Part shown: one piece after another, positions 1 to 64,000 of the stretch | Position numbering within the stretch: the stretch's first letter is position 1 | Layout of the letters: every line of letters starts with the position of its first letter | Origin: Saonia flava | Lineage (GTDB): Bacteria; Bacteroidota; Bacteroidia; Flavobacteriales; Flavobacteriaceae | NCBI RefSeq assembly: GCF_011927795.1 | Contig: NZ_JAATJJ010000001.1 | Span: 620,001-684,000, forward strand | Direction of reading: 5' to 3' | Length of the DNA stretch: 64,000 nucleotides | Notes under the pieces: model-generated | What the model was told of the DNA's origin: nothing | Seen by the model: the letters and a program-made list of their open reading frames with translations, nothing else | Databases searched by the model: none | Translations under genes and position numbers: made by a program

Positions 1-1
1 G

Positions 2-346
2 GCAAAGCAAAATACACCTAAGGGTAAGGTAATTGGTTGCTTTGACTACTTAGTGGAATGGCTTACTGAAGTTCATTTTAGAGGCTGTGGTTGGCAGAAT
101 ATTATTGTTGACTTGCCTGAAGGACAGCAGAAAATAAAAGATCAAGCTATTTATCATAAAAATGAACTCCGCAGCTGGATACATGACCTTTTAGCTCAAG
201 AAAATCAATATTCACAAGAACAAGCGCAGCAGTTGGGTGATGAGGTTTTAATATTAATTGAAGGAGCCATAATACTTTCGCAAATACAAAAAAATTCTTG
301 GCCTATTGAAACAGCCAAAAGATCATGCGTAAAGTTGTTATCATAA
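2..346 (+). CDS. TetR/AcrR family regulator, C-terminal part (cut by window edge)
   Basis: The reading frame is open from base 2, so this is the 3' end of a gene that starts outside the window; an internal GTG at 53 is not the real start. The visible 114 residues match the ligand-binding C-terminal domain of TetR repressors: an FRGCGW-type segment, then a helix of the AxxHKxxLRxWI kind, then LxxLIEGAIxLSQI and a final A-K-R-S-C-xKLL helix. The DNA-binding N-terminus is not visible. A perfect palindrome lies just after the stop and before the next gene, which suggests it represses the downstream enzyme run. The family call is confident; the ligand is unknown. Confidence 0.85.
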   Translation, partial: AKQNTPKGKVIGCFDYLVEWLTEVHFRGCGWQNIIVDLPEGQQKIKDQAIYHKNELRSWIHDLLAQENQYSQEQAQQLGDEVLILIEGAIILSQIQKNSWPIETAKRSCVKLLS

Positions 347-371
347 TACGACTAAAATTTTGATTAATAAA

Positions 372-387
372 TACAGACTTGTCTGTA
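372..387. promoter_or_regulatory. Palindromic operator, probably for the adjacent TetR repressor
   Basis: TACAGACTTGTCTGTA is a perfect 7+7 inverted repeat around TT. It lies 26 bases after the tetR stop and ends 15 bases before the ATG of the DUF1348 gene. TetR dimers commonly bind such short palindromes containing GAC/GTC. Binding by the neighbouring TetR is inferred from proximity. Confidence 0.7.
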
Positions 388-402
388 CTAAAATTAATAG
401 AA

Positions 403-810
403 ATGAAAAATTTAACACCTCCATTTACAAAGGAAACGGCTAAAGCTAAGGTACAACTAGCAGAAGATGCTTGGAATAGTAAGAATCCTGAAAAGGTATT
501 CCTAGCTTATTCGAAAGATTCGCAATGGCGTAACAGAGATGAGTTTTTTATCGGTAGAGATTCCATTGTAAAATTCTTAACTAAAAAATGGGATAAAGAA
601 CAACAATATAAACTAAAAAAACATTTATGGTCATTTACTGATAATAAAATATCAGTTCGATTCGAATATGAATGGTTAGATGAGACTACGCAACAGTGGT
701 ATAGAACACATGGAAATGAACATTGGCAGTTTAATAAAGACGGCCTAATGGAAGTGCGCGATATGAGTGCCAATGACATAAAGATTACTGCTGCAGAGCG
801 AAAATTGTAA
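403..810 (+). CDS. DUF1348 / NTF2-like (SnoaL-fold) protein
   Basis: 135 residues from ATG 403. A longer frame from a TTG at 379 would begin inside the operator palindrome, so the ATG is preferred. The features are those of DUF1348: PPFTxETAxAKVQxAEDAWNS, then SQWRNRDEFFxGR, the FxxxKWxxE block, and a C-terminal HGNEHWQFxxxGLMxxRxxSAND segment. The family has the NTF2-like cone fold and no established reaction; it is often found with detoxification enzymes under TetR control. It is the first gene downstream of the palindromic operator, so it is the most likely repressor target. Confidence 0.85.
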   Translation: MKNLTPPFTKETAKAKVQLAEDAWNSKNPEKVFLAYSKDSQWRNRDEFFIGRDSIVKFLTKKWDKEQQYKLKKHLWSFTDNKISVRFEYEWLDETTQQWYRTHGNEHWQFNKDGLMEVRDMSANDIKITAAERKL

Positions 811-841
811 ACACATTATTAATCTTTAAATATTTTAAATT

Positions 842-1576
842 ATGAGAACACAAATTTCAAAACTATTGCTTACACTAATTGTAACAATAACAACGAGTAC
901 AAGTGTACTTGCACAATTACCAGATCCAGGGTTTACAATCGATGGAACAACTGCAATTGTGATTACCGATCCGCAAAACGATTTCTTAAGTCCCAAAGGT
1001 GTGACTTGGGGAGTTATAGGAGAAAGTGTGACAAAAAATAATACTGTTGAAAACTTAGAAACACTTTTTAAACTAGCCGAGGCGAATAATATTAAGGTGT
1101 TTATCTCTCCTCATTATTATTATAAACATGATCATAGGTGGAAATTTGAAGGGGCTTTAGAAAAATTAATGCACGACATAAGTATGTTTGATAGAGATGA
1201 TCAAATATCTGCAAAAGGATTTGAAGGTTCTGGAGCAGATTTTCTAGACCAGTATAAGAAATATATCAATAAAAATTTCGTAACTGTTGTTGGTCCACAC
1301 AAAGTATTTGGTCCTGAGCAAAATGATTTGAGCTTACAATTAAGAAAGCAAAAAATCGACAAAGTAATCCTTGCCGGAATGTCTGGCAACTTATGTGTTG
1401 AATCTCATCTGCGAGAATTATTGGAAAATGGATTTGAAGTAGCAGTAGTGGGAGACGCAACAGCATCAGCTATAGTTCCCGGATATGATGGAAACGCAGC
1501 AGCACAAACTAACTATCGCTTTTTATCCAGTCATGTGTACACAACACAAGAACTTAAAAAAGAACTCAATAAATAA
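842..1576 (+). CDS. Secreted isochorismatase-family cysteine hydrolase
   Basis: 244 residues with an N-terminal signal peptide (hydrophobic residues about 7-24, ending SVLAQ). The isochorismatase-like fold is shown by VITDPQNDF (catalytic Asp), a central Lys region near GPHKVFG, and the nucleophile motif ILAGMSGNLCVESHLREL (catalytic Cys), followed by VVGDATAS. Family members hydrolyse amides or related bonds; the substrate cannot be told. The signal peptide is unusual because most homologues are cytoplasmic. It lies 31 bases after the DUF1348 gene and 8 bases before the alpha/beta hydrolase, so cotranscription is likely. Confidence 0.85.
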   Translation: MRTQISKLLLTLIVTITTSTSVLAQLPDPGFTIDGTTAIVITDPQNDFLSPKGVTWGVIGESVTKNNTVENLETLFKLAEANNIKVFISPHYYYKHDHRWKFEGALEKLMHDISMFDRDDQISAKGFEGSGADFLDQYKKYINKNFVTVVGPHKVFGPEQNDLSLQLRKQKIDKVILAGMSGNLCVESHLRELLENGFEVAVVGDATASAIVPGYDGNAAAQTNYRFLSSHVYTTQELKKELNK

Positions 1577-1584
1577 GTATAAAA

Positions 1585-2568
1585 ATGAAAACAATTATCA
1601 AATCAGCATCAACATTAGTAATTATTACGATACTGTTTCTAGGGTTTATTTCCTTTAAGAGTAATCCAGTTACTAAGAATGTATTGAAAACGGAGCTTAA
1701 CACTACCAAAACCTTTCATAAAACATTGAAGGTCAATGGATTAAATATTTTCTATCGGGAGGCAGGTGATGTGAGTAAACCAACCATCCTTTTATTACAT
1801 GGTTATCCTACTTCGTCACATATGTTTCGCAAATTAATTACAGACCTATCTGTACGTTATCATGTGTTAGCACCTGATTATCCCGGATTTGGAAGAAGTG
1901 ATCAACCAAAAATGAAAGATTTTGAATACACCTTCGATAATATGGCAACAATCATAGAAGGATTTCTAAAAGAACTAAAATTAGATCGCTACAGTATTTA
2001 CCTAATGGATTATGGAGCACCTATAGGTTATAGAATTGCAGCTAAATATCCTGAAAAAGTGGATGCATTGATCGTTCAAAACGGAAATGCATACGACGAA
2101 GGTCTGCGTGATTTCTGGAAGCCAATAAAAAAATATTGGAAAAACAATACGGTAGAGAACGGAAAAGCCCTAGAGGTTTTCCATTCCCCGGCAGGTTTAA
2201 AATGGCAATATATGCATGGTGTACAGGATACTTTAATGATCAGTCCCGATAACTGGCATATTGACCTCCAGCATTTAACACGCGAAGAAAATAATGAAAT
2301 TCAATTGGCCATGTTTTACAGCTACAGAACCAATGTACCCTTGTATCCTAAATGGCAAGCATATTTCAGAGAGTACCAACCACCAACATTGATCGTGTGG
2401 GGCAAGAATGATTATATCTTTCCGGCGGAAGGGGCTTATCCCTATAAAAGAGATTTAAAAAACCTGGATTTTCATTTGTTAAATACAGGGCATTTTGCCC
2501 TAGAAGAAAAAGGTGATGAAATCGCTAAGTACATTCTTAATTTTTTAGAAAAAAACAATATTAAATAA
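1585..2568 (+). CDS. Exported alpha/beta hydrolase (epoxide hydrolase / dehalogenase-like)
   Basis: 327 residues. An N-terminal hydrophobic segment (about residues 7-25) suggests export or membrane anchoring. The core has LLLHGYPTSSHMFR (oxyanion region), DYPGFGRSD, and the nucleophile elbow LMDYGAPIGYRIA. The nucleophile position is Asp, as in haloalkane dehalogenases and epoxide hydrolases, not Ser. Late motifs are LIVWGKNDYIF and NTGHFALEE (catalytic His). The substrate is unknown. It is 8 bases downstream of the isochorismatase-like gene, so both are probably exported products of the same transcript. Confidence 0.85.
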   Translation: MKTIIKSASTLVIITILFLGFISFKSNPVTKNVLKTELNTTKTFHKTLKVNGLNIFYREAGDVSKPTILLLHGYPTSSHMFRKLITDLSVRYHVLAPDYPGFGRSDQPKMKDFEYTFDNMATIIEGFLKELKLDRYSIYLMDYGAPIGYRIAAKYPEKVDALIVQNGNAYDEGLRDFWKPIKKYWKNNTVENGKALEVFHSPAGLKWQYMHGVQDTLMISPDNWHIDLQHLTREENNEIQLAMFYSYRTNVPLYPKWQAYFREYQPPTLIVWGKNDYIFPAEGAYPYKRDLKNLDFHLLNTGHFALEEKGDEIAKYILNFLEKNNIK

Positions 2569-3006
2569 CACCTAAAACAATTATCATATAATCTATTAAC
2601 AAACAACACAGTGCAAAACTCCTTGACGATACAAGCAATCAAAATGACAAAACACAAATGAGGGTGGCTTGGAGAAACAGACGGCGATACACAATGGGTT
2701 ATTGGGAATCTGCTGTACATTCAAAATAATGGTATAATCAATCAACATAAATGGGAACCTGTCAAAGAGGATATCGATTTGGCAGGTTCCAATTATCAAA
2801 TGAAACCTATGCGATGTGGTTAGTACAGTCTAGTAAAATCTATATTGATTTGTAAAATGACGTATTAACGCTATAATGATATAAGGCCTTGAATAGAAGT
2901 TGCTTCTTTAAAGGATACTTAAAACACAACCAATGAAAGTAAAAAGAGCATTAGAAGAACAATGTCATGTATTATCTAAAGAATTTAAAAATAAAATAAA
3001 GTAGAT
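2569..3006. other. 438-bp gap with possible gene remnants
   Basis: No confident gene is present. One plus-strand frame, 2662-2823, gives 53 protein-like residues (GETDGDTQWVIGNLLY..., ending QMKPMRCG) but follows an in-frame stop at 2659 and has no usable start, so it looks like a decayed gene fragment. A 23-codon ORF with a normal ATG (2933-3004) lies 2 bases before the next gene and starts MKVKRALEEQCHVLSKEF; it could be a remnant or a leader peptide. I do not recognise either sequence. Confidence 0.4.
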
Positions 3007-3648
3007 ATGGACACTAATAATTTTAAATACACCAGTGATATTGCGTTCACTCGGGCTGTAAAATCTTTACAAGAGCAATATGGGTCACGTCAAGGATATT
3101 CACAAATGGAACGATCAGGCGGTTGGCAAAATGAAGTAACACCAGCCTTAGTAGATTTCTTGAGTAAAATGGATTCATTTTATTTTGGCACATCAAATTC
3201 GAATGGACAACCTTATATTCAACATCGTGGTGGACCAAAAGGATTTATAGAAAAACTGAACAGTAAGCAATTGGCCTTTGTCGACTATCGAGGAAATAAA
3301 CAATTCATTTCATCAGGTAATTTGAGTGAAAACAACAAGGCTTTTATCTTTTTAATGGATTATCCTAATCGTACACGCATTAAAATTTGGGGAACGGCAA
3401 AAGTGGAATATGATGATAAAGAGTTAATAACTTCATTAGGTGATCCAAATTATAAGGCACACCTAGAAAGAGCAATTATATTTACAGTTGAAGCCTGGGA
3501 TGTAAATTGTCCGCAGCATATCAAACCACGTTTTACCGAAGAAGCTATCGAAAAAATGACCAAGCCTTTACATGAGAGAATTAAAGAACTGGAAAGGAAG
3601 TTACTCACAACTACTCAATCAAAAAAAAGAAATCATGAAGAAAAATAA
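3007..3648 (+). CDS. Pyridoxamine 5'-phosphate oxidase-like flavin-binding protein
   Basis: 213 residues of the FMN-binding split-barrel family (COG3576-like). Visible features are the N-terminal SLQEQYGSRxGYxxME segment, FLSKMDSFYFGTSNSNGQPYIQHRGGPKGF, FVDYRGNKQFISSGNL, and FLMDYPNRTRIKIWGTAKV. These are the conserved strands that contact flavin in this family. The C-terminus is Lys-rich and helical. The family probably binds FMN and may reduce small molecules, but no reaction is established. The gene overlaps the next one (phzF-like) by 14 bases, so the two are translationally coupled. Confidence 0.85.
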   Translation: MDTNNFKYTSDIAFTRAVKSLQEQYGSRQGYSQMERSGGWQNEVTPALVDFLSKMDSFYFGTSNSNGQPYIQHRGGPKGFIEKLNSKQLAFVDYRGNKQFISSGNLSENNKAFIFLMDYPNRTRIKIWGTAKVEYDDKELITSLGDPNYKAHLERAIIFTVEAWDVNCPQHIKPRFTEEAIEKMTKPLHERIKELERKLLTTTQSKKRNHEEK

Positions 3649-4513
3649 AGTTAAAGTACAAATCCTTAACGCATTTGTTGATAACGACAAGGGAGGTAAT
3701 CCTGCAGGTGTTGTATTAGATGCAGATCATTTATCTAATAAGGATAAGTTAGAAATTGCCAGAAAAGTTGGCTTATCAGAAACAGCGTTTGTGTCCACTT
3801 CTAAAAGTGCTGACTTCAAATTAGATTTTTTTACCCCAACTAAACAAATTGCACATTGTGGTCATGCTACTGTTGCTACTTTTTCATACTTAAGACAATT
3901 AGGATCAGTGAGAGCCATAAAATCTTCAAAAGAAACTATTGATGGAAGAAGAGAAATTAATTTTGATGGTGATTTGGCATTTATGCAACAAACGGCACCA
4001 AAATATAAAAATGTTTCTGACCAAAAAGATTTAGTACTTGAATCACTTAAAATTAAAAATTCAGATTTAGTACCAAATACCTCTATAGAAATAGTAAATA
4101 CTGGCAACTCATTTATTATAGTTCCCGTTAAGGATGCTGAAGTATTAAAAAATATTACTCCCGAATTTGACTTAATAAATAAAATTAGTGAAGAATTTGA
4201 TTTAATTGGTTTTTATGTATTTACGAATAATACTGAAAATCTTAAAAGAGATGCAAGCGCAAGAATGTTTGGGCCAAGATATGGTATAATAGAAGAAGCC
4301 GGAACAGGTATGGCAGCCGGCCCCTTAGCATGCTATCTCTTTGATAAATTAGAAATAAATAAAGAACGGTTATTAATACAACAAGGAGAGTATATGGAAA
4401 CCCCGTCACCAAGTTTAATTATTGTGGATTTAAAAGTTGAAGATAATAGCATTATAAGTTTGATGGCAGGAGGAAAAGGAATTGTCAAATCTAATATGGA
4501 AATTGAATTATAA
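3635..4513 (+). CDS. PhzF-family isomerase
   Basis: 292 residues from ATG 3635, a normal length for the family. A longer frame from 3572 runs inside the upstream gene and is rejected. PhzF/DapF-like features are FVDNDKGGNPAGVVLDA, LSETAFV (Glu49 at the catalytic acid position), FTPTKQIAHCGHATVATF, and EEAGTGMAAGPLACYL near the C-terminus. The family has a diaminopimelate-epimerase-like fold and most members act on unknown substrates; nothing else here suggests phenazine synthesis. It overlaps the PNPOx-like gene, so the flavoprotein and the isomerase probably act in the same pathway. Confidence 0.88.
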   Translation: MKKNKVKVQILNAFVDNDKGGNPAGVVLDADHLSNKDKLEIARKVGLSETAFVSTSKSADFKLDFFTPTKQIAHCGHATVATFSYLRQLGSVRAIKSSKETIDGRREINFDGDLAFMQQTAPKYKNVSDQKDLVLESLKIKNSDLVPNTSIEIVNTGNSFIIVPVKDAEVLKNITPEFDLINKISEEFDLIGFYVFTNNTENLKRDASARMFGPRYGIIEEAGTGMAAGPLACYLFDKLEINKERLLIQQGEYMETPSPSLIIVDLKVEDNSIISLMAGGKGIVKSNMEIEL

Positions 4514-4557
4514 CTTCATTAAAATTACTATTTTAAATTTTAACAAAACTATATATC

Positions 4558-5664
4558 ATGAAAAATAGCAGAAATTTAAAAATTAATACTTATACGATTC
4601 TTGCCGTTTTTGCTTTAATTTCCATTGCAGTTAATGGTCAAATATCCAAACGCATTGATAGCTTAGCTTTAGAGTATGTATACAAAGGTTTCAACGGTAA
4701 TATTCTTTACTCAAAAAATGATTCAATTTTGTTTACCGGTAACTATGGCTATATAGACCTTGTTACCAAAAAACCGTTAAATGATAACTCATTATTTGAA
4801 TTAGCATCTGTTTCTAAGCAATTCACGGCTTTAGCCATTGTTCAGTTGGCGGAAAAGGGTCTTTTGCAATATGAAACCAAAGTATATGAATTGATAGAGA
4901 GATTTCCATATAAGAATATCACAATAGAACATTTACTAAGACATCAATCAGGGCTTCCTGATTATCAAAAGCTTCTTTACGATAAGAAGATTTGGAACCG
5001 AAAGAAAATGGCTACAAATCGAGATGTGGTGAAGTTGTTAACCCAGTTGAAGCCAGATTTGGTTTTTGACCCTGGTAGTAAATATGATTATGACAACACA
5101 GGATATGTCCTACTCGCAATCATTATAGAGCAAGTAAGTGGTCAATCATACAGTAAGTATATTAAAGAGCACATTTTTATCCCTTCCGAAATGGTAAACT
5201 CGAAAACTTATTCGTTTACTGAAAGTCCAGAAGATTTTCAAAATGTAGCCAAGGGACACACCTATAATAAACGAACTAAAAAATACCAAAAGGTAGAAAA
5301 AGATAAAAACCATAAACATATTCATTGGATGAACGGAATTGTTGGAGACAGAGGAATTTATGCTTCAATTATTGATCTTGAGAAATGGAAACAAGCATTA
5401 AAAAATAATGTCTTAATCACTAAAGACGGTTGGAAGAAAATGACTTCTATTGATAGTGTATCTACAAAGTACGGTTACGGTTTTGCCATCTACAATACGA
5501 AAAGTAAAGGCAAATGGATATATCATAATGGTAGTTGGTCGGGCTATAAAACTTCCGCCATTTATTTACCCGACAGCAATGAATATTTGGTAATCTTAAG
5601 CAACAATAGGTATAAAGAAACCTACAAAAAATTTGAAGAAGATTTATATAAATTAATACAATAA
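4558..5664 (+). CDS. Exported serine hydrolase, class C beta-lactamase-like
   Basis: 368 residues with a signal peptide (about 12-27, ending VNGQ). The serine hydrolase signature is complete: SVSK (Ser84, Lys87) in FELASVSKQFTALAIVQL, LLRHQSGLPDYQ, the Y-D-N triad in KYDYDNTGYVL, and HNGSWSG near residue 325. This fold covers class C beta-lactamases, DD-peptidases and esterases. Without the usual lactamase context, a DD-peptidase or esterase is as likely as resistance. It is last in the same-strand enzyme run. Confidence 0.85.
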   Translation: MKNSRNLKINTYTILAVFALISIAVNGQISKRIDSLALEYVYKGFNGNILYSKNDSILFTGNYGYIDLVTKKPLNDNSLFELASVSKQFTALAIVQLAEKGLLQYETKVYELIERFPYKNITIEHLLRHQSGLPDYQKLLYDKKIWNRKKMATNRDVVKLLTQLKPDLVFDPGSKYDYDNTGYVLLAIIIEQVSGQSYSKYIKEHIFIPSEMVNSKTYSFTESPEDFQNVAKGHTYNKRTKKYQKVEKDKNHKHIHWMNGIVGDRGIYASIIDLEKWKQALKNNVLITKDGWKKMTSIDSVSTKYGYGFAIYNTKSKGKWIYHNGSWSGYKTSAIYLPDSNEYLVILSNNRYKETYKKFEEDLYKLIQ

Positions 5665-5666
5665 AT

Positions 5667-5746
5667 ATGAAAGTAGCAATTAATGGAATGGGACGCATTG
5701 GTAGAGCAGCCCTAAAAAAGTAATTTTAGAAACACCGAAACTGGAA
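5667..5746 (+). pseudogene. gapA: Decayed 5' fragment of glyceraldehyde-3-phosphate dehydrogenase gene
   Basis: An ATG two bases after the serine hydrolase stop encodes MKVAINGMGRIGRAALKK and then a stop. This is the NAD-binding start of bacterial GAPDH (the INGxGRIGR motif). In the next frame the sequence continues VILETPKLEL, which fits the usual continuation of that N-terminus, so a frameshift lies in the run of A at 5714-5719. Similarity ends where a 22-bp inverted repeat begins. The rest of the gene is absent. A functional gapA is presumably elsewhere in the genome. Confidence 0.75.
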
Positions 5747-5814
5747 TTGCGCCCTGTTTCGATTTTATCCAACGCTTACCTATCTGGACACTATAAAATC
5801 GAAACAGGGCGCAA
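5747..5814. repeat. Perfect 22-bp inverted repeat with 24-base loop
   Basis: The arms 5747-5768 and 5793-5814 are exact reverse complements over 22 bases; the arm contains GCGCCCTGTTTCG. The loop is 5769-5792. No T-run follows on either strand, so it is not a typical intrinsic terminator. The arms are more GC-rich than their surroundings. It abuts the gapA fragment and lies 34 bases from the stop of the convergent orphan gene. It could be a recombination-junction element or a 3'-end stabilising hairpin. Confidence 0.85.
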
Positions 5815-5848
5815 GGTAAGTTATGGTAAGATTTGTTTTAAATATCCA

Positions 5849-6817
5849 TTACAAATCGTTTTTATTGACCTTGGCCACACTCGTTAATCCTTCCATAATT
5901 TTAGGCAGCCCTAAAGAAGAGGTCGCGATTAAATTCTTTAAACTTTCTTTTCCTATTTTTTCTTCTATTTCAGCATTTGAATAAAACTCGAATAGATTTT
6001 CCATTTTTCTGAACTTATCAAACTCGGGCTCATTTGGTAATTTATCTTTCATCCTCTTCACCCAATCTTTCATAGCCTTTCTTAATCTATTTCTAGATTG
6101 ATCATCAAATACTATATAATACAAACTCTCTTCAAAACCGTCTCGTCTGTTTTGTTCTTCAAATTGATTTAAACCCTCATTGCGATGAATACTAACGGCA
6201 AACAACGAAGTGCTTAACTTAGAATAAAGCGATTTACCTCGACTATCTTTTCCTAAGTCAAACATTTCATCGTTGTAATAAATGTTTAGCACAAATAGTG
6301 CAGATAGAATGTCCAAAAGATTTTTAATTGAAGCTTCCTTTACAAATTTCCCCCTATTATGCTTTATATTTTGATACGCAATGTTCCACCTAAATTGCAT
6401 TTTTCTATTTCTTTTATTAAGTGTTTTGGAAAATGGCCTCAATTTTGTTTCTGAAACGTGAAGATTTGGAGAGTTTATCATTAATAGCTTTTTGTTAAGT
6501 TTCCATTTTTTATCGAGATACTTCAGAGCATCATCATATCTTAAGTTGTTAACTTCTTTACCCCCCTCGCGATAATAAAGTTCCTTTGAAATTGATTCAA
6601 TTTCAATAGCCGACCTCAAAATCAATTCAGAAATTTTATAAGAGTATGTATCCAATTGATTATCATCAATAAAAATGTTAAAAGATAATTGAGTAAATTC
6701 TTTTTCGAGGTTTTCATAGACCGGCCAATATAAATTTGGCTTTCCACTTTTTAAGGGAAACATGAGATTGTAATCTAGCTTTTTAACGTTGACCATTGTT
6801 AAAGGTTTTGTAAACAC
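5849..6817 (-). CDS. Hypothetical helical protein
   Basis: 322 residues, not confidently recognised. There is no signal peptide or membrane segment. It is mostly helical and charged, with segments such as ELILRSAIEIESISKELYY (about 65-85), a basic WNIAYQNIKHNRGKF region, and NLLDILSALFVLNIYY. These loosely resemble all-helical HEPN- or Abi-like proteins, but no exact HEPN R-x4-6-H motif could be assigned. The start may be ATG 6817 or the eighth residue Met. It is a lone gene between a gapA fragment and a tRNA-like fragment, which suggests an acquired cargo gene. Confidence 0.6.
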   Translation of the reverse strand: MFTKPLTMVNVKKLDYNLMFPLKSGKPNLYWPVYENLEKEFTQLSFNIFIDDNQLDTYSYKISELILRSAIEIESISKELYYREGGKEVNNLRYDDALKYLDKKWKLNKKLLMINSPNLHVSETKLRPFSKTLNKRNRKMQFRWNIAYQNIKHNRGKFVKEASIKNLLDILSALFVLNIYYNDEMFDLGKDSRGKSLYSKLSTSLFAVSIHRNEGLNQFEEQNRRDGFEESLYYIVFDDQSRNRLRKAMKDWVKRMKDKLPNEPEFDKFRKMENLFEFYSNAEIEEKIGKESLKNLIATSSLGLPKIMEGLTSVAKVNKNDL

Positions 6818-6975
6818 ATTTATACTTTACTATTTTACCAAAGGTAAAGCCTTGGGAATTGTCATAAAAATATCTATAATACATAGACCTAATTAAAGAA
6901 TTCTATGGCTTGCAAAGTTTAAAAGGTGGAAATAATACATAATAAGCAATTGATTTTTAATTGTTTACAAATAAA

Positions 6976-6998
6976 GTTCTTGTCCCTCATCCTCCGCA
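6976..6998 (+). other. tRNA-Ser-like 3' end fragment (possible att site)
   Basis: GTTCTTGTCCCTCATCCTCC plus GCA resembles the T-arm 3' side, acceptor strand (ATCCTCC), discriminator G and CA of a serine tRNA whose 5' end would be GGAGGAT. No 5' half, D-arm or anticodon arm is found upstream. A strong terminator follows seven bases later, as is usual behind tRNA genes. This is what is left when an element integrates into or deletes part of a tRNA gene. Confidence 0.45.
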
Positions 6999-7004
6999 AT
7001 ATGG

Positions 7005-7034
7005 AAACCCATAACGGAAGTTATGGGTTTTTTA
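7005..7034 (+). terminator. Intrinsic terminator behind the tRNA-like fragment
   Basis: An 11-bp perfect stem (AAACCCATAAC / GTTATGGGTTT) with a GGAA tetraloop is followed by six T. No complete plus-strand gene lies upstream of it, which supports loss of a tRNA gene here. The rest of the 6818-7288 gap is AT-rich; a weak promoter-like pair, TTG near 7227 and TACTTTAG near 7248, precedes the transporter gene. Confidence 0.85.
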
Positions 7035-7288
7035 TTAAAACTAAATTCAACTTTCTACTAATCCCGTGGGCATGAATCCTACCCTTCCCATTTTAGTTAA
7101 ATAATATTCTTAGCCAATACCAAATAGGTTTTATACTTTTTCAATGAAAACAATCTTTCACGAGAACATTTATACCATAAAACTAATACCATTAAGCATG
7201 TCGAGAATATTGATTTACTGGACTATTGTATAAAAAAAACTAATTACTTTAGACAACAAATTCCTTTTAAAATAAATCATTGACTTAA

Positions 7289-10120
7289 ATGCATAAAATT
7301 GAATTTATTAAGAGTTATGCGCTTAGGGTCTTCGATATCAAAGAAGAAGAACTAAAGAAAACATTATTACTGCAGCTCAATATTTTTTTAATAATTACTA
7401 CACTACTAATTGTTAAACCTACAGTAAATTCTTTATTTCTTTCTGAACTTGGTTCTAATGCATTACCACTAGGTTATGTTTTAACCGCTATTGCAGCTGT
7501 TATAGGTTCTTACTTTTATAACAAGGCACTTGAAAAAGCACAATTAAATAGAATCATAGTTTTTACACTTTATATCTCCATAACCTCATTGATCGTGTTT
7601 GGTTTGGCATTTAAATATCAAATGGCAAAAGGTCTTTTACTTTACATACCTTATATATGGGTTGCTATATTTGGCTTGTTGGCAGCATCTCAATTTTGGA
7701 TTCTTGCTAACTTAGTTTACAATATAAGAGAGGCCAAACGTATATTTGGTTTTATTGGTTCCGGGGCCATTGCCGGAGGAATTTCAGGTGGTTATATTAC
7801 CTCTATTCTTGCCAAATTCATGGAGGCCGAAGATTTATTATTTGTAGCTGCCTTACTTTTGTTGTTCTGCGTTCCTATTGTACGCTATATCTGGAAAAAA
7901 GAAGTCTTGAAACTTAATACATTTCAGGTTGGTTTGCGTTCAAGTACTGAAAGTGAAAATTCTTTTAAATTAATTCAAAAATCAAAGTTACTCTCTTTAA
8001 TAGCAGTAGTCATTGGATTAAGTGTTCTAGTAGCTAAATTAATTGATTATCAATATAGCGATTATGCTTCTACTCTAATAGAAGATCCTGAGGAACTGGC
8101 TTCTTTCTTTGGATTTTGGCTTTCTACTTTAAGTGTGGTTTCTTTAATAGTGCAATTGTTTTTTACAAAGAAAATAGTTGGTATGTTTGGTGTTGGCAAA
8201 TCATTATTATGGTTACCTACAGGTGTACTTCTTGGGTCTATTTTACTCTTAATAGTTCCCCAACTCTGGGTCGTTGTCTTTATTAAAATAATTGATGGTA
8301 GCTTAAAACAATCCGTAAACAGGGCTGCAACAGAATTACTTTCCATTCCTATTGCCATTGACATTAAAAAGAAAACTAAAACATTCATTGATGTCGTTGT
8401 AGATAGCATAGCAACTGGGATAGCCGGTTTTATTCTTATTTTTTTCATCAATGGTCTAGACATTCCTTCAAAGTATGTAAGTTTAATCATTATTGGGTTG
8501 ATATCGTTATGGATATACTTAATCCTACTTTTAAAACGAGAATATATAAATGCCTTTAAAAATTTAATTATAAACATTAATGGCAATAAAAAACCCAATA
8601 AAGTAGAGGCTCCTATTACTTCAATAGTTGATTCAGTAAAAAAGGTTTTCAAAACAGGTACTGAGAATCAAATTCTTTATATGCTCAAAAAGACATTGGA
8701 AATAAAAGACAACCGTTTCTTCTACGAAATACAACCTTTATTAAACCATTCATCCTCAAAAGTTCGGGCGTTGGCCATAGAAAACCTATACTTTTTAAGC
8801 AAAGAAAACCTATGTCAGCAAATTGAACCTATGGTACACGACTCTGATCAACTAGTAACCACTGCTGCCTTTAGATACTTATTAAAACATTACGAAATGG
8901 ACACCATTCAATTATTTGATAAATACTTAACCAGCAATGACCTTACTATACGCAATGCCGCATTGCTTGGACTTTCCCTTGAATTAAGAAATCACGAAAA
9001 ACTACAATTGGAATTCGATTTAGAAGCGAAAATAGGCACTGTTTTAGTAGCAATTAGCGAACTAACCGATCCAACAATAGTGAAGGATAAGACTTTAATT
9101 GTTTTAGCCTCTATTGGTAACGGAAAGGTCACAAAATATTATTCTGCTATTAGCAAACACCTTCACAATCAAGATCAAGAAATAGTAAGAATGGCGTTAC
9201 GAAGTGCTTCTAAAACACTTGACGCTCAATTTATAGATGACATTGTCAAAAATCTTTCAAAAAAAGACAATAGAGATTCTGCTTCAGAGGCATTGTTAAA
9301 TTATGGGGAATCCATTATCGATATTCTTACAAAGAATACCATTGACGGTAAATTTAAGATGGAAGATGCACGATTAATCCCCTCTGCAATTGCAAAATTC
9401 AATTCTCAAAAAGCGGTAAAATCATTAATTACGTTAATTGAAAGTACTGAACACGATATAAAGATAGAGGCTATTGAATCACTAAGAAAGTTAAAATGGA
9501 ACAATAGTGGTCTAGAAATAAAAGATCGTCTGATTATTGATAAAATTCTTGATGAATGCAACCTCTACCAAGATACGCTAGCGGCCATTCATTCCCAGAT
9601 TGTTACCCAATACAAAAAGAAAGATACCAACAATGAATCGGCCCTGGAAAAAAAAGCCAGAACCTCGCTTATTGAGTTGTTGGAAAACAGATTGGATAGA
9701 CAATTAAAACGTATTTTTAAGTTTCTTGGTATGAAATATCCACCAGAAGATATAGATTCTGTATTAGAAGTTATACTAGATGGAAAAGAAGAACAACGAA
9801 TTCATGCCATCGAGTTTTTAGATAATATTCTGGACATACAACTTAAAAGAGAACTTATCCCAATTGCAGAATCTACACTTATAGACATTGCATCCGAAGA
9901 AAGAGTAAAGAAGTTGAACATAAGAGTTCCAAGCGAGTTGGAATGCTTCACAAATTTGTTACAACGCAATGATAATAAATTGAGACTTGCGGTTCTTAAT
10001 TTAATAGAAAAAACCAACGATAAAAAATTTATACCGTTGGTTAATCTTTATACAAACGACCAAAATAACACCTTAAAAAGACAGGCCAATCTGGTATTAA
10101 AACAATTATTTAATGCCTAG
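7289..10120 (+). CDS. Npt-type nucleotide-transporter-like MFS protein fused to HEAT repeats
   Basis: 943 residues. Residues about 25-430 form roughly 12 membrane segments resembling the ADP/ATP (NTP/NDP) translocase branch of the major facilitator superfamily, including KPTVNSLFLSELG near the first helix and the FGFIGSGAIAGGISGGY glycine-rich loop. Residues about 455-943 are soluble helical pairs typical of HEAT repeats (for example LLNHSSSKVRALAIENLYFL and SALEALLNYG-like units). Free-living Bacteroidota carry such fusions with unknown substrate, so ATP import should not be assumed. It stands alone with convergent neighbours. Confidence 0.8.
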   Translation: MHKIEFIKSYALRVFDIKEEELKKTLLLQLNIFLIITTLLIVKPTVNSLFLSELGSNALPLGYVLTAIAAVIGSYFYNKALEKAQLNRIIVFTLYISITSLIVFGLAFKYQMAKGLLLYIPYIWVAIFGLLAASQFWILANLVYNIREAKRIFGFIGSGAIAGGISGGYITSILAKFMEAEDLLFVAALLLLFCVPIVRYIWKKEVLKLNTFQVGLRSSTESENSFKLIQKSKLLSLIAVVIGLSVLVAKLIDYQYSDYASTLIEDPEELASFFGFWLSTLSVVSLIVQLFFTKKIVGMFGVGKSLLWLPTGVLLGSILLLIVPQLWVVVFIKIIDGSLKQSVNRAATELLSIPIAIDIKKKTKTFIDVVVDSIATGIAGFILIFFINGLDIPSKYVSLIIIGLISLWIYLILLLKREYINAFKNLIININGNKKPNKVEAPITSIVDSVKKVFKTGTENQILYMLKKTLEIKDNRFFYEIQPLLNHSSSKVRALAIENLYFLSKENLCQQIEPMVHDSDQLVTTAAFRYLLKHYEMDTIQLFDKYLTSNDLTIRNAALLGLSLELRNHEKLQLEFDLEAKIGTVLVAISELTDPTIVKDKTLIVLASIGNGKVTKYYSAISKHLHNQDQEIVRMALRSASKTLDAQFIDDIVKNLSKKDNRDSASEALLNYGESIIDILTKNTIDGKFKMEDARLIPSAIAKFNSQKAVKSLITLIESTEHDIKIEAIESLRKLKWNNSGLEIKDRLIIDKILDECNLYQDTLAAIHSQIVTQYKKKDTNNESALEKKARTSLIELLENRLDRQLKRIFKFLGMKYPPEDIDSVLEVILDGKEEQRIHAIEFLDNILDIQLKRELIPIAESTLIDIASEERVKKLNIRVPSELECFTNLLQRNDNKLRLAVLNLIEKTNDKKFIPLVNLYTNDQNNTLKRQANLVLKQLFNA

Positions 10121-10141
10121 TTTCCAACAACTTTATCAATA

Positions 10142-10161
10142 ACTTGATACCATTATCAAGT
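10142..10161. terminator. Weak hairpin between convergent genes
   Basis: ACTTGATA / TATCAAGT form an 8-bp stem with a CCAT loop 22 bases after the transporter stop. No immediate T-run follows, though AATTTTTA occurs about 15 bases on, so termination is uncertain. Confidence 0.35.
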
Positions 10162-10222
10162 AATCTCCTATAAAATTTTTATTAAGTACATGGTTTTTCT
10201 ATTTTTTAATATGTAGGAACCG

Positions 10223-11617
10223 TCAATTAATAAACTTTAGCTTTTTTTCTATTGCAGTTATCATGCTATCTGCAATGTCCTTACCAGTAGCTTTTTCTAT
10301 ACCCTCCAAACCAGGGGATGAATTTACCTCCAATAATAATGGTCCCTTATTGGAACGTATTATGTCCACACCGGCAACAGCAAGATTTAAAACTTTAGCG
10401 GCCTTTATGGCCAGTTTTTTTTCTTCTGGGGTAATTTTAATTACAGATGCCTTTCCACCTTGATGGATATTGGCCCTAAACTCCCCCTTTTCTGCCTGCC
10501 TTTGCATGGATGCCACAACCTTGCCGTTAATTACAAAACAGCGAATATCCTGCCCATTGGCTTCTTTTATAAATTCTTGTACTAGTATGTTTGTCTGCAC
10601 ACTCTTGAAAGCATTAATTACACTTTCTGCCGCCTTATTGGTTTCGGCCAGTACAACTCCTTTTCCCTGAGTGCTCTCAAGCAACTTAATTATTAGAGGT
10701 GCTCCATTCACCATCCGAATCAAATCTTTAGTATCCATTGGGGATTTTGCAAATCCCGTAGTGGGGATATGAATATCGTTCTTGGAAAACAATTGTGATG
10801 CAAAGAGTTTATCCCGGGATTGGGTAATGGCCTCTGCTGAATTTAAACAATACACCCCAAGGTTGTTAAACTGCCTAATTAAAGCACAGCCATAGAAAGT
10901 TACTGCGGGTTTTATTCTAGGGATGATCGCATCAAACTCATTAAGGACATTTCCTCCCCTATACCGTATTTCAGGAGAATTTGCATCCAACTTCATGTAT
11001 ACATGCTCTACATTTAAGAAGACTATTTCGTGCCCTCTGGCATTGGCAGCTTCCATTAACCTCTGATTGCTATATAAATTTGGGTTACTGGCCAAAAGAG
11101 CAATCTTTAAACCGGTTTTCTCTTTTATGAATGATTTATATTTTTCAGCAATATCACTATCGGAAAATGGTTGCAGGGAATAACTTTGGGCAGGGTTGAC
11201 CATGTAACGCTGATTAAGGGCTTCCCTTCCCAGCAACATACGGAATTCCATAGTATCCCTGTTGGCAAGAGTTAATTCAATATCAAACGTAGTGTCTCCT
11301 ATGGTCACAGGGGTTTTTACCACCAAACGTTCTTCGGATATACCCAATGAGCTTTTAACCGACCGTCTATCTACAAGTTTAGCTTCACATTCTATGTTAA
11401 TACTACGGTTCTCTTGGATTGGGTTTACATCAAACTTTACCCAATCTACTCCTCCTTTATTGTATACCTTTATATTGGTGGCCTGTATGGATGAGGTTTT
11501 TGCACCAGAATCAACCCGCGCCTTTATCGCTGGAATTCCCAGCTGATCAAATACGCACCATTCCTCACTACCAATAATCTTTAAATCATTCAAATCCCTA
11601 TCTTTTTCTAAGTTCAA
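10223..11617 (-). CDS. rimK: RimB-RimK fusion: retropepsin-like domain plus S6-type glutamate ligase
   Basis: 464 residues with two domains. Residues about 13-155 are a retropepsin-like domain of the RimB / 'ATP-dependent zinc protease' family, with the active-site motif [12 protein letters not shown] (Asp36). Residues about 165-464 are a RimK ATP-grasp ligase with [48 protein letters not shown] and [15 protein letters not shown] (Mg-ATP residues). RimK adds glutamates to the C-terminus of ribosomal protein S6, while RimB trims them; here both activities are in one chain. It overlaps the upstream GNAT-nitrilase gene by 20 bases. Confidence 0.9.
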
Positions 11618-13124
11618 AAATATCTTTTCTTCTATCTCTTAAATTTTTTACTGCGCCAAATTGATTAAGTTCCCGTAAAAGGGCAATATCCACATCGGCA
11701 ATCAATATCATTTCTGTATTGGGGGTAGCCTCCGCTTTTATACCATTTGTTGGAAAGGAAAAATCACATGGGGTAAAAACCATGGATTGGGCAAATTGTA
11801 TATCCATATTTTGCACGTTAGGCAAATTGCCTACACTCCCAGCAATGGCAACATAGCACTCATTTTCAATGGCTCTTGCCCTTGCACAATTTCTGACCCT
11901 TGAATATCCGTTTTGAGTATCGGTCAAAAAAGGAACAAACAAAATATCCATTCCCTCATCTGCCAAGATACGGCTCAGTTCTGGAAACTCAGAATCATAA
12001 CAGATTAAAATACCAATCTTACCGCAATCTGTATCAAAGGCCTTTAATTGAGTACCTCCCTGCATTCCCCAAACTTTTGACTCATCTGGGGTTACATGCA
12101 GTTTTTCATATCGCTCTAAACTACCATCCCTCCTGCATAAATACCCTACATTATAAAGTCGGCCATCTATTACTTCTGGCATGCTTCCTGTAATAATATT
12201 TATATTATATGATATAGAAAACTCCGTGAATTTTTGAACAATGTCCTTGGTATGCTTTGCCAGTTCCCTAATAGCCTCAGGAGTGGACAAATGGTTATTA
12301 ACCGCCATTAGTGGTGCATTAAAAAACTCTGGAAACAAGGCAAAATCCGAGCGATATCCAGAAACTGCATCAATAAAAAACTCTGCCTGTTGCAATAAGT
12401 CCTCCAAATTGTCATAAGGTCTCATTTGCCATTGAATAAGTCCCAAGCGGACAATAGTTTTTTTTGTTGCCGCTTTTTTTGTTGGTTTTTGATAATAAAT
12501 ATTATCCCATTCCATTAGTACCGCAAACTCATTGGAGGCCTCATCCCCCTCCAAATATCCCTTCAATACTTTTGCTGGGTGAAAATCATTGGATATTTGA
12601 AAATTTAGGACCGGATCATGTATTTCTTTTACTTTTACCTTATCTATATATTCTTTTGGAGTAAGAGTATTGGAATATTTATGATAATTGGGAATTCTAC
12701 CCCCAAAAACAATACTTTTTAAGTTTAATTTTTCACAAAGCTCTTTTCTATAATCATACAACCTACGGCCCAACCTAAGCCCACGAAATTGTGGTTTTAT
12801 AAAAATCTCTATACCATAAAGCACATCGCCGTTGTTGGTATGCGTATTAAACGTATAATTACCAGTAATTTTATTGTAAGTCTCGTTTTCCTCCATAAAA
12901 TCTTGGTCCACGATTATGGATAGAGCCACTCCTGCCAATTGCCCATTTATTTTAATGACCACTTGTCCTTCAGGGAATTTTTCTATCAACGTCTTTATCT
13001 GTTCCTCTTTCCAATAAGAATCGGGCATGTTTAAGTAAGAAGAAAGCATTGCTTCCTTAAGCTCTTGATAATCATCAAGGTCCAAAAACTTTAAATCTAT
13101 ATTTTCTATGTCCTCTACTTTCAT
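11598..13124 (-). CDS. GNAT acetyltransferase-carbon-nitrogen hydrolase fusion
   Basis: 508 residues. Residues about 8-210 are a GNAT domain with the acetyl-CoA loop region [22 protein letters not shown]. Residues about 225-500 are a nitrilase-superfamily hydrolase with the full triad: Glu in [10 protein letters not shown], Lys in [11 protein letters not shown] and Cys in [15 protein letters not shown]. This bifunctional architecture is known in bacteria, but its substrate is not established; an acylated amide or polyamine derivative is possible. It is translationally coupled to the RimB-RimK gene by overlap. Confidence 0.9.
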
Positions 13125-13235
13125 ATTAAGGATGATTATGTTAGTGATAAATGAGTAAGCCCTTTCCCACTATTAAAAGTATAGGAAAAACAGGGCTTTT
13201 AATCAAGGAAAATTTATAACAGAGAAAAAGAATGG

Positions 13236-13553
13236 TTAATCGTTTTCATTCTCATCCCCTATTTCATCCGGGTCCACTACTGCCTCTGGATCATCATCAT
13301 CAAAATCTTCATAATCATCTTCATCATAATTTTCCATGGTTTTCTCCAGCTTGGCACTAATTTTTACCAAAAACTTGGTGTCCTCAGTTAGAACTTCTAC
13401 TGCCTCTATACGTTCCCCATGAGCATTTCGGAAAGAAATGATATCATCATCATCATACCCATCCGGGTATTTATCAACCAGCATTTTTAACACCTCTGGG
13501 GTTAGTTTTTTAAAATCTACGATTACCTTTTTTAAATGTGCGTGCTTGTCCAT
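13236..13553 (-). CDS. Small acidic protein of the polyamine operon
   Basis: 105 residues. The first 65 form a mixed domain (KKVIVDFKKLTPEVLKMLVDKY, then RIEAVEVLTEDTKFLVKIS). The rest is an extremely acidic tail of repeated D and E with a few Y and N. I recognise no enzyme motif. It starts two bases after the deoxyhypusine-synthase-family gene, so it is the last gene of that operon. A binding partner for polyamines or a basic protein is a guess from charge only. Confidence 0.7.
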   Translation of the reverse strand: MDKHAHLKKVIVDFKKLTPEVLKMLVDKYPDGYDDDDIISFRNAHGERIEAVEVLTEDTKFLVKISAKLEKTMENYDEDDYEDFDDDDPEAVVDPDEIGDENEND

Positions 13554-13555
13554 AA

Positions 13556-14533
13556 TTACATATCTAATAAGTAGGCAAAAATTAATGGTGCAACAATGGT
13601 TGCATCACTTTCTATTATAAATTTTGGGGTATCAATATCTAGCTTTCCCCATGTGATTTTTTCATTGGGCACGGCACCGGAATACGAGCCATAACTAGTT
13701 GTAGAATCACTTATCTGACAGAAATAGCTCCAAAATGGAGTATCTGTTCTTTCCATATCCTGATATAGCATAGGCACAACACAAATAGGAAAATCGCCTG
13801 CAATACCACCTCCAATTTGAAAGAAACCAATACCATTGTTGGAATTACCTGTGTACCACTCTGCCAAAAAGGTCATATACTCAATTCCAGATTTCATTGT
13901 ACTTGCCTTTAACTCTCCTTTGAGTACATAAGAAGCAAAGATATTGCCCATTGTACTATCCTCCCATCCTGGGCATATAATAGGCAGGTTCTTTTCTGCA
14001 GCGGCATACATCCATGAATCTTTTAAATCTATTTCATAATATTCTTCCAAAACACCGGACAATAACATTTTATACATAAATTCATGTGGAAAATACCGTT
14101 CTCCAGCTTCCTCTGCTTCTTTCCAAATTTTATGAATATGGCTCTGTAACCTTCTAAAGGCCTCTTCCTCTGGTATACAAGTATCCGTAACCCTGTTTAA
14201 TCCTTTTTCTAAAAGGTCCCATTCTTGTTGAGGGGTTAAATCCCGATAGTTGGGTACCCTCTTATAATGGGAATGGGCCACCAAGTTCATAATATCTTCC
14301 TCCAAGTTGGCGCCTGTACAGGATATTATTTGCACTTTGTCCTGACGGATTACCTCTGCGAAAATTTTACCCAATTCTGCCGTACTCATAGCACCAGCCA
14401 AAGAAACCAGCATTTTGGCTCCATTTTCCAACTGCTCTTCATAACCTTTGGCTGCATCTACCAATGCTGCAGCATTGAAATGTAAATAGTACTTCTCTAT
14501 AAATTTAGAAATTTCTCCTTTAGTCTTCATCAT
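13556..14533 (-). CDS. Deoxyhypusine synthase-family protein
   Basis: 325 residues. The family is shown by LVSLAGAMSTAELGKIFAEVI, ISCTGANLEEDIMNLVAHS, ICPGWEDSTMGN, GIGFFQIGGGIAGDFPICVVP, and the late SGAVPNEKITWGKLD segment, in which Lys takes the position of the catalytic enzyme-imine lysine. Bacteria lack eIF5A, so the role is not eukaryotic hypusination; bacterial homologues have been linked to homospermidine synthesis. Two Met codons open the frame (14533 and 14530). It overlaps the agmatinase gene by 14 bases. Confidence 0.88.
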   Translation of the reverse strand: MMKTKGEISKFIEKYYLHFNAAALVDAAKGYEEQLENGAKMLVSLAGAMSTAELGKIFAEVIRQDKVQIISCTGANLEEDIMNLVAHSHYKRVPNYRDLTPQQEWDLLEKGLNRVTDTCIPEEEAFRRLQSHIHKIWKEAEEAGERYFPHEFMYKMLLSGVLEEYYEIDLKDSWMYAAAEKNLPIICPGWEDSTMGNIFASYVLKGELKASTMKSGIEYMTFLAEWYTGNSNNGIGFFQIGGGIAGDFPICVVPMLYQDMERTDTPFWSYFCQISDSTTSYGSYSGAVPNEKITWGKLDIDTPKFIIESDATIVAPLIFAYLLDM

Positions 14534-15458
14534 CTTCTATGAATTTTGATTGACTTGGTTTTTCGTTTGTATCATAAGTATTGTCATATTCATCCTCTAC
14601 CGTTTCTTCGGAAAACTTATAGCTCAACATTTTATAGTACAGTTTGGCTGCCAAAAAATCTGAGGATTTATCAGATGGATTTGGACATAGTTCCACCATA
14701 TCAAAACCCACTACATTTTTTTCTTCAAATACTTGTTTTAGAAACTCTAGGGTTTCGTACCACAAAAGTCCCCCAGGTTCTGGTGTTCCAGTAGACGGCA
14801 TTATAGATGGGTCCAGTGCATCCAAATCAAACGTAATAAATACATTGTCTGTCATTAACTCAATAACACTGTCCATCCAATATTCGTCATTAACCATATC
14901 ATGTGCGAAGAAGGTTTTATCTTTATCCATGTATGTGGTTTCAATAACATCCATACTGCGAATTCCAACCTGAATCAAATTTGTTGTCTTTGATGCTTCG
15001 TGTACAGCACAAGCATGATTATATGTTGTACCATCGTAGGATTCCCTTAAATCTGCGTGTGCATCTATGTGCAAAACTGTAAGGTTGTTAAAACACTCAC
15101 TAAAAGCTCTTATAGAGCCAATAGAAATTGAATGCTCCCCCCCAAAAAGCGTTACAAATTTGTTTCTTTTTATATACTCTTTTGCAGTTTTGTGCACCTC
15201 GTTTACTACTGCTTCCGGGGTAGCTTTTTCTGTTATTTTGTCTGCCAAATAGACCCCTTGCAAATACACCTCCGTCCCTGTCTCTATATCATACAGTTCC
15301 ATATTTTCAGAAGCTTCCAAAAAAGCCTCTGGTCCTTTATCTGCGCCTTTGCCCCAAGTACTGGTTCCATCATAGGGCACTGGTATTAATACTATTTTAG
15401 ATGTGTCCAGTTTTGCATATTTATCTGGAATACCGGCATAATTTTTAGTTGCACTCAT
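14520..15458 (-). CDS. speB: Agmatinase/arginase (ureohydrolase) family protein
   Basis: 312 residues with the binuclear manganese motifs GGEHSISIG, HIDAHADLRESY and FDLDALDPSIMPSTGTPEPGGL. Adjacent arginine decarboxylase argues for agmatinase (agmatine to putrescine and urea) over arginase. The last 35 residues are an acidic tail not needed for the fold. It overlaps the decarboxylase gene by 14 bases and the downstream gene by 14 bases, so expression is closely coupled. Confidence 0.9.
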   Translation of the reverse strand: MSATKNYAGIPDKYAKLDTSKIVLIPVPYDGTSTWGKGADKGPEAFLEASENMELYDIETGTEVYLQGVYLADKITEKATPEAVVNEVHKTAKEYIKRNKFVTLFGGEHSISIGSIRAFSECFNNLTVLHIDAHADLRESYDGTTYNHACAVHEASKTTNLIQVGIRSMDVIETTYMDKDKTFFAHDMVNDEYWMDSVIELMTDNVFITFDLDALDPSIMPSTGTPEPGGLLWYETLEFLKQVFEEKNVVGFDMVELCPNPSDKSSDFLAAKLYYKMLSYKFSEETVEDEYDNTYDTNEKPSQSKFIEDDED

Positions 15459-16845
15459 ATCCTAAAATTTTAAGCATGTCTTTTGATTTCTGCTGTTCGC
15501 TAAATAATTTTATGGTTTGTTTTCCTTTTTTATCTAAATCTATCAATAAATGTTTTGGATGTGGAATTAAGCAATGCTGTAGCCCTCCATACCCCCCTAT
15601 GGTCTCTTGGTATGCCCCAATATTAAAAAAACCAATATATAACGGTTTGTCCTTTTTGTATTTGGGCAAATAAATGGCATTCATATGTTGCTCACTGTTA
15701 TAATAATCGTCACTATCACAGGTTAATCCACCTAACAATATCCTTTCGTACTCATCATTCCACCTATTTAAGGGAAGCATTATAAACCTTCTGTTTATTG
15801 CCCATGTGTCTGGTAAAGTAGTGATAAAGGAAGAATCTATCATATTCCATTTTTCTCGGTCATTTTGTTGCTTCTGGTATAGAATTTCATAGATGGCCCC
15901 TCCACTTTCTCCCACCGTAAAGCTGCCAAATTCTGTGAAAATATCAGGAACGGGTACGTCTGCTTCCTGGCAGGCAATGTTTATTTGGTTTATGATTTCA
16001 TCAATCATATATTGGTAATCATAATCAAAAGCCAATGAATTTTTAATTGGAAAACCCCCGCCAATGTTAAGACTGTCCAAAGATGGGCATACTTTTTTCA
16101 AACGCACATAGACCTTAAGACATTTAACCAGTTCATTCCAATAATAAGCATTATCACGAATACCTGTGTTTATAAAAAAGTGAAGCATTTTAAGTTCCAC
16201 CTTTTCATTATCCCGTATTTGACTTTCATAAAAGGGAACAATATTTTTATACCCAATTCCCAAACGTGAGGTATAAAACTCAAATTTGGGCTCCTCTTCC
16301 GAGGCTATTCGTATTCCTACTTTGAAATTGCCCTCTATTGCATCCGAAAGCAAACTAATCTCTTCATAGTTATCAATAATTGGAATACAATTCTGATGTC
16401 CTTTATTAATTAGACGGGCAATGTTTTCAATATACTGAGCTCTTTTAAAACCATTGCATATAACATACGTATCATCTTTTATCTTACCTTTTTCTTTAAG
16501 CTCCTCTACAATATCTATATCAAAGGCAGAAGAAGTCTCTATATGGATATCGTTCTTTAAGGCTTCATTTAAAACAGGCTGAAAATGGGAGCTTTTAGTG
16601 CAATAACTATAGTAGTATTTTCCTTTATACCCTCGCTTTCCTATTGCAAACTGAAACCATTTCTTTACTTTATTGATGTTTTCGGAAATTTTTGGCAAAT
16701 AAGTAAACTTTAAAGGACTGCCATACTCCTTCATAAGTTTCATAAGGTCAATATCATGAAAATGCAAATTATTTTCATGTATAGAAAACTCCTCTTGGGG
16801 AAAATCAAAAGTTTGATTGATTAAATCAATATATTTTGTATTCAT
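15445..16845 (-). CDS. speA: Arginine decarboxylase (fold III PLP enzyme)
   Basis: 466 residues of the alanine-racemase-fold decarboxylase family. Motifs are GKYYYSYCTKSSH (PLP lysine), SSAFDIDIVEEL, MLHFFINTGIRD, LNIGGGFPIKNS (phosphate-binding glycines), EFGSFTVGESGG, and LGGLTCDSDDYY, with the conserved Cys of the active site. It is shorter than the about 630-residue enterobacterial SpeA and represents the Bacteroidota form. It makes agmatine, the substrate of the next gene. It is first in the operon, so the promoter should lie in 16846-16919. Confidence 0.88.
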   Translation of the reverse strand: MNTKYIDLINQTFDFPQEEFSIHENNLHFHDIDLMKLMKEYGSPLKFTYLPKISENINKVKKWFQFAIGKRGYKGKYYYSYCTKSSHFQPVLNEALKNDIHIETSSAFDIDIVEELKEKGKIKDDTYVICNGFKRAQYIENIARLINKGHQNCIPIIDNYEEISLLSDAIEGNFKVGIRIASEEEPKFEFYTSRLGIGYKNIVPFYESQIRDNEKVELKMLHFFINTGIRDNAYYWNELVKCLKVYVRLKKVCPSLDSLNIGGGFPIKNSLAFDYDYQYMIDEIINQINIACQEADVPVPDIFTEFGSFTVGESGGAIYEILYQKQQNDREKWNMIDSSFITTLPDTWAINRRFIMLPLNRWNDEYERILLGGLTCDSDDYYNSEQHMNAIYLPKYKKDKPLYIGFFNIGAYQETIGGYGGLQHCLIPHPKHLLIDLDKKGKQTIKLFSEQQKSKDMLKILGYECN

Positions 16846-16919
16846 TAAATTGTATTGAAAATTGAACTTAAATTATTTGTGCGCAAATGATGCCTGCACC
16901 TTGTGTATTATTTAAGCTC

Positions 16920-17126
16920 TCAGATATTGATTTGTTGTTCAGTAGTAGGAACAAAGAAATAGTCGTGTTGACTAGATATAATCTCAGAAGAAAAATCGGA
17001 AGTTAGCCTTAATATTCGGTCACTTATCCTATAAGCTGCCTTTGGGTTTGACTTCCTAATTCCCATTGGCCCGAACATAGAAACATGGTTCATAATGTTC
17101 GCTAAATGCTGGGGCAAAGAAAACAA
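16920..17126 (-). CDS. Possible small hypothetical protein
   Basis: Up to 68 residues, opening with TTG; an internal ATG at 17093 would give 57. The sequence MNHVSMFGPMGIRKSNP then AAYRISDRILRLTSDFSSEIISSQ is protein-like and not a simple AT-rich shadow. It lies upstream of the polyamine operon on the same strand, with 74 bases between. No family is recognised. It could be an upstream small protein or chance. Otherwise the 16846-17383 gap is empty apart from the inverted repeat listed separately. Confidence 0.3.
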   Translation of the reverse strand: MFSLPQHLANIMNHVSMFGPMGIRKSNPKAAYRISDRILRLTSDFSSEIISSQHDYFFVPTTEQQINI

Positions 17127-17267
17127 AAAAAATGAAAAAACAACCTTTTAGAAAAAAAAAATTAACCTAGCGTTATTTTTATAATAATGTGGCAAAACAA
17201 TACAGTTATTGCACCAATAAAATACCCCAAACAAGCAATAGAACAGCACTCTAAGAATACGTCCTTA

Positions 17268-17291
17268 ATTGCAAAGGTTTTCCTTTGCAAT
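17268..17291. repeat. 10-bp perfect inverted repeat upstream of the molybdenum hydroxylase genes
   Basis: ATTGCAAAGG and CCTTTGCAAT flank a TTTT loop, ending 92 bases before the iron-sulfur subunit start. No T-run follows. It may be an operator for the downstream pair or a transcript hairpin. Confidence 0.5.
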
Positions 17292-17383
17292 AAGTTATTT
17301 ATTTTCTTTTTGCAAATGATTTTCATAACTTTAATACCATATTGTACTTACCCCTATATATAATAGTATTAACAAAATTAAGT

Positions 17384-17848
17384 ATGGCAAATTTTAACTT
17401 AAAAGTAAACGGAAAAAACGAGCAAGTAGACGTTGATCCCGCTACACCTATGTTATGGGTGTTACGGGATCACCTTAAATTAGTGGGCACAAAATATGGC
17501 TGCGGTATCGCCCAATGTGGTGCGTGTACAATTCACCTTGGCGATAATGCTGTGCGCTCCTGTCAATTACCTGTTTCTGCTGTTAATGACCAAGACATTA
17601 CCACTATTGAAGGACTATCTGAAAATGGTGACCACCCTGTCCAAAAAGCTTGGATGGAAGTAGATGTGTACCAATGCGGTTATTGCCAAGCTGGTCAAAT
17701 AATGAATGCAAGTGCATTTCTAAAAAACAATCCAAATCCTACGGATGAGGAAATTGAAGGGGCTATGAACGGTAATATTTGCCGGTGTGGTACCTATACA
17801 CGAATTAAGAAAGCAATTAAAGAAGCTGCCAGTTCTGAAAACGCATAA
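17384..17848 (+). CDS. iorA: Isoquinoline 1-oxidoreductase-type [2Fe-2S] subunit
   Basis: 154 residues from ATG 17384; a longer frame from 17342 lacks conserved sequence. The first [2Fe-2S] cluster site is [15 protein letters not shown] with a later Cys in VRSCQLP. The second is [12 protein letters not shown] with [11 protein letters not shown]. This is the small subunit of a two-gene xanthine-oxidase-like molybdenum hydroxylase that lacks a FAD subunit, so electrons probably pass to a cytochrome or quinone. It precedes its large subunit by 31 bases. Confidence 0.92.
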
Positions 17849-17879
17849 AAATGGTTAGGTGCATCTTAAAACAAAAATC

Positions 17880-20075
17880 ATGACAAAGATAAAAACACAA
17901 TATAATCGTCGCTCATTTATTAAGGTCTCTGCGGCCGCTAGTGGTGGCATGCTTATAGGATTTAGTTGGCTCAATGGATGTAAGCCAAATACTTCATTGG
18001 ATACAGGAGTGGCGATTCCAAAAGAATGGTTCGATATTAATGGATATATAAAAATTGGGGACACAGGCATGGTCACAATCTTTTCCCCCAATCCCGAAAT
18101 TGGTCAGAACGTAAAAACTTCAATGCCCATGATTGTAGCGGAAGAACTTGATGTTCCGTGGGAAAATGTGGTGGTTGAACAAGCACCACTGAATACAGGT
18201 TTTTACCAAAACCAGTTTGCAGGAGGCAGTTTATCAATTCGTTTAAGTTGGAATGCCCTTAGAATGGCCGGTGCAACAGGTAGAAGAATGTTGTTGGAAG
18301 CAGCAGCAAAAGAATGGGGTGTAGAAGTTTCCAGTTTAACAGCCAGCGAAGGAGTAATAAAGGAAAATAGTGGAGAGCGTAGTGTTTCTTATGGTGAAAT
18401 AGCCTCGAAAGCAGTGGGCATTGAAATACCCGAAGAGGTTGACCTTAAAGACCTCAAAGACTTTAAGTTAATTGGAACCAGTAAAAAAAATGTAGATGGA
18501 AGGAAAATTGTCACAGGCGAACCCTTATATGGTTTAGATTTTCATAGGGAGGGTATGAAGCTGGCTATGATACAACATCCACCAGCATTTGGCATGACCG
18601 TTAAAGACTTTAACAAGGAGGAAATAAAAAACATGCCAGGAGTTACAGATGCCTTCATTATTGATACAACAATTGACGAACCCGGTTGGTTCGATGAGAA
18701 AGGTTTTAACCATTTAATTGCCATTGTAGGGGATTCTACTTGGGAACTTATGCAAGCCAAAAAGGCCATTAAAGCAGAATGGGAAACTGTAAGCGAACCT
18801 GAAAATTCTGATATTCATATAGAAAAATTGGAAAAAGCCCTTGTATCTGGTGAAGTAGAGGAAAGTAGAAAGGATGGTAATGCTGATGCGGCTTTTAAGA
18901 AAGCGGCTAAGATTATTGAGAGAACTTACAGTGCGCCATTTATTGCGCACAATACTTTGGAGCCAATGAATTTCTTTGCCAATGTTACCGAAAATTCAGC
19001 GGAACTAGTTGGGCCTACCCAAACACCGGAATCTCTCGAGGGCTCGGTTTCCAAATTGTTGAACATGCCCCTTGAAAATATTACCGTTGACATGACTAGA
19101 ATTGGTGGAGGGTTTGGTAGAAGGCTCTATGTACATTTTGGGGTTGAAGCCGCGGCCATTTCTAAAAAAATAGGTGGTCCGGTAAAGCTGATTTATACAA
19201 GAGAAGACGACATGAGTCAAGGCACCTATAGGCCTACTTACCGTTCAACATACAAAGCAGGTCTGGATGAAAATAACAATCTAATAGCGTTTTCAGTTAA
19301 GGGCGCAGGGTTACCAGAGGGTCCCGTATTCCCAAACCGTTTCCCTGCTGGAACGGTAGAAAATTATTCTGCCGAAAAAATTAAAGCAGAAACCAATGTA
19401 ACCACAGGAGCATGGCGGGCACCAAGATCTAATTTTACAGCAGGTGCTGAGCAATCATTTCTTGATGAAGTAGCAGAAGCAGCAGGCAAAGATCCTATAG
19501 ATTTCCGTTTGGAATTATTTAATCGGGCCATAAATGACCCTATTGGAGAAAAACATGATTATGAAGCAGAAAGATATGCTGGAGTGCTCAAATTAGTAAA
19601 GGAAAAAGCCAATTGGGGAGAAACAAAACCAGGTGTTCATCGCGGAGTAGCAGCCTATTTTTGTCATGCTAGTTATGTTGCAGAGGTTATGGACATAATT
19701 ATGGAGAATGGGCAACCCATAGTGGATAAAGTTTGGTGTGCAGTAGATTGCGGTATTGTTGTGAATAAAGATGGTGCAAAAAATATAATCGAAGGCGGGG
19801 TGGTTGATGGCATTGGACATGCCATGTATAGTCAGTTGACCTTTGAAAATGGAACAGCCAAAGAATCAAATTTTGATAAATACCAATTAATTCGCCATTC
19901 ACAAGCACCTAAAAAAATAGAGGTTTTCTTTGTTGAAAATGAAATAGACCCAACTGGATTGGGGGAACCAGGACTTCCTCCAGCTATGGCTGCGTTGGCA
20001 AATGCCTTATATAAGGCAACTGGCCAACGACACTACCATCAGCCATTTTCAACTGAGAGAAAATTGGTTGGATAA
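17880..20075 (+). CDS. iorB: Isoquinoline 1-oxidoreductase-type molybdopterin subunit
   Basis: 731 residues from ATG 17880. The N-terminus has a twin-arginine signal, NRRSFIKVSAAASGG, and a Cys soon after (WLNGC), so it is probably exported folded and perhaps lipid-anchored. Molybdenum cofactor motifs include AGGSLSIRLSWNALRMAGATGR, TRIGGGFGRRLY, GAWRAPRSNFTAGAEQSFLDE, and GLGEPGLPPAMAALANAL with the conserved active-site Glu. The substrate is an N-heterocycle or aldehyde by family, not provable here. No maturation gene (XdhC-like) is adjacent. Confidence 0.9.
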   Translation: MTKIKTQYNRRSFIKVSAAASGGMLIGFSWLNGCKPNTSLDTGVAIPKEWFDINGYIKIGDTGMVTIFSPNPEIGQNVKTSMPMIVAEELDVPWENVVVEQAPLNTGFYQNQFAGGSLSIRLSWNALRMAGATGRRMLLEAAAKEWGVEVSSLTASEGVIKENSGERSVSYGEIASKAVGIEIPEEVDLKDLKDFKLIGTSKKNVDGRKIVTGEPLYGLDFHREGMKLAMIQHPPAFGMTVKDFNKEEIKNMPGVTDAFIIDTTIDEPGWFDEKGFNHLIAIVGDSTWELMQAKKAIKAEWETVSEPENSDIHIEKLEKALVSGEVEESRKDGNADAAFKKAAKIIERTYSAPFIAHNTLEPMNFFANVTENSAELVGPTQTPESLEGSVSKLLNMPLENITVDMTRIGGGFGRRLYVHFGVEAAAISKKIGGPVKLIYTREDDMSQGTYRPTYRSTYKAGLDENNNLIAFSVKGAGLPEGPVFPNRFPAGTVENYSAEKIKAETNVTTGAWRAPRSNFTAGAEQSFLDEVAEAAGKDPIDFRLELFNRAINDPIGEKHDYEAERYAGVLKLVKEKANWGETKPGVHRGVAAYFCHASYVAEVMDIIMENGQPIVDKVWCAVDCGIVVNKDGAKNIIEGGVVDGIGHAMYSQLTFENGTAKESNFDKYQLIRHSQAPKKIEVFFVENEIDPTGLGEPGLPPAMAALANALYKATGQRHYHQPFSTERKLVG

Positions 20076-20112
20076 AAAAATATAGATTATATAAGAGCTT
20101 ACACATTACAAT

Positions 20113-20145
20113 AAAACCCTGTAAATAATTAATTTACAGGGTTTT
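20113..20145 (+). terminator. Intrinsic terminator of the molybdenum hydroxylase operon
   Basis: A 14-bp perfect stem (AAAACCCTGTAAAT / ATTTACAGGGTTTT) with a five-base loop lies 37 bases after the large-subunit stop and ends in TTTT. The remaining gap to 20374 is AT-rich with no gene seen. Confidence 0.9.
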
Positions 20146-20374
20146 ATCTTGGATAATCTTCGGCGTTATGGTCATTTCATAAAACCACCAATAACCACTA
20201 AATAAAACTTATTATTTAATTTTTAAAAAGTACCACTCATCTATAGAAATGAACCTACAGCCTAACTCAATACTTCCATTCATCGTTTAATAACAGTTTT
20301 TACTTTTTATAATTAGAGTTTTGCAATACTAGAAACAGCTATCCTATGCTTTCTATAGGATTAAGCATATAATT

Positions 20375-21451
20375 ATGGAAAATAATACAACCCAGTTAAG
20401 AGCTGCTTTTTTTGACATGTCTCATTCACCCTATATCATTTTGGATGAAAATCTCATTCTTATTGATATTAATACTAATGCACTAGCAAATATTCCTGTC
20501 AACAAAAAAGACATTATTGGTAAAAAGTTTACCGATCTGTTTCCAGATGCACCAAATAATAGGCTTAACGCATATAGAGAAGTTATTAATACAGGGGTGC
20601 CTATTGATGTTGAAGAAGTTAAGCTTTGCTTACCATCTGGGGAGTTTGTATTCTTCGTAAAAGTATTTAGAGTTGGTGAAGGGATTGGTTTTGCTGCATT
20701 AAATATTACTAAAATGATCAATACCATTGACAGCCAAAAAAAAGTAGCATTAAAACTTAAAGATTTTAATACAAGACTAAAACAAAGAAACAAAGATCTT
20801 GAGGTATTTTCATATGTGGCCGCCCATGACATAAAAGCACCACTGACCAATATTCATACTTTATTGTCCTTTCTAGAAAATGAGGGACTTATAAAAAAGT
20901 CCGGTAGGCCTGTTTTTTTAAAGGTTATTCAATCCTTAGATATAATGACTTCAAAGTTAAAGGCACTCAATGATGTGATTGCCCTAAAGTATAGCCTGTC
21001 CGAAAAACAAGAGCTTGTGACTTTCAAGGAAATTATAACCAATGTCAAAAGTGAAATATCAGAGGATATAAAAAAATTTGATGTTCAAATTCGTGAAGAT
21101 TTTTCCCAATGTAATGCGATTTTATATAATCCAGAACAGCTACATAGTGTACTTCAAAATTTGCTTACAAATTCAATTAAATATAGAAACCCCAATATTT
21201 CACCCATAATAAAAATATCAACAAAAAAGGAAAACGGAAAGTGCGTTTTGAAAATATCAGACAATGGAATTGGCATTAATATGAAGTTAGGACAGAATAA
21301 AATGTTTGGTCTTTTTAAAAGAATGCATACCCATGTGGAAGGGTTGGGTGTAGGCCTATATATTGTAAAATCCATAATAACCTCCCATGGTGGTAGTATA
21401 AAAGTTACAAGCAAAATAAATCAAGGAACTAAATTTAAAATTGTACTATAA
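20375..21451 (+). CDS. PAS-domain sensor histidine kinase, soluble
   Basis: 358 residues without membrane segments. Residues about 8-115 are a PAS domain (FFDMSHSPYIILDENLILIDINT, IIGKKFTDLFP, GEFVFFVKVFRV). A coiled linker leads to the HisKA motif FSYVAAHDIKAPLTNI (His151), followed by HATPase_c motifs: NLLTNSIKYR (N-box), ISDNGIGI (G1) and GLGVGLYIVK (G2). It probably senses an intracellular cue. Its TAA overlaps the ATG of the response regulator (TAATG), so kinase and regulator are made together. Confidence 0.92.
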   Translation: MENNTTQLRAAFFDMSHSPYIILDENLILIDINTNALANIPVNKKDIIGKKFTDLFPDAPNNRLNAYREVINTGVPIDVEEVKLCLPSGEFVFFVKVFRVGEGIGFAALNITKMINTIDSQKKVALKLKDFNTRLKQRNKDLEVFSYVAAHDIKAPLTNIHTLLSFLENEGLIKKSGRPVFLKVIQSLDIMTSKLKALNDVIALKYSLSEKQELVTFKEIITNVKSEISEDIKKFDVQIREDFSQCNAILYNPEQLHSVLQNLLTNSIKYRNPNISPIIKISTKKENGKCVLKISDNGIGINMKLGQNKMFGLFKRMHTHVEGLGVGLYIVKSIITSHGGSIKVTSKINQGTKFKIVL

Positions 21452-21882
21452 TGAACAGCACTAACTTAAATCAAATTAAAATACTGGTGGTTGAGGACGA
21501 CCCAATAACAACCTATATTATTTTAAGTAATCTTAAAACTCTTGGAATAGAACAAATTGACTCGGTTGAAAATGGGTTAATGGCTTTAGAATATCTAAAA
21601 ACCCAAAAGCCTGATCTTATTCTACTAGATTTAAATATGCCGATTATGGATGGCTTTGAGTTCTTAAAAGCAAAAAAAAGGAAGAAGATTTGCCCTAGAA
21701 CATCTGTAGCTATTTTAACGTCATCCATCCGCCCCAATGACCAAAAAAAGGCCAGTAAATTCAAAAACGTAATTAAATACCTAGAAAAACCCATAAATAT
21801 GGACTCAATGTCACAGATACTTTTTAAAATACTTAAGGATAAATCACACTTACAAAGTTCAAAAACTCTGACCCAAACTTAG
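21451..21882 (+). CDS. CheY-like response regulator
   Basis: 143 residues comprising one receiver domain: LVVEDDPIT (acidic pair), LILLDLNMPIMDGFEF (phospho-acceptor Asp60), AILTSS (conserved Thr/Ser) and YLEKPIN (Lys). There is no output domain, so it acts through protein contact or a phosphorelay. It is coupled to the PAS kinase gene by a one-base overlap and is its likely partner. The 184 bases after it show no further gene. Confidence 0.92.
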   Translation: MNSTNLNQIKILVVEDDPITTYIILSNLKTLGIEQIDSVENGLMALEYLKTQKPDLILLDLNMPIMDGFEFLKAKKRKKICPRTSVAILTSSIRPNDQKKASKFKNVIKYLEKPINMDSMSQILFKILKDKSHLQSSKTLTQT

Positions 21883-22066
21883 TGCTCGCCCAATAATATT
21901 GGTAGCCGGGGTAAATAGGTAAGGTTTTGACCTAAGGAAAATTGCCGTCTATCTAATTTCCGTTCAAAATGTACTAGATGAACTTTAAATTCACATGAAC
22001 TAAATAATATATCCTCTACTAGTTTACTTATTGAAAGAGAATTTGAAATAATGATAAAAGAATTAT

Positions 22067-22399
22067 ATGAAAACTGGAATAATATTTACTTTTTACAATC
22101 AAGAAAATAAAATTAATAGAAATGAACTATTTCAATTTATGAAGGACAATGACAACATTCACTTATGTCTTATTAATAATGGAAGTACAGATAATACCTT
22201 ACTTAAATTGGAAGAACTAAAGAATGCCTTTCCTAACAAAATAACATTGGGAAACATTAGGGCCCACAAAGGGCGATTGGCCGCATTAAGAATAGGGTTT
22301 AGAATTTTGACAAAATCCCAAAAAATAGATACTTTGGCATTTTCATCTGAATTCAATGGCAAGCAAATAAATAAGTTAGCTAGTCTCTATAATAGTTAG
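22067..22399 (+). CDS. Truncated glycosyltransferase family 2-like protein
   Basis: 110 residues. The start MKTGIIFTFYNQENKI, then LCLINNGSTDNTLLKLEEL and IRAHKGRLAALRIGFRIL, matches the nucleotide-binding half of GT2 enzymes (the NxxSxD-type motif and the N-x-G/R-x-A-x-x-x-G helix). There is no DxD-like catalytic acidic pair afterwards, and the protein ends where a full enzyme would need another 120 or more residues. It is either a stand-alone half domain or a truncated gene. It converges with the LytTR gene, four bases apart. Confidence 0.55.
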   Translation: MKTGIIFTFYNQENKINRNELFQFMKDNDNIHLCLINNGSTDNTLLKLEELKNAFPNKITLGNIRAHKGRLAALRIGFRILTKSQKIDTLAFSSEFNGKQINKLASLYNS

Positions 22400-22403
22400 A
22401 TTT

Positions 22404-23519
22404 CTATAGATTAAGCCATTGCTTAAATTCAGCAGCCTTATTTTTACTTATTATTATATCTACTTCAGAATTTGGGTTTACAAGAATTTTAAGTTGGTTG
22501 TTACCGTATTTCACAATCTTATCTATTGCTGATATTGCAATTATGAACTGCCTATTGGCCCTGTAAAAAAAACTACTGTCCAGATTAGAAAATAATTCAT
22601 CCAAACTTACATTTGTTGTAGAGCGTTTTCCATCGAAACAAACTACGTAAGTAATTGTATTTTCGGTATATATATGGGCAATATCTTCTGTTGCTATTGG
22701 TAAAAGTTCATTTCTAACATAGGTAAGAATTCTTTTTTTGTTCTTATCGTTGGTATTGTCTGTAATTTTTTCGGGTTGAGTTTCACTAACTTTTTGTTGA
22801 TAATCACCAACGGCCCTATTTAATTTGGAAAGATTTATCACCTCATCTTCCAGTTTTTGATTCTTTAGTTCTAATCGCTTTTCATAAGCACTGCCAATAA
22901 GCCTCACGGTAATCACAGAAGAAAGAATAATGATGAAACCCATTATCAGCAATATGTTATAAAATTTATTTCTGAGGGCATCTATCTGAGATGATATCTT
23001 ACTGGTATTTGCGTGAGCAGCTATAATCCAATCAGAATTAGCTACTGGGTACAAATAGATTACTTCTGATTCCTGTTCGGAATCCTCAAAATTACGCACT
23101 CCCCCGGCCTCTTGTTTGTTTTGTAACAAATCATAGAAGTCTTCAGAGGACAAATCATCTGTCACAGAAGAAACAAAAGATTGGTTTGGGCTTACCAACT
23201 GCCCCACTCTTTTAATATCCGGATGGCACACCTCTTTCCCAGACCAATCAAAGACAGAGACAAAGCCGGTTTCTAGATTGGTACTTTCAATGCTTTGCTG
23301 TACATTTTGTATTACGATCTCTTTGTTGATTCCATTTTCCAATTCGTACCCAACTAAATTGGCAATTTCCTTTGCTTCCCGCTTACTGGATTCCAATTGG
23401 GTTTCCAGCAATTGATTTGCGCTTGCCTTTACAAAAAACTGTATAGCAATACTGGCTATCACAATAAAAATGATGGATATGGATAAAAAAGTAAAAAAGT
23501 AAAGACGGTCCTTTCTCAT
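22404..23519 (-). CDS. Membrane-anchored sensor with LytTR DNA-binding domain
   Basis: 371 residues with the order TM1 (about 8-29), extracytoplasmic Cache-like sensor (about 35-180, with SVFDWSGKEVCHPD and YPVANSDWIIAAHANTS), TM2 (about 188-210), coiled coil (about 212-248), and C-terminal LytTR domain (about 270-371, with YVVCFDGKRSTTNVSLDELFSNL and FFYRANRQFIIAISAIDKIVKYGNNQLKI). It is a one-component transmembrane transcription factor: no receiver or kinase is present. It is divergent from the cytochrome lipoprotein gene, and the shared direct-repeat element lies between them, so this is the likely regulator of both downstream modules. Confidence 0.9.
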   Translation of the reverse strand: MRKDRLYFFTFLSISIIFIVIASIAIQFFVKASANQLLETQLESSKREAKEIANLVGYELENGINKEIVIQNVQQSIESTNLETGFVSVFDWSGKEVCHPDIKRVGQLVSPNQSFVSSVTDDLSSEDFYDLLQNKQEAGGVRNFEDSEQESEVIYLYPVANSDWIIAAHANTSKISSQIDALRNKFYNILLIMGFIIILSSVITVRLIGSAYEKRLELKNQKLEDEVINLSKLNRAVGDYQQKVSETQPEKITDNTNDKNKKRILTYVRNELLPIATEDIAHIYTENTITYVVCFDGKRSTTNVSLDELFSNLDSSFFYRANRQFIIAISAIDKIVKYGNNQLKILVNPNSEVDIIISKNKAAEFKQWLNL

Positions 23520-23629
23520 ATAAATGGTCTGGCTGACATTTTTTGATGTCTAAGATAGGGATTTGATAAAAACTAAATGTATGATATAGATAGTCCTAAC
23601 AATTTTAACCAATTAGCCACTTAAAAATA

Positions 23630-23702
23630 TTCCCTTTTAAACCCCATTTTTCCCTTTCACGAACATTTTGTCTTTAGGAGCCCCAGTTATATGGTTGTTT
23701 TG
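23630..23702 (+). promoter_or_regulatory. Direct-repeat promoter element of module A
   Basis: Two 10-bp direct repeats, TTCCCTTTTA (23630) and TTCCCTTTCA (23650), start exactly 20 bases apart. They are followed by TTTTGTC at 23666 and GTTGTTTTG at 23694. TTTG at 23667-23670 and TATGGTTG at 23690 are separated by 19 bases, close to the Bacteroidota TTTG-N19-TAnnTTTG promoter. The same parts with the same spacing occur at 28052-28124. Paired direct repeats about two helical turns apart suit a LytTR protein. Confidence 0.7.
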
Positions 23703-23742
23703 GGAAAAATAATAGAACATCAATAATCACAAAAAAACAACT

Positions 23743-24135
23743 ATGACAAACAAAACGAAAATGTTATGTGCTTTACTGTCCTTCATTCTATTGGCATGCA
23801 CCAATGACAGCGAAAGCGACCTGTTACTGGAACCTGAAACCAACTCTGAACAAGAAACTGAAGAACCCAGTGGAATCATTACTTACAACGCAAACATAAA
23901 AAGTATAATAGATGGCAATTGTTTGGGGTGCCATTCCAATCCACCTCGTAACGGAGCACCTTTCTCTTTAACAACCTATGAGCAAGTAAAGACAAGAGCG
24001 GACAATGGTTCTTTACTAAGTTCTCTATCCAAACAAACAAGTGAAAATGGCTCTATGCCTCCAGCCAATAGGTTACCACAATCAACTATTGATCTTATTG
24101 AACAATGGATACAGGACGGAACATTAGAAAACTAA
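23743..24135 (+). CDS. c-type cytochrome lipoprotein (module A)
   Basis: 130 residues. A lipoprotein signal ends at Cys19 (FILLAC), followed by an acidic linker. One haem c site, CLGCH (Cys60, Cys63, His64), lies in IKSIIDGNCLGCHSNPP. A plausible axial Met105 occurs in ENGSMPPANRLPQ, and the domain ends with an IDLIEQWIQDG helix, typical of small mono-haem domains in Bacteroidota. It should be an envelope electron carrier. It leads the first YceI/OB/DUF5777 module and sits directly behind the direct-repeat element. Confidence 0.88.
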   Translation: MTNKTKMLCALLSFILLACTNDSESDLLLEPETNSEQETEEPSGIITYNANIKSIIDGNCLGCHSNPPRNGAPFSLTTYEQVKTRADNGSLLSSLSKQTSENGSMPPANRLPQSTIDLIEQWIQDGTLEN

Positions 24136-24159
24136 TTAAACAGTAAAAAACAAAACATT

Positions 24160-24723
24160 ATGAAAAACAAAAAAAATAAACTAGTAGCACTTTTGGTGGT
24201 TGGTCTTATTGGAATAAATATGGTCAGTGCGCAAGAAAAATATATTGATAAAAATGGAACCTTGGTTTTTGAGGCTTCAGAAAAACTATTTGAAGAAGTT
24301 AAGGCAGAAAATACATCGGTAACGGCAATTTTAGACACTAAAACGGGAGAAATTGCAGCCTTGGGTCTCATGAAAGGCTTTCGTTTTAAAAACTCTTTAA
24401 TGGAGGAACACTTCAACGAAAATTATATTGAATCTGAAACCTATCCAAAAGCAATTTTCAAGGGCAACTTAATAGATTTTGAGTTTAAAAGCCTTAGTGA
24501 AATTGAGCAAAAACTAACAACAACCGGAATATTGGAATTACATGGAAAAGAGAAAGAAATCTCTACAATCCTAACGATTAAAAAAATTGACAAGAGTATC
24601 TCCATACAAGGGAATTTCGCAGTCACTCCCGAAGATTTCGACATAGAGATACCAAAAATTGTAAAAAATAAAATTGCAAGGGAAGTTCTGGTACAACTCA
24701 CATTTAATCTTATAGAAAAATGA
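24160..24723 (+). CDS. YceI-family periplasmic lipocalin-like protein (module A)
   Basis: 187 residues with a signal peptide (about 8-25, ending VSAQ). YceI-type beta-barrel signatures include FEASEKLFEEVKAEN, FRFKNSLMEEHFNENYIESE, YPKAIFKGNLIDF, GILELHGKEKEI and a C-terminal amphipathic strand. YceI proteins bind isoprenoid or lipid-like ligands in the periplasm. The sequence aligns closely with the second YceI gene at 30718 (shared EHFNExYIES). It overlaps the OB-fold gene by four bases (ATGA). Confidence 0.88.
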   Translation: MKNKKNKLVALLVVGLIGINMVSAQEKYIDKNGTLVFEASEKLFEEVKAENTSVTAILDTKTGEIAALGLMKGFRFKNSLMEEHFNENYIESETYPKAIFKGNLIDFEFKSLSEIEQKLTTTGILELHGKEKEISTILTIKKIDKSISIQGNFAVTPEDFDIEIPKIVKNKIAREVLVQLTFNLIEK

Positions 24724-25118
24724 GCAAGAAAAAATATTACCTACTAGTTTCTCTAATAGCATTACTCTTTTTTCTGGCCTTATTGGTAAAACAATACTTA
24801 TATGGTGAGCATAGAAACATAGCCAGTGAAAAAGCTACTATGGAAATCTCCGCTACGGAATTAGAGTCAAGGTTTGCATCTAACCAAAGTTTGACTTCAA
24901 AAAACCTCTTGGATAAAGTTATTGCAGTCCACGGTAAAATTAATGCAATTGAAATCAACAGTGTCATTATAGATAATAAAGTACAAGCAAATTTATTAAA
25001 TGGAAACATGGACAATATCGCTGTTGGTGATATAATTACGGTTAAAGGTAGGTGCATAGGCTATGACGACCTACTTGAAATAGTGAAAATTGACCAAGCA
25101 ACACAAATACTCAACTAA
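24720..25118 (+). CDS. Membrane-anchored OB-fold (tRNA_anti-like) protein (module A)
   Basis: 132 residues. One N-terminal membrane segment (about 7-24) is followed by an extracytoplasmic domain resembling the tRNA_anti-like OB fold: NLLDKVIAVHGKINAIEI, VQANLLN, IAVGDIITVKGRCIGYDDLLEIVKI. Despite the name, no tRNA role is implied for these anchored forms. The gene is translationally coupled to yceI by ATGA overlap and lies 15 bases before the DUF5777 gene. Its counterpart in module B is at 30285. Confidence 0.8.
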   Translation: MSKKKYYLLVSLIALLFFLALLVKQYLYGEHRNIASEKATMEISATELESRFASNQSLTSKNLLDKVIAVHGKINAIEINSVIIDNKVQANLLNGNMDNIAVGDIITVKGRCIGYDDLLEIVKIDQATQILN

Positions 25119-25133
25119 TAAAAATATAGAAAT

Positions 25134-25979
25134 ATGAAAATCTTAAATATTCTCCTCCTTATTTTTCCCGTCCTACTCTTTTCACAAGATGACCTGTTTT
25201 CGGAAATAGACACCGACGTTGCCGACGAGTTTGAAACTGCAGCTTTCAAAGGTTTAAAGATTGTGAATTTTGAATCTACCAAGATGATATCAAATAAAGA
25301 GCTTTACTTTGTTGTATCGCACAGGTTTGGTTCTGTAAAAACAGGATTCAAAGACTTTTTTGGCCTTGACCAAGCTGTTACCCGTCTCAATTTTATATAT
25401 GGGGTTTCAGATGGAATAAATATTGGAGTCTCTAGAAGCTCGTTTCTAAAGACTTATGAAACTTCGATTAAGTTGCGATTACTACGTCAAAAAAATGGCG
25501 GTTCACCATTCACGATTGTATCATTCAATACGCTACTAATAAATTCTGCTTTGGAAAAAGAGAACCTACCTGGATTGGAATTTGACCATCGACTAGGATA
25601 CACAGTGCAATTATTAATCTCCAGAAAGGTAAATAAAAACTTCTCATTGGAATTAATCCCTACTTATTTTCATGATAACCTGGTACAATTGGATGAGCAG
25701 GAAAATTCACAATACTCCCTAGGTCTTGGGGGCAGACATAAACTTTCTAAAAGATGGTCCTTAAATGCAGATTACGGCTATCATTTGAATAGAGCGGAAA
25801 ACTCCCCATTTAAAAATCCTTTTTCAATTGGTTTTGACCTTGAAACCGGTGGCCATGTGTTTCAATTACATTTTACAAATGCTCAACCCATGAATACCAA
25901 TGGTTTTCTTGGTCAGGCAATTGGAGATTGGGGAGAAGGTGATTTTTTCTTTGGTTTCAACGTATCACGGGTATTTTAA
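25134..25979 (+). CDS. DUF5777 outer-membrane beta-barrel protein (module A)
   Basis: 281 residues with a signal peptide ending near LFSQ (residue 18). Conserved DUF5777-type segments are ELYFVVSHRFGSV, RLNFIYGVSDGINIGVSRSSF, KLRLLRQKNGGSPFTIVSF, LISRKVNKNFSLELIPTYFH and SLGLGGRHKLSKRWSLNADYGY. Alternating amphipathic strands and a terminal aromatic (VSRVF) fit an outer-membrane barrel. Its function is not established. It is paralogous to 31247-32146, sharing the LxRQxxGGSPF motif. Confidence 0.85.
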   Translation: MKILNILLLIFPVLLFSQDDLFSEIDTDVADEFETAAFKGLKIVNFESTKMISNKELYFVVSHRFGSVKTGFKDFFGLDQAVTRLNFIYGVSDGINIGVSRSSFLKTYETSIKLRLLRQKNGGSPFTIVSFNTLLINSALEKENLPGLEFDHRLGYTVQLLISRKVNKNFSLELIPTYFHDNLVQLDEQENSQYSLGLGGRHKLSKRWSLNADYGYHLNRAENSPFKNPFSIGFDLETGGHVFQLHFTNAQPMNTNGFLGQAIGDWGEGDFFFGFNVSRVF

Positions 25980-25989
25980 ATCTAAAACC

Positions 25990-26247
25990 ATGAATTCAGG
26001 ATTCGCCACAGTTCACGTTCAAAACGCATTCTGTCAAAAATGTTCGTCAACTATCAAAAAAGAGCTTTTAAAAATTATGGATATTACAAATGTATATCTA
26101 TACCCCACGGACTCTCTTGTGGTATTCAATTTTGTAAAGGCCAATGAGCTTTCAACCGCGTTAAATATTCTAACAGATTTAGGCTATCCACCAGAAGGAG
26201 AAAGAATAAATTCCAAAAAACCATCTATTACAGCATGTAACTGTTAA
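25990..26247 (+). CDS. HMA-like metal-binding protein
   Basis: 85 residues from ATG 25990; a longer frame from 25900 runs inside the DUF5777 gene and is rejected. The ferredoxin-like HMA fold is suggested by FATVHVQNAFCQKCSSTIKKELLKI with the CxxC metal site, and by YPTDSLVVFNF and LSTALNILTDLGYPP. The last residues contain a second CNC pair. No signal peptide is seen, so it is probably a cytoplasmic metal (copper-type) chaperone. It closes module A before a strong terminator; module B has no equivalent. Confidence 0.75.
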   Translation: MNSGFATVHVQNAFCQKCSSTIKKELLKIMDITNVYLYPTDSLVVFNFVKANELSTALNILTDLGYPPEGERINSKKPSITACNC

Positions 26248-26250
26248 TCT

Positions 26251-26314
26251 TTTTCTTTCTTGAAAGAAAATTTTAACCAACCTCCAATTGAATAATCTAT
26301 TGGAGGTTTTTTTT
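26251..26314. terminator. Tandem hairpins ending module A
   Basis: A 9-bp AT-rich stem (TTTTCTTTC / GAAAGAAAA) is followed by TTTT. A second stem (AACCTCCAAT / ATTGGAGGTT) is followed by a run of at least seven T. The second is a strong intrinsic terminator for the plus strand and separates module A from the convergent DoxX gene. Confidence 0.85.
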
Positions 26315-26383
26315 TGCATATAGATTTTATAAGTATGGTTAAAAGTCATTTTCAGGGTAATAAATTCTAAATGTATACCATAG

Positions 26384-26794
26384 CTATTCCTTATCATTTT
26401 TTTTCCTTGGTTTAGCTATACTTCGAAGTTTCTCATTTCTTAGCCAAATACTTAACCAAACAAGTATTCCAAAAACAATTGGAAACAAAATATTAATGAT
26501 GGGATCGTTATGGATGATATGAGTGGCTATTGCCCCTCCCAACCATGCTGTAAGTAATAAGCAACCTAAAAATGTCGTTTGTGGAATTGCATATAACACG
26601 GTTGAAATCAATAATACTATTCCTAAATAAATAACTGAAGCTTTTGGGTAACCCATTTCAATGGCACCACTAACTGCCATATCAGTCTGTAAAAGATTAT
26701 TAAAAGCCCCCACTAAGAGCATTATGGCTATTAAGCTTTGTAAAATATAAGAAATCCACAAAGTTCCTTTGGATACTTTTCTACTTGTTTTCAT
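26384..26794 (-). CDS. DoxX-like membrane protein
   Basis: 136 residues with four predicted membrane helices (about 14-32, 50-68, 76-92, 99-117). The pattern WISYILQSLIAIMLLVGAFNNL, then AIEMGYPKASVIYLGIVLLISTVLYAIPQTTFLGCLLLTAWLGGAIATHI, is typical of the DoxX-like family. Members often accompany SRPBCC and ArsR genes; the function is unresolved. It overlaps the SRPBCC gene by 14 bases. Confidence 0.88.
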   Translation of the reverse strand: MKTSRKVSKGTLWISYILQSLIAIMLLVGAFNNLLQTDMAVSGAIEMGYPKASVIYLGIVLLISTVLYAIPQTTFLGCLLLTAWLGGAIATHIIHNDPIINILFPIVFGILVWLSIWLRNEKLRSIAKPRKKNDKE

Positions 26795-27299
26795 TTATAT
26801 TTTTGTATTTAACATATTCATCTAAATTCTTAAGGGCCATGGTAAATCCTTCTTTAAAGCCCATTTTAATTACCTTTTCAAGGTCGGAAAGACTTTCATA
26901 AGAGGCCACAATCGAAACTAGTGTTTTATTAGCTTTTTCTTCACTAAATGTATTTGTCCACTGAGTTCGTGGCATTTCTTCGTTCAGAACTCCATTTTCA
27001 TCACAAAAGGCATCTAAACCAGTAAAACTACTTTTGGGCTTAATTTGCAAATAATTGTTTTTGCACCAATGTTTTTCGTTTTCAGGACTTACCATATAAT
27101 ACAACCACATACCTCCTTCTCTAAAATCCATGGATTTGGTTACCGTTTTATACGGTTTTGGTGCCCACCATTGGTCTAAGATTTCGGGTTTTGTCCAAGC
27201 GTCCCATACTAAATCAAGATTTGCAGCAAATTCTCGCTTTACATTAACGGTGTTGTTTTCTTTATTAACCTTAAATTTGAATAATAAATTAGCGCTCAT
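26781..27299 (-). CDS. SRPBCC/AHSA1-domain protein
   Basis: 172 residues of the START-like AHSA1 family: VNVKREFAANLDLVWDAWTKPEILDQWWAPKPY, then DFREGGMWLYYMVSPENEKHW, FTGLDAFCDENG, and a C-terminal KMGFKEGFTMALKNLDEYV helix. The fold binds hydrophobic ligands. ArsR-SRPBCC-DoxX clusters are common, with the ArsR repressor controlling the others. A decayed SRPBCC copy lies between this gene and the ArsR gene. Confidence 0.9.
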   Translation of the reverse strand: MSANLLFKFKVNKENNTVNVKREFAANLDLVWDAWTKPEILDQWWAPKPYKTVTKSMDFREGGMWLYYMVSPENEKHWCKNNYLQIKPKSSFTGLDAFCDENGVLNEEMPRTQWTNTFSEEKANKTLVSIVASYESLSDLEKVIKMGFKEGFTMALKNLDEYVKYKNINENK

Positions 27300-27309
27300 A
27301 TTTCACATT

Positions 27310-27563
27310 TTTTTGTTACACATTTCTTAAGCCCATCAACGTTTTACTTTAGGCCTTCTTCAACTTTGTATTCTTTAATTATAATTTCCTGCATTGGCAT
27401 GGTCAATTCCATAGACCACTCTACTAAACAAGCTTTTCATGCATAGCAAGGGTACTCTTTTTGGCCCCTACCAATTGAAAATATGTTTTGGATTGGTCCA
27501 AATCTCCCTCACAATCATAATGGAAGCATTAAATGTTCGAGTCATTTGTATTTCCTTGTTCAT
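27310..27563 (-). pseudogene. Decayed SRPBCC/AHSA1 gene
   Basis: From ATG 27563 the frame reads MNKEIQMTRTFNASIMIVRE then IWTNPKHIFNW, stop, GPKR. This is the start of an SRPBCC protein (compare xTRxFNAPxxxVWxAWTxPxHxxxWWGP) with the second W of WW turned into a stop. A further match to the family C-terminus (IIIKEYKVEEGLK, stop) follows after a large internal deletion near 27350-27400. About 100 of the expected 140-160 codons are represented. It sits directly behind the ArsR gene. Confidence 0.75.
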
Positions 27564-27572
27564 GTTATTTGC

Positions 27573-27899
27573 TTATTTCCCCTCTTTTTGAATTTTATTT
27601 AAGTAATTGTCAAGATTGCTAAACCTATCTTCCCAACGTCCACGTAATTGATTTACCCAAATATCAATTTCATTTATTTTTTCAATTTTAATTTGATAGT
27701 AAATCTCTCGCCCCTTTTTATTTGATTCAATGAGTTCACATTCGTTTAAAATTTGAATATGTTTTGAAATTGTAGGTCTGGATGCATCAAAATTATTTGC
27801 AATTGCTCCTGCTGTCATTGTCTGAGATGCTAATAATGCTAAAATTGATCGTCTGGTCGGATCTGCAATCGCTTGATAAATATCTCTCCTTAATTTCAT
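27573..27899 (-). CDS. ArsR-family transcriptional repressor
   Basis: 108 residues of winged-helix ArsR type: YQAIADPTRRSILALLASQTMTAGAIANNF, recognition helix region SRPTISKHIQILNECELIES, wing KKGREIYYQI, and a C-terminal WVNQLRGRWEDRFSNLDNYL helix. There are no metal-binding Cys pairs, which fits the SRPBCC-associated ArsR subgroup over metal sensors. It is first in the minus-strand cluster with the SRPBCC pseudogene, SRPBCC and DoxX genes, and probably represses it. Confidence 0.9.
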   Translation of the reverse strand: MKLRRDIYQAIADPTRRSILALLASQTMTAGAIANNFDASRPTISKHIQILNECELIESNKKGREIYYQIKIEKINEIDIWVNQLRGRWEDRFSNLDNYLNKIQKEGK

Positions 27900-28051
27900 T
27901 ACGAAGTCATTTGACTACAAATATATATGAAGTTATTTAGCTACACAATTTTTTTTAAGTACACTAGTGGTAATCATTATTCTAAGTAAACCCACTCCTA
28001 TAGAAATAATGGAAATACCATGGGGATTCCCCAAAATTTCATTCCATTTTA

Positions 28052-28124
28052 TTCCCTTTCAAGGGTCATTTTTCCCCTTCACACACCTTTTGTCCATATA
28101 AACGCCCAAGAAGCAGTTGTTTTG
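28052..28124 (+). promoter_or_regulatory. Direct-repeat promoter element of module B
   Basis: TTCCCTTTCA (28052) and TTCCCCTTCA (28072) are spaced 20 bases start to start, then come TTTTGTC at 28088 and GTTGTTTTG at 28116. All four offsets (0, 20, 36, 64) equal those of the element at 23630, while the bases between differ. Such spacing conservation indicates the same regulator at both promoters; the nearby LytTR protein is the best candidate. Confidence 0.7.
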
Positions 28125-28163
28125 ATCAACATTAATATTTAATCCTTTTAAAATTCAAACAAA

Positions 28164-30131
28164 ATGAAAAAGCTTTTATTACTATTCGTCCTCTCATTAA
28201 TTGTCATTAGCTGTTCTGATGATTCCGATGATACCTACAACAACCCAAATCCTAATCCAGATTCCGAAACTGAAACCGAAACCGAAGTTGGTAACTCGGT
28301 TGGTCTTAGGTCAGATGCAACTTTTGGTGAGGTATTAACAAACTCTGAAGGAAAAACATTGTATTTCTTTGGAAAAGATGCCAAAGGAGCATCTAACTGT
28401 AGCGGTGGATGTGCCGATGTGTGGCCCATTTTTTTTACCGATGACTTAACCCTGGATTCAGGTCTAAGTGCTTCTGACTTTGGGACCATTACAAGAGAAG
28501 ATGGTGAACAACAAACTACTTACAAAGGGTGGCCATTGTACCTTTTTACAAACGATGCTGCCACAACCGATATAAATGGTGATAATACCAATAATTTCTT
28601 TGTTGCAAAACCAGATTATTCTATAATGATAACCGTTGCCCAATTGGTAGGAAGAGATTCCAGTGGAGGTGAAACCAATCTTACAAGTGAATTTATCGCT
28701 GGCGATGAAGAAACACTTTATATAACAGATGAAAAAGGAAACACATTGTACATTTTCATAAATGATAAGAAGAACCAAAACAATTTTACTGCTGAAGATT
28801 TTTCAAATAATGGGGTATGGCCAATATTCAATACCACTATTGGGAGCTTGCCAAGTATTTTAAGTGCTGATGATTTTGGAACCATTGATGTTTTTGGAGA
28901 ATCCCAATTAACCTACAAAGGATGGCCTCTATACTATTTTGGTCAAGATCAGGAACGGGGTGACAACTTTGGGGTTGGTTTTCCAGCTGCTGGAATATGG
29001 CCAATCATAAATCCAGACACAGAAGAAGCTCCAGAACCAGACCCAAATGCCGTAAGAATTTCTGAAAATACAACTTTTGGAAATGTAATGACAAACGCAG
29101 AAGGCATGACCTTATATTTCTTTGGAAAAGATGCCAAAGGAACATCTAACTGTAGCGGTGGTTGTTCTGGTGTATGGCCAACTTTCTTTGCTGAGAACCT
29201 TACTTTGGATGCAGGATTGAATGCAGACGACTTTGCAACCATTACCAGAGAAGATGGTGCACAACAAACTACTTACAAAGGATGGCCACTATACTTATTT
29301 GCCAATGACGCAAGCTCTGGAGATATAAACGGAGACAACGCCAATAATTTCTTTGTTGCAAAACCAGATTATTCTTTAATGATTAGTGTTGCCCAATTGG
29401 TAGGTAGGGACTCTGACGGAAACGAAACCAACCTTACAGGTGAATACATTCCTGGTGATGAGGAAACTCTCTATGTTACAGATGATGAAGGGAACACTCT
29501 TTACACTTTTATTGGAGACAAAAAGAACCAAAACAACTTTACAGCAGATGATTTTTCCAATAATGGTGTATGGCCCATATTCCATACAAGTATAGAAGGG
29601 CTGCCTAGTATATTGGACAGTAGTGATTTTGGAACCATTGATGTGTTTGGAGAGTCACAGTTAACCTACAAAGGATGGCCTTTATACTATTTTGGTCAAG
29701 ATCAGGAACGTGGTGATAATTATGGAGTTGGATTTCCTGCTGCTGGAGTTTGGCCAATAATCAACCCAGACATAGAGGAGGCTCCAGAACCAGAAGACAC
29801 ATCAAGTGTTGCGGCTACCTATGAGGTATCTAATAATGGGGCCACGGCCTATCTATTTAGCGGTAATGGATTAACAGATGCAAGTAACCCTGACTTTACG
29901 TTAAAAAGAGGGGAAACATATGAATTCAATGTAAATACTCCTGGGCATCCATTTTTGGTTAAGTCTGTTCAAGGTACAGGTACTGCAAACACATTTGATG
30001 ATGGTGTTACCAATAATGGTGCATCAACAGGAACTATAAGCTTTACAGTTCCTAATGACGCTCCAAATACATTATTTTATAATTGTGAGTTCCATGGTCA
30101 AATGACTGGAACCATAACAATAGTTGATTGA
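28164..30131 (+). CDS. Repeat lipoprotein with C-terminal cupredoxin domain (module B)
   Basis: 655 residues. The lipoprotein signal ends at Cys17 (LIVISC). Two near-identical blocks of about 250 residues (about 46-296 and 297-548) carry paired units of the COG4315 'secreted repeat' type, each with TLYFFGKDAKGxSNCSGGC and LTYKGWPLYYFGQDQERGD. Residues about 549-655 are cupredoxin-like with GHPFLV, FYNCEFHGQM: His, Cys, His and Met at copper-ligand positions. It should be a surface or periplasmic redox or metal protein. It leads module B and has its own terminator. Confidence 0.85.
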   Translation: MKKLLLLFVLSLIVISCSDDSDDTYNNPNPNPDSETETETEVGNSVGLRSDATFGEVLTNSEGKTLYFFGKDAKGASNCSGGCADVWPIFFTDDLTLDSGLSASDFGTITREDGEQQTTYKGWPLYLFTNDAATTDINGDNTNNFFVAKPDYSIMITVAQLVGRDSSGGETNLTSEFIAGDEETLYITDEKGNTLYIFINDKKNQNNFTAEDFSNNGVWPIFNTTIGSLPSILSADDFGTIDVFGESQLTYKGWPLYYFGQDQERGDNFGVGFPAAGIWPIINPDTEEAPEPDPNAVRISENTTFGNVMTNAEGMTLYFFGKDAKGTSNCSGGCSGVWPTFFAENLTLDAGLNADDFATITREDGAQQTTYKGWPLYLFANDASSGDINGDNANNFFVAKPDYSLMISVAQLVGRDSDGNETNLTGEYIPGDEETLYVTDDEGNTLYTFIGDKKNQNNFTADDFSNNGVWPIFHTSIEGLPSILDSSDFGTIDVFGESQLTYKGWPLYYFGQDQERGDNYGVGFPAAGVWPIINPDIEEAPEPEDTSSVAATYEVSNNGATAYLFSGNGLTDASNPDFTLKRGETYEFNVNTPGHPFLVKSVQGTGTANTFDDGVTNNGASTGTISFTVPNDAPNTLFYNCEFHGQMTGTITIVD

Positions 30132-30152
30132 GGAAGTTGAGTATTGGTGAAG

Positions 30153-30188
30153 AAACCTTGGGAAATTGCTATGCTTCCCAAGGTTTTA
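30153..30188 (+). terminator. Intrinsic terminator behind the repeat lipoprotein gene
   Basis: A 12-bp stem (AAACCTTGGGAA / TTCCCAAGGTTT) with a ten-base loop ends in TTTT, 21 bases after the stop. It suggests the lipoprotein is more abundant than the downstream module B genes, which may be read through or have their own promoter in 30190-30284. Confidence 0.8.
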
Positions 30189-30284
30189 CCATTAACAATT
30201 GGAAATAACATTTTCTATAATGCTTTTGTGCTAACTTTAGTGCAGTATAACCGCTTATTACTTGCTATAAACTTTATTTTAAAT

Positions 30285-30725
30285 ATGAATAGAATTACCA
30301 AAAGAATAATAATTGTTTTAACAATCTTAATACTTGGGGTGATTTTTTATTGGTATTTATCCTATGATTCACATATCAATATATTGGATAAAAAGACAGA
30401 AGTGCATACAAATGCAGAAAATTTGATGTCTTCATTTATTTTAAACAAAGAACAAGCAAATTCCGATTACAAGGAGAAAATAGTTGAAATTAAAGGTATT
30501 GTAACAAAAGTTAGTTATTTAAATAAAAAATGTACTGTATTTTTAGAAGCTGGAAAAAATAAAGAAGAAGGCTATATAATATGTGATATGCAAACCAACC
30601 AATTACACAATGTTCAACAAATAAAAAATGGAGATTCTGTTCTAATCAAAGGTATTTTTAAAGGATTCCTTATGGATGGAATCATGTTAAATTGTGTACT
30701 ACTCAACACTTATATTGATGAATAA
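30285..30725 (+). CDS. Membrane-anchored OB-fold protein (module B)
   Basis: 146 residues from ATG 30285. A longer frame from 30144 would include the terminator hairpin and is rejected. One membrane segment (about 7-25) is followed by the OB-like domain: DYKEKIVEIKGIVTKVSYLN, CTVFLEA, IICDMQTNQ, IKNGDSVLIKGIFKGFLMDGIMLNCVLL. It is the counterpart of 24720-25118 though more diverged. It overlaps the following YceI gene by eight bases. Confidence 0.75.
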   Translation: MNRITKRIIIVLTILILGVIFYWYLSYDSHINILDKKTEVHTNAENLMSSFILNKEQANSDYKEKIVEIKGIVTKVSYLNKKCTVFLEAGKNKEEGYIICDMQTNQLHNVQQIKNGDSVLIKGIFKGFLMDGIMLNCVLLNTYIDE

Positions 30726-31266
30726 ACTAATTAAGTTTCTTTTTGTTTTTTCATTTTTCACCGGAATTGGGCAGAACTCGGAACAAATAATTGCTCGACA
30801 GGGACAAGTATCCTTCTTTTCCTATACATCCGTTGAAAATATTAAAGCAGAGAACAACCAAGCGCTTAGTATTATTGATTTTTCCAATAATAAAATTGCT
30901 GCCAGTATGCTAATGAATGCTTTTATTTTTGAAAAAGCATTGATGAAGGAGCATTTTAACGAAAGTTATATCGAATCGGACATTCATCCAAAAGCCACTT
31001 TTGAAGGTGAAATCATTGATTTTGATGCTTCAATAAATGGTATACAAACGAAAATGGTACAAGGAATATTTACATTACATGGCATATCGAAAGAGTTGGA
31101 AATAAAAACCGATATTGATAGTTCTAGTGGAAAGTTTGTTCTAACTGGCACTTTTGAAACTTTTGTAAAAGATTATGATATTAAAGTTCCGCCATTACTG
31201 GCCGGTAACATTGCCAAAACAATTTCAGTAACCTTTAGATTTGAATATGAGCCTTATGAGAAATAG
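30718..31266 (+). CDS. YceI-family periplasmic lipocalin-like protein (module B)
   Basis: 182 residues from ATG 30718, with a signal peptide (about 3-20, ending GIGQ). Shared YceI features are VSFFSYTSVENIKAEN, LMNAFIFEKALMKEHFNESYIES, HPKATFEGEIIDFD and GIFTLHGISKELEI. It is clearly paralogous to the module A protein. Gene order differs: here OB-fold precedes YceI. Its 3' end overlaps the DUF5777 gene by about 20 bases, so the three genes are translationally linked. Confidence 0.87.
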   Translation: MNKLIKFLFVFSFFTGIGQNSEQIIARQGQVSFFSYTSVENIKAENNQALSIIDFSNNKIAASMLMNAFIFEKALMKEHFNESYIESDIHPKATFEGEIIDFDASINGIQTKMVQGIFTLHGISKELEIKTDIDSSSGKFVLTGTFETFVKDYDIKVPPLLAGNIAKTISVTFRFEYEPYEK

Positions 31267-32146
31267 AAAATTACTTTTTGTAGTATTCCTAATTACTGGT
31301 TTATATACTCATATAAATGCACAGGATGATTTGTTGGGAATCTTAGATCAAGAACAACCCAATATAGTTGATTATACTTCGGCAACCTTTAAGATGACCA
31401 GAATATCTTATGGTCACTCAATTGAAACCAGAAAGAAAGGAATCCTCGAAATTTTTGTTGCAAACAGGTTTTGGAACATTCCTGACAGCAAAGCCCAGAG
31501 TTTTGCGGCTGATCGTCTAGCTGCCAGAATAGCTTTGGAGTATGGTGTTACAGACCGCTTTTCCATGGGGTTTGGAGGTTCTAATTTTGATGGTTTATTT
31601 GATGGGTACCTAAAATATAAACTAGTTAGACAGCGTAAGGGGGGCTCCCCTTTCAGTATCACCTTATTGCAAGGAGGTAGTTACAATAGCAATGCTTTTC
31701 CTGATGCAACCATTCAAGATGATTTTTCCAATAGATTATCCTTTACTACCCAAGCTTTAATAGCTAGAAAGATATCATCTAATTTCTCTCTCCAGGTTGC
31801 CCCATCATTTATTCATAAGGGTATGGTTCCATCCCCTATTGATCCAAAAAATGTTTTTGCCGTAGGTTTTGGGGGCAGGTATAAATTAGGGGGGCATGTA
31901 TCTGTTGTATCAGAATATTATTATGTTACCAATCCTTTGGAATCTGTAGACACATACGGTCCATTTTCATTAGGTGTAAATTGGGAGGTTGGGGATTTAA
32001 TGCTCCAGTTTATGCTTACCAATACCAGAAATATGGTGGAGGACACCTTTATAGTGCAAACCCCTAACAATTTTAATTTTAGGGATCCTAACCTAAACTT
32101 TGGATTTAATGCGACCTATGTTCTACATTTAAAAAGAAAAAAGTAA
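31247..32146 (+). CDS. DUF5777 outer-membrane beta-barrel protein (module B)
   Basis: 299 residues from ATG 31247; ATG 31256 is an equally plausible start. The signal peptide ends near HINAQ. Barrel motifs include LEIFVANRFWNIPD, RIALEYGVTDRFSMGFGGSNFDG, KYKLVRQRKGGSPFSITLL, LIARKISSNFSLQVAPSFIH and AVGFGGRYKLGGHVSVVSEYYY. It is paralogous to the module A barrel with the same strand order. Pairing with YceI in both modules suggests the lipocalin and barrel act together. Confidence 0.85.
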   Translation: MSLMRNRKLLFVVFLITGLYTHINAQDDLLGILDQEQPNIVDYTSATFKMTRISYGHSIETRKKGILEIFVANRFWNIPDSKAQSFAADRLAARIALEYGVTDRFSMGFGGSNFDGLFDGYLKYKLVRQRKGGSPFSITLLQGGSYNSNAFPDATIQDDFSNRLSFTTQALIARKISSNFSLQVAPSFIHKGMVPSPIDPKNVFAVGFGGRYKLGGHVSVVSEYYYVTNPLESVDTYGPFSLGVNWEVGDLMLQFMLTNTRNMVEDTFIVQTPNNFNFRDPNLNFGFNATYVLHLKRKK

Positions 32147-32475
32147 GTCCGTAAATTCCAAAAGACATGTTATTTAACTGATTTACAGTGTTTAAAATCA
32201 CCCCTACGGCCTTTAGAGAACATTCACTTGGCTTCTCATTGGTAGTCAATCTTACAAAACCTTCGTTCCTTTCTTGTATAGAAATTGACAGTCCAGAATA
32301 AGGCGTCAACAGAATATAAGAAGACAAGGCTCCTATGTTTTTAGCCATTTTCATCTATCCATAAAACCTGCTTTAAAGCATAAATTACTAATATTGTGGC
32401 ATAAAACATTTCTTTTCCATTACTTCCATTTTCTTTTTGTTATTTTTGGTAAATTTTGCACGAAAACTACATTAA
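32147..32475. other. 329-bp gap with a doubtful minus-strand ORF
   Basis: A minus-strand frame 32106-32354 (82 residues, MAKNIGALSSYILLTPYSG...) is somewhat protein-like but has no recognised family and overlaps the barrel gene by 41 bases, so I do not call it. Near the right end, TATTTTTG at 32441-32448 fits the Bacteroidota TAnnTTTG -7 box for the M28 peptidase gene that starts 27 bases later. Confidence 0.35.
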
Positions 32476-34032
32476 ATGAGAAAAATCGCTGTAATCCTTA
32501 TTGGATTGATAATGTCCTGTAACTCTTCCCAAAAAACTGTGGAAGAAAAGAGTACAACCAAAGGTGTTGAAGCCAATACCATATATGCTAAAACAATAAC
32601 ACAAGAAGAACTAAAAGAACATCTATACATCTATGCTTCAGATGAGTTTGAAGGACGTGAAACAGGAAAACCTGGTCAAAAAAAGGCAGTTGCCTACCTT
32701 AAAGAAGCCTATGAGAAAATGGAAATTGCTGCTGCAAAGGATGATGGAGACTACATTCAAAATGTTCCATTAGAAATGAGCAACCTGCCTACCGGTTCCA
32801 TTAACATAGACAATCAAGAATACCCCATAGGCGAAGATTTTGTTACTTTTTCCAAAGCAACCGGCACCTATTCTGATATTATTTATGCTGGTTATGGCAT
32901 AGACGATGAAAATTACTCCGATTATAAAGGGTTGGATGTAAAAGGAAAATTGGTATTAATAAAGTTTGGAGAACCAAAGAATGCCAATGGTTCTTATGCA
33001 GTATCTGGTACGGATGAAAAATCCGATTGGAGCAATATGTCAGAATCTTTTGGAAAAAGGGCTAAAGCAGCAACAGACAATGGTGCAGTTGGCATGCTAT
33101 ACTACGATGATTCCAATTTTGGAAGGTACAAAGGATATTTTGACTTTTCCAAAAGGAACAACAGGGGTAGAATGGCATTAAAAAGTGAATCCACGGATTT
33201 TTCTAGTTTCATTATTAATTCTGAAATTGGAAAAAAACTATTGCCCAATATTGATGATAATGATGTTCCAAAAACAGTTTCTGTTCCATTAACATTGAAA
33301 ATAGAAAGCTCTAATGATGAAGTTAGTTCAGAAAACGTAGTAGCCTATATCAAAGGGTCAGAAAAACCAAATGAGTATGTGGTTATCTCCTCCCACTTGG
33401 ACCATATTGGCATAACTAGTGATGGCGAAATAAATAATGGTGCCGATGATGATGGTTCCGGAACAGTGGCCCTTTTAGAGATTGCACAAGCATTTAAAAA
33501 AGCCAAAGACGAAGGAAATGGGCCAAAAAGATCCGTCGTGTTTTTGCATGTAACAGGTGAGGAAAAAGGGTTGTTTGGCTCACAATATTATACGGACTTT
33601 GAACCAGTTTTTCCATTGTCTCAAACTGTGGCCAATTTAAATATTGATATGATTGGTCGTATTGACCCAAAAAGAGAAGGGGACAGAAACTACATTTATC
33701 TTATTGGTTCAGATAAATTGAGCTCAGATTTGCATGAACTCTCAGAAGCCATCAATGAAAAGTACACCCAAATAGAATTGGACTATACTTATAATGATGA
33801 AAATGACCCCAATCGTTTTTATTATAGAAGTGACCATTACAATTTTGCAAAAAACAATATTCCTATTATTTTTTATTTTAACGGTACCCATGCGGATTAC
33901 CATAAGCCAAGCGACACACCCGATAAAATAAATTATGACTTGTTAGAGAATAGGTCTAGATTAATTTTTTACACTGCTTGGGAGGTTGCCAACCGAGACC
34001 AAAGGGTTATCGTAGATAAAGCTACCAAGTAA
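32476..34032 (+). CDS. M28-family metallopeptidase lipoprotein with PA domain
   Basis: 518 residues. A lipoprotein signal ends at about Cys15 (LIGLIMSCN). A PA-type insert occupies about 110-260 (GYGIDDENYSDYKGLDVKGKLVLI). The M28 zinc core has VVISSHLDHIG (His, Asp), NNGADDDGSGTVALLEIA (bridging Asp), HVTGEEKGLFGSQYY (Glu pair), LNIDMIGR (Asp) and FNGTHADYHKPSDTPDKI (His). It should be an envelope aminopeptidase acting on peptides. It has its own terminator. Confidence 0.93.
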   Translation: MRKIAVILIGLIMSCNSSQKTVEEKSTTKGVEANTIYAKTITQEELKEHLYIYASDEFEGRETGKPGQKKAVAYLKEAYEKMEIAAAKDDGDYIQNVPLEMSNLPTGSINIDNQEYPIGEDFVTFSKATGTYSDIIYAGYGIDDENYSDYKGLDVKGKLVLIKFGEPKNANGSYAVSGTDEKSDWSNMSESFGKRAKAATDNGAVGMLYYDDSNFGRYKGYFDFSKRNNRGRMALKSESTDFSSFIINSEIGKKLLPNIDDNDVPKTVSVPLTLKIESSNDEVSSENVVAYIKGSEKPNEYVVISSHLDHIGITSDGEINNGADDDGSGTVALLEIAQAFKKAKDEGNGPKRSVVFLHVTGEEKGLFGSQYYTDFEPVFPLSQTVANLNIDMIGRIDPKREGDRNYIYLIGSDKLSSDLHELSEAINEKYTQIELDYTYNDENDPNRFYYRSDHYNFAKNNIPIIFYFNGTHADYHKPSDTPDKINYDLLENRSRLIFYTAWEVANRDQRVIVDKATK

Positions 34033-34054
34033 ACTCTTTACATCCTAAAATAAA

Positions 34055-34082
34055 AAAACCCAATCATAATGATTGGGTTTTT
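34055..34082 (+). terminator. Intrinsic terminator of the M28 peptidase gene
   Basis: An 11-bp stem (AAAACCCAATC / GATTGGGTTTT) with an ATAAT loop lies 22 bases after the stop. Confidence 0.9.
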
Positions 34083-34089
34083 GCCTTTC

Positions 34090-34221
34090 TGGGTGGAAGA
34101 CCGGGTTCACTTCGGCTCCGCTCGGCATAAACTTCTCACCCTAAATTCTGACCACAAAAAAACCCCGCCATAAAATATACAGCAGGGTAATTTTCTTGCT
34201 ATTGGGTGGAAGACCGGGTTC
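34090..34221. repeat. 19-bp direct repeat of the tRNA-His 3' end
   Basis: TGGGTGGAAGACCGGGTTC occurs at 34090-34108 and again at 34203-34221. The second copy is the 3' end of the tRNA-His gene (minus strand: T-arm and acceptor). The first is followed by ACTTCGGCTCCGCTCGGC, resembling a dispersed intergenic repeat, not tRNA. A duplicated tRNA 3' end is the usual trace of site-specific integration or of recombination between repeats. Confidence 0.8.
34155..34188 (-). terminator. Intrinsic terminator of the tRNA-His gene
   Basis: Read on the minus strand, ACCCTGC and GCGGGGT form a 7-bp stem (one G-T pair) followed by seven T, 17 bases downstream of the tRNA 3' end. Confidence 0.8.
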
Positions 34222-34279
34222 GAACCGGCGACCCTCGGTACCACAAACCGATGCTCTAACCAGCTGAGCTACAACCACC
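34205..34279 (-). tRNA. tRNA-His (GTG)
   Basis: The minus strand folds as a tRNA: acceptor GTGGTTG, TA, D-arm GCTCAGCTGGTTAGAGC, anticodon arm TCGGT-TTGTGGT-ACCGA with anticodon GTG, and T-arm GCCGG-TTCGAAC-CCGGT. The base before position 1 is G and the discriminator is C, the G-1:C73 pair diagnostic of histidine tRNA. CCA is not encoded in full (CAA follows). The acceptor stem shows two U-U mismatches (5-68 and 6-67). Confidence 0.93.
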
Positions 34280-34528
34280 ATTTATAAGCGGTTGCAAAGA
34301 TAATTTTTTTTGTGCCATCTTTCAAAATAAAACAGCGTATATTTTTTAGTAGAATATCCATTATTAGGGTTGTCCTACTAAATAAGTGCAGACTTCTTTT
34401 TGATAAAATCGATGAAATACACTCTTAACATCCTATAACACACAAAAAATAGTGTTTCACAACATTAATTGGCAATAGGTGAATACATAGGTTATTTTTA
34501 AAACCGTAAACTATATTTTATTTTTTTA

Positions 34529-36613
34529 GTGGCACACAACTGTATTTTTAATCATCGATACTCAAAGCAATGGTTGGCAATAACCATTTTTATATTTTTT
34601 ATTGGGCAAACTTATGCTCAACAAAAAATAAAAGATAGTATTGAAAAGGAAATAGAGGTTGTCCAAGCTAAAAAGAATTTTAGTGTAAAAGATACTACCT
34701 ATATAAAACTTCTTAATAATCTAGGAAAACAACTTAGGTTCATTAAAACAGATAGTTTATTTCTTCTTTCTCAACAAGCTTTTAAATACAGTAAATCTGC
34801 AGGATACAAAAAAGGAGAGGCTCATTCGCTAATTCTAATGAGCCGTTATTACTCGGACAAGGGTGATTATGCCGAAGCGATAAATTACTGTAGGTCTGCC
34901 CTATCCATTGCAAATGAGCTTAAGGACTCAAATTTAATACTCAATATTCAAAATGATTTGGCAGGACAGTATGCCTACATGGGTGATTATGCCAAAGCCT
35001 TAAACGTTTATTTAATAAGTTTGGAATTTGCTGAAAGAGTGGACAACAAGCTGATGCTTTCTATAATTAACGAAAATGTTGCTAACCTTTACGCCTCCCA
35101 AAAAGACTATGATCAGGCATTGAGTTTTTACAAAAAGGTGAAAAGCATTAATGATGAGATTGGCAACGATATATACTCAGCTGAAACAATGAGTAATATA
35201 GCGTCTATTTATGCGGATATTGGCAATTTGGATTATGCCATGTTTAACATAAACAAGAGCATTACTATTTTTGAAGCACACAATATTATAGATTGGTTGG
35301 CATATGCCTATGAGGTAAAGGGTAAAACGTACCTCAAAAAAGAAAAATATATATGGGCTCTACATTGGTACCACCAAGCGGAAATGATTCATGATAAAAT
35401 TGAGGACGATAGAAGTAAAATTGATTTGGTAAATGGAATGGCCGAAGCATATTATGGGTTAAAAAGAGATAGTATTTCAGAAATTTATGCCTTGGAAGCT
35501 TACGAAATATCCAGTAGGATTAAGTTTAAGGAGGGAATTGAAAAATGTGCAAAAACTCTTTACAAAATAAGTAAGAACAAAAAAGACTATGTCAATGCCC
35601 TAAAATATCACGAGCTCTTCCAAGCTATATCGGACACACTATCAAGAAATGACAATAAAAAAGGGCTTACCATGTTAAAAACACAGTTGGCCCATGATAG
35701 GCAAAAAGAAGCTCTAATACTACAAAACGAGAAAGCGCTAAGAAAACAAAGGAGCTATATCTATGGAGGTCTGGTAATTCTTTTAATTTTAGGATTGATA
35801 ACTTTTCTAGTCTATAGAAATGAAAAAACCCAGAAAAAGTTAAATAAGGAATTACATGTTAAACAAGATATTCTGGAAAATAGAAAAGTAGAATTAAAAG
35901 GATTAAATAATACCAAGGATAAATTATTCTCCATAATCGGCCATGACCTTAGAGGACCTATTGCAGCTTTAGAAGGACTTCTAAAGTTATTCAAGGATGG
36001 AGAAATGCATAAAAATGAATTCTTAAAACTTGTTCCTAAATTATGGGACGATGTAAGCCACATCTCTTTTACACTTAACAATTTGCTTTCATGGGGGCAA
36101 ACACAAATGAATGGGGCTGTCACAAAACCAAAAGCAGTAAATATTGATAACATTGTTGAGGATAATGTTAATTTACTATCCGAAATAGCAAATAAAAAAG
36201 CAATCAGGATTGTAAATAGAATTTCCGAGAATATCGTTGTTTGGGCCGATAAGAATCAAGTTGATATTATTATTAGAAACTTAATGAGCAATGCCTTAAA
36301 ATTTACTCCTGAAAATGGCATGATTGTAATTGAGGCTAAAGAGAACGAAAATAATTGGGAAATCTGTGTTCGCGATACTGGAATAGGAATGACGCAAGAA
36401 GTACAGGAAAAGTTATTCATTAAAAATTCAAACTTCACAACATATGGCACCAATAATGAGAAAGGGACTGGATTGGGCCTTTCGCTTTGTATAGAAATGG
36501 TAGAAAACAACAAAGGGGAAATATGGGTGGCAAGTGAAATAAAGAAGGGAACAAGTTTCTTTTTTACTTTACCAAAGGCCGAGGATGAAAAAAAATACAA
36601 AAACGTTGGCTAG
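34529..36613 (+). CDS. TPR-containing sensor histidine kinase
   Basis: 694 residues with a GTG start. A signal-like hydrophobic N-terminus (about 15-30, ending YAQ) is followed by about six TPR units in residues 40-390 (for example YYSDKGDYAEAINYCRSALSIA, LYASQKDYDQALSFYKKVKSI). A membrane helix is at about 411-430, then a coiled coil and HisKA motif FSIIGHDLRGPIAALEG (His472). HATPase motifs are NLMSNALKF, VRDTGIGM and GTGLGLSLCIEMV. The periplasmic TPR part is the sensor. No response regulator is adjacent. Its stop abuts that of bshB1. Confidence 0.92.
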   Translation: MAHNCIFNHRYSKQWLAITIFIFFIGQTYAQQKIKDSIEKEIEVVQAKKNFSVKDTTYIKLLNNLGKQLRFIKTDSLFLLSQQAFKYSKSAGYKKGEAHSLILMSRYYSDKGDYAEAINYCRSALSIANELKDSNLILNIQNDLAGQYAYMGDYAKALNVYLISLEFAERVDNKLMLSIINENVANLYASQKDYDQALSFYKKVKSINDEIGNDIYSAETMSNIASIYADIGNLDYAMFNINKSITIFEAHNIIDWLAYAYEVKGKTYLKKEKYIWALHWYHQAEMIHDKIEDDRSKIDLVNGMAEAYYGLKRDSISEIYALEAYEISSRIKFKEGIEKCAKTLYKISKNKKDYVNALKYHELFQAISDTLSRNDNKKGLTMLKTQLAHDRQKEALILQNEKALRKQRSYIYGGLVILLILGLITFLVYRNEKTQKKLNKELHVKQDILENRKVELKGLNNTKDKLFSIIGHDLRGPIAALEGLLKLFKDGEMHKNEFLKLVPKLWDDVSHISFTLNNLLSWGQTQMNGAVTKPKAVNIDNIVEDNVNLLSEIANKKAIRIVNRISENIVVWADKNQVDIIIRNLMSNALKFTPENGMIVIEAKENENNWEICVRDTGIGMTQEVQEKLFIKNSNFTTYGTNNEKGTGLGLSLCIEMVENNKGEIWVASEIKKGTSFFFTLPKAEDEKKYKNVG

Positions 36614-37336
36614 CTAAATTAAAGCATCGAGCCCATTTACTGCTATATATCGTTCACTTGTAAATCCTTCTGCATACTCCACTCCCACAATTCTTCCCAA
36701 ATCCCTTGCTCTATAACTTACACTATCAGTGAAATTTTTACTACTTATAGGAGTTTCTGGCTCTTTACTGTTGGGATCATAAAATTGTGAACTATATGCC
36801 AGAATAGCTTCAACCTTTTTATCAATATACCCAGAAACATCTACAACAAAATCGGGTTCAATACTTTTCCATTGAATATAATGGTACACCTGTTTTGGTC
36901 TCCATGGATCTTGCCATTCATCGTCCCCTTCAAATTTTGTATCAATCTTTATCAATCCACTTAAAAAACAGGCGTCACTTACCAAATTACTTCCCTTTGC
37001 ATGGTCTATATGTCTATCTACTATTGCATTGCATAAAACAATTTCTGGGCGATACCTTCTAACCATTTTAATAACTTCTAGTTGGTGCTGCTTGTCATTC
37101 ACAAAAAAACCATCTGCAAATTCCAGATTCTCCCTAACGGACACCCCAAGAATTTTAGCGGCTGCCATGGCCTCCTTATCCCTAATTTCAGCAGAACCTC
37201 GAGTACCCAGTTCACCTCTCGTTAAATCTACAATACCCACTTTTTTTCCACTTGCTATTTCTTTGGCAATAGTTGCTCCTGCACCTAATTCAGCATCATC
37301 TGGATGTGCCCCAAAAACTAATATGTCTAATTTCAT
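36614..37336 (-). CDS. bshB1: Bacillithiol biosynthesis deacetylase BshB1
   Basis: 240 residues of the LmbE/PIG-L fold: LVFGAHPDDAELGAGATIAK (zinc-binding His-Pro-Asp-Asp), DLTRGELGTRGSAEIRDKEA, DGFFVND, CNAIVDRHIDHAKGSNLVSDACFLSGL and AYSSQFYDP. It removes the acetyl group from GlcNAc-malate to give GlcN-malate in bacillithiol synthesis. It lies nine bases after the cystathionine gamma-synthase-like gene on the same strand, which could supply cysteine for the last step. Confidence 0.92.
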   Translation of the reverse strand: MKLDILVFGAHPDDAELGAGATIAKEIASGKKVGIVDLTRGELGTRGSAEIRDKEAMAAAKILGVSVRENLEFADGFFVNDKQHQLEVIKMVRRYRPEIVLCNAIVDRHIDHAKGSNLVSDACFLSGLIKIDTKFEGDDEWQDPWRPKQVYHYIQWKSIEPDFVVDVSGYIDKKVEAILAYSSQFYDPNSKEPETPISSKNFTDSVSYRARDLGRIVGVEYAEGFTSERYIAVNGLDALI

Positions 37337-37345
37337 GTATTTATT

Positions 37346-38524
37346 TTACGATTGTAGAACAACCTTTTTTATTGATTTCACCTTTTTTATTGCCTGCTCT
37401 ATATCGTCTATTAAATCTTGTGGTTCTTCTATCCCAACAGAAAAACGGATAAGTCCGTCCGTAATTCCTTGAGCTTCCCTTTTGCTTTTTTCCATTCTAC
37501 TATGTGATGTCTGTGCAGGTGTTAGAATTGTACTCTCTACTCCTGCCAAACTCATAGAAGGTTTTATCAATTTTAATTCTTTTTGAAATTGTGTAGCGTC
37601 AATCTCATTATTCAATTCAAAAGACATCATGCCCCCAAAACCGTTCATTTGAGTTTTAGCAATCTCATGTCCAGGGTGAGATGCCAAACCAGGGTAATGA
37701 ACCCTTGTTATGTCTTTATGGGCATTTAAAAACTGAGCCATTTCCATAGCATTTTCATTGTGTTGTTTCACACGAACACCCATCGTTTTTATACTTCGCT
37801 CCAACAACCAGACTGTATATTCGCTTAAATTACCTCCTAGGTCTATGGCTATATCGTACACCTTTTTCATATGCTCTCTTGAGCACGCCACAGCTCCGGC
37901 ACTAATATCCGAATGTCCTCCCATGTATTTTGTAGCGCTGTGGAGTACCACATCAATTCCAAAGTCGATTGGGTTTTGATTTACAGGACTTGCAAACGTA
38001 TTATCGATCATGGTGGTTAATCCATGCTTTTTTGCAAGGCTGGAAACAACCTTCATATCCGTAATCGTCAATAAGGGATTGGAAGGGGTCTCAATATACA
38101 GAACTTTGGTATTAGCCTTTATTTCTTTTTCAAAATCAGAAGCTTCCCATCCTTCCGTAAATGAATATTCAATTCCAAATCGTTCAAAGTGTTTGGTAAC
38201 TAAGGCATACGTTCCTCCATACAGGGTTTGCTGAAGCACCACATGGTCACCTGCACTTAAAAAACCAAGCAATGTGGTACTTATTGCTGCCATTCCACTA
38301 CTAAATATAAGAGCTGTTTCTGTATGCTCCAAAGCGGCTATTTTTTTACATAGTGCTTCTTGATTGGGAGTATTATAATTTCTAGGATATCTTTTTACAT
38401 CTACATCCATGTAGGCGTAAGAGGTGCTCATATACAATGGAGAAACTGCCCCTTTGTACTCTTTATCCTCTAAATCCCCTATATGCGTGCAGATGGTATT
38501 CAATCCTTTTCTGCCAGTATCCAT
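37346..38524 (-). CDS. Cystathionine gamma-synthase/lyase-type PLP enzyme
   Basis: 392 residues of the Cys/Met metabolism PLP family: SPLYMSTSYAY, ALIFSSGMAAISTTLL, LYGGTYALV, YIETPSNPLLTITDM, IDNTFASP, and the PLP lysine in VVLHSATKYMGGHSDISAG. The C-terminal MSLAGVESTILTPAQTSHSRM is typical of the family. The exact reaction (gamma-synthase, lyase or methionine gamma-lyase) cannot be fixed by eye. Its short spacing to bshB1 suggests a thiol-synthesis operon. Confidence 0.88.
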   Translation of the reverse strand: MDTGRKGLNTICTHIGDLEDKEYKGAVSPLYMSTSYAYMDVDVKRYPRNYNTPNQEALCKKIAALEHTETALIFSSGMAAISTTLLGFLSAGDHVVLQQTLYGGTYALVTKHFERFGIEYSFTEGWEASDFEKEIKANTKVLYIETPSNPLLTITDMKVVSSLAKKHGLTTMIDNTFASPVNQNPIDFGIDVVLHSATKYMGGHSDISAGAVACSREHMKKVYDIAIDLGGNLSEYTVWLLERSIKTMGVRVKQHNENAMEMAQFLNAHKDITRVHYPGLASHPGHEIAKTQMNGFGGMMSFELNNEIDATQFQKELKLIKPSMSLAGVESTILTPAQTSHSRMEKSKREAQGITDGLIRFSVGIEEPQDLIDDIEQAIKKVKSIKKVVLQS

Positions 38525-38561
38525 ACGCTAAAATTTATAATATCTAAGGTACAAAAAACGG

Positions 38562-39968
38562 TTAAATCATAGTCCTTTTCCATTGTCCCTTTTTAAACCA
38601 GACTATTGCAATTATAGCTAAAGCTACTTCCGCCAAAGTAATGGCCCAAAAGACACCAATAACTCCAAAATCAAAAGTAATAGCTGTTAAATAAGCAAAT
38701 GGTAGTTGAAATAGCCAAAAAGCGATGAAATTTATTTTTGTAGGAGTTTTTGTGTCCCCTGATCCGTTAAAAGCTTGGGTCACTACCATTCCGTATCCAT
38801 AAAAAACATACCCGGCCGCCATAACTTGTAAACAAATCGCTCCATATTTAACCACATCAGGTGTTCCATTGAACCAACCAATTATAGTTTTAGCAAATAA
38901 CAGATAAATCAAAGACACTATGAACATAAAATAGGCGTTGTATTTTCCTGTTACCCAAACGGATTTTTCTGCCCGATCTGGTTGCTGTGCCCCTAGGTTC
39001 TGTCCTACCAAAGTAGCGGCTGCATTGCTCATTCCCCAAGCGGGCATTAACGTGAACAACATTACCCTTATGGCAATGGTATAACCTGCCAAAACCTCGC
39101 TGCCAAATTCGGATACCATTCGCATTAGAAAGACCCAGCTGGAAGTTCCTATTAAAAACTGAGCTATTCCCCCAAGAGACACTTTAATTAAATTAAACAT
39201 CACCTTAAGGTTTAGAACAAAATCTTTAAATGCAATTTTTATTCTACTCCAACCAAAAAATAAAATACCAAATTGAAATAATACAGCAGTTCCCCTACCA
39301 ATATTGGTTGCGATAGCAGCGCCCATAACTCCATATTCTGGTACAGGTCCCCAGCCAAAAATAAAAATAGGGTCCAATATGATATTGAGCCCATTGGACA
39401 ATACCAAGGTCCACATGGCCACCGAGGCATCTCCTGCCCCCCTAAAAATGGCATTGATAAGAAACAAAAGAAGTATAGTAACGTTACCGCCAATCAACAA
39501 TTGGGTATATCCATATCCTTCATCGATTAAATCTTGCTCCGCTCCCATTAGGGCCAGTATGTCTCTAGCATATAAAAATCCTATGGCACCAACAATCAAT
39601 GCCACAACAATTCCTAAAAGTATGGCCTGCACTGCAGATTCCTTTGCTCCCTGAATATCCTTTTCCCCAACTCTTCTTGCTACCAATGCCGTTGCCGCCA
39701 TACTTAAGCCAATGGCAATAGCATAGACCAAAGTAATTACAGACTCGGTCAACCCAATAGTAGCTACGGCATTTACACTCACTTTGGAAACATAGGCAAT
39801 GTCCACAATGGCAAAAATGGACTCCATCATCATTTCCAAAATCATGGGGATGGAAAGCATAAAAATTGCCTTACGAATACTCCCAGTGGTGTAATTGGTT
39901 TCTTTGCCGGTAACCGCTGTTATAAAATGTTTAAATAGTTGTTTTAATGAAAGTCTATTTTGTGTCAT
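38562..39968 (-). CDS. MATE-family efflux transporter
   Basis: 468 residues with about 12 membrane helices in two homologous halves. Signatures are IFAIVDIAYVSKVSVNAVATIGLTESVITLVYAIAIGLSMAATALVARRVGE and, in the second half, GMSNAAATLVGQNLGAQQPDRAEKSVWV. It should export cationic drugs or metabolites using H+ or Na+. It is 37 bases from the PLP-enzyme gene but may be transcribed separately. Confidence 0.92.
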   Translation of the reverse strand: MTQNRLSLKQLFKHFITAVTGKETNYTTGSIRKAIFMLSIPMILEMMMESIFAIVDIAYVSKVSVNAVATIGLTESVITLVYAIAIGLSMAATALVARRVGEKDIQGAKESAVQAILLGIVVALIVGAIGFLYARDILALMGAEQDLIDEGYGYTQLLIGGNVTILLLFLINAIFRGAGDASVAMWTLVLSNGLNIILDPIFIFGWGPVPEYGVMGAAIATNIGRGTAVLFQFGILFFGWSRIKIAFKDFVLNLKVMFNLIKVSLGGIAQFLIGTSSWVFLMRMVSEFGSEVLAGYTIAIRVMLFTLMPAWGMSNAAATLVGQNLGAQQPDRAEKSVWVTGKYNAYFMFIVSLIYLLFAKTIIGWFNGTPDVVKYGAICLQVMAAGYVFYGYGMVVTQAFNGSGDTKTPTKINFIAFWLFQLPFAYLTAITFDFGVIGVFWAITLAEVALAIIAIVWFKKGQWKRTMI

Positions 39969-40011
39969 TAGAATGAAATTATGTTAAAAAAAGGAAGTGT
40001 AGATGCTAGTG

Positions 40012-40031
40012 ACCGTAAAAGTGTTTACGGT
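40012..40031. repeat. 8-bp inverted repeat upstream of the MATE gene
   Basis: ACCGTAAA and TTTACGGT flank AGTG, 43 bases upstream of the MATE start codon. No T-run adjoins. It may be an operator for the efflux gene or a weak terminator for the NYN gene. Confidence 0.4.
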
Positions 40032-40200
40032 TAAATTCTGGTCATTTCGACCCCTGTGACATCTATGGTATACATAATTTCTATAACTTCATGATGAAAC
40101 AAAGATGGGAAAAATATTTAAATGAACTAAAAACTAAGTCTTTTTTTTCACTGAATATTCAATCTACTTAACAAACGGTTATTCCATTCCACAGGGATAA

Positions 40201-40959
40201 TTATGGTTTTTTAATTTTTGCTGCATGTTTTTTTATATTTTTTACATAGATTAATTTATGTCTGCTTTTAGGTGTTTCTCTCTGTTCAATTTCAAACCTT
40301 TCTGTAGATTTAATCAGTGGCGTTAGTTTTTCAAATCCATAATTTCTTGAGTCAAAATTCGGTTGTTTTTTCTGTATTAGGCTTCCTACATCTCCCAGAA
40401 AGGCCCAACCATCATCATCTGACAAATCATTGATTGTTGTTCTAATTAGATTTATTTCTTTTTCTGTTATCCTATCTACGGAGGGTTCTACGGATTCTTT
40501 GTCCCCCACCTTTTCTTCTGTTTGTTTTTTTAAAATCTCAATATAAACGAATTTATCACAGGCCACAATAAATGGATTTGGCGTCTTTTTCTCTCCAATA
40601 CCTATAACCTGCATACCAGCTTCTCTTAATCTAGTTGCTAACCGAGTAAAATCACTATCGCTGGACACCAAGCAAAATCCATCTACTTTTCCACTATATA
40701 AAATATCCATTGCATCAATTATCATAGCCGAGTCAGTGGCATTCTTGCCCGTTGTATAGCCATATTGTTGTATTGGTGTTATGGCATTTTCCAAAAGCAA
40801 ATTTTTCCATTTATTTAAACCTGGTCTTGTCCAATCCCCATAAATTCTCTTTATGGTCGGATTACCATATTTGGCAATTTCTTCCATCATCTCCTTCACA
40901 TGAGCTGATGGAATATTATCACCGTCTATAAGGACCGCCATGTTGATGTTTTGATTCAT
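40201..40959 (-). CDS. NYN nuclease-fold protein with LOTUS/OST-HTH domain
   Basis: 252 residues. The NYN (LabA/DUF88, PIN-like) domain spans 1-150, with AVLIDGDNIPS, KNATDSAMIIDAMDIL and FCLVSSDSDFTRLATRLREAGMQVIGIG, holding the conserved acidic residues of this RNase fold. Residues about 165-250 are an OST-HTH/LOTUS domain (LIRTTINDLSDDDGWAFLGDVGSLIQKKQPNFDSRNYGFEKLTPLI), which binds RNA. It is probably an RNA-processing or RNA-binding protein. It stands alone. Confidence 0.9.
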   Translation of the reverse strand: MNQNINMAVLIDGDNIPSAHVKEMMEEIAKYGNPTIKRIYGDWTRPGLNKWKNLLLENAITPIQQYGYTTGKNATDSAMIIDAMDILYSGKVDGFCLVSSDSDFTRLATRLREAGMQVIGIGEKKTPNPFIVACDKFVYIEILKKQTEEKVGDKESVEPSVDRITEKEINLIRTTINDLSDDDGWAFLGDVGSLIQKKQPNFDSRNYGFEKLTPLIKSTERFEIEQRETPKSRHKLIYVKNIKKHAAKIKKP

Positions 40960-41073
40960 TTGGTTCTTTTTATTGTTATTGCTTAAATTTAGGAATGTAG
41001 ACTATGAAACCCTATTATTCTAAACTTAATAAAAACAGAACTTTATTTTTAAAATATAAGGCAAAGTGCTCTC

Positions 41074-44000
41074 CTATTTAGAATAATTCACTCTATAACG
41101 CCACCAGCTAACAGCACCCAAAACCAACACTCCAAAGACCGTATACCAAATAAAGGTAGGGGTAATTACCTGCGCACCACTGGCATAACTATGAAGTCCC
41201 ACCAAGTAAAAATTAACTCCAAAATAGGTCATCATAATACTTGCAAAGGCAACTACACTCATAAAATTAAAGACCCATCTACTTCTCAATCCTGGAACCA
41301 AACGGGAATGTATTACAAAAGCATAGACCATAATGGAAATCAATGCCCAGGTTTCTTTGGGATCCCAGCCCCAATAACGTCCCCAACTTTCATTTGCCCA
41401 TTGTCCTCCTAAGAAATTACCAATAGTAAGCATTACCAATCCAACGGTAAGGGCAAGCTCATTAATGATTGTCAATTCCTTTAAATTGAGCTCCATTCGT
41501 TTTTTGTTCTTTTTATTGGTCAAAATAATAAGAATAAGGGATGTCACACCTAGAATCATTCCCACTGTCAAGGGGCCGTAGCTACCGACAATCACAGCCA
41601 CATGAATCATAAGCCAATAACTATCTAGCACAGGAACCAAATTCGCAATGGCCGGATCTACCCAACTTTGGTGGGCAATCCACAACAACATAGAAGTAAC
41701 GAAAGCACTGGCCGCAATGGTAAGGTCACTTTTTTTACTAAACAGGAGCCCCATTCCCATAGTTGCCCAAGAAACATAAAGAATACTTTCATAGGCATCA
41801 CTCCAAGGTGCATGACCAGAAATATACCATCGCAAGACAAGTCCGGCTGTATGCCAAATAAAAAATAGGACAATAATTCCTTTAAAGAAATAAGTGGCCA
41901 CTTTCCATATTTCACGGTCCTTAAAAATTCTAAAAATCAACACAAAGAACATAGAAAGGCCTACTAAAGCATACCATTGATACAGTCGGTTAAAAATATC
42001 CAGTCCGTTATAAATAACTTCAGTTTTTATTCTGCTGTCCGAAGGCAACACTTCTTCTCCATGATTTACTTGGTTCTGCTTAAATGCCTCCAAAAGCTTA
42101 TCAGAGCCAGTATAATCTCCTGTTTTAATTGATTCTTGAAGAGACATTAAGTAATAGGGCACTGCATTTTTTACAAAATTTCCATACAATGAATCTGAAA
42201 TTTGATATTGCCCTGAACGATACTCCACAGCTGATATCCATTTATTGTTCTCGTCATTCAACAAAGGAAATATCTTAACTATATCCCCTCCCAAAGCTCT
42301 ATTAAGAAGTCCTAAACGTAGGTCCGCATCCTTAAAGTCTTTTTCGAACTGGTTAGGGTTACTTTTTGCATATGCCTTTTCCACGTAAGGGGCCAACTTA
42401 TAATTGCCTTCTGCATCAAAAAAATCAGTGGCCTTTACCTGCTCTTGGTCTTTGGGCACTCCAATAATTTTCCTAATACTATCATTTTGCCCTTTTTTGT
42501 CCAATGCCATAAACTCAACATTGTACCAAAGTCGAGGGTTTAACATCATGGAAAGAAACACTTGATCCGTATTTAAATCCTTGTACTTATTTTTAAGGCT
42601 CAGTTTCCTAATCAGTTCTGAAGCAAAAGTATTGATAGGCTTCATACGGCCATTATCATCCTGAATCACCAAATGGGCAAACTTGGCAGCATGCTCCTTA
42701 GAGGCTATTGTGGTTTGCAAAAGAGAATCCAACAATTCTTTTGTAGGCGGAGCTATATGATTGTGGGTATCGTTTTGATCTTGGGCAGCACCATTGAACA
42801 TAAGGCCAACTAAAAAAATAAGGGTCAAAGCTGCCTTTTTATGTTTTAATTTATCCAATGACTGTCCTAAATCCTTAAAACGAGTCTTACCAAAGAACAT
42901 AATCCCTAATAAGCCTATATACAAGAGGGTATAGCCTGTATAGGTAATCCACTTTCCCCAAAAGTCATGGCTTACAGACAAAATAGTCCCCTTTTCATCA
43001 GGATGGAAACTGGATTGGAAAAAGCGATATTTTTGATGGTCCAAAACATGGTTCATAAATATGTCATAATCAAAAGGGCGCTCGTCTTCCACAGTAACCT
43101 TGCTCATGAAAGAAGCATATCCTTTTTCCGTTCCTGGATATTTCTCTGCAATGAAATCATTTAGTTTTATGGCAAAAGGCAGTTCGTAGACTTTGGAGCC
43201 ATAACTTAGGTTAAAATCCAATCCCCCAACATTAAATTTTTCGGTAAAATTTGCGGAGCCCTGACCTCCCAATACTTTTTTTCGTATTGTTTCACCTCCA
43301 ACAGCCACATCCAAAACCAAGGCATCCAAAGAAGCTTCCGTAATTTCTTCTTTTGGTAGCTCCACTACTCCATAAGAACCCTTAATAACAGGGTCTGGAA
43401 TTACAAATTGCATTCCAGCTGTATTATACAAAGACCGTAACTGTAAAGTTTGCAGGCTATCTTTTAGCAATTGACCTTGAAACTGGTCCGCCATACGCAT
43501 AAAATTTCCTTCAAAAGGCGAATGAATTAAATACGTACTATCCGTTTTATAAATATTGATGGCCCCATTGGTTTCCTTGTTCAACGCAAATAGTACATTG
43601 TGGATACTGGCAACTTGTCCATTTTCCAAAAAGTGTTCATGGCGCTGCCCATCACCCGCTTCTACAATTTTTAAATATTCCTTCCCATTTTCATTCTCAA
43701 TAAGTCCTTCTTTGGCCCCATGAATGAAATCAACATAGGAAATAGAAAACGGCACCCCATTAAAATCCGATTTCCATGGAAGATTGGATTTTAGGGCTTC
43801 TGGTGTAACTATTAAGTCGTCCTCAAGTATTTTTCTTTGAGGTTGTCCTTCTATTTCACCATCAATATAAGCAGTAAGAAAGGTTTTATCTGAATAAAAT
43901 ACATTCTCGGAATTCCCTTCGCGAATGGGCATCATTCCCTCAAAACTTATATAGCGCGTTACAAAAGCTCCCAAAATGATTAAGATCCATGAAAGATGGA

Positions 44001-44244
44001 GAATCAATACAGCCCATTTTTCTTTTCTAAAAAGTCGGTATCGAGAAATATTACCAATAAAATTGATAACAAAGAGCACCATAATCCCCTCAAACCACTT
44101 GGCATTATAAATCCATATTCGCGCAGTTTCCGTGCTGTACCAGCTCTCAATGAAGGTGCCAAATGCCATGGCGGTAGCAAAAACAATAAAAAGAACGGCA
44201 GTTAAACGGGTAGAAAAAAGAAGATTTTTGAGCTTATTAAACAT
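41074..44244 (-). CDS. ccsA: Fused cytochrome c synthase CcsBA
   Basis: 1056 residues. The N-terminal half is ResB/CcsB-like with membrane segments near 15-32, 50-68, 75-93 and a large periplasmic part. A linker with QDQNDTHNHIAPP follows a membrane helix near 470. The C-terminal half is CcsA-like with about eight helices and the haem WWD motif NESWGRYWGWDPKETWALI. The pair exports haem and ligates it to CxxCH sites, so it serves cytochromes such as the one at 23743. The -7 box TACTTTTG (minus strand, 44274-44281) precedes it. Confidence 0.93.
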   Translation of the reverse strand: MFNKLKNLLFSTRLTAVLFIVFATAMAFGTFIESWYSTETARIWIYNAKWFEGIMVLFVINFIGNISRYRLFRKEKWAVLILHLSWILIILGAFVTRYISFEGMMPIREGNSENVFYSDKTFLTAYIDGEIEGQPQRKILEDDLIVTPEALKSNLPWKSDFNGVPFSISYVDFIHGAKEGLIENENGKEYLKIVEAGDGQRHEHFLENGQVASIHNVLFALNKETNGAINIYKTDSTYLIHSPFEGNFMRMADQFQGQLLKDSLQTLQLRSLYNTAGMQFVIPDPVIKGSYGVVELPKEEITEASLDALVLDVAVGGETIRKKVLGGQGSANFTEKFNVGGLDFNLSYGSKVYELPFAIKLNDFIAEKYPGTEKGYASFMSKVTVEDERPFDYDIFMNHVLDHQKYRFFQSSFHPDEKGTILSVSHDFWGKWITYTGYTLLYIGLLGIMFFGKTRFKDLGQSLDKLKHKKAALTLIFLVGLMFNGAAQDQNDTHNHIAPPTKELLDSLLQTTIASKEHAAKFAHLVIQDDNGRMKPINTFASELIRKLSLKNKYKDLNTDQVFLSMMLNPRLWYNVEFMALDKKGQNDSIRKIIGVPKDQEQVKATDFFDAEGNYKLAPYVEKAYAKSNPNQFEKDFKDADLRLGLLNRALGGDIVKIFPLLNDENNKWISAVEYRSGQYQISDSLYGNFVKNAVPYYLMSLQESIKTGDYTGSDKLLEAFKQNQVNHGEEVLPSDSRIKTEVIYNGLDIFNRLYQWYALVGLSMFFVLIFRIFKDREIWKVATYFFKGIIVLFFIWHTAGLVLRWYISGHAPWSDAYESILYVSWATMGMGLLFSKKSDLTIAASAFVTSMLLWIAHQSWVDPAIANLVPVLDSYWLMIHVAVIVGSYGPLTVGMILGVTSLILIILTNKKNKKRMELNLKELTIINELALTVGLVMLTIGNFLGGQWANESWGRYWGWDPKETWALISIMVYAFVIHSRLVPGLRSRWVFNFMSVVAFASIMMTYFGVNFYLVGLHSYASGAQVITPTFIWYTVFGVLVLGAVSWWRYRVNYSK

Positions 44245-44301
44245 TCAGCAAACGCTTTACAATTCTTAGCATGCAAAAGTAAGGCATGGATGGCTAAAAC
44301 A

Positions 44302-44706
44302 CTATTCTATTTCAGAATTCTTATCGGGCCTAGCGTTAAAAATTCCTATATGAAAAAATGTTCCCATATTCCTAGCTCTATTCTTAGCAATATTTGCCTT
44401 CTCTCCTATAAAAAGTTCATCTACTGTTTGAAACCACAAATTTAACCATGCCCCAAAATGATGTTCGTTAATAGCATAATTTTCATCCTTATCTACCAAA
44501 ATATGTTTATGCATAGGACTTCCTTTAAACTTTCTTACAAAAAATAAGTTGGTCTCCCAAAAATCGGTCAGTTTTTCAAAATGACCTCCCCAATCATTTA
44601 TATGCCTATTAAAAATAGGTCCCAATAGTTCATCTTTACGGACTTTTCCATAAAAAGTGGTGACCAATTCATACACTTCCTTCCGTGAGGAGATTTCCTT
44701 CTTCAT
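44302..44706 (-). CDS. Group III truncated haemoglobin
   Basis: 134 residues of the 2/2 globin fold: VYELVTTFYGKVRKDELLGPIFN, HFEKLTDFWETNLF, FKGSPMHKHILVD, HFGAWLNLWFQTVDELFIGEKAN. The His in MHKHILVD is at the proximal-haem region, and Trp in the G helix fits group III (TrHbP). It may bind O2 or NO. It is divergent from the DUF2520 gene with a mirrored promoter between. Confidence 0.9.
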   Translation of the reverse strand: MKKEISSRKEVYELVTTFYGKVRKDELLGPIFNRHINDWGGHFEKLTDFWETNLFFVRKFKGSPMHKHILVDKDENYAINEHHFGAWLNLWFQTVDELFIGEKANIAKNRARNMGTFFHIGIFNARPDKNSEIE

Positions 44707-44711
44707 AACAC

Positions 44712-44739
44712 CAAAATTAGTTCTTTATTCCTAATTTTG
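44712..44739. promoter_or_regulatory. Mirror-image divergent promoter
   Basis: CAAAATTAG (44712-44720) and CTAATTTTG (44731-44739) are exact inverted repeats. Each contains TAATTTTG, a match to the -7 box TAnnTTTG, facing outward. Only five and four bases separate the boxes from the start codons of the haemoglobin (44706) and DUF2520 (44744) genes, so both transcripts would be leaderless or nearly so. Confidence 0.65.
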
Positions 44740-44743
44740 CCCC

Positions 44744-45499
44744 ATGATCAATGTGGTGATTCTTGGTGCTGGCAATGTAGCAACCCATTTGCTGAAGGCC
44801 TTTGAAAAAAGTAATGAGGTTTCTGTGTTACAGGTGTATGCCAGGTCTAAAAAAATACCCAAAAGCACAGTACCTTATACTACAGAATTCTCAAAAATAG
44901 TTGATGCGGATATTTATATTATTGCTGTAAGTGATGATTCTATACAATCTGTATCGAAAGAACTTATAAATAAAAAAGGATTGGTCGTGCATACTTCGGG
45001 GAGTGTGCCCATGAAAGCTTTGCATAGGAATAAAAATTATGGTGTATTTTATCCATTACAAACATTTAGTAAGGATGTGGAAATAGATTTTAGTACCGTT
45101 CCTATCTGTCTTGAAGCTAAAACCAAAACCGATTTGAATCTTTTAAAATCTTTGGGGAATTCAATTTCTCAAAATGTTTATGAGGTGTCTTCAGAGCAAA
45201 GGGAATCACTACATTTAGCTGCCGTTTTTGTAAATAATTTTACAAATCACCTATATTATTTAGGTCAAGAAATTTGCCATGAAAATAATCTTTCTTTTGA
45301 CTTGTTGAAACCCCTAATTTTGGAAACAGTAAATAAATTAGAAACCTCATCACCCTTTAATGTGCAGACAGGGCCTGCAAAACGTGGGGACAAAGGCACT
45401 ATTAATAGTCATTTGGAGAGGATAAAAGATGAAAATATTAAGAATATATATTCAATCATGAGCCAATCTATCAGTAAAACCTATGGGAAAAAGTTATAA
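44744..45499 (+). CDS. Rossmann-fold DUF2520 oxidoreductase-like protein
   Basis: 251 residues. The N-terminal Rossmann domain has VVILGAGNVATHLLKAF and IYIIAVSDDSIQSVSKEL; HTSGSVPMKAL follows. The C-terminal DUF2520 region has PICLEAKTKTDLNLLKSLG, ESLHLAAVFVNNFTNHLYYLGQEIC and TGPAKRGDKGTINSHL. It resembles ketopantoate- and pyrroline-reductase folds, with unknown substrate. The GxGxxA motif begins eight residues in, which supports the start at 44744. It overlaps kdsC by 17 bases. Confidence 0.88.
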   Translation: MINVVILGAGNVATHLLKAFEKSNEVSVLQVYARSKKIPKSTVPYTTEFSKIVDADIYIIAVSDDSIQSVSKELINKKGLVVHTSGSVPMKALHRNKNYGVFYPLQTFSKDVEIDFSTVPICLEAKTKTDLNLLKSLGNSISQNVYEVSSEQRESLHLAAVFVNNFTNHLYYLGQEICHENNLSFDLLKPLILETVNKLETSSPFNVQTGPAKRGDKGTINSHLERIKDENIKNIYSIMSQSISKTYGKKL

Positions 45500-46010
45500 G
45501 GAGTATTTAAGCAATATCACCACTTTTGTCTTTGATGTGGATGGAGTGTTCACAGATGGCAGTATTATGATAACTACAAAAGGGGAAATGCTCCGAAAAA
45601 TGAGTATAAAAGATGGTTTTGCGCTTAAAACAGCCATCAACAAAGGATATAATGTATGCATTATTTCTGGTGGAACCAATGAAGGGGTAAGAGAACGATT
45701 TAAAGGCTTGGGGGTAACCGATATCTATATGGGTGCCCATCATAAAATTGAACCACTAGAAGAATATTTGGATATTTATAATTTAGATTCTAAAAATGTA
45801 CTTTATATGGGCGATGACTTGCCAGATGTCCCTCCCATGCAATTAGTTGCTTTGGCATGCTGTCCACAAGATGCAGCACCAGAAGTTAAGGAAGTTTGCC
45901 ATTATATTTCACATAAAACTGGTGGAAACGGTTGTGTTAGGGATGTTATAGAGCAAGTTTTAAAAGTTCGGGGGGATTGGGAAGGAAATTTTAGCGCAAA
46001 AAATGATTAG
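45483..46010 (+). CDS. kdsC: KDO 8-phosphate phosphatase-like HAD hydrolase
   Basis: 175 residues of the cap-less HAD subclass: FVFDVDGVFTDG (nucleophile and general acid Asp), IISGGTNEGVRERFKGLG, YMGAHHKIEPLEEYL and VLYMGDDLPDVPPM (late acidic motif). KdsC releases phosphate from KDO-8-P for lipopolysaccharide inner core synthesis. It overlaps DUF2520 and lies two bases before maf, a conserved-looking three-gene operon. Confidence 0.9.
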   Translation: MGKSYKEYLSNITTFVFDVDGVFTDGSIMITTKGEMLRKMSIKDGFALKTAINKGYNVCIISGGTNEGVRERFKGLGVTDIYMGAHHKIEPLEEYLDIYNLDSKNVLYMGDDLPDVPPMQLVALACCPQDAAPEVKEVCHYISHKTGGNGCVRDVIEQVLKVRGDWEGNFSAKND

Positions 46011-46012
46011 CG

Positions 46013-46600
46013 ATGCTTACTGATAAACTTGCGACGTACACCTTAATCCTCGCCTCTGGCTCACCAAGAAGACATAAATTTCTAAGGGACATGGGATTGG
46101 ATTTTAAGATAGAGACACATCCTGTAGAAGAAATTTATCCTAAAAATTTAAAATTGGAAGCCATTACCAATTACTTGGCAAAGCTAAAAGCTTCACCTTT
46201 TAAGGAAAAGCTTGTTCCAAAACAGATAGTTGTCACATCCGATACAATTGTATGGCACAACAAACAATCATTGGGCAAACCAGTTGATAAAAATGAAGCT
46301 ATAAAAATGCTACAAACATTGTCCAATGATTGGCACAAGGTTATTACTTCCATTTGTTTTACAACATTGCAAAAGCAAAAAGTGGTGCACTGTGTTACCA
46401 AAGTAAGGTTCAAAAAACTCACCGACGAAGAAATTCGCTACTATGTTGAAAATTACAACCCTTTGGACAAGGCAGGAGCTTACGGCATCCAGGAATGGAT
46501 AGGGGCGATTGGTATTACAAAAATAAAAGGACCATACAACAATGTTGTAGGGTTGCCCACGCATTTGTTTTATAAGACATTATTGGATATAGTATCTTAA
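46013..46600 (+). CDS. maf: Maf-family nucleoside triphosphate pyrophosphatase
   Basis: 195 residues with LILASGSPRRHKFLRDMGLDF, the acidic VTSDTIVWHNKQSLGKPVDKNEA region, LSNDWHKVITSICF, and DKAGAYGIQEWIGAIGITKIKGPYNNVVGLPTHLF. Maf enzymes hydrolyse non-canonical or pyrimidine nucleoside triphosphates, protecting nucleic acids. It follows kdsC by two bases. Confidence 0.92.
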   Translation: MLTDKLATYTLILASGSPRRHKFLRDMGLDFKIETHPVEEIYPKNLKLEAITNYLAKLKASPFKEKLVPKQIVVTSDTIVWHNKQSLGKPVDKNEAIKMLQTLSNDWHKVITSICFTTLQKQKVVHCVTKVRFKKLTDEEIRYYVENYNPLDKAGAYGIQEWIGAIGITKIKGPYNNVVGLPTHLFYKTLLDIVS

Positions 46601-46622
46601 TGGATTTTTAATTCTAAAAACT

Positions 46623-47567
46623 ATGAAAACCTTTCTTAAGCATAAATTAAACGGAGTGATTTTGATATTATTTCTTTTTGGAATTAGTTCTTGCCAGAAC
46701 AAGGACAAAACCAAAAAAAATAGTGGTATTGTCACCAAAGAAGTTGAAGTTCAACCAAAAAAGAAACTTTCTAGTCAGTTTAAAGAATATTGGTATGCCG
46801 GCAATGCAGAAATAACCTCGTACAACCTAGAAATGGCCCGTTATGGAGAAACTAGGGAAGGAAAATCGGTATTAATTTTTGTAACCGAACCATTTTTGGA
46901 AGACAAACAAGTAAAAGCAGATAGACCCAATCCAAGCAATATTCCTGTTTTAAAACTAAATAGCACAAAAAAGTTTTTAACCGGCATCTACCCCTACTCT
47001 ATTATGACCAGTACATTTTACCCTGTTCATGACAACCAACATGCCATGAAGGTTTCAACTTCTGTGCAAGAATGGTGTGGACATGTCTATTCACAACTAA
47101 ACAATAGGGAGGAATTTGAAATACATTCTTATTCCTATTTTGAAAGTGAAGCAGACCAAGATTTCTTGTTGGAAAAAACTGTACTGGAAAATGAGCTATG
47201 GACAAAACTAAGAATTAACCCCAGTGATTTGCCTTTAGGAGATTTTAAAGCAATTCCCTCTTTTGAGTACTTAAGATTAGGGCATAAAGAGTTTAAATCA
47301 TATGATGCAATTGGCTCATTAACCGTAAATAAAGGTGTTTCAACATATAAAATTACATATCCTGAACATGAACGTACACTGGCCATTAATTTTAGTTCAG
47401 ACTTTCCCCATACTATTGAGAGTTGGACAGATACTTATAAAAGTGGTTTTGGTTCCAATGCAAAAATGATGTCTACAAAAGCAACAAAAATAAAGCGGCT
47501 TAAAACCCCATATTGGGAACAAAACAAAAATGAACACCTTTTTTTAAGGGATAGCTTAGGAATATAA
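46623..47567 (+). CDS. Lipoprotein of unknown function
   Basis: 314 residues with a lipoprotein signal ending at about Cys24 (LFGISSCQN). The mature part has AGNAEITSYNLEMARYGETREGKSVLIFVTEPF, TKKFLTGIYPYSIMTSTFYPV, SVQEWCGHVYSQLN and LPLGDF. It is mostly beta and widely seen next to maf in flavobacteria; annotations calling it a Maf protein would be transferred by position, since it has no Maf motifs. It starts 22 bases after maf and ends five bases before the MscS gene. Confidence 0.75.
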   Translation: MKTFLKHKLNGVILILFLFGISSCQNKDKTKKNSGIVTKEVEVQPKKKLSSQFKEYWYAGNAEITSYNLEMARYGETREGKSVLIFVTEPFLEDKQVKADRPNPSNIPVLKLNSTKKFLTGIYPYSIMTSTFYPVHDNQHAMKVSTSVQEWCGHVYSQLNNREEFEIHSYSYFESEADQDFLLEKTVLENELWTKLRINPSDLPLGDFKAIPSFEYLRLGHKEFKSYDAIGSLTVNKGVSTYKITYPEHERTLAINFSSDFPHTIESWTDTYKSGFGSNAKMMSTKATKIKRLKTPYWEQNKNEHLFLRDSLGI

Positions 47568-47572
47568 CAACT

Positions 47573-48097
47573 ATGAACGAATTTATTACCAATCACCCAA
47601 ATGAACTGCTTAGCACGATTATCTGTCTTGCGGTTTTACTAATGTTAAAATTTGCCGCCTCCAAAGCCATTCGGAAAATTGGAAGAATTAGCGAGTTGAA
47701 TAAAGCCAGAACCAAACTCATTATAAAATATGCCTCTTTTTTATTGTCGGTAATTGGCTTTGTTGCTCTCACTTTTATTTGGAAAGTGGATTTTAAGGAT
47801 TTAGGCCTCCTTTTAACCTCAATTTTTACAGTAATTGGGGTTGCCCTCTTTGCATCTTGGTCAATTTTAAGCAATGTTACTGCGGGAGTTATTCTTTTCT
47901 TTTCCTTTCCTTTCAAAATTGGGGATAGAATCAAAATACATGATGCAGATATTCCAGAAGAAGCGGTTATAGGCGACATTAAGGCATTTCACGTCTATTT
48001 AAAAAAGGACAATGGTGAGCTTATTACCTATCCAAATAATTTGTTGCTTCAAAAAGGAGTAACGCTTATCCAAAAGGAAGATGATAGTTCTCACTAG
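47573..48097 (+). CDS. Small MscS-family mechanosensitive channel protein
   Basis: 174 residues with three membrane helices (about 12-28, 48-68, 78-105), the last glycine- and alanine-rich (TVIGVALFASWSILSNVTAGVILFF), as in the MscS pore helix. The MscS beta domain follows (PFKIGDRIKIHD, GDIKAFHVYL, ITYPNNLLLQKGV). It lacks the large C-terminal cage of E. coli MscS (286 residues), so it is a minimal form. It is five bases from the lipoprotein gene. Confidence 0.88.
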   Translation: MNEFITNHPNELLSTIICLAVLLMLKFAASKAIRKIGRISELNKARTKLIIKYASFLLSVIGFVALTFIWKVDFKDLGLLLTSIFTVIGVALFASWSILSNVTAGVILFFSFPFKIGDRIKIHDADIPEEAVIGDIKAFHVYLKKDNGELITYPNNLLLQKGVTLIQKEDDSSH

Positions 48098-48159
48098 AAA
48101 AAATATTAAACTTGCTAAAGTATTTAAATACGTGAAACAACTTATATTAATATGATCAA

Positions 48160-49098
48160 ATGGAGAACCCTGCACCTTGGATTATTTTAATCTCCTACAT
48201 TCTACTACTTCTAGCAATTGATTTCTTCATATTCAACAAAAAGAACAAGGTAGCCTCTGTTAAAAGTGCCATTCTTGAGACTATTTTCTTCATAGGAAAC
48301 GCCTTGATATTTTCAGGAATTATTTATTGGTTTTATACCCATTCTATCATTAACAATGTAAATAACCTTGCACCATCGCAAGCTGTTGTGAAATACTTAA
48401 CAGGGTATATCATAGAACTATCTTTGAGTGTGGACAATCTTTTTGTGATTGCCATCATCTTTACCTCTTTTAAAATTCCACGTCAATATCAGCACAAATT
48501 GCTTTTTCTAGGTATCCTTGGAGCAATTATATTTCGTGCTATTTTAATAAGTGTCGGGCTAATTCTTATAAATAAAATAGATGGAATGAGTATTGTTTTT
48601 GGATTGTTCTTATTGTTTACAGCTCTAAAAATGTTAAAAAAAGAGGCCGACCACAAAGAAATTGAAGAGCCCAAAGGAATTATGAAATTATTCCGCTTCA
48701 GTAAAGAATTATACGGAGAAAAATATATAACCAAAGTTAATGGAAAGAGAGTTTTTACCGCTCTTTTTGGCGCATTGCTTACCATAGAATTCACCGATCT
48801 ACTTTTTGCATTGGATAGTATTCCTGCAATTTTTGCGGTCACTACTGACCCGTATATTGTTTATAGCTCAAATATATTTGCGATTATGGGCTTACGCTCG
48901 CTTTACTTTTTTCTTTCGAATATGTTAGAAAAATTTATTTACCTAAAATATAGCGTTTTCTCCATACTTGTATTCGTGTCACTAAAATTGATTACTGCCA
49001 AATGGGTCGAAATTCCCGAGTGGTTTTCATTATTGTTTATTGGAATTTCATTAATAATTGGAATTTACATTTCAACAATCAAAATAAAAACTGATTAA
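48160..49098 (+). CDS. TerC/Alx-family membrane protein
   Basis: 312 residues with about nine membrane helices. Family motifs are YIIELSLSVDNLFVIAIIFTSFKIP and TIEFTDLLFALDSIPAIFAVT, each carrying conserved acidic residues in the membrane, probably for Mn2+ transport. Alx/TerC proteins export manganese or help metalate exported proteins. No manganese riboswitch could fit in the 62-base gap upstream. Confidence 0.92.
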   Translation: MENPAPWIILISYILLLLAIDFFIFNKKNKVASVKSAILETIFFIGNALIFSGIIYWFYTHSIINNVNNLAPSQAVVKYLTGYIIELSLSVDNLFVIAIIFTSFKIPRQYQHKLLFLGILGAIIFRAILISVGLILINKIDGMSIVFGLFLLFTALKMLKKEADHKEIEEPKGIMKLFRFSKELYGEKYITKVNGKRVFTALFGALLTIEFTDLLFALDSIPAIFAVTTDPYIVYSSNIFAIMGLRSLYFFLSNMLEKFIYLKYSVFSILVFVSLKLITAKWVEIPEWFSLLFIGISLIIGIYISTIKIKTD

Positions 49099-49189
49099 AA
49101 CCCTTCTAAACATGAAGTGGAATTTAGTCTAATACCTTAATTTCATGTTAAAGAAGTTCTAAATTTAAAGGGCAAGATAGTTATCTTGT

Positions 49190-49197
49190 TATCTTTG
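49190..49197 (+). promoter_or_regulatory. Bacteroidota -7 promoter box of the PIG-L operon
   Basis: TATCTTTG matches TAnnTTTG and ends 24 bases before ATG 49222. It lies inside a longer open frame starting at 49186, which argues that translation begins at 49222. No clear -33 TTTG is seen. Confidence 0.55.
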
Positions 49198-49221
49198 GAT
49201 ACCATCATAAATATCCAACCC

Positions 49222-51753
49222 ATGCGAAAGATACTGGTATTCATCCTAGGAATACTTTTTGGAACTTCATCAATTTTAGCACAGGCCCCAAAAAAACTCT
49301 CCTCATCCGAGATTCATCAATCCATACAAAAATTAAATTTTTTGGGAACGGCACTTTATATTGCAGCGCACCCAGATGATGAAAATACACGATTGATTTC
49401 CTATCTATCTAATCATGCTAACGCTAGAACAGCATATTTGGCCCTTACAAGAGGTGATGGTGGTCAAAATCTTATAGGACCCGAGTTAAGAGAGCTGTTG
49501 GGAGTTCTAAGAACGCAAGAATTATTGGGAGCAAGACGTATTGATGGTGGTGAACAATACTTCACCAGAGCCAATGATTTTGGTTTTTCCAAACATCCAG
49601 ATGAAACTTTAAAAATTTGGAACAAGGAAGAAGTTTTAGGCGATGTTGTTTGGACCATAAGAAATCTAAAACCAGATGTTATTATCAATCGTTTTGATCA
49701 CAGAACACCTGGTTCTACACATGGACACCATACTTCATCTGCCATGTTAAGTGTTGAGGCTTTTGATTTGGCAAACGATGCCAGCGCCTATCCAGAACAA
49801 TTAAAATCAACCTCTGTTTGGCAACCCAAAAGGGCCTTTTTTAATACTTCATGGTGGTTTTATGGAAGTCAAGAGAATTTTGAGAAGGCTGACAAATCTA
49901 ATATGGTGAGTATGGATGTTGGAGTATATTATCCGTCCAAAGGGCTTTCCAATAATGAAATTGCCTCTTTGGCAAGCAGCAATCACTTATGTCAAGGATT
50001 TGGAAGAATGACAACAAGGGGCAGTGAAAATGAATATATAGAATTGATTAAGGGAGATATGCCCAATGACCCAAGCAATGTGTTTGATGGTATCAATACA
50101 ACATGGTCTAGGATTAAGGGAGGAAAAGCTATTGGTGAGATTTTATATGATGTTGAAAAACACTATGATTTTGTAAATCCATCAAAACATTTGCCCCAGC
50201 TCGTTGAAGCCTATAAATTGATTCAGAATATTTCCGATGAACATTGGAAAAAAAGGAAAACTCTAGAGATAAAAGAAATCATTCAAGCAGTATCCGGATT
50301 GTATTTAGAGGCTTCGGCACAAGCATCCTTCACCAATCCTGGTTCATCTGTAAAAATCAATATTGAAGCATTGAATAGAAGCAATAGCAAAATCACTTTG
50401 TCTTCTGTTTCTTTGGTGCCAGAAAATGTTTCTATAAGCAATACTCCTCTAGAAGAAAATGAAAAAGTTACTTTGGAATTAAATCTAAACGTCCCTGAAA
50501 ACGCTTCTTACTCCAGCCCTTACTGGCTAAATGAAGAAGGAAGTTTGGGAATGTATGCGGTAAAAGACAAAAGCCTAATTGGAAAACCTGAAACGCCACG
50601 TCCCTTTAATGTCCATTTTGTATTGGATTTTAATGGTCAACAAATCACTTTTGTAAAACCAGTAGTGTATCGTTACTCAAAACCGGATAAAGGCGAGCTT
50701 TACCAACCCTTCGAAGTTTTGCCCATAGTTACGACCAGTATGGCTGATGATGTAATCATTTTTGCGGATGCAAAAAGCCAAGATGTTTCTGTAAAAATAA
50801 AAGCTGGCAAAAATGACTTAACTGGACAAATACAATTGAATACTCCAAACGGATGGGTAGTCGCTCCTGAGAAAGTTGATTTTGCGATCAAACAAAAAGG
50901 GGATGAACAAACTGTTATTTTTAGTGTTTCTCCGCCTTCATATGAAACCGAAGGAGAAATTAACCCCATTGTAACAGTTAATGGTAAAGCCTATACAAAG
51001 GAACTAATTGAGATTGCATATGACCATATCCCAACTCAGTCTGTTTTATCTCTCTCCAAAGCAAAAGTGGTAAGGCTCAATATTCAGAAAGTTGGTGAGA
51101 ACATAGGCTATATTGTTGGTGCCGGCGATAAAGTTCCCGAAAGCCTAGAACAAATTGGATACAAAGTGCACACCATTGATGTTAACTCTATCCAAGAAGG
51201 CACATTGAGCAAATATGATGGAATTGTTGTTGGTATAAGGGCATACAATGTTGTATCAGAGTTAAAGTTTAAACAGCATTTTTTACTGGATTATGTAAAG
51301 GAAGGTGGTAATTTAATACTTCAGTACAACACTTCTGGGCGGAACGGACTCAATGTTGAAAACCTTGCTCCATACCCCCTAAAAGTATCCCGAGATAGAG
51401 TTACAAATGAAAATTCCAACGTTACCATATTGGCTAAAAATCATGCTTTGGTAAATTTTCCAAACCCTATAACCCAAAAAGATTTTGATGGTTGGGTACA
51501 AGAGCGCGGATTGTATTTTCCAAATGAATGGGGAGAAGAGTTTACCTCTATTTTTTCAATGTCAGATGAGGGGGAATCTGTTAAGGAAGGGGCCTTATTG
51601 GTTGCTCCATATGGTAAAGGAAATTATATCTACACAGGGCTTAGTTTCTTTAGAGAATTACCAGCGGGTGTTTCTGGAGCTTATAAGATATTTGCCAATA
51701 TGTTATCTTTGGGCAAAGGAGATTTGGATAAGGATATAGAAATTAAAGGGTAA
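49222..51753 (+). CDS. Exported PIG-L deacetylase-domain protein
   Basis: 843 residues from ATG 49222 with a signal peptide (about 4-20, ending ILAQ). The PIG-L/LmbE domain has ALYIAAHPDDENTRLISYLSN (zinc ligands), LTRGDGGQNLIGPELRELLG, and DHRTPGSTHGHHTSSAML. A middle beta-sandwich region and a C-terminal ThuA/GATase-like part (YDGIVVGIRAYNV, LDYVKEGGNLILQYNTSG) follow. It probably removes acetyl groups from extracellular amino sugars. It is two bases upstream of a 33-residue membrane peptide and the SSS symporter, suggesting coupled sugar processing and uptake. Confidence 0.88.
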   Translation: MRKILVFILGILFGTSSILAQAPKKLSSSEIHQSIQKLNFLGTALYIAAHPDDENTRLISYLSNHANARTAYLALTRGDGGQNLIGPELRELLGVLRTQELLGARRIDGGEQYFTRANDFGFSKHPDETLKIWNKEEVLGDVVWTIRNLKPDVIINRFDHRTPGSTHGHHTSSAMLSVEAFDLANDASAYPEQLKSTSVWQPKRAFFNTSWWFYGSQENFEKADKSNMVSMDVGVYYPSKGLSNNEIASLASSNHLCQGFGRMTTRGSENEYIELIKGDMPNDPSNVFDGINTTWSRIKGGKAIGEILYDVEKHYDFVNPSKHLPQLVEAYKLIQNISDEHWKKRKTLEIKEIIQAVSGLYLEASAQASFTNPGSSVKINIEALNRSNSKITLSSVSLVPENVSISNTPLEENEKVTLELNLNVPENASYSSPYWLNEEGSLGMYAVKDKSLIGKPETPRPFNVHFVLDFNGQQITFVKPVVYRYSKPDKGELYQPFEVLPIVTTSMADDVIIFADAKSQDVSVKIKAGKNDLTGQIQLNTPNGWVVAPEKVDFAIKQKGDEQTVIFSVSPPSYETEGEINPIVTVNGKAYTKELIEIAYDHIPTQSVLSLSKAKVVRLNIQKVGENIGYIVGAGDKVPESLEQIGYKVHTIDVNSIQEGTLSKYDGIVVGIRAYNVVSELKFKQHFLLDYVKEGGNLILQYNTSGRNGLNVENLAPYPLKVSRDRVTNENSNVTILAKNHALVNFPNPITQKDFDGWVQERGLYFPNEWGEEFTSIFSMSDEGESVKEGALLVAPYGKGNYIYTGLSFFRELPAGVSGAYKIFANMLSLGKGDLDKDIEIKG

Positions 51754-51755
51754 TT

Positions 51756-51857
51756 ATGGAAAATAAATTTATTTGGAAGAAAGAGTACTCCATTGTGCTA
51801 ATACTAAATATTTTTTACATTTTGGCCTTTTACTTTTTGATGACCGCAAACAATTAA
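51756..51857 (+). CDS. 33-residue single-helix membrane protein
   Basis: An ATG two bases after the PIG-L gene opens 34 codons (with stop) that end one base before the symporter ATG. The peptide starts MENKFIWKKEYS, then has one hydrophobic helix (VLILNIFYILAFYFLM) and a short polar end. Its exact fit between the two genes, Met start and membrane helix argue for a real small protein. It may be an accessory subunit of the symporter. The homology is unknown to me. Confidence 0.65.
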   Translation: MENKFIWKKEYSIVLILNIFYILAFYFLMTANN

Positions 51858-51858
51858 T

Positions 51859-53565
51859 ATGGCTATACTAGATTGGATTATCCTTGCCGGAACACTATTT
51901 TTTATTGTTGGTTATGGTGTCTGGAAAACCAAAGGCAGCAAGAATGTAAAAGATTATGTTCTTGGTGGCAATGAGGCAAAATGGTGGACTATTGGCCTTT
52001 CGGTCATGGCAACACAAGCAAGTGCCATTACCTTTCTGTCCACACCTGGTCAAGCTTTTCATGATGGGATGGGCTTTGTCCAATTTTATTTTGGGCTTCC
52101 GTTGGCCATGATTATTATTTGTGCGGTTTTTGTACCACTTTACCATAAACTTAAAGTATTCACTGCCTATGAGTTTTTGGAAAATCGTTTTGACCTAAAA
52201 ACAAGAACGCTTGCCGCAATTCTATTTTTGCTACAACGGGGACTAGCAGCGGGTATAACCATTTTTGCACCTGCCATTATTCTTTCTGCAGTTTTAGGAT
52301 GGAACTTGCGTTTACTTAACATTATTATTGGAATACTGGTTATTATTTATACGGTTACTGGCGGAACTAAGGCGGTTAGTGTCACCCAAAAGCAACAAAT
52401 GTTTATTATAATGATGGGAATGTTCATAGCCTTTTTCTTTATTCTTGGTTATTTGCCTGCAGACATTTCTTTCAGTAAGGCTTTAAAAGTAGCTGGTGCC
52501 AGTGATAAATTAAACATATTGGATTTTGAGTTTGACCTTAACAACAGGTATAATTTCTGGAGTGGAACATTAGGGGCGGTATTTCTCTTTTTATCATATT
52601 TTGGAGCCGACCAAAGTCAGGTTCAACGATATTTATCAGGCAAATCGGTAAGAGAAAGTCAGCTAGGGCTTCTTTTTAATGCCGTACTAAAAGTACCCAT
52701 GCAGTTTTTTATTTTGTTGGTTGGTGTTATGGTTTTTGTTTTTTACCAATACAACTCTTCCCCTCTAAATTTTAATCCCGTAGCCACAAAAACTGTCATG
52801 GAATCTGAGTATGCTGAAGATTATGCTGCTTTGCAATTAGGTCACAGGGAATTGCAAGTTGAGAAAAAAATGGCGCAAGACCAATTTTCTGCCGCTTTGG
52901 ATTTAAAGGAATATGATGCCATTGTAGAAGCCAAACAACATATCATAAATATAAATGCCAAGGACAAAAGTAATAGGGAAACTGCAAGAGCACTTATAAA
53001 AAAGGTTGGAAGCAGTGTGGAGACCAATGATAAAGATTACGTTTTTATACACTTCATATTGCATTATCTACCAAGGGGATTGGTTGGATTACTATTAGCT
53101 GTAATTTTATCGGCTGCTATGTCCTCTACGGCATCAGAGTTAAATGCTTTAGGCACTATAACTGCACTTGATATTTATAAAAGAAACAAGGTAGGCAATT
53201 TTACAGAGGAGCATTATGTAAAAGCTTCCAAGTTTTTTACTTTAGTATGGGGTATTATTGCTATTGCTATTGCCTGTGTCGCCAATTTATTTGACAATTT
53301 GATTCAATTGGTAAATATAATTGGCTCCATTTTTTATGGTAACGTCTTAGGTATTTTTCTTTTGGCCTTCTTCTTTAAGTTTGTAAAAGGGAATGCCGTT
53401 TTTGTTGCCGCCATAATTACCCAGGTTATTGTTATTATTGGTTATGCCAATGACTGGATGTCCTATTTGTGGCTGAATGCATTTGGATGTTTTTTAGTGA
53501 TTCTATTGGCTTTTATTCTTGAAGCATTTGACAAACTTTTGAAAAACCCTCCTATTAGAACATAA
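51859..53565 (+). CDS. Sodium:solute symporter (SSS family)
   Basis: 568 residues with about 13-14 membrane helices. Family signatures are WWTIGLSVMATQASAITFLSTPGQAFHDGMGFVQFYFGLPLAM, FGADQSQVQRYLSGKSVRES and LSAAMSSTASELNALGTITALDIY (Na2 site serines). A charged helical insert lies at about 320-380 (ESEYAEDYAALQLGHRELQVEKKM). The partner PIG-L deacetylase suggests an amino-sugar or sialic-acid-like substrate, by context only. Confidence 0.9.
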   Translation: MAILDWIILAGTLFFIVGYGVWKTKGSKNVKDYVLGGNEAKWWTIGLSVMATQASAITFLSTPGQAFHDGMGFVQFYFGLPLAMIIICAVFVPLYHKLKVFTAYEFLENRFDLKTRTLAAILFLLQRGLAAGITIFAPAIILSAVLGWNLRLLNIIIGILVIIYTVTGGTKAVSVTQKQQMFIIMMGMFIAFFFILGYLPADISFSKALKVAGASDKLNILDFEFDLNNRYNFWSGTLGAVFLFLSYFGADQSQVQRYLSGKSVRESQLGLLFNAVLKVPMQFFILLVGVMVFVFYQYNSSPLNFNPVATKTVMESEYAEDYAALQLGHRELQVEKKMAQDQFSAALDLKEYDAIVEAKQHIININAKDKSNRETARALIKKVGSSVETNDKDYVFIHFILHYLPRGLVGLLLAVILSAAMSSTASELNALGTITALDIYKRNKVGNFTEEHYVKASKFFTLVWGIIAIAIACVANLFDNLIQLVNIIGSIFYGNVLGIFLLAFFFKFVKGNAVFVAAIITQVIVIIGYANDWMSYLWLNAFGCFLVILLAFILEAFDKLLKNPPIRT

Positions 53566-53567
53566 AA

Positions 53568-53590
53568 AAAGCCCGCTATTTGCGGGCTTT
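53568..53590. terminator. Bidirectional terminator hairpin
   Basis: AAAGCCCGC and GCGGGCTTT form a perfect 9-bp stem with a TATTT loop. A-rich sequence lies before it and T-rich after it, so it can end both the symporter transcript and the convergent DUF2911 gene. Confidence 0.88.
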
Positions 53591-53610
53591 ATATTTTAAA
53601 AGTATCAACT

Positions 53611-54456
53611 TTACTTAGCTCCCCATTCTTTTAAAGAGTCTTTGTTCATTTTTACATAATCCATATTTCCAGCTTCTTCGGCCCCGGCCAAAGATTGTTT
53701 AGCGATAGCAATGGCTCCCTTTTTATCCCCTGCTTTTGCATAAATTAGGGATTGTTGCCTTAACTGCCAGTATGCTGGAGACTCATTCATTGACATGGCT
53801 TTATCTATCCATTCCTTTGCTTTGTTTATGTCCTTTCCTGCACTAAGATAATAGACAGCAGAAGCAAAATAGTCATTTGCACTTGGTCCTGTCATAGCCC
53901 TATCAATTCCAGCCATCACTGTGGCATCTGTAGGTACTTCAAAAGTAACACCCACATAAACATTTGCCCATAATATCCCAATTGCGGCTGAACCATCTGT
54001 AACATCATCGATTGTAATTGTAAAAGATTGTATATCTACTGGCATAGGTATCACCTGAGCAGTAGTTTTAGCAGCGACTTTACTATCGTCCCATTCTTGT
54101 GGAGCACCACCACCTTGATGCTCTGTATAGAAATAAACTTCCCATGAAGTAGCACTTGGTTTAGTGAAAATAGCATATGAGCCTGCTTTTAATGTTTGCC
54201 CATCAACAACAACATCATCACTAAAAGTAACCTTGGTTCTTGCATTGGCACCTGTACGCCATATAGCACCATAAGGAACTAAATCCCCAAAAATAGTTCT
54301 GCCACGCATGGCAGGTCTGGAATACTCTATAGTAACATCTGTTAATCCAACTTTTTGTTCCAATCTAGAAAACGGACTTGGGGCCGGTGTTTGTATTTGT
54401 GCTTCAATTGAAAAAGAAAGAGAAGCGATAAACATAAATAGAATTAATTTTTTCAT
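53611..54456 (-). CDS. DUF2911 exported protein
   Basis: 281 residues from ATG 54456; nine upstream codons in frame lack conservation. The signal peptide ends SIEAQ. DUF2911 is shown by VTIEYSRPAMRGRTIFGDLVPYGAIWRTGANARTKVTFSDDV and LKAGSYAIFTKPSATSWEVYFY. A C-terminal TPR-like part (INKAKEWIDKAMSMNESPAYWQLRQQSLIYAKAGDKKGAI) follows. Function is unknown. A minus-strand -7 box TAGTTTTG (54481-54488) supports the later start. Confidence 0.85.
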   Translation of the reverse strand: MKKLILFMFIASLSFSIEAQIQTPAPSPFSRLEQKVGLTDVTIEYSRPAMRGRTIFGDLVPYGAIWRTGANARTKVTFSDDVVVDGQTLKAGSYAIFTKPSATSWEVYFYTEHQGGGAPQEWDDSKVAAKTTAQVIPMPVDIQSFTITIDDVTDGSAAIGILWANVYVGVTFEVPTDATVMAGIDRAMTGPSANDYFASAVYYLSAGKDINKAKEWIDKAMSMNESPAYWQLRQQSLIYAKAGDKKGAIAIAKQSLAGAEEAGNMDYVKMNKDSLKEWGAK

Positions 54457-54536
54457 TTTAAATATGGTTTTGAGTTTTAACAAAACTAAAGATAAAGAAT
54501 TGGGCTATTTGTTAATAAATCCTTAAATAATAAACA

Positions 54537-55694
54537 TTAATTTCTTATAAATGCTTTTGAAACAACACCACTTTGTAGATAAAAAGTAAGGTAATATATA
54601 GCAGCTTCATAGTTGGACATATCAATGGGGGATACCAATATTTCATTCCCTTGTCTATGACTGATTATCTTTCCCAAACTGTTAAATATAGCTTGTCCAT
54701 AGACTTCATCATTGGTATTCAACTGGTAATGTAGTTCATTGGAGCCGTTGGCTTTATATAAAATCAATTTTTCTTGATTTTCTTCCTCCACTACAACCTC
54801 TTCCCCATCCTCTCCTTCTTCCTCAACGGGAATTTCAATTTCGTTTTCCTTCTTAAAAGAGAATAATTTAGCTTCTAATGTAATGGAAGGTGTATTGTTT
54901 ACAAATTTCTCTGATGAAATAAAAAAGTGGTTTTCATCTATTTGTGCTATACCCTCTATTTGTGCCAACCCAACATTTAAATTTACTTTGTCAACCTCAC
55001 TAAAAATAGATTCGTTGGATACATTGGCTGCAACTGCAATAAAGGGTGATAAGGTATGTGAATAGCCAATCATAAAAAGCTCTTTGGTTTCCCCGTTAAA
55101 GGTAGCTCCAGTGACCATGCCAGCTATAGGAAAGTCTCCTATGTTTTTAGCAAAATAGCTACCTGGTTCTTTCGGCATAGAATACGCTGATGTGCCCTTA
55201 CTTTCCCATTGCTTTGTAAGTACTACCAGCTCATTGTTCATGACTACCAAAGCCTCAGCATCCCAATCACTATTTTGAGTAGTAGAAAAGTTTATTTGGT
55301 CTTCATAAGAGAACAATATAATGTCGGCTGTAACATTAGTAGAGACACTATAATCAGATTTAGCAATCCTATAAACCTTTAAATCTTGTCTATCCCCAGT
55401 ATTATTTCCAAAATCCCCAACATAAATAAAATTTTCATCTTGGGAAATATCTTCCCAATCCACATTCTCAGCATTCGAAATGGTGATTGTTCTGGTAATG
55501 CTCATTGTTAGTGTATCAATTTCAAATAATTGAGCTGTGTTCCCAGAATCATTATGAGTTATAAGCTTTCCCTTATAGAATAACAAACCTGAACTTTCGT
55601 ATACATCCATCGGCAAATTGCCCATCTCTGACATATTTTCTTGGGAAAACAGTCCTAAAGTCCATAAAAAAAGTAAAAAAACTATGTTTTTCAT
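54537..55694 (-). CDS. Secreted beta-propeller-like protein with T9SS-like C-terminal tail
   Basis: 385 residues from ATG 55694, with a signal peptide (about 3-18, ending LFSQ). The body has repeated beta strands with an aspartate-rich pattern: SSGLLFYKGKLITHNDSGNTAQLFEID, NVDWEDISQDENFIYVGDFGNNTGDRQDLKVYR, DWDAEALVVMNNELVVLTKQW, as in secreted propellers of the SdiA-regulated type. An acidic linker (EEEGEDGEEVVVEEE) precedes a final domain ending IDMSNYEAAIYYLTFYLQSG then VVSKAFIRN, which resembles a type IX secretion sorting domain. Confidence 0.75.
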   Translation of the reverse strand: MKNIVFLLFLWTLGLFSQENMSEMGNLPMDVYESSGLLFYKGKLITHNDSGNTAQLFEIDTLTMSITRTITISNAENVDWEDISQDENFIYVGDFGNNTGDRQDLKVYRIAKSDYSVSTNVTADIILFSYEDQINFSTTQNSDWDAEALVVMNNELVVLTKQWESKGTSAYSMPKEPGSYFAKNIGDFPIAGMVTGATFNGETKELFMIGYSHTLSPFIAVAANVSNESIFSEVDKVNLNVGLAQIEGIAQIDENHFFISSEKFVNNTPSITLEAKLFSFKKENEIEIPVEEEGEDGEEVVVEEENQEKLILYKANGSNELHYQLNTNDEVYGQAIFNSLGKIISHRQGNEILVSPIDMSNYEAAIYYLTFYLQSGVVSKAFIRN

Positions 55695-55881
55695 TGTATA
55701 AATCCAGAAAAGATTGATAAAATACAAAATAGAATCTTTCCCTAATAAAATAATAGTCAATGAGTTCTCTTTTAACGGTACAACTAATAAGATTCCAGCT
55801 AGTAGTCTTTATCTATCCCCTTGGTTCTTTTGAGTAAAAAACGTACTTTCAATAAATAATACTCTAGCTAATTTGAATAAT

Positions 55882-57321
55882 ATGAAAACCAAAAAAAACC
55901 TCTTATTGGGCACCCTTCTCCTTTTGTCAGCAACCATTTCTTATGGTCAAAAATTGAATGCCAATAAAAAAGCGGTTATGTCCGCAGTAGAAAACCACAA
56001 AACGGAACTCATTAAAATAAGTGATTCCATATGGTCATTGGCAGAAACGGCATTTGAAGAACACCAATCATCAGAAATATTGGCAAATTACGCAGAAAAA
56101 AACGGCTTTATTGTGGAAAGGGGTGTTGCTGGCATGCCAACCGCTTTTGTTGCTACTTATGGAACTGGAAGTCCCGTTATAAGTGTCCTAGGAGAATTTG
56201 ATGCATTACCTGGCATTTCACAGAAAGCGGAGCCCACAAAAAACCCACTTGTTGAAGGTGCTGCTGGTCATGGATGTGGACATAATCTTTTTGGCGCAGC
56301 CAGTTTAGGCTCTGCAATAGCCATTAAGGAGCAAATTGAAAAGGGAAAGCTTAAAGGCACTATAAAATTCTTTGGAACACCTTCCGAGGAAAAATTCTTT
56401 GGGAAAATTTGGATGGTTCGAGAGGGCCTATGGGACGGTGTAGATGTGAATCTTAGTTGGCATCCTTCAGCTGCAACAGAAGCGGATGTACAGAGTTCTT
56501 TAGCATTAGTGGATTTTAAAGTGGAATTTTTTGGTCAAGCAGCACATGCCTCCGCAGACCCATGGAACGGACGTAGCGCTTCTGATGCGTTAGAACTTTA
56601 CACCACAGGAATAAATTATTACAGAGAACATATAAAACCCACTGTTCGTATTCACTACCATATTCAAGATGGTGGTCAAGTGGTAAATGTTGTTCCTGAT
56701 TATTCCAAATTATGGGTGAGAGTTCGTGACACTAAAAGAAGTGGAATGATGCCTGTTTATGAACAAGTTAAAAAAATGGCCGAAGGGGCGGCAATTATGG
56801 CCAACGTAGACTATGAAATTTCATTGATTTCTGGTATATACGAAGTCTTGGTTAATCGTGCAGGAGGGGAAATCATGCAAAATAATTTAGAATTACTTGG
56901 AGAGATAACCTATACAGATGAAGAAATTGCGTTTGGCAAAAAAATACAGGAAGTTACAGGAAAGCCACAAGTAGGAATGGACAGTAAAATTTCCCCTTTG
57001 GAAGAAACAAAAGAACATCCCGGTGGTGGATCTACAGATGTTGGTGATGTAAGTTGGAATGTTGCCAATATTAATCTTGGTGTTACTACCGCTCCCAAAG
57101 ATACTCCATGGCACTCATGGGCAGTGGTCGCTTGTGGGGGAATGAGCATAGGCCACAAAGGAATGATTTATTCTGCCAAGGCCATGAGTATGACCATGGT
57201 TGATTTATTTGAAAATCCGAAAATGGTACAAAAGGTAAAAGATGAGTATATAAAAAGAAAAGGGAATGAAGTTTATGAAGCTATTGTACCAGATGGCCCT
57301 CCACCTATAGGCACAAACTAA
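55882..57321 (+). CDS. Exported M20-family amidohydrolase (AbgB-like)
   Basis: 479 residues from ATG 55882; TTG 55873 is rejected. The signal peptide ends ISYGQ. M20 motifs are VLGEFDALPG, GHGCGHNLFGAA (metal-binding Cys/His), TIKFFGTPSEEKFFGK, and the dimerisation domain FKVEFFGQAAHASADPWNGRSASDA. The late KEHPGGGSTDVGDVSWN is also typical. Substrates may be N-acyl amino acids or p-aminobenzoyl-glutamate-like amides. Its export makes peptide or amide scavenging likely. Confidence 0.9.
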   Translation: MKTKKNLLLGTLLLLSATISYGQKLNANKKAVMSAVENHKTELIKISDSIWSLAETAFEEHQSSEILANYAEKNGFIVERGVAGMPTAFVATYGTGSPVISVLGEFDALPGISQKAEPTKNPLVEGAAGHGCGHNLFGAASLGSAIAIKEQIEKGKLKGTIKFFGTPSEEKFFGKIWMVREGLWDGVDVNLSWHPSAATEADVQSSLALVDFKVEFFGQAAHASADPWNGRSASDALELYTTGINYYREHIKPTVRIHYHIQDGGQVVNVVPDYSKLWVRVRDTKRSGMMPVYEQVKKMAEGAAIMANVDYEISLISGIYEVLVNRAGGEIMQNNLELLGEITYTDEEIAFGKKIQEVTGKPQVGMDSKISPLEETKEHPGGGSTDVGDVSWNVANINLGVTTAPKDTPWHSWAVVACGGMSIGHKGMIYSAKAMSMTMVDLFENPKMVQKVKDEYIKRKGNEVYEAIVPDGPPPIGTN

Positions 57322-57348
57322 CACTCACCCCTATTATCATTTTCAGAA

Positions 57349-57795
57349 TTGAACCGGTTGCATATAAGACACCATAGTATTAGAACCATTCCCTATTTCA
57401 AAACATGGAGCATTCGTCACCGAGTAATGTGGCCGGAACAATCACTTGACTTTGTTAAGTTACCCGATGATGAGAATGGAACCCATTTTGGATTTTTTAT
57501 AAATGACAAATTGGTTTCCGTTGTATCCTTGTTCATAAACCTAAGTACAAATGAGGCTCAATTTAGAAAACTAGCAACAGAAATTAATGAACAAGGAAAT
57601 GGTTACGGAACAAAACTATTGTCACACCTCCTAGAATATACAGTGCAGCAAAAAATAGAAAGAGTATGGTGCAATGCCAGATTAAATAAAACCTCTTTCT
57701 ATGAAAAATTTGGTATGGTCGCTACCCAAGAAAAATATATAAAAGAAGGAGTTACGTTTGTTATAATGGAAAAAACAACGTCTAGCTTAGCTTAA
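57349..57795 (+). CDS. GNAT-family acetyltransferase
   Basis: 148 residues. The start appears to be TTG 57349, since the first ATG would remove the first strands. GNAT features are FGFFINDKLVSVVSLFI, QFRKLATEINEQGNGYGTKLLSHLLEYT (acetyl-CoA loop QGNGYGTKL), and WCNARLNKTSFYEKFGMVAT. The substrate is unknown. It is 27 bases downstream of the M20 gene. Confidence 0.85.
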   Translation: MNRLHIRHHSIRTIPYFKTWSIRHRVMWPEQSLDFVKLPDDENGTHFGFFINDKLVSVVSLFINLSTNEAQFRKLATEINEQGNGYGTKLLSHLLEYTVQQKIERVWCNARLNKTSFYEKFGMVATQEKYIKEGVTFVIMEKTTSSLA

Positions 57796-57835
57796 GCTAC
57801 TTATAAATTCATTTTTTGTTTAACTTTTATATTTT

Positions 57836-57863
57836 TTTGTTAAACATAATTAAAGTAGTTTTG
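57836..57863 (+). promoter_or_regulatory. Promoter of the SRPBCC-SDR-photolyase-pirin cluster
   Basis: TTTG (57836-57839) and TAGTTTTG (57856-57863) match the -33 and -7 boxes of Bacteroidota, with 16 bases between against the usual 19. The ATG follows 15 bases later. Confidence 0.5.
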
Positions 57864-57878
57864 TAGAAACAAAATTAC

Positions 57879-58376
57879 ATGAAGTTATATCAACTTAAGG
57901 CTTCTCAAGCATTGCCTATTACCATAGATAGAGCCTGGAAATTTATTTCCAATCCTAAAAATTTAAAAATAATAACTCCTGACCATATGGGGTTTAACAT
58001 AATTTCGGGAATGGAAAGACCCATGTTCCCCGGCCAAATAATTCAATACAAGGTGTCTCCCTTCAAGGGTTATACCACTAAATGGGTTACGGAAATTACA
58101 CATGTAAAAGAAGGGACCTATTTTGTTGATGAGCAACGCTTTGGTCCTTATGCGCTATGGCACCATAAACACTTCTTAAATCCCGTAGAGGGAGGCACCT
58201 TAATGGAGGACGTTATTGATTATAAGATTCCGTTTGGTATAATAGGCCAATTGGCCCATCCGTTACTGGTAAAAAAACAACTTTTAGAAATTTTCAATTA
58301 TAGGGAGCAAAAATTACAGGCCCTTTTTGGAAAGATTGAAGGATGTTCAACAGAATTAAAATTGACATCAAATTAG
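57879..58376 (+). CDS. SRPBCC ligand-binding protein (CPBP-like, photolyase-linked)
   Basis: 165 residues: LPITIDRAWKFISNPKNLKIITPDHMGFNI, MFPGQIIQYKVSPFKGYTTKWVTEITHV, FVDEQRFGPYALWHHKHFLNPVEGGTLMEDVIDYKIPFG, then a C-terminal helix with YREQKLQALFG. This SRPBCC subgroup is often labelled 'cell division inhibitor' without good evidence and often accompanies photolyase genes. It starts a same-strand cluster with the SDR, photolyase and pirin genes. Confidence 0.85.
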   Translation: MKLYQLKASQALPITIDRAWKFISNPKNLKIITPDHMGFNIISGMERPMFPGQIIQYKVSPFKGYTTKWVTEITHVKEGTYFVDEQRFGPYALWHHKHFLNPVEGGTLMEDVIDYKIPFGIIGQLAHPLLVKKQLLEIFNYREQKLQALFGKIEGCSTELKLTSN

Positions 58377-58388
58377 AATAGAAATACT

Positions 58389-59081
58389 ATGAAAAAGAAT
58401 ATTTTAATGATTGGTGGTAGCTGTGGTATTGGAAATACAATTGCCAAAATTTTAATGATAGACTATCAACTTTATGTGGCATCTAGAACACAAAAGGGCT
58501 TAGAAAACATTGATGCTCAACATATCCTTTTTGATGCTACAAAGGATTCCTTAGACAAATCATTGCTGCCAGAGGACTTACATGGGTTCATTTTTTGCCC
58601 AGGAAGCATTAACCTTAAACCCTTTAAAATGATGTCTATGGATATATTTAAAGATGATATGGAACTAAATTTCTTTAGTTTGGTGAACACTGTAAAAGAA
58701 ATTATGCCTATCATGCAAGAAGGAAGTAGTATGATATTCTTTAGTACGGTGGCCGTGAGTGTTGGAATGCCATTTCATACCAGCGTAGCTGGAAGTAAAG
58801 GGGCAATAGAAGGTTTTGCAAAATCTTTGGCCGCAGAATATGCCCCAAAAATACGTGTTAATGTTATAGCACCTTCCTTAGTGGATACTCCATTGTCCAG
58901 CCGATTATTAAGTAATGAAAAAAAGAGAGAAATGATGGCCCTGAGACATCCATTGAAACGGATAGGTGAAAAAACTGATATTGCAAACGCAGCAGAATTT
59001 TTGATAAGTGATAAAAGTTCGTGGATGACTGGGCAAGTTATTGGTGTTGATGGCGGAATTTCTACCATAAAAACTAATTAA
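58389..59081 (+). CDS. SDR-family protein lacking the catalytic tyrosine
   Basis: 230 residues with the Rossmann motif MIGGSCGIGNTIAKIL and the catalytic-type Ser119 in FFSTVAVSVGMPFH. The usual YxxxK is TSVAGSKGA, so Val133 replaces Tyr while Lys137 remains. The C-terminal PLKRIGEKTDIANAAEFLISDKSSWMTGQVIGVDGG is classic SDR. Catalysis by the normal mechanism looks impaired, so it may bind cofactor or use another residue. It is 12 bases from each neighbour, in the photolyase cluster. Confidence 0.85.
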   Translation: MKKNILMIGGSCGIGNTIAKILMIDYQLYVASRTQKGLENIDAQHILFDATKDSLDKSLLPEDLHGFIFCPGSINLKPFKMMSMDIFKDDMELNFFSLVNTVKEIMPIMQEGSSMIFFSTVAVSVGMPFHTSVAGSKGAIEGFAKSLAAEYAPKIRVNVIAPSLVDTPLSSRLLSNEKKREMMALRHPLKRIGEKTDIANAAEFLISDKSSWMTGQVIGVDGGISTIKTN

Positions 59082-59093
59082 GCAAAATTCTTC

Positions 59094-60398
59094 ATGGGAA
59101 AACTATCTATTTTTTGGTTTAGAAGGGATTTACGCTTAGATGACAATACAGGGTTACTGGCTGCGCTTAAAGGGGGGGTACCCATCATGCCCATTTTTAT
59201 ATTTGATTCAGAAATCCTTGATGCTCTTCCACAAGATGACCCGCGTATTTCCTTTATTTATAAGGCATTACAAAAAATCAATAATGAGCTTAGAAATACC
59301 CATGGAAGTTCATTAGCTATGTTTAAGGGAAAGCCTACGGATATATTTCTTAAGCTAATTAAAACTCATGAAATAAGTACCGTATATACAAACCACGATT
59401 ATGAACCCTACGCCATAAAAAGGGATACCACTCTAATGGATATGCTTAAAAAAAACGGCACTGTCCTTAAAACATATAAAGACCAAGTAATATTTGAAAG
59501 AAATGAGATTGTAAAGGATGATGGAAATCCTTACGTAGTCTATACACCGTTTATGAGAAGGTGGAAACAAAAATTCAATCCGGAACAACATCTAAACATC
59601 CAAAATACCCTTCCCTATTTAAACAATTTTGTTAAGAACAAAGAACTTCCAAACCTTACTCTTTTGGATATTGGTTTTAAACAATCAAGTATAGTAGTTC
59701 CTGAATACAATGTTTCCCCAAACTTGATTGGAAACTATGAAAAAACAAGAAATATTCCTTCAATAAACGGCACTTCCAAATTAGGACCTTATTTAAGATT
59801 TGGAACCGTATCCATTAGAAAAATATTAAAAAAAGCCATTATAGAAAAAAATGAGACTTTTTGGAATGAGCTGATATGGAGAGAATTCTTTATGCAAATA
59901 TTATGGCACTTTCCATATACCCTTAATGAGGCATTCAAGAAAAAATATAATTATATTAAATGGAGAAACAATGAAGAAGAATTTGAAAAATGGAAAAATG
60001 GCCAAACGGGGTATCCTTTTATAGATTCAGGAATGAGGGAATTAAACAAAACTGGTTTCATGCACAATAGGGTACGCATGCTAACCGCTAGTTTTTTGTG
60101 CAAGCACCTATTGATTGATTGGCGTTGGGGTGAAGCATATTTTGCAGAAAAATTAGTTGATTATGAAATGGCAAGTAATGTAGGTAATTGGCAATGGGCA
60201 GCAGGTAGCGGTGTGGATGCAGCACCCTATTTCCGAATTTTCAATCCTATCACACAAGTCGATAAATTTGACAAAGACAAAAAATACATTCAGAAATGGG
60301 TTCCAGAATTACAGGAACTATCATACCCATCTAGAATGGTAGACCATAAATTGGCAAGAGAACGCTGTCTTACAGCTTACAAAAAAGCATTGGTATAA
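59094..60398 (+). CDS. phrB: Deoxyribodipyrimidine photolyase (class I)
   Basis: 434 residues. The N-terminal alpha/beta domain starts IFWFRRDLRLDDNTGLLAAL. The C-terminal FAD domain has TSKLGPYLRFGTVSIRKI, FWNELIWREFFMQILWHFP, GYPFIDSGMRELNKTGFMHNRVRMLTASFL, DWRWGEAYFAEKLVDYEMASNVGNWQWAAGSG and DAAPYFRIFNP. It repairs cyclobutane pyrimidine dimers with blue light; a cryptochrome is not excluded. It is 12 bases after the SDR gene. Confidence 0.93.
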   Translation: MGKLSIFWFRRDLRLDDNTGLLAALKGGVPIMPIFIFDSEILDALPQDDPRISFIYKALQKINNELRNTHGSSLAMFKGKPTDIFLKLIKTHEISTVYTNHDYEPYAIKRDTTLMDMLKKNGTVLKTYKDQVIFERNEIVKDDGNPYVVYTPFMRRWKQKFNPEQHLNIQNTLPYLNNFVKNKELPNLTLLDIGFKQSSIVVPEYNVSPNLIGNYEKTRNIPSINGTSKLGPYLRFGTVSIRKILKKAIIEKNETFWNELIWREFFMQILWHFPYTLNEAFKKKYNYIKWRNNEEEFEKWKNGQTGYPFIDSGMRELNKTGFMHNRVRMLTASFLCKHLLIDWRWGEAYFAEKLVDYEMASNVGNWQWAAGSGVDAAPYFRIFNPITQVDKFDKDKKYIQKWVPELQELSYPSRMVDHKLARERCLTAYKKALV

Positions 60399-60444
60399 GG
60401 ATTTAATACAAATAAAATCTAATTTTATATAAAACGTAAATACA

Positions 60445-61443
60445 ATGGGCTCTCAGATAAAAAATATATTCCCCCTTGGTTTTCCTTGGCGAACCCAAGA
60501 CCCTTTCCTGTTTTGTGTATATCATTTGGACCTCTACCCGAAGGGTAATGAAGAAATGGGCCCGGCTGAATCTTTGGATGGTCGCCCTTTAGGGAATGAC
60601 TTTGTTGGGAAAGATGGTTGGCGTATGTATCACGGACAAACGGTGCCCGGTTTTCCTGCACATCCACATAGAGGTTTTGAAACCATAACCATAGTAAACA
60701 AGGGATATTGTGACCATTCTGACTCACTTGGTGCGGCAGGCAGGTTTGGTGATGGAGATGTGCAATGGATGACTGCCGGTGCTGGTGTTCAACATTCTGA
60801 AATGTTTCCTTTACTTAAAACGGAGGAAGAAAATCCATTAGAGCTTTTTCAGATATGGCTCAACCTGCCCAAGGCAAACAAGTTTGTTGACCCGCATTTT
60901 AAAATGCTTTGGCACGAAGACATCCCCTTTGTCCAAAAAAAAGGTGTAAAAATCAAAATAATCTCTGGAGATTATTTTAATACAAAAGCACCCTTGCCAG
61001 CGCCAAATTCATGGGCATCAAATCCGGAAAATGAAGTGGCAATATGGAATATTTATATGGAACCCAATGCGAAATTGGAATTACCCATGACCGCAGCTGA
61101 AGTCAATAGAACTCTTTATTACTATAAAGGAAACAATGTAACTATTGGAAATGAAAAATTAACCCCTAATCACGGGGCAGAACTAGATTCTCAAACTAAA
61201 ACTACTCTAGTCAATGGAGATAAGGCATCCCATTTTTTGGTACTACAAGGAAACCCTATTAATGAACCTGTAGTGAAATATGGTCCCTTTGTAATGAATA
61301 CTGAAGAAGAAATTCAACAATCCATGCAGCAATACAGATTAACCCAATACGGTGGATGGCCTTGGCAGCATTCGGACAATGTTCACCCTAAGAAAAAAGG
61401 AAGGTTTGCGAAATATCCAGATGGAACCCTGGTAGAAAAGTAA
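60445..61443 (+). CDS. Pirin-family protein
   Basis: 332 residues, two cupin domains. The N-terminal iron site is [14 protein letters not shown] and [17 protein letters not shown] (three His and one Glu). [24 protein letters not shown] follows. Pirins are Fe proteins; some are quercetinases or redox-sensitive binding partners. It follows the photolyase gene by 46 bases and converges with murA, with only five bases between stops. Confidence 0.9.
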
Positions 61444-61448
61444 ATAAA

Positions 61449-62759
61449 TTAACTTACCCTATCAATTTTTGCTCCAATTGCACGTAACCTAGTATCTATA
61501 TCCTCGTAACCTCTATCAATTTGTTCAATATTATGAATGATGGATGTTCCTTTTGCAGACAATGCCGCTATTAAAAGAGACACTCCAGCTCTAATATCAG
61601 GAGATACCATTGTGGTTGCTTTTAAAGTGGATTTAAAATCATGCCCCATAACAGTTGCCCTATGAGGGTCGCACAAAATAATCTTTGCTCCCATATCTAT
61701 GAGCTTATCCACAAAGAACAATCTACTTTCAAACATTTTTTGATGAATAAGAACTTCACCTTTAGCCTGAGTGGAAACCACTAGTATAATGCTCAATAAA
61801 TCTGGTGTAAGTCCCGGCCAAGGAGCATCCGCTATAGTTAAAATAGATCCGTCTATATAGTTTTGAATTTCATATCCATTTTTGTGTTCTGGAATAAAAA
61901 TATCATCTCCCTTTCTTTCCAATGTTATACCAAGCTTTCTAAATACAGCAGGTATTTGCCCCAAATCATCCCAGCTTACATTCTTAATTGTAAGTTCACT
62001 TCTGGTCATTGCAGCCAATCCAATCCAACTTCCTATCTCAATCATATCGGGCAGCATGGTATGCTCGGTACCTCCAAGAACATCAACCCCCTCAATAACC
62101 AATAAATTGGAACCAATTCCAGAAATCTTGGCTCCCATTCTGTTTAACATTTTACAAAGTTGCTGTAAATAGGGTTCACATGCAGCATTATAAATAGTGG
62201 TTGTACCCTCCGCTAGAACGGCCGCCATAACTATATTGGCCGTGCCCGTAACAGAAGCTTCATCTAAAAGCATGTAAGCTCCTTTTAGCTTTTTAGCCTC
62301 AACCCCATAAAAATGCTCTTCTTTGTTGTAACGAAATTTGGCCCCAAGATTAATAAACCCTTCAAAATGAGTATCCAATCTTCTCCTTCCAATTTTATCC
62401 CCTCCTGGTTTGGGTATATATCCTTTTCCAAAACGAGCCAAAAGTGGCCCTACCAACATAATAGAACCTCTAAGTCCTCTACCATCTTGTTTAAACTGGT
62501 CGGATTGTAAATAGTCCAAATTAACATCATCGGCCTTAAAAGTATAGGAGCCTTTGCCTTTTTTTTGAATCTTCACCCCCAAATCTTCCAGTAAAGCAAT
62601 AAGTTTATTAACATCCACTATATTGGGAATGTTATTTATTGTAACTTTTTCTGAAGTAAGTAATACAGCGCAAAGAATTTGTAACGCTTCATTTTTGGCA
62701 CCTTGTGGGGTAATCTCACCATGAAGTTTGTGCCCACCCTCTATTTTAAATGTTCCCAT
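61449..62759 (-). CDS. murA: UDP-GlcNAc enolpyruvyl transferase MurA (fosfomycin-insensitive type)
   Basis: 436 residues, full length. Motifs are PQGAKNEALQILCAVLLTSEKV, LRGSIMLVGPLLARFG, the active-site loop KPGGDKIGRRRLDTHFEGFINLGA, DEASVTGTANIVMAAVLAEGTT, and ADAPWPGLTPDLLS. The loop Cys that fosfomycin alkylates (Cys115 in E. coli) is Asp121 here, a change known to give intrinsic fosfomycin resistance. It catalyses the first committed peptidoglycan step. It lies 13 bases after the DUF4290 gene. Confidence 0.95.
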   Translation of the reverse strand: MGTFKIEGGHKLHGEITPQGAKNEALQILCAVLLTSEKVTINNIPNIVDVNKLIALLEDLGVKIQKKGKGSYTFKADDVNLDYLQSDQFKQDGRGLRGSIMLVGPLLARFGKGYIPKPGGDKIGRRRLDTHFEGFINLGAKFRYNKEEHFYGVEAKKLKGAYMLLDEASVTGTANIVMAAVLAEGTTTIYNAACEPYLQQLCKMLNRMGAKISGIGSNLLVIEGVDVLGGTEHTMLPDMIEIGSWIGLAAMTRSELTIKNVSWDDLGQIPAVFRKLGITLERKGDDIFIPEHKNGYEIQNYIDGSILTIADAPWPGLTPDLLSIILVVSTQAKGEVLIHQKMFESRLFFVDKLIDMGAKIILCDPHRATVMGHDFKSTLKATTMVSPDIRAGVSLLIAALSAKGTSIIHNIEQIDRGYEDIDTRLRAIGAKIDRVS

Positions 62760-62772
62760 TTATGGAAGATAG

Positions 62773-63426
62773 TTAATATCGTTTTTTACCTCTGTTGTTT
62801 CTCTGGTTCTTTTTCCCTCCCGTATTTCTACTATTGGATTTACTGGATATATTTTTTAGAAATAGGGAACTATCGGTAAGTGTTATATCGGCCGAAGCCA
62901 AATCAATTTGACCGTCACTTAATTCCAATAAATGTTTAAAAATCACATAATCTTCAACCGTGTCCTTGTTCCAATTTAAATAGCACTTTTTCATATGGTT
63001 GGCAATAGCATACTCTAAACCCTCTCTCATATCACCTTTTTCCCAGCTAATGGCAACATCAATCATTCTTTTGATATTGTTACCATAGAAACGATATTTT
63101 GGGAAATTCTGCGGATATTCTAAAGGCTCCGGTCTTTCTTGCAACATTTCCTTTGTGGTAATAGGGAAAGGAGAGTCCACATCCAATTTAAAATCGGACA
63201 TTATGAAAAGTTGATCCCATAATTTATGCTGAAAATCAGGAACATCCCTTAAATGTGGTTGTAGGTTACCCATTACACTAATAATGGACTGGGCCACCTT
63301 ATTTCTTTCATCTCTATCTGCTATGGAAACGGCATGGTCCACCATTTTCTGAAAATGACGACCGTATTCTGGAATAATGAGCTGTGAGCGCTCAGTATTA
63401 TATTCTAAATTTTCTACTAAGTTCAA
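62773..63426 (-). CDS. DUF4290 protein
   Basis: 217 residues, cytoplasmic, helical: LEYNTERSQLIIPEYGRHFQKMVDHAVSI, GNLQPHLRDVPDFQHKLWDQLFIM, PKYRFYGNNIKRMIDVAISW, and a basic tail with GGKKNQRNNRGKK. The family is common in Bacteroidota, usually next to murA as here, and of unknown function. The basic tail suggests nucleic-acid or ribosome contact, by composition only. Confidence 0.88.
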   Translation of the reverse strand: MNLVENLEYNTERSQLIIPEYGRHFQKMVDHAVSIADRDERNKVAQSIISVMGNLQPHLRDVPDFQHKLWDQLFIMSDFKLDVDSPFPITTKEMLQERPEPLEYPQNFPKYRFYGNNIKRMIDVAISWEKGDMREGLEYAIANHMKKCYLNWNKDTVEDYVIFKHLLELSDGQIDLASADITLTDSSLFLKNISSKSNSRNTGGKKNQRNNRGKKRY

Positions 63427-63508
63427 ATTGATTTTTTTGATTAAAATGTACTATGGAAGTGTTCTAATAACGTCTGCAAATTAACAAAATTATGCCACAA
63501 ATACTATT

Positions 63509-63796
63509 TTATAATGATATTACGCCTTTTACCTTGCCAACTTCCCTATACTTTTCTATTACAGCATCGGGTCCTGGCAAGTTAACAGTAATAGAAATAC
63601 TGGTATATTTTCCTTTTTTTGATTGCTTAGACTCTATAACGGCTCCTGTGTTGTCAAAAATTTGGTTGATTTCAGCAATTTTGGATGTATCGGTTGGAAC
63701 AATAAATTTATACAGATAATCCGCAGGCCATGCATTATGGTCTGCCAATTGCGCTCTTAATCTTTTGTAAAATTCTTCAGATTTTTGAGTTTCCAT
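63509..63796 (-). CDS. DUF493 (YbeD-like) protein
   Basis: 95 residues from ATG 63796; five upstream codons from a TTG are not needed. It has an alpha/beta ACT-like fold: EFYKRLRAQLADHNAWPADYLYKFIVP, IAEINQIFDN, and KKGKYTSISITVNLPGPDAVIEKYREVGKVKGVISL. E. coli YbeD has a proposed but unsettled role near lipoate metabolism. It is divergent from the AAA ATPase gene. Confidence 0.87.
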   Translation of the reverse strand: METQKSEEFYKRLRAQLADHNAWPADYLYKFIVPTDTSKIAEINQIFDNTGAVIESKQSKKGKYTSISITVNLPGPDAVIEKYREVGKVKGVISL

Positions 63797-63882
63797 CACT
63801 TTTTTTTGCAAATATAATGTAACACTTCTGATTTTTTAGTCTTGTGGGGATTTCATTACTTTGCACCACAAAATTTCTTCAT

Positions 63883-64000
63883 TTGGATTCAAAAAGAATT
63901 GTTATTACAGGTGGTCCTGGAACAGGAAAAACTTCAGTGGTAAATAAGTTGGAACATGCTGGCCATTATTGTTTTCATGAGATTATAAGAAGTATGACTT
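63883..64000 (+). CDS. AAA-family ATPase, N-terminal part (cut by window edge)
   Basis: A TTG-started frame runs off the window. The first residues DSKRIVITGGPGTGKTSVV hold a Walker A P-loop (GGPGTGKTS), followed by LEHAGHYCFHEIIRSM, as in small AAA_28-type ATPases/kinases. A promoter-like TTACTTTG precedes it (63858-63865). The rest of the protein is outside the window, so function is not assigned. Confidence 0.8.
   Translation, partial: MDSKRIVITGGPGTGKTSVVNKLEHAGHYCFHEIIRSMT

Follow-up and report, generated by a model that had tools for sequence, protein, structure and literature searches.

What brings a membrane-anchored regulator, two lipocalin-like proteins, a haem lipoprotein, a copper-type lipoprotein and two predicted outer-membrane barrels together in a flavobacterium? 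These genes lie at positions 22404 to 32146 of the DNA that we analyzed, 64,000 nucleotides of Saonia flava (the window), and fall into two modules, A and B. Our preferred reading, for and against which we find the case evenly poised, is that both modules belong to one co-regulated outer-membrane redox cassette, one part haem-linked and the other copper-linked; from this we infer a transfer of electrons or quinone to the outer membrane.

Two paralogous modules beside a LytTR gene

The candidate regulator of both modules (22404 to 23519, minus strand) is a membrane-anchored protein whose LytTR domain exceeds the Pfam cut-off (55.8 bits versus 22.6; E 5.5e-15), so that a LytTR gene does sit beside module A, as the earlier note had it; its Cache-like region matches Cache_3-Cache_2 at 23.9 bits, below the cut-off of 27.7. 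Module A, on the plus strand, encodes a mono-haem cytochrome c lipoprotein (23743 to 24135), the lipocalin-like YceI-A (24160 to 24723), OB-A, with an N-terminal helix and an OB fold of the tRNA_anti-like type (24720 to 25118; Pfam 31.5 bits), the barrel DUF5777-A (25134 to 25979) and an HMA-type heavy-metal-associated protein with an in-frame start at 25990 (25990 to 26247; Pfam HMA E 9.5e-06, over the cut-off). Module B, on the same strand, encodes a COG4315/SCO0930-type repeat lipoprotein with a cupredoxin-like C-terminal end (28164 to 30131), OB-B (30285 to 30725; tRNA_anti-like, 79.3 bits), YceI-B (30718 to 31266) and DUF5777-B (31241 to 32146). Reading frames, called by length only, and matches to Pfam and NCBIfam placed every gene named in the earlier note where it had been reported. 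Three minus-strand genes between the modules (DoxX_2, AHSA1 and ArsR-like) were missing from that account; we rejected them as members of the system, since they lie between the modules in none of the nine other loci that combine A and B.

The modules are paralogous, as had been claimed: the YceI pair is 34% identical, the DUF5777 pair 30% and the OB pair 19%. Both YceI proteins exceed the PF04264 cut-off of 23.7 bits (A, 42.2; B, 40.9), the YceI-A profile matches PDB entry 5ixh (E 0.002), and a lipobox scan of 211 YceI proteins, in which YceI-A likewise has none, found no lipobox. Other YceI lipocalins are described as binding isoprenoids or ubiquinone-8 (PMC9113575). A Riemerella iron-limitation table gives one YceI gene a value of 1.1565 and makes no link to the cassette. 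The OB-A model (pLDDT 95) is most like 3f1z (E 3.2e-05); its fold matches, the 3f1z lipoprotein and OB domains of tRNA synthetases, indicate no function, and CcmE and CusF were not among the best 50 listed, which is no proof of their absence.

Redox carriers and YceI accompany DUF5777 across Bacteroidota

DUF5777 was found in 115 of 296 sampled Bacteroidota genomes. We took 120 DUF5777 places with their flanks, from a list that also contained 16 further strong places and nine rows weaker than all others, and dropped three (L062, L092 and L123) in which no DUF5777 gene was called. In 102 of the remaining 117 loci, DUF5777 has a redox carrier no more than four genes away, usually a mono-haem cytochrome c lipoprotein, and in 97 a YceI at such a distance; 12 have YceI without a recognised carrier, 17 a carrier without YceI, and 3 neither. 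Because genomes hold only 0 to 9 YceI genes each (61 genomes), YceI occurs near DUF5777 more often than by chance. An NrfD-type membrane subunit lies no more than four genes away in 5 of the 20 loci without YceI. Thus, these families recur together, as the earlier note expected of a real system. A second set, the best 80 of at least 585 loci, has a cytochrome in 73 and YceI in 74, and is biased because its members are those most like the query. A strict CX2CH rule, which gave a haem lipoprotein in 65 of 116 loci, was dropped and the count redone, as CX4CH sites are present in the sequences. Among the matches listed, we found nothing on a gene set of cytochrome, YceI and barrel in the literature on YceI, COG4315/PF03640 or Bacteroidetes extracellular electron transfer.

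The shared core of YceI and cytochrome would also suit a defence against lipid peroxidation, in which YceI supplies the outer membrane with a lipid antioxidant, a quinol, which the cytochrome restores to its reduced form and the barrel offers to oxidised lipids. The precedent is BcnA and LcoA of Burkholderia, where a YceI-family lipocalin is linked to a cytochrome gene and bcnA and lcoA mutants have more lipid peroxidation (PMC9113575). Unlike that pair, the window has a c-type lipoprotein rather than a b561-type cytochrome, and an outer-membrane barrel besides, of which BcnA and LcoA have no counterpart as far as PMC9113575 describes them. Membership was rejected: PF01292, the cytochrome b561 type, has no match in the genome at E values up to 0.001. 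With no peroxidase domain among the Pfam matches of the ten module proteins either, we consider this defence improbable.

A mono-haem cytochrome that can be fused to the barrel

Class-I mono-haem cytochromes c have a haem site of Cys, Cys and His, a distal Met and a C-terminal aromatic residue. The cytochrome of the window, whose relatives adjoin DUF5777, has 130 residues, a lipobox and one CLGCH site, read directly; all its Pfam matches are below cut-off (best Haem_bd, E 0.0017). An iterated profile collected 211 proteins, some of them larger, and motif shares were taken from the 175 of at most 175 residues: the haem-site Cys, Cys and His are kept in 99, 98 and 99%, the Met of a Met-Pro pair in 97% and a C-terminal Trp in 98%, with 143 CX2CH sites, 29 CX4CH sites and 3 of neither kind. 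Judged by its alignment, the family has all the class-I features. At least two acidic residues follow the lipobox Cys in 131 of 157 cytochromes, by a lipobox rule of our own that has no background set and makes such statistics suggestive only; they would fit export to the surface rather than a periplasmic cytochrome.

In two genomes of different families (loci L154 and L240), cytochrome and DUF5777 form a single reading frame, the cytochrome preceding the barrel. These fusions (421 residues with CAQAGCH and 440 with CTAVGCH, respectively) are 55% identical over residues 53 to 419, and the barrel of genome G302 is 47% like the fusion barrel. A c-type haem domain joined in this order to an outer-membrane barrel recalls Cyc2 (PMC8406198). 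Unlike Cyc2, for which 16 strands are predicted (PMC8406198), DUF5777-A has 12 in its model; the AXPXFAR[QK][TY] motif is in none of the 211 proteins of the cytochrome set and neither fusion; and in the window cytochrome and barrel are separate genes with a YceI partner and no iron-oxidiser context shown. Membership in Cyc2 was therefore rejected, as motif, 16-strand barrel and fusion are all lacking in the window.

Two kinds of DUF5777 barrel

Both DUF5777 proteins far exceed the PF19089 cut-off of 23.1 bits (A, 299.3; B, 265.8), and our literature search found no publication naming the family. The earlier note took them for outer-membrane barrels, and modeling agrees: the DUF5777-A model (pLDDT 89) is a 12-strand barrel whose nearest folds are outer-membrane proteins (VIA Z 18.6 for FapF, 18.1 for KdgM and 17.7 for a COG4313 channel). 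By inference from this model, the lumen would be too narrow for a cytochrome; thus the model shows no haem wire, and the barrel may be a passive channel. The two barrels of the window contain no haem motif.

What the earlier note did not mention is that A and B differ at a conserved set of two His and two Arg (H63, H241, R101 and R279), all absent from DUF5777-B. Across 209 barrels (those longer than 200 residues from the phylum set, the 80 query-like loci, L238 and the window), both His are present in 198, neither in 11 and a single one in none. The 11 form the module-B clade, so the loss was one event and not eleven. By hydropathy, all four residues belong to the more hydrophobic of the two alternating faces (parities) of their strands in DUF5777-A, which suggests that they face lipid rather than the lumen; the parity signal of strand 11 is weak, with means of 0.59 and 0.01 when Tyr and Trp are raised on the scale, and other polar residues of the lipid parity, K106, H180, N182 and N249, lie nearer strand ends. 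Strand counting would put H63 and R101 near mid-membrane and H241 and R279 near the periplasmic rim, perhaps as two sites. A bold version of our preferred reading makes DUF5777-A itself redox active, its lipid-facing wall binding menaquinone or haem through the two His and two Arg, fed by YceI and the mono-haem cytochrome, so that the relay would run in the outer membrane itself and not in the lumen; we hold this to be unlikely. A lipid-facing polar site would also suit the lipid contact expected of a peroxidation defence.

The same barrel could instead be a passive pore for copper, iron or a small redox-active solute, with the cytochrome and the copper lipoprotein only changing oxidation state and the HMA protein handling the metal inside. 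The narrow substrate channels KdgM, NanC and COG4313 are among the nearest folds of the model, an HMA protein is present in 8 of the 9 other A+B loci, and module B carries a copper-ligand pattern. In the phylum set, however, HMA occurs in one locus only, the window's own, and the polar residues most conserved in module-A barrels seem to point to lipid and not into the lumen. We give a metal or solute channel little credence.

Module B and its copper-type lipoprotein

Nine other loci also combine the LytTR gene with both modules. The DUF5777-B, YceI-B and OB-B proteins each form one clade (support 1.0, 0.98 and 0.83), which supports the view that barrel, YceI and OB protein of module B travel as a unit. 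The COG4315 lipoprotein exceeds the cut-offs of SCO0930_lipo (282.8 versus 275 bits) and of Lipoprotein_15 (257.5 versus 24.4, in 8 stretches). Type-1 copper cupredoxins bind the metal through H, C, H and M. The C-terminal end has no Pfam match over cut-off but does have an H...C..H..M pattern, and the only PDB entries that phmmer listed for it were azurins, none better than E 0.053. All 7 COG4315 proteins encoded in A+B loci have the pattern, as do 8 of 12 overall; in the phylum set it occurs in 2 of 6, one being the window's, which again speaks against a metal channel. The earlier division into a haem branch and a copper branch thus survives in part: module B has a copper-type lipoprotein, but not constantly (7 of the ten A+B loci, the others having a lamin-tail lipoprotein in 2 and none called in 1), and the general kind of locus is cytochrome, YceI and barrel.

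This variable slot would also fit electron donation to an enzyme on the cell surface, the variable lipoproteins (COG4315-cupredoxin, lamin-tail and EB_dh) being the users. A role in feeding polysaccharide monooxygenases has been proposed for cytochrome and YceI-type domains of Cellvibrio: in Cbp2D, a YceI-like X158 domain is joined to the c-type X183, an LPMO reductant in vitro, and Cbp2D/E (X158 with X183/X132) resemble our locus in coupling YceI-like and mono-haem c proteins outside the cytoplasm (PMC8981238). At least two acidic residues follow the lipobox in 12 of 12 COG4315 lipoproteins, suggestive only under the same lipobox rule. Unlike the window's proteins, the Cbp2D/E domains share one protein with a carbohydrate-binding module, and the description in PMC8981238 mentions no barrel; no oxidase or LPMO is among the module's Pfam matches. 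Of all the readings weighed, we find surface donation the hardest to credit.

A candidate operator in front of both modules

Our preferred reading, a co-regulated cassette, draws on a candidate operator, TTCCCYTTYR-N10-TTCCCYTTYR, a 10-bp direct repeat with a 10-bp spacer and a period of 20 bp, also seen in relatives. It stands on the plus strand 5' of module A (23630 to 23659) and of module B (28052 to 28081). At up to two mismatches these are the only matches in the genome, and both are perfect, partly by circularity because the pattern was derived from these loci. LytTR sites are described as 9-bp repeats 10 to 13 bp apart (PMC11347149), and the candidate has that geometry, direct repeats at the right spacing. 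The regulator resembles CoxC-type membrane LytTR proteins, which pair a transmembrane sensor with LytTR and use direct repeats two helical turns apart; unlike CoxC, as PMC11347149 describes it, the window's candidate has a Cache-like rather than an MHYT sensor, and other target genes.

The LytTR gene is divergent from module A in the nine other A+B loci, and the operator pair occurs in 14 of 20 intergenic regions versus 0.275 in mononucleotide shuffles. The reversed pattern gave 1 and 1 match in this genome, and at up to three mismatches there were 15 scattered matches elsewhere in 3.24 Mb of loci without the A+B arrangement. In a genome of the same genus (G296), the best two of four matches, the two that were examined, are at the two modules. 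In G088, where the modules are on different contigs and four of seven matches were examined, the operator is found at module B (2 mismatches) and, with 3 mismatches, at one module-A locus, the other (L089) having none. The pattern has exceptions. No operator precedes module B in 4 of the 10 A+B loci; L158 has a match there, and that of L182, with 3 mismatches, touches the start as called. At locus L041 of G134, COG4315, cytochrome, OB, YceI and DUF5777 stand next to a related LytTR gene without an operator; the six matches of that genome lie outside the set that we examined. A by-eye search 3' of the operator resolved no promoter.

We rejected the view that A and B are accidental neighbors, given the nine further loci with both modules and the LytTR gene, and the operator at A and B on separate contigs in G088. 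Independent expression had been named as the observation that would count against co-regulation; at the level of sequence, the same candidate operator stands before both modules, and to that extent the claim is not refuted.

A possible outer-membrane redox cassette

In the model that we favor, the membrane LytTR protein would switch both modules together on an envelope signal. Barrel N-termini are periplasmic, and because the cytochrome precedes the barrel in the fusions, it would sit at the barrel's periplasmic mouth and pass electrons from the respiratory chain to a partner at the outer membrane. YceI would shuttle an isoprenoid partner from membrane to membrane, with menaquinone the likeliest candidate, and the head group of this partner would be held by the module-A barrel at the lipid-facing patch of H63, H241, R101 and R279. 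Module B lacks the His/Arg patch and would serve its copper lipoprotein, probably at the cell surface. MtrCAB-type complexes also combine an outer-membrane barrel with a c-type cytochrome, there a 26-strand barrel with an inserted decahaem protein (PMC8406198); the window, unlike them, has a mono-haem cytochrome and a barrel of 12 strands in the model.

The cassette looks like an undescribed Bacteroidota route for electrons at the outer membrane. If true, a large share of the phylum (DUF5777 in 115 of the 296 genomes) would carry an outer-membrane redox unit, one that would link YceI cargo with its client, single-haem cytochromes with barrels as working partners, and quinones with action in the outer membrane.

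Two DUF5777 modules beside a LytTR gene

The earlier note had described two paralogous modules beside a LytTR gene. All parts that it named were found where it had placed them (by reading frames, Pfam, and NCBIfam); the observation is confirmed and extends beyond what was first described. Module A is tightly packed: gaps are 24 bases between the mono-haem cytochrome c lipoprotein gene (23743 to 24135) and YceI, −4 between YceI and OB (a tRNA_anti-like OB-fold protein), and 15 between OB and DUF5777-A (25134 to 25979); an HMA gene follows (25990 to 26247). In module B, 153 bases 3′ of the gene for a COG4315/SCO0930-type lipoprotein with a cupredoxin-like end (28164 to 30131), OB overlaps YceI by 8 bases and YceI overlaps DUF5777-B (31241 to 32146) by 26. 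Nine further loci (L158, L159, L161, L162, L163, L165, L181, L182, and L238) share this arrangement: a divergent LytTR gene (minus strand, 22404 to 23519 in the window), cytochrome, YceI, OB, DUF5777, HMA where present, lipoprotein, OB, YceI, and DUF5777. In L182, the LytTR gene is split over two frames and HMA is absent; in L159, the module B lipoprotein gene was not called. DoxX_2, AHSA1, and ArsR-like HTH genes separate the modules in the window (26384 to 27899, minus strand), a trio absent between the modules in the nine other loci.

The genome holding the window is 3.8 Mb. A xanthine-dehydrogenase-type enzyme with 2Fe-2S and molybdopterin (MoCoBD) subunits is encoded at 17342 to 20075, 2.3 kb before the LytTR gene; its TAT signal is below the cutoff.

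Distribution and gene partners of DUF5777

Of 296 genomes surveyed in the phylum, 115 (representing 65 of 140 genera) contain DUF5777, which was not found in any of 14 named control genomes. Among the best 80 of at least 585 matches, the named loci closest to DUF5777-A are from Flavobacteriaceae. We fetched 120 neighborhoods and tallied the 117 in which a DUF5777 gene was called. A carrier lies within four genes of DUF5777 in 102 of these: a cytochrome of the module A family or an allied cluster in 91 (one of them fused), a Rieske protein without a cytochrome in 10, and a COG4315 protein alone in 1. YceI is equally close in 97 loci, and only 3 have neither. Of 61 genomes sampled for YceI, 53 carry it, with a maximum of nine genes per genome, so this proximity is not due to chance. 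Cytochrome, YceI, barrel is a frequent gene order, and many loci are divergent or rearranged. Partner clusters, named through a Pfam search of one member each, include Rieske, DOMON (below the cutoff), EB_dh, 4Fe-4S, NrfD, and cytochrome c. Among the 20 loci lacking YceI, 17 have a carrier, 5 of them with an NrfD protein within four genes.

Eight loci without YceI near DUF5777 (L118, L120, L124, L125, L128, L133, L134, and L136) have EB_dh-type haem lipoproteins and/or 4Fe-4S plus NrfD proteins, a gene content that suggests a candidate quinol-to-outer-membrane chain. Elsewhere, Crp/Fnr-like genes (labeled from reading sequences) and DOMON and ankyrin genes (labeled by Pfam on one member) stand beside the cytochrome and/or YceI (L052, L067, L075, L078, L081, and L082). 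FecI/FecR/TonB-receptor-like genes, also named by reading sequences, adjoin OB and DUF5777 in L046, L053, L059, L068, and similar loci.

Cytochrome-barrel fusions

In L154 (7989 to 9254), a single frame joins a DUF5777 domain (152.6 bits, residues 171 to 418) to an N-terminal CX4CH cytochrome, a part that matches only the profile built in this analysis and the CX4CH pattern. A second fusion, from a different family of the phylum (L240, 155 to 1477), is 55% identical over residues 53 to 419. With 1 of 117 tallied loci fused and 1 further genome from a 117-genome search, fusions are rare. CX4CH replaces CX2CH in both fusions and in 29 of 175 small lipoprotein cytochromes (L038 to L238).

The cassette would work like a split cytochrome-porin, yet it is not Cyc2: the Cyc2 motif is absent from all 211 proteins of the cytochrome set and from both fusions, and the DUF5777-A model has 12 strands, versus 16 predicted for Cyc2. 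YceI is common to the cassette and BcnA-LcoA, but the window's genome has no PF01292 match. Among open-licence papers, our literature search found none naming DUF5777 and no description of the cytochrome/YceI/OB/DUF5777 gene set.

Barrel model and conserved residues

AlphaFold2 predicts DUF5777-A as a 12-stranded barrel (mean pLDDT, 89; 84-sequence alignment). By VIA-align, the nearest fold is FapF (Z, 18.6; root mean square deviation [rmsd], 3.7 over 210), followed by KdgM (18.1; 2.1 over 166), the COG4313 channel (17.7; 3.8 over 210), and NanC (17.2; 2.9 over 186). These likenesses carry no information on function.

Histidines at positions 63 and 241 of DUF5777-A are both present in 198 of 209 aligned proteins and both absent from 11; no protein has just one. 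The two fusions retain the pair as well. The proteins lacking it make up a single clade (support, 1.0), so the loss was a single event. Their adjoining YceI (0.98) and OB (0.83) proteins also form one clade each; thus, module B travelled as a unit. R101, T238, F243, R279, and several glycines, among others, follow the same split, being conserved in the 198 proteins with both histidines and altered in the 11 without. H63, R101, H241, and R279 fall on the more hydrophobic strand parity (Kyte-Doolittle scale, modified by increasing the values for Tyr and Trp to 2), a contrast that is weak for strand 11; this parity also holds other polar residues near strand ends.

A candidate operator

TTCCCYTTYR repeats 20 bp apart occur in all 10 LytTR-cytochrome gaps, weakly (3 mismatches) in L159. 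PMC11347149 describes LytTR sites as paired 9-bp repeats spaced by 10 to 13 bp and CoxC as a transmembrane repressor. The pair also precedes module B in the window, L158, L162, L165, L238, and, with 3 mismatches, L182. It was not found before module B in L159, L161, L163, or L181; in the last three, the lipoprotein gene is 46 to 85 bases from HMA, making read-through from module A plausible. Across the window's genome, allowing two mismatches, the only two matches are perfect (23630 to 23659 and 28052 to 28081). The same-genus genome G296 has four, the best two at its two modules. As a control for the genome-wide scan, the reversed pattern gave 1 and 1 matches.

In genome G088, the operator occurs at module B (2 mismatches) and, on a different contig, at a module A locus (L137; 3 mismatches), and is absent from its second module A locus (L089). 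Outside the modules, it is also found ahead of genes for a TonB_C protein and a lamin-tail lipoprotein (L252 and L258); the latter site makes sense because a lamin-tail lipoprotein fills the COG4315-cupredoxin slot in L158 and L162. L173 has module A only, with neither LytTR gene nor operator. The distribution of this putative operator fits one regulon for the two modules. Counting against one regulon, the single-module locus L041 (G134), where a related LytTR gene is divergent from COG4315 (without the copper pattern), cytochrome, OB, YceI, and DUF5777, has no operator.

Proposed function of the cassette

Gene content, linkage, fusion, conserved residues, and operator sequence are all seen directly; the mechanism proposed here is inferred. 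Lipid-peroxide defense, electron donation to surface enzymes, and a metal or solute channel are rival accounts of the same cassette. In the mechanism that we propose, the cytochrome would stand at the periplasmic mouth of the barrel, because it is N-terminal in the fusions and barrel termini are periplasmic (PMC8406198). YceI would carry an isoprenoid, e.g., menaquinone, since ubiquinone-8 or octaprenyl compounds are bound by other members of its family (PMC9113575). The predicted lipid-facing His/Arg patch of the barrel would hold a head group or haem, and the module B lipoprotein would carry copper, probably at the surface.
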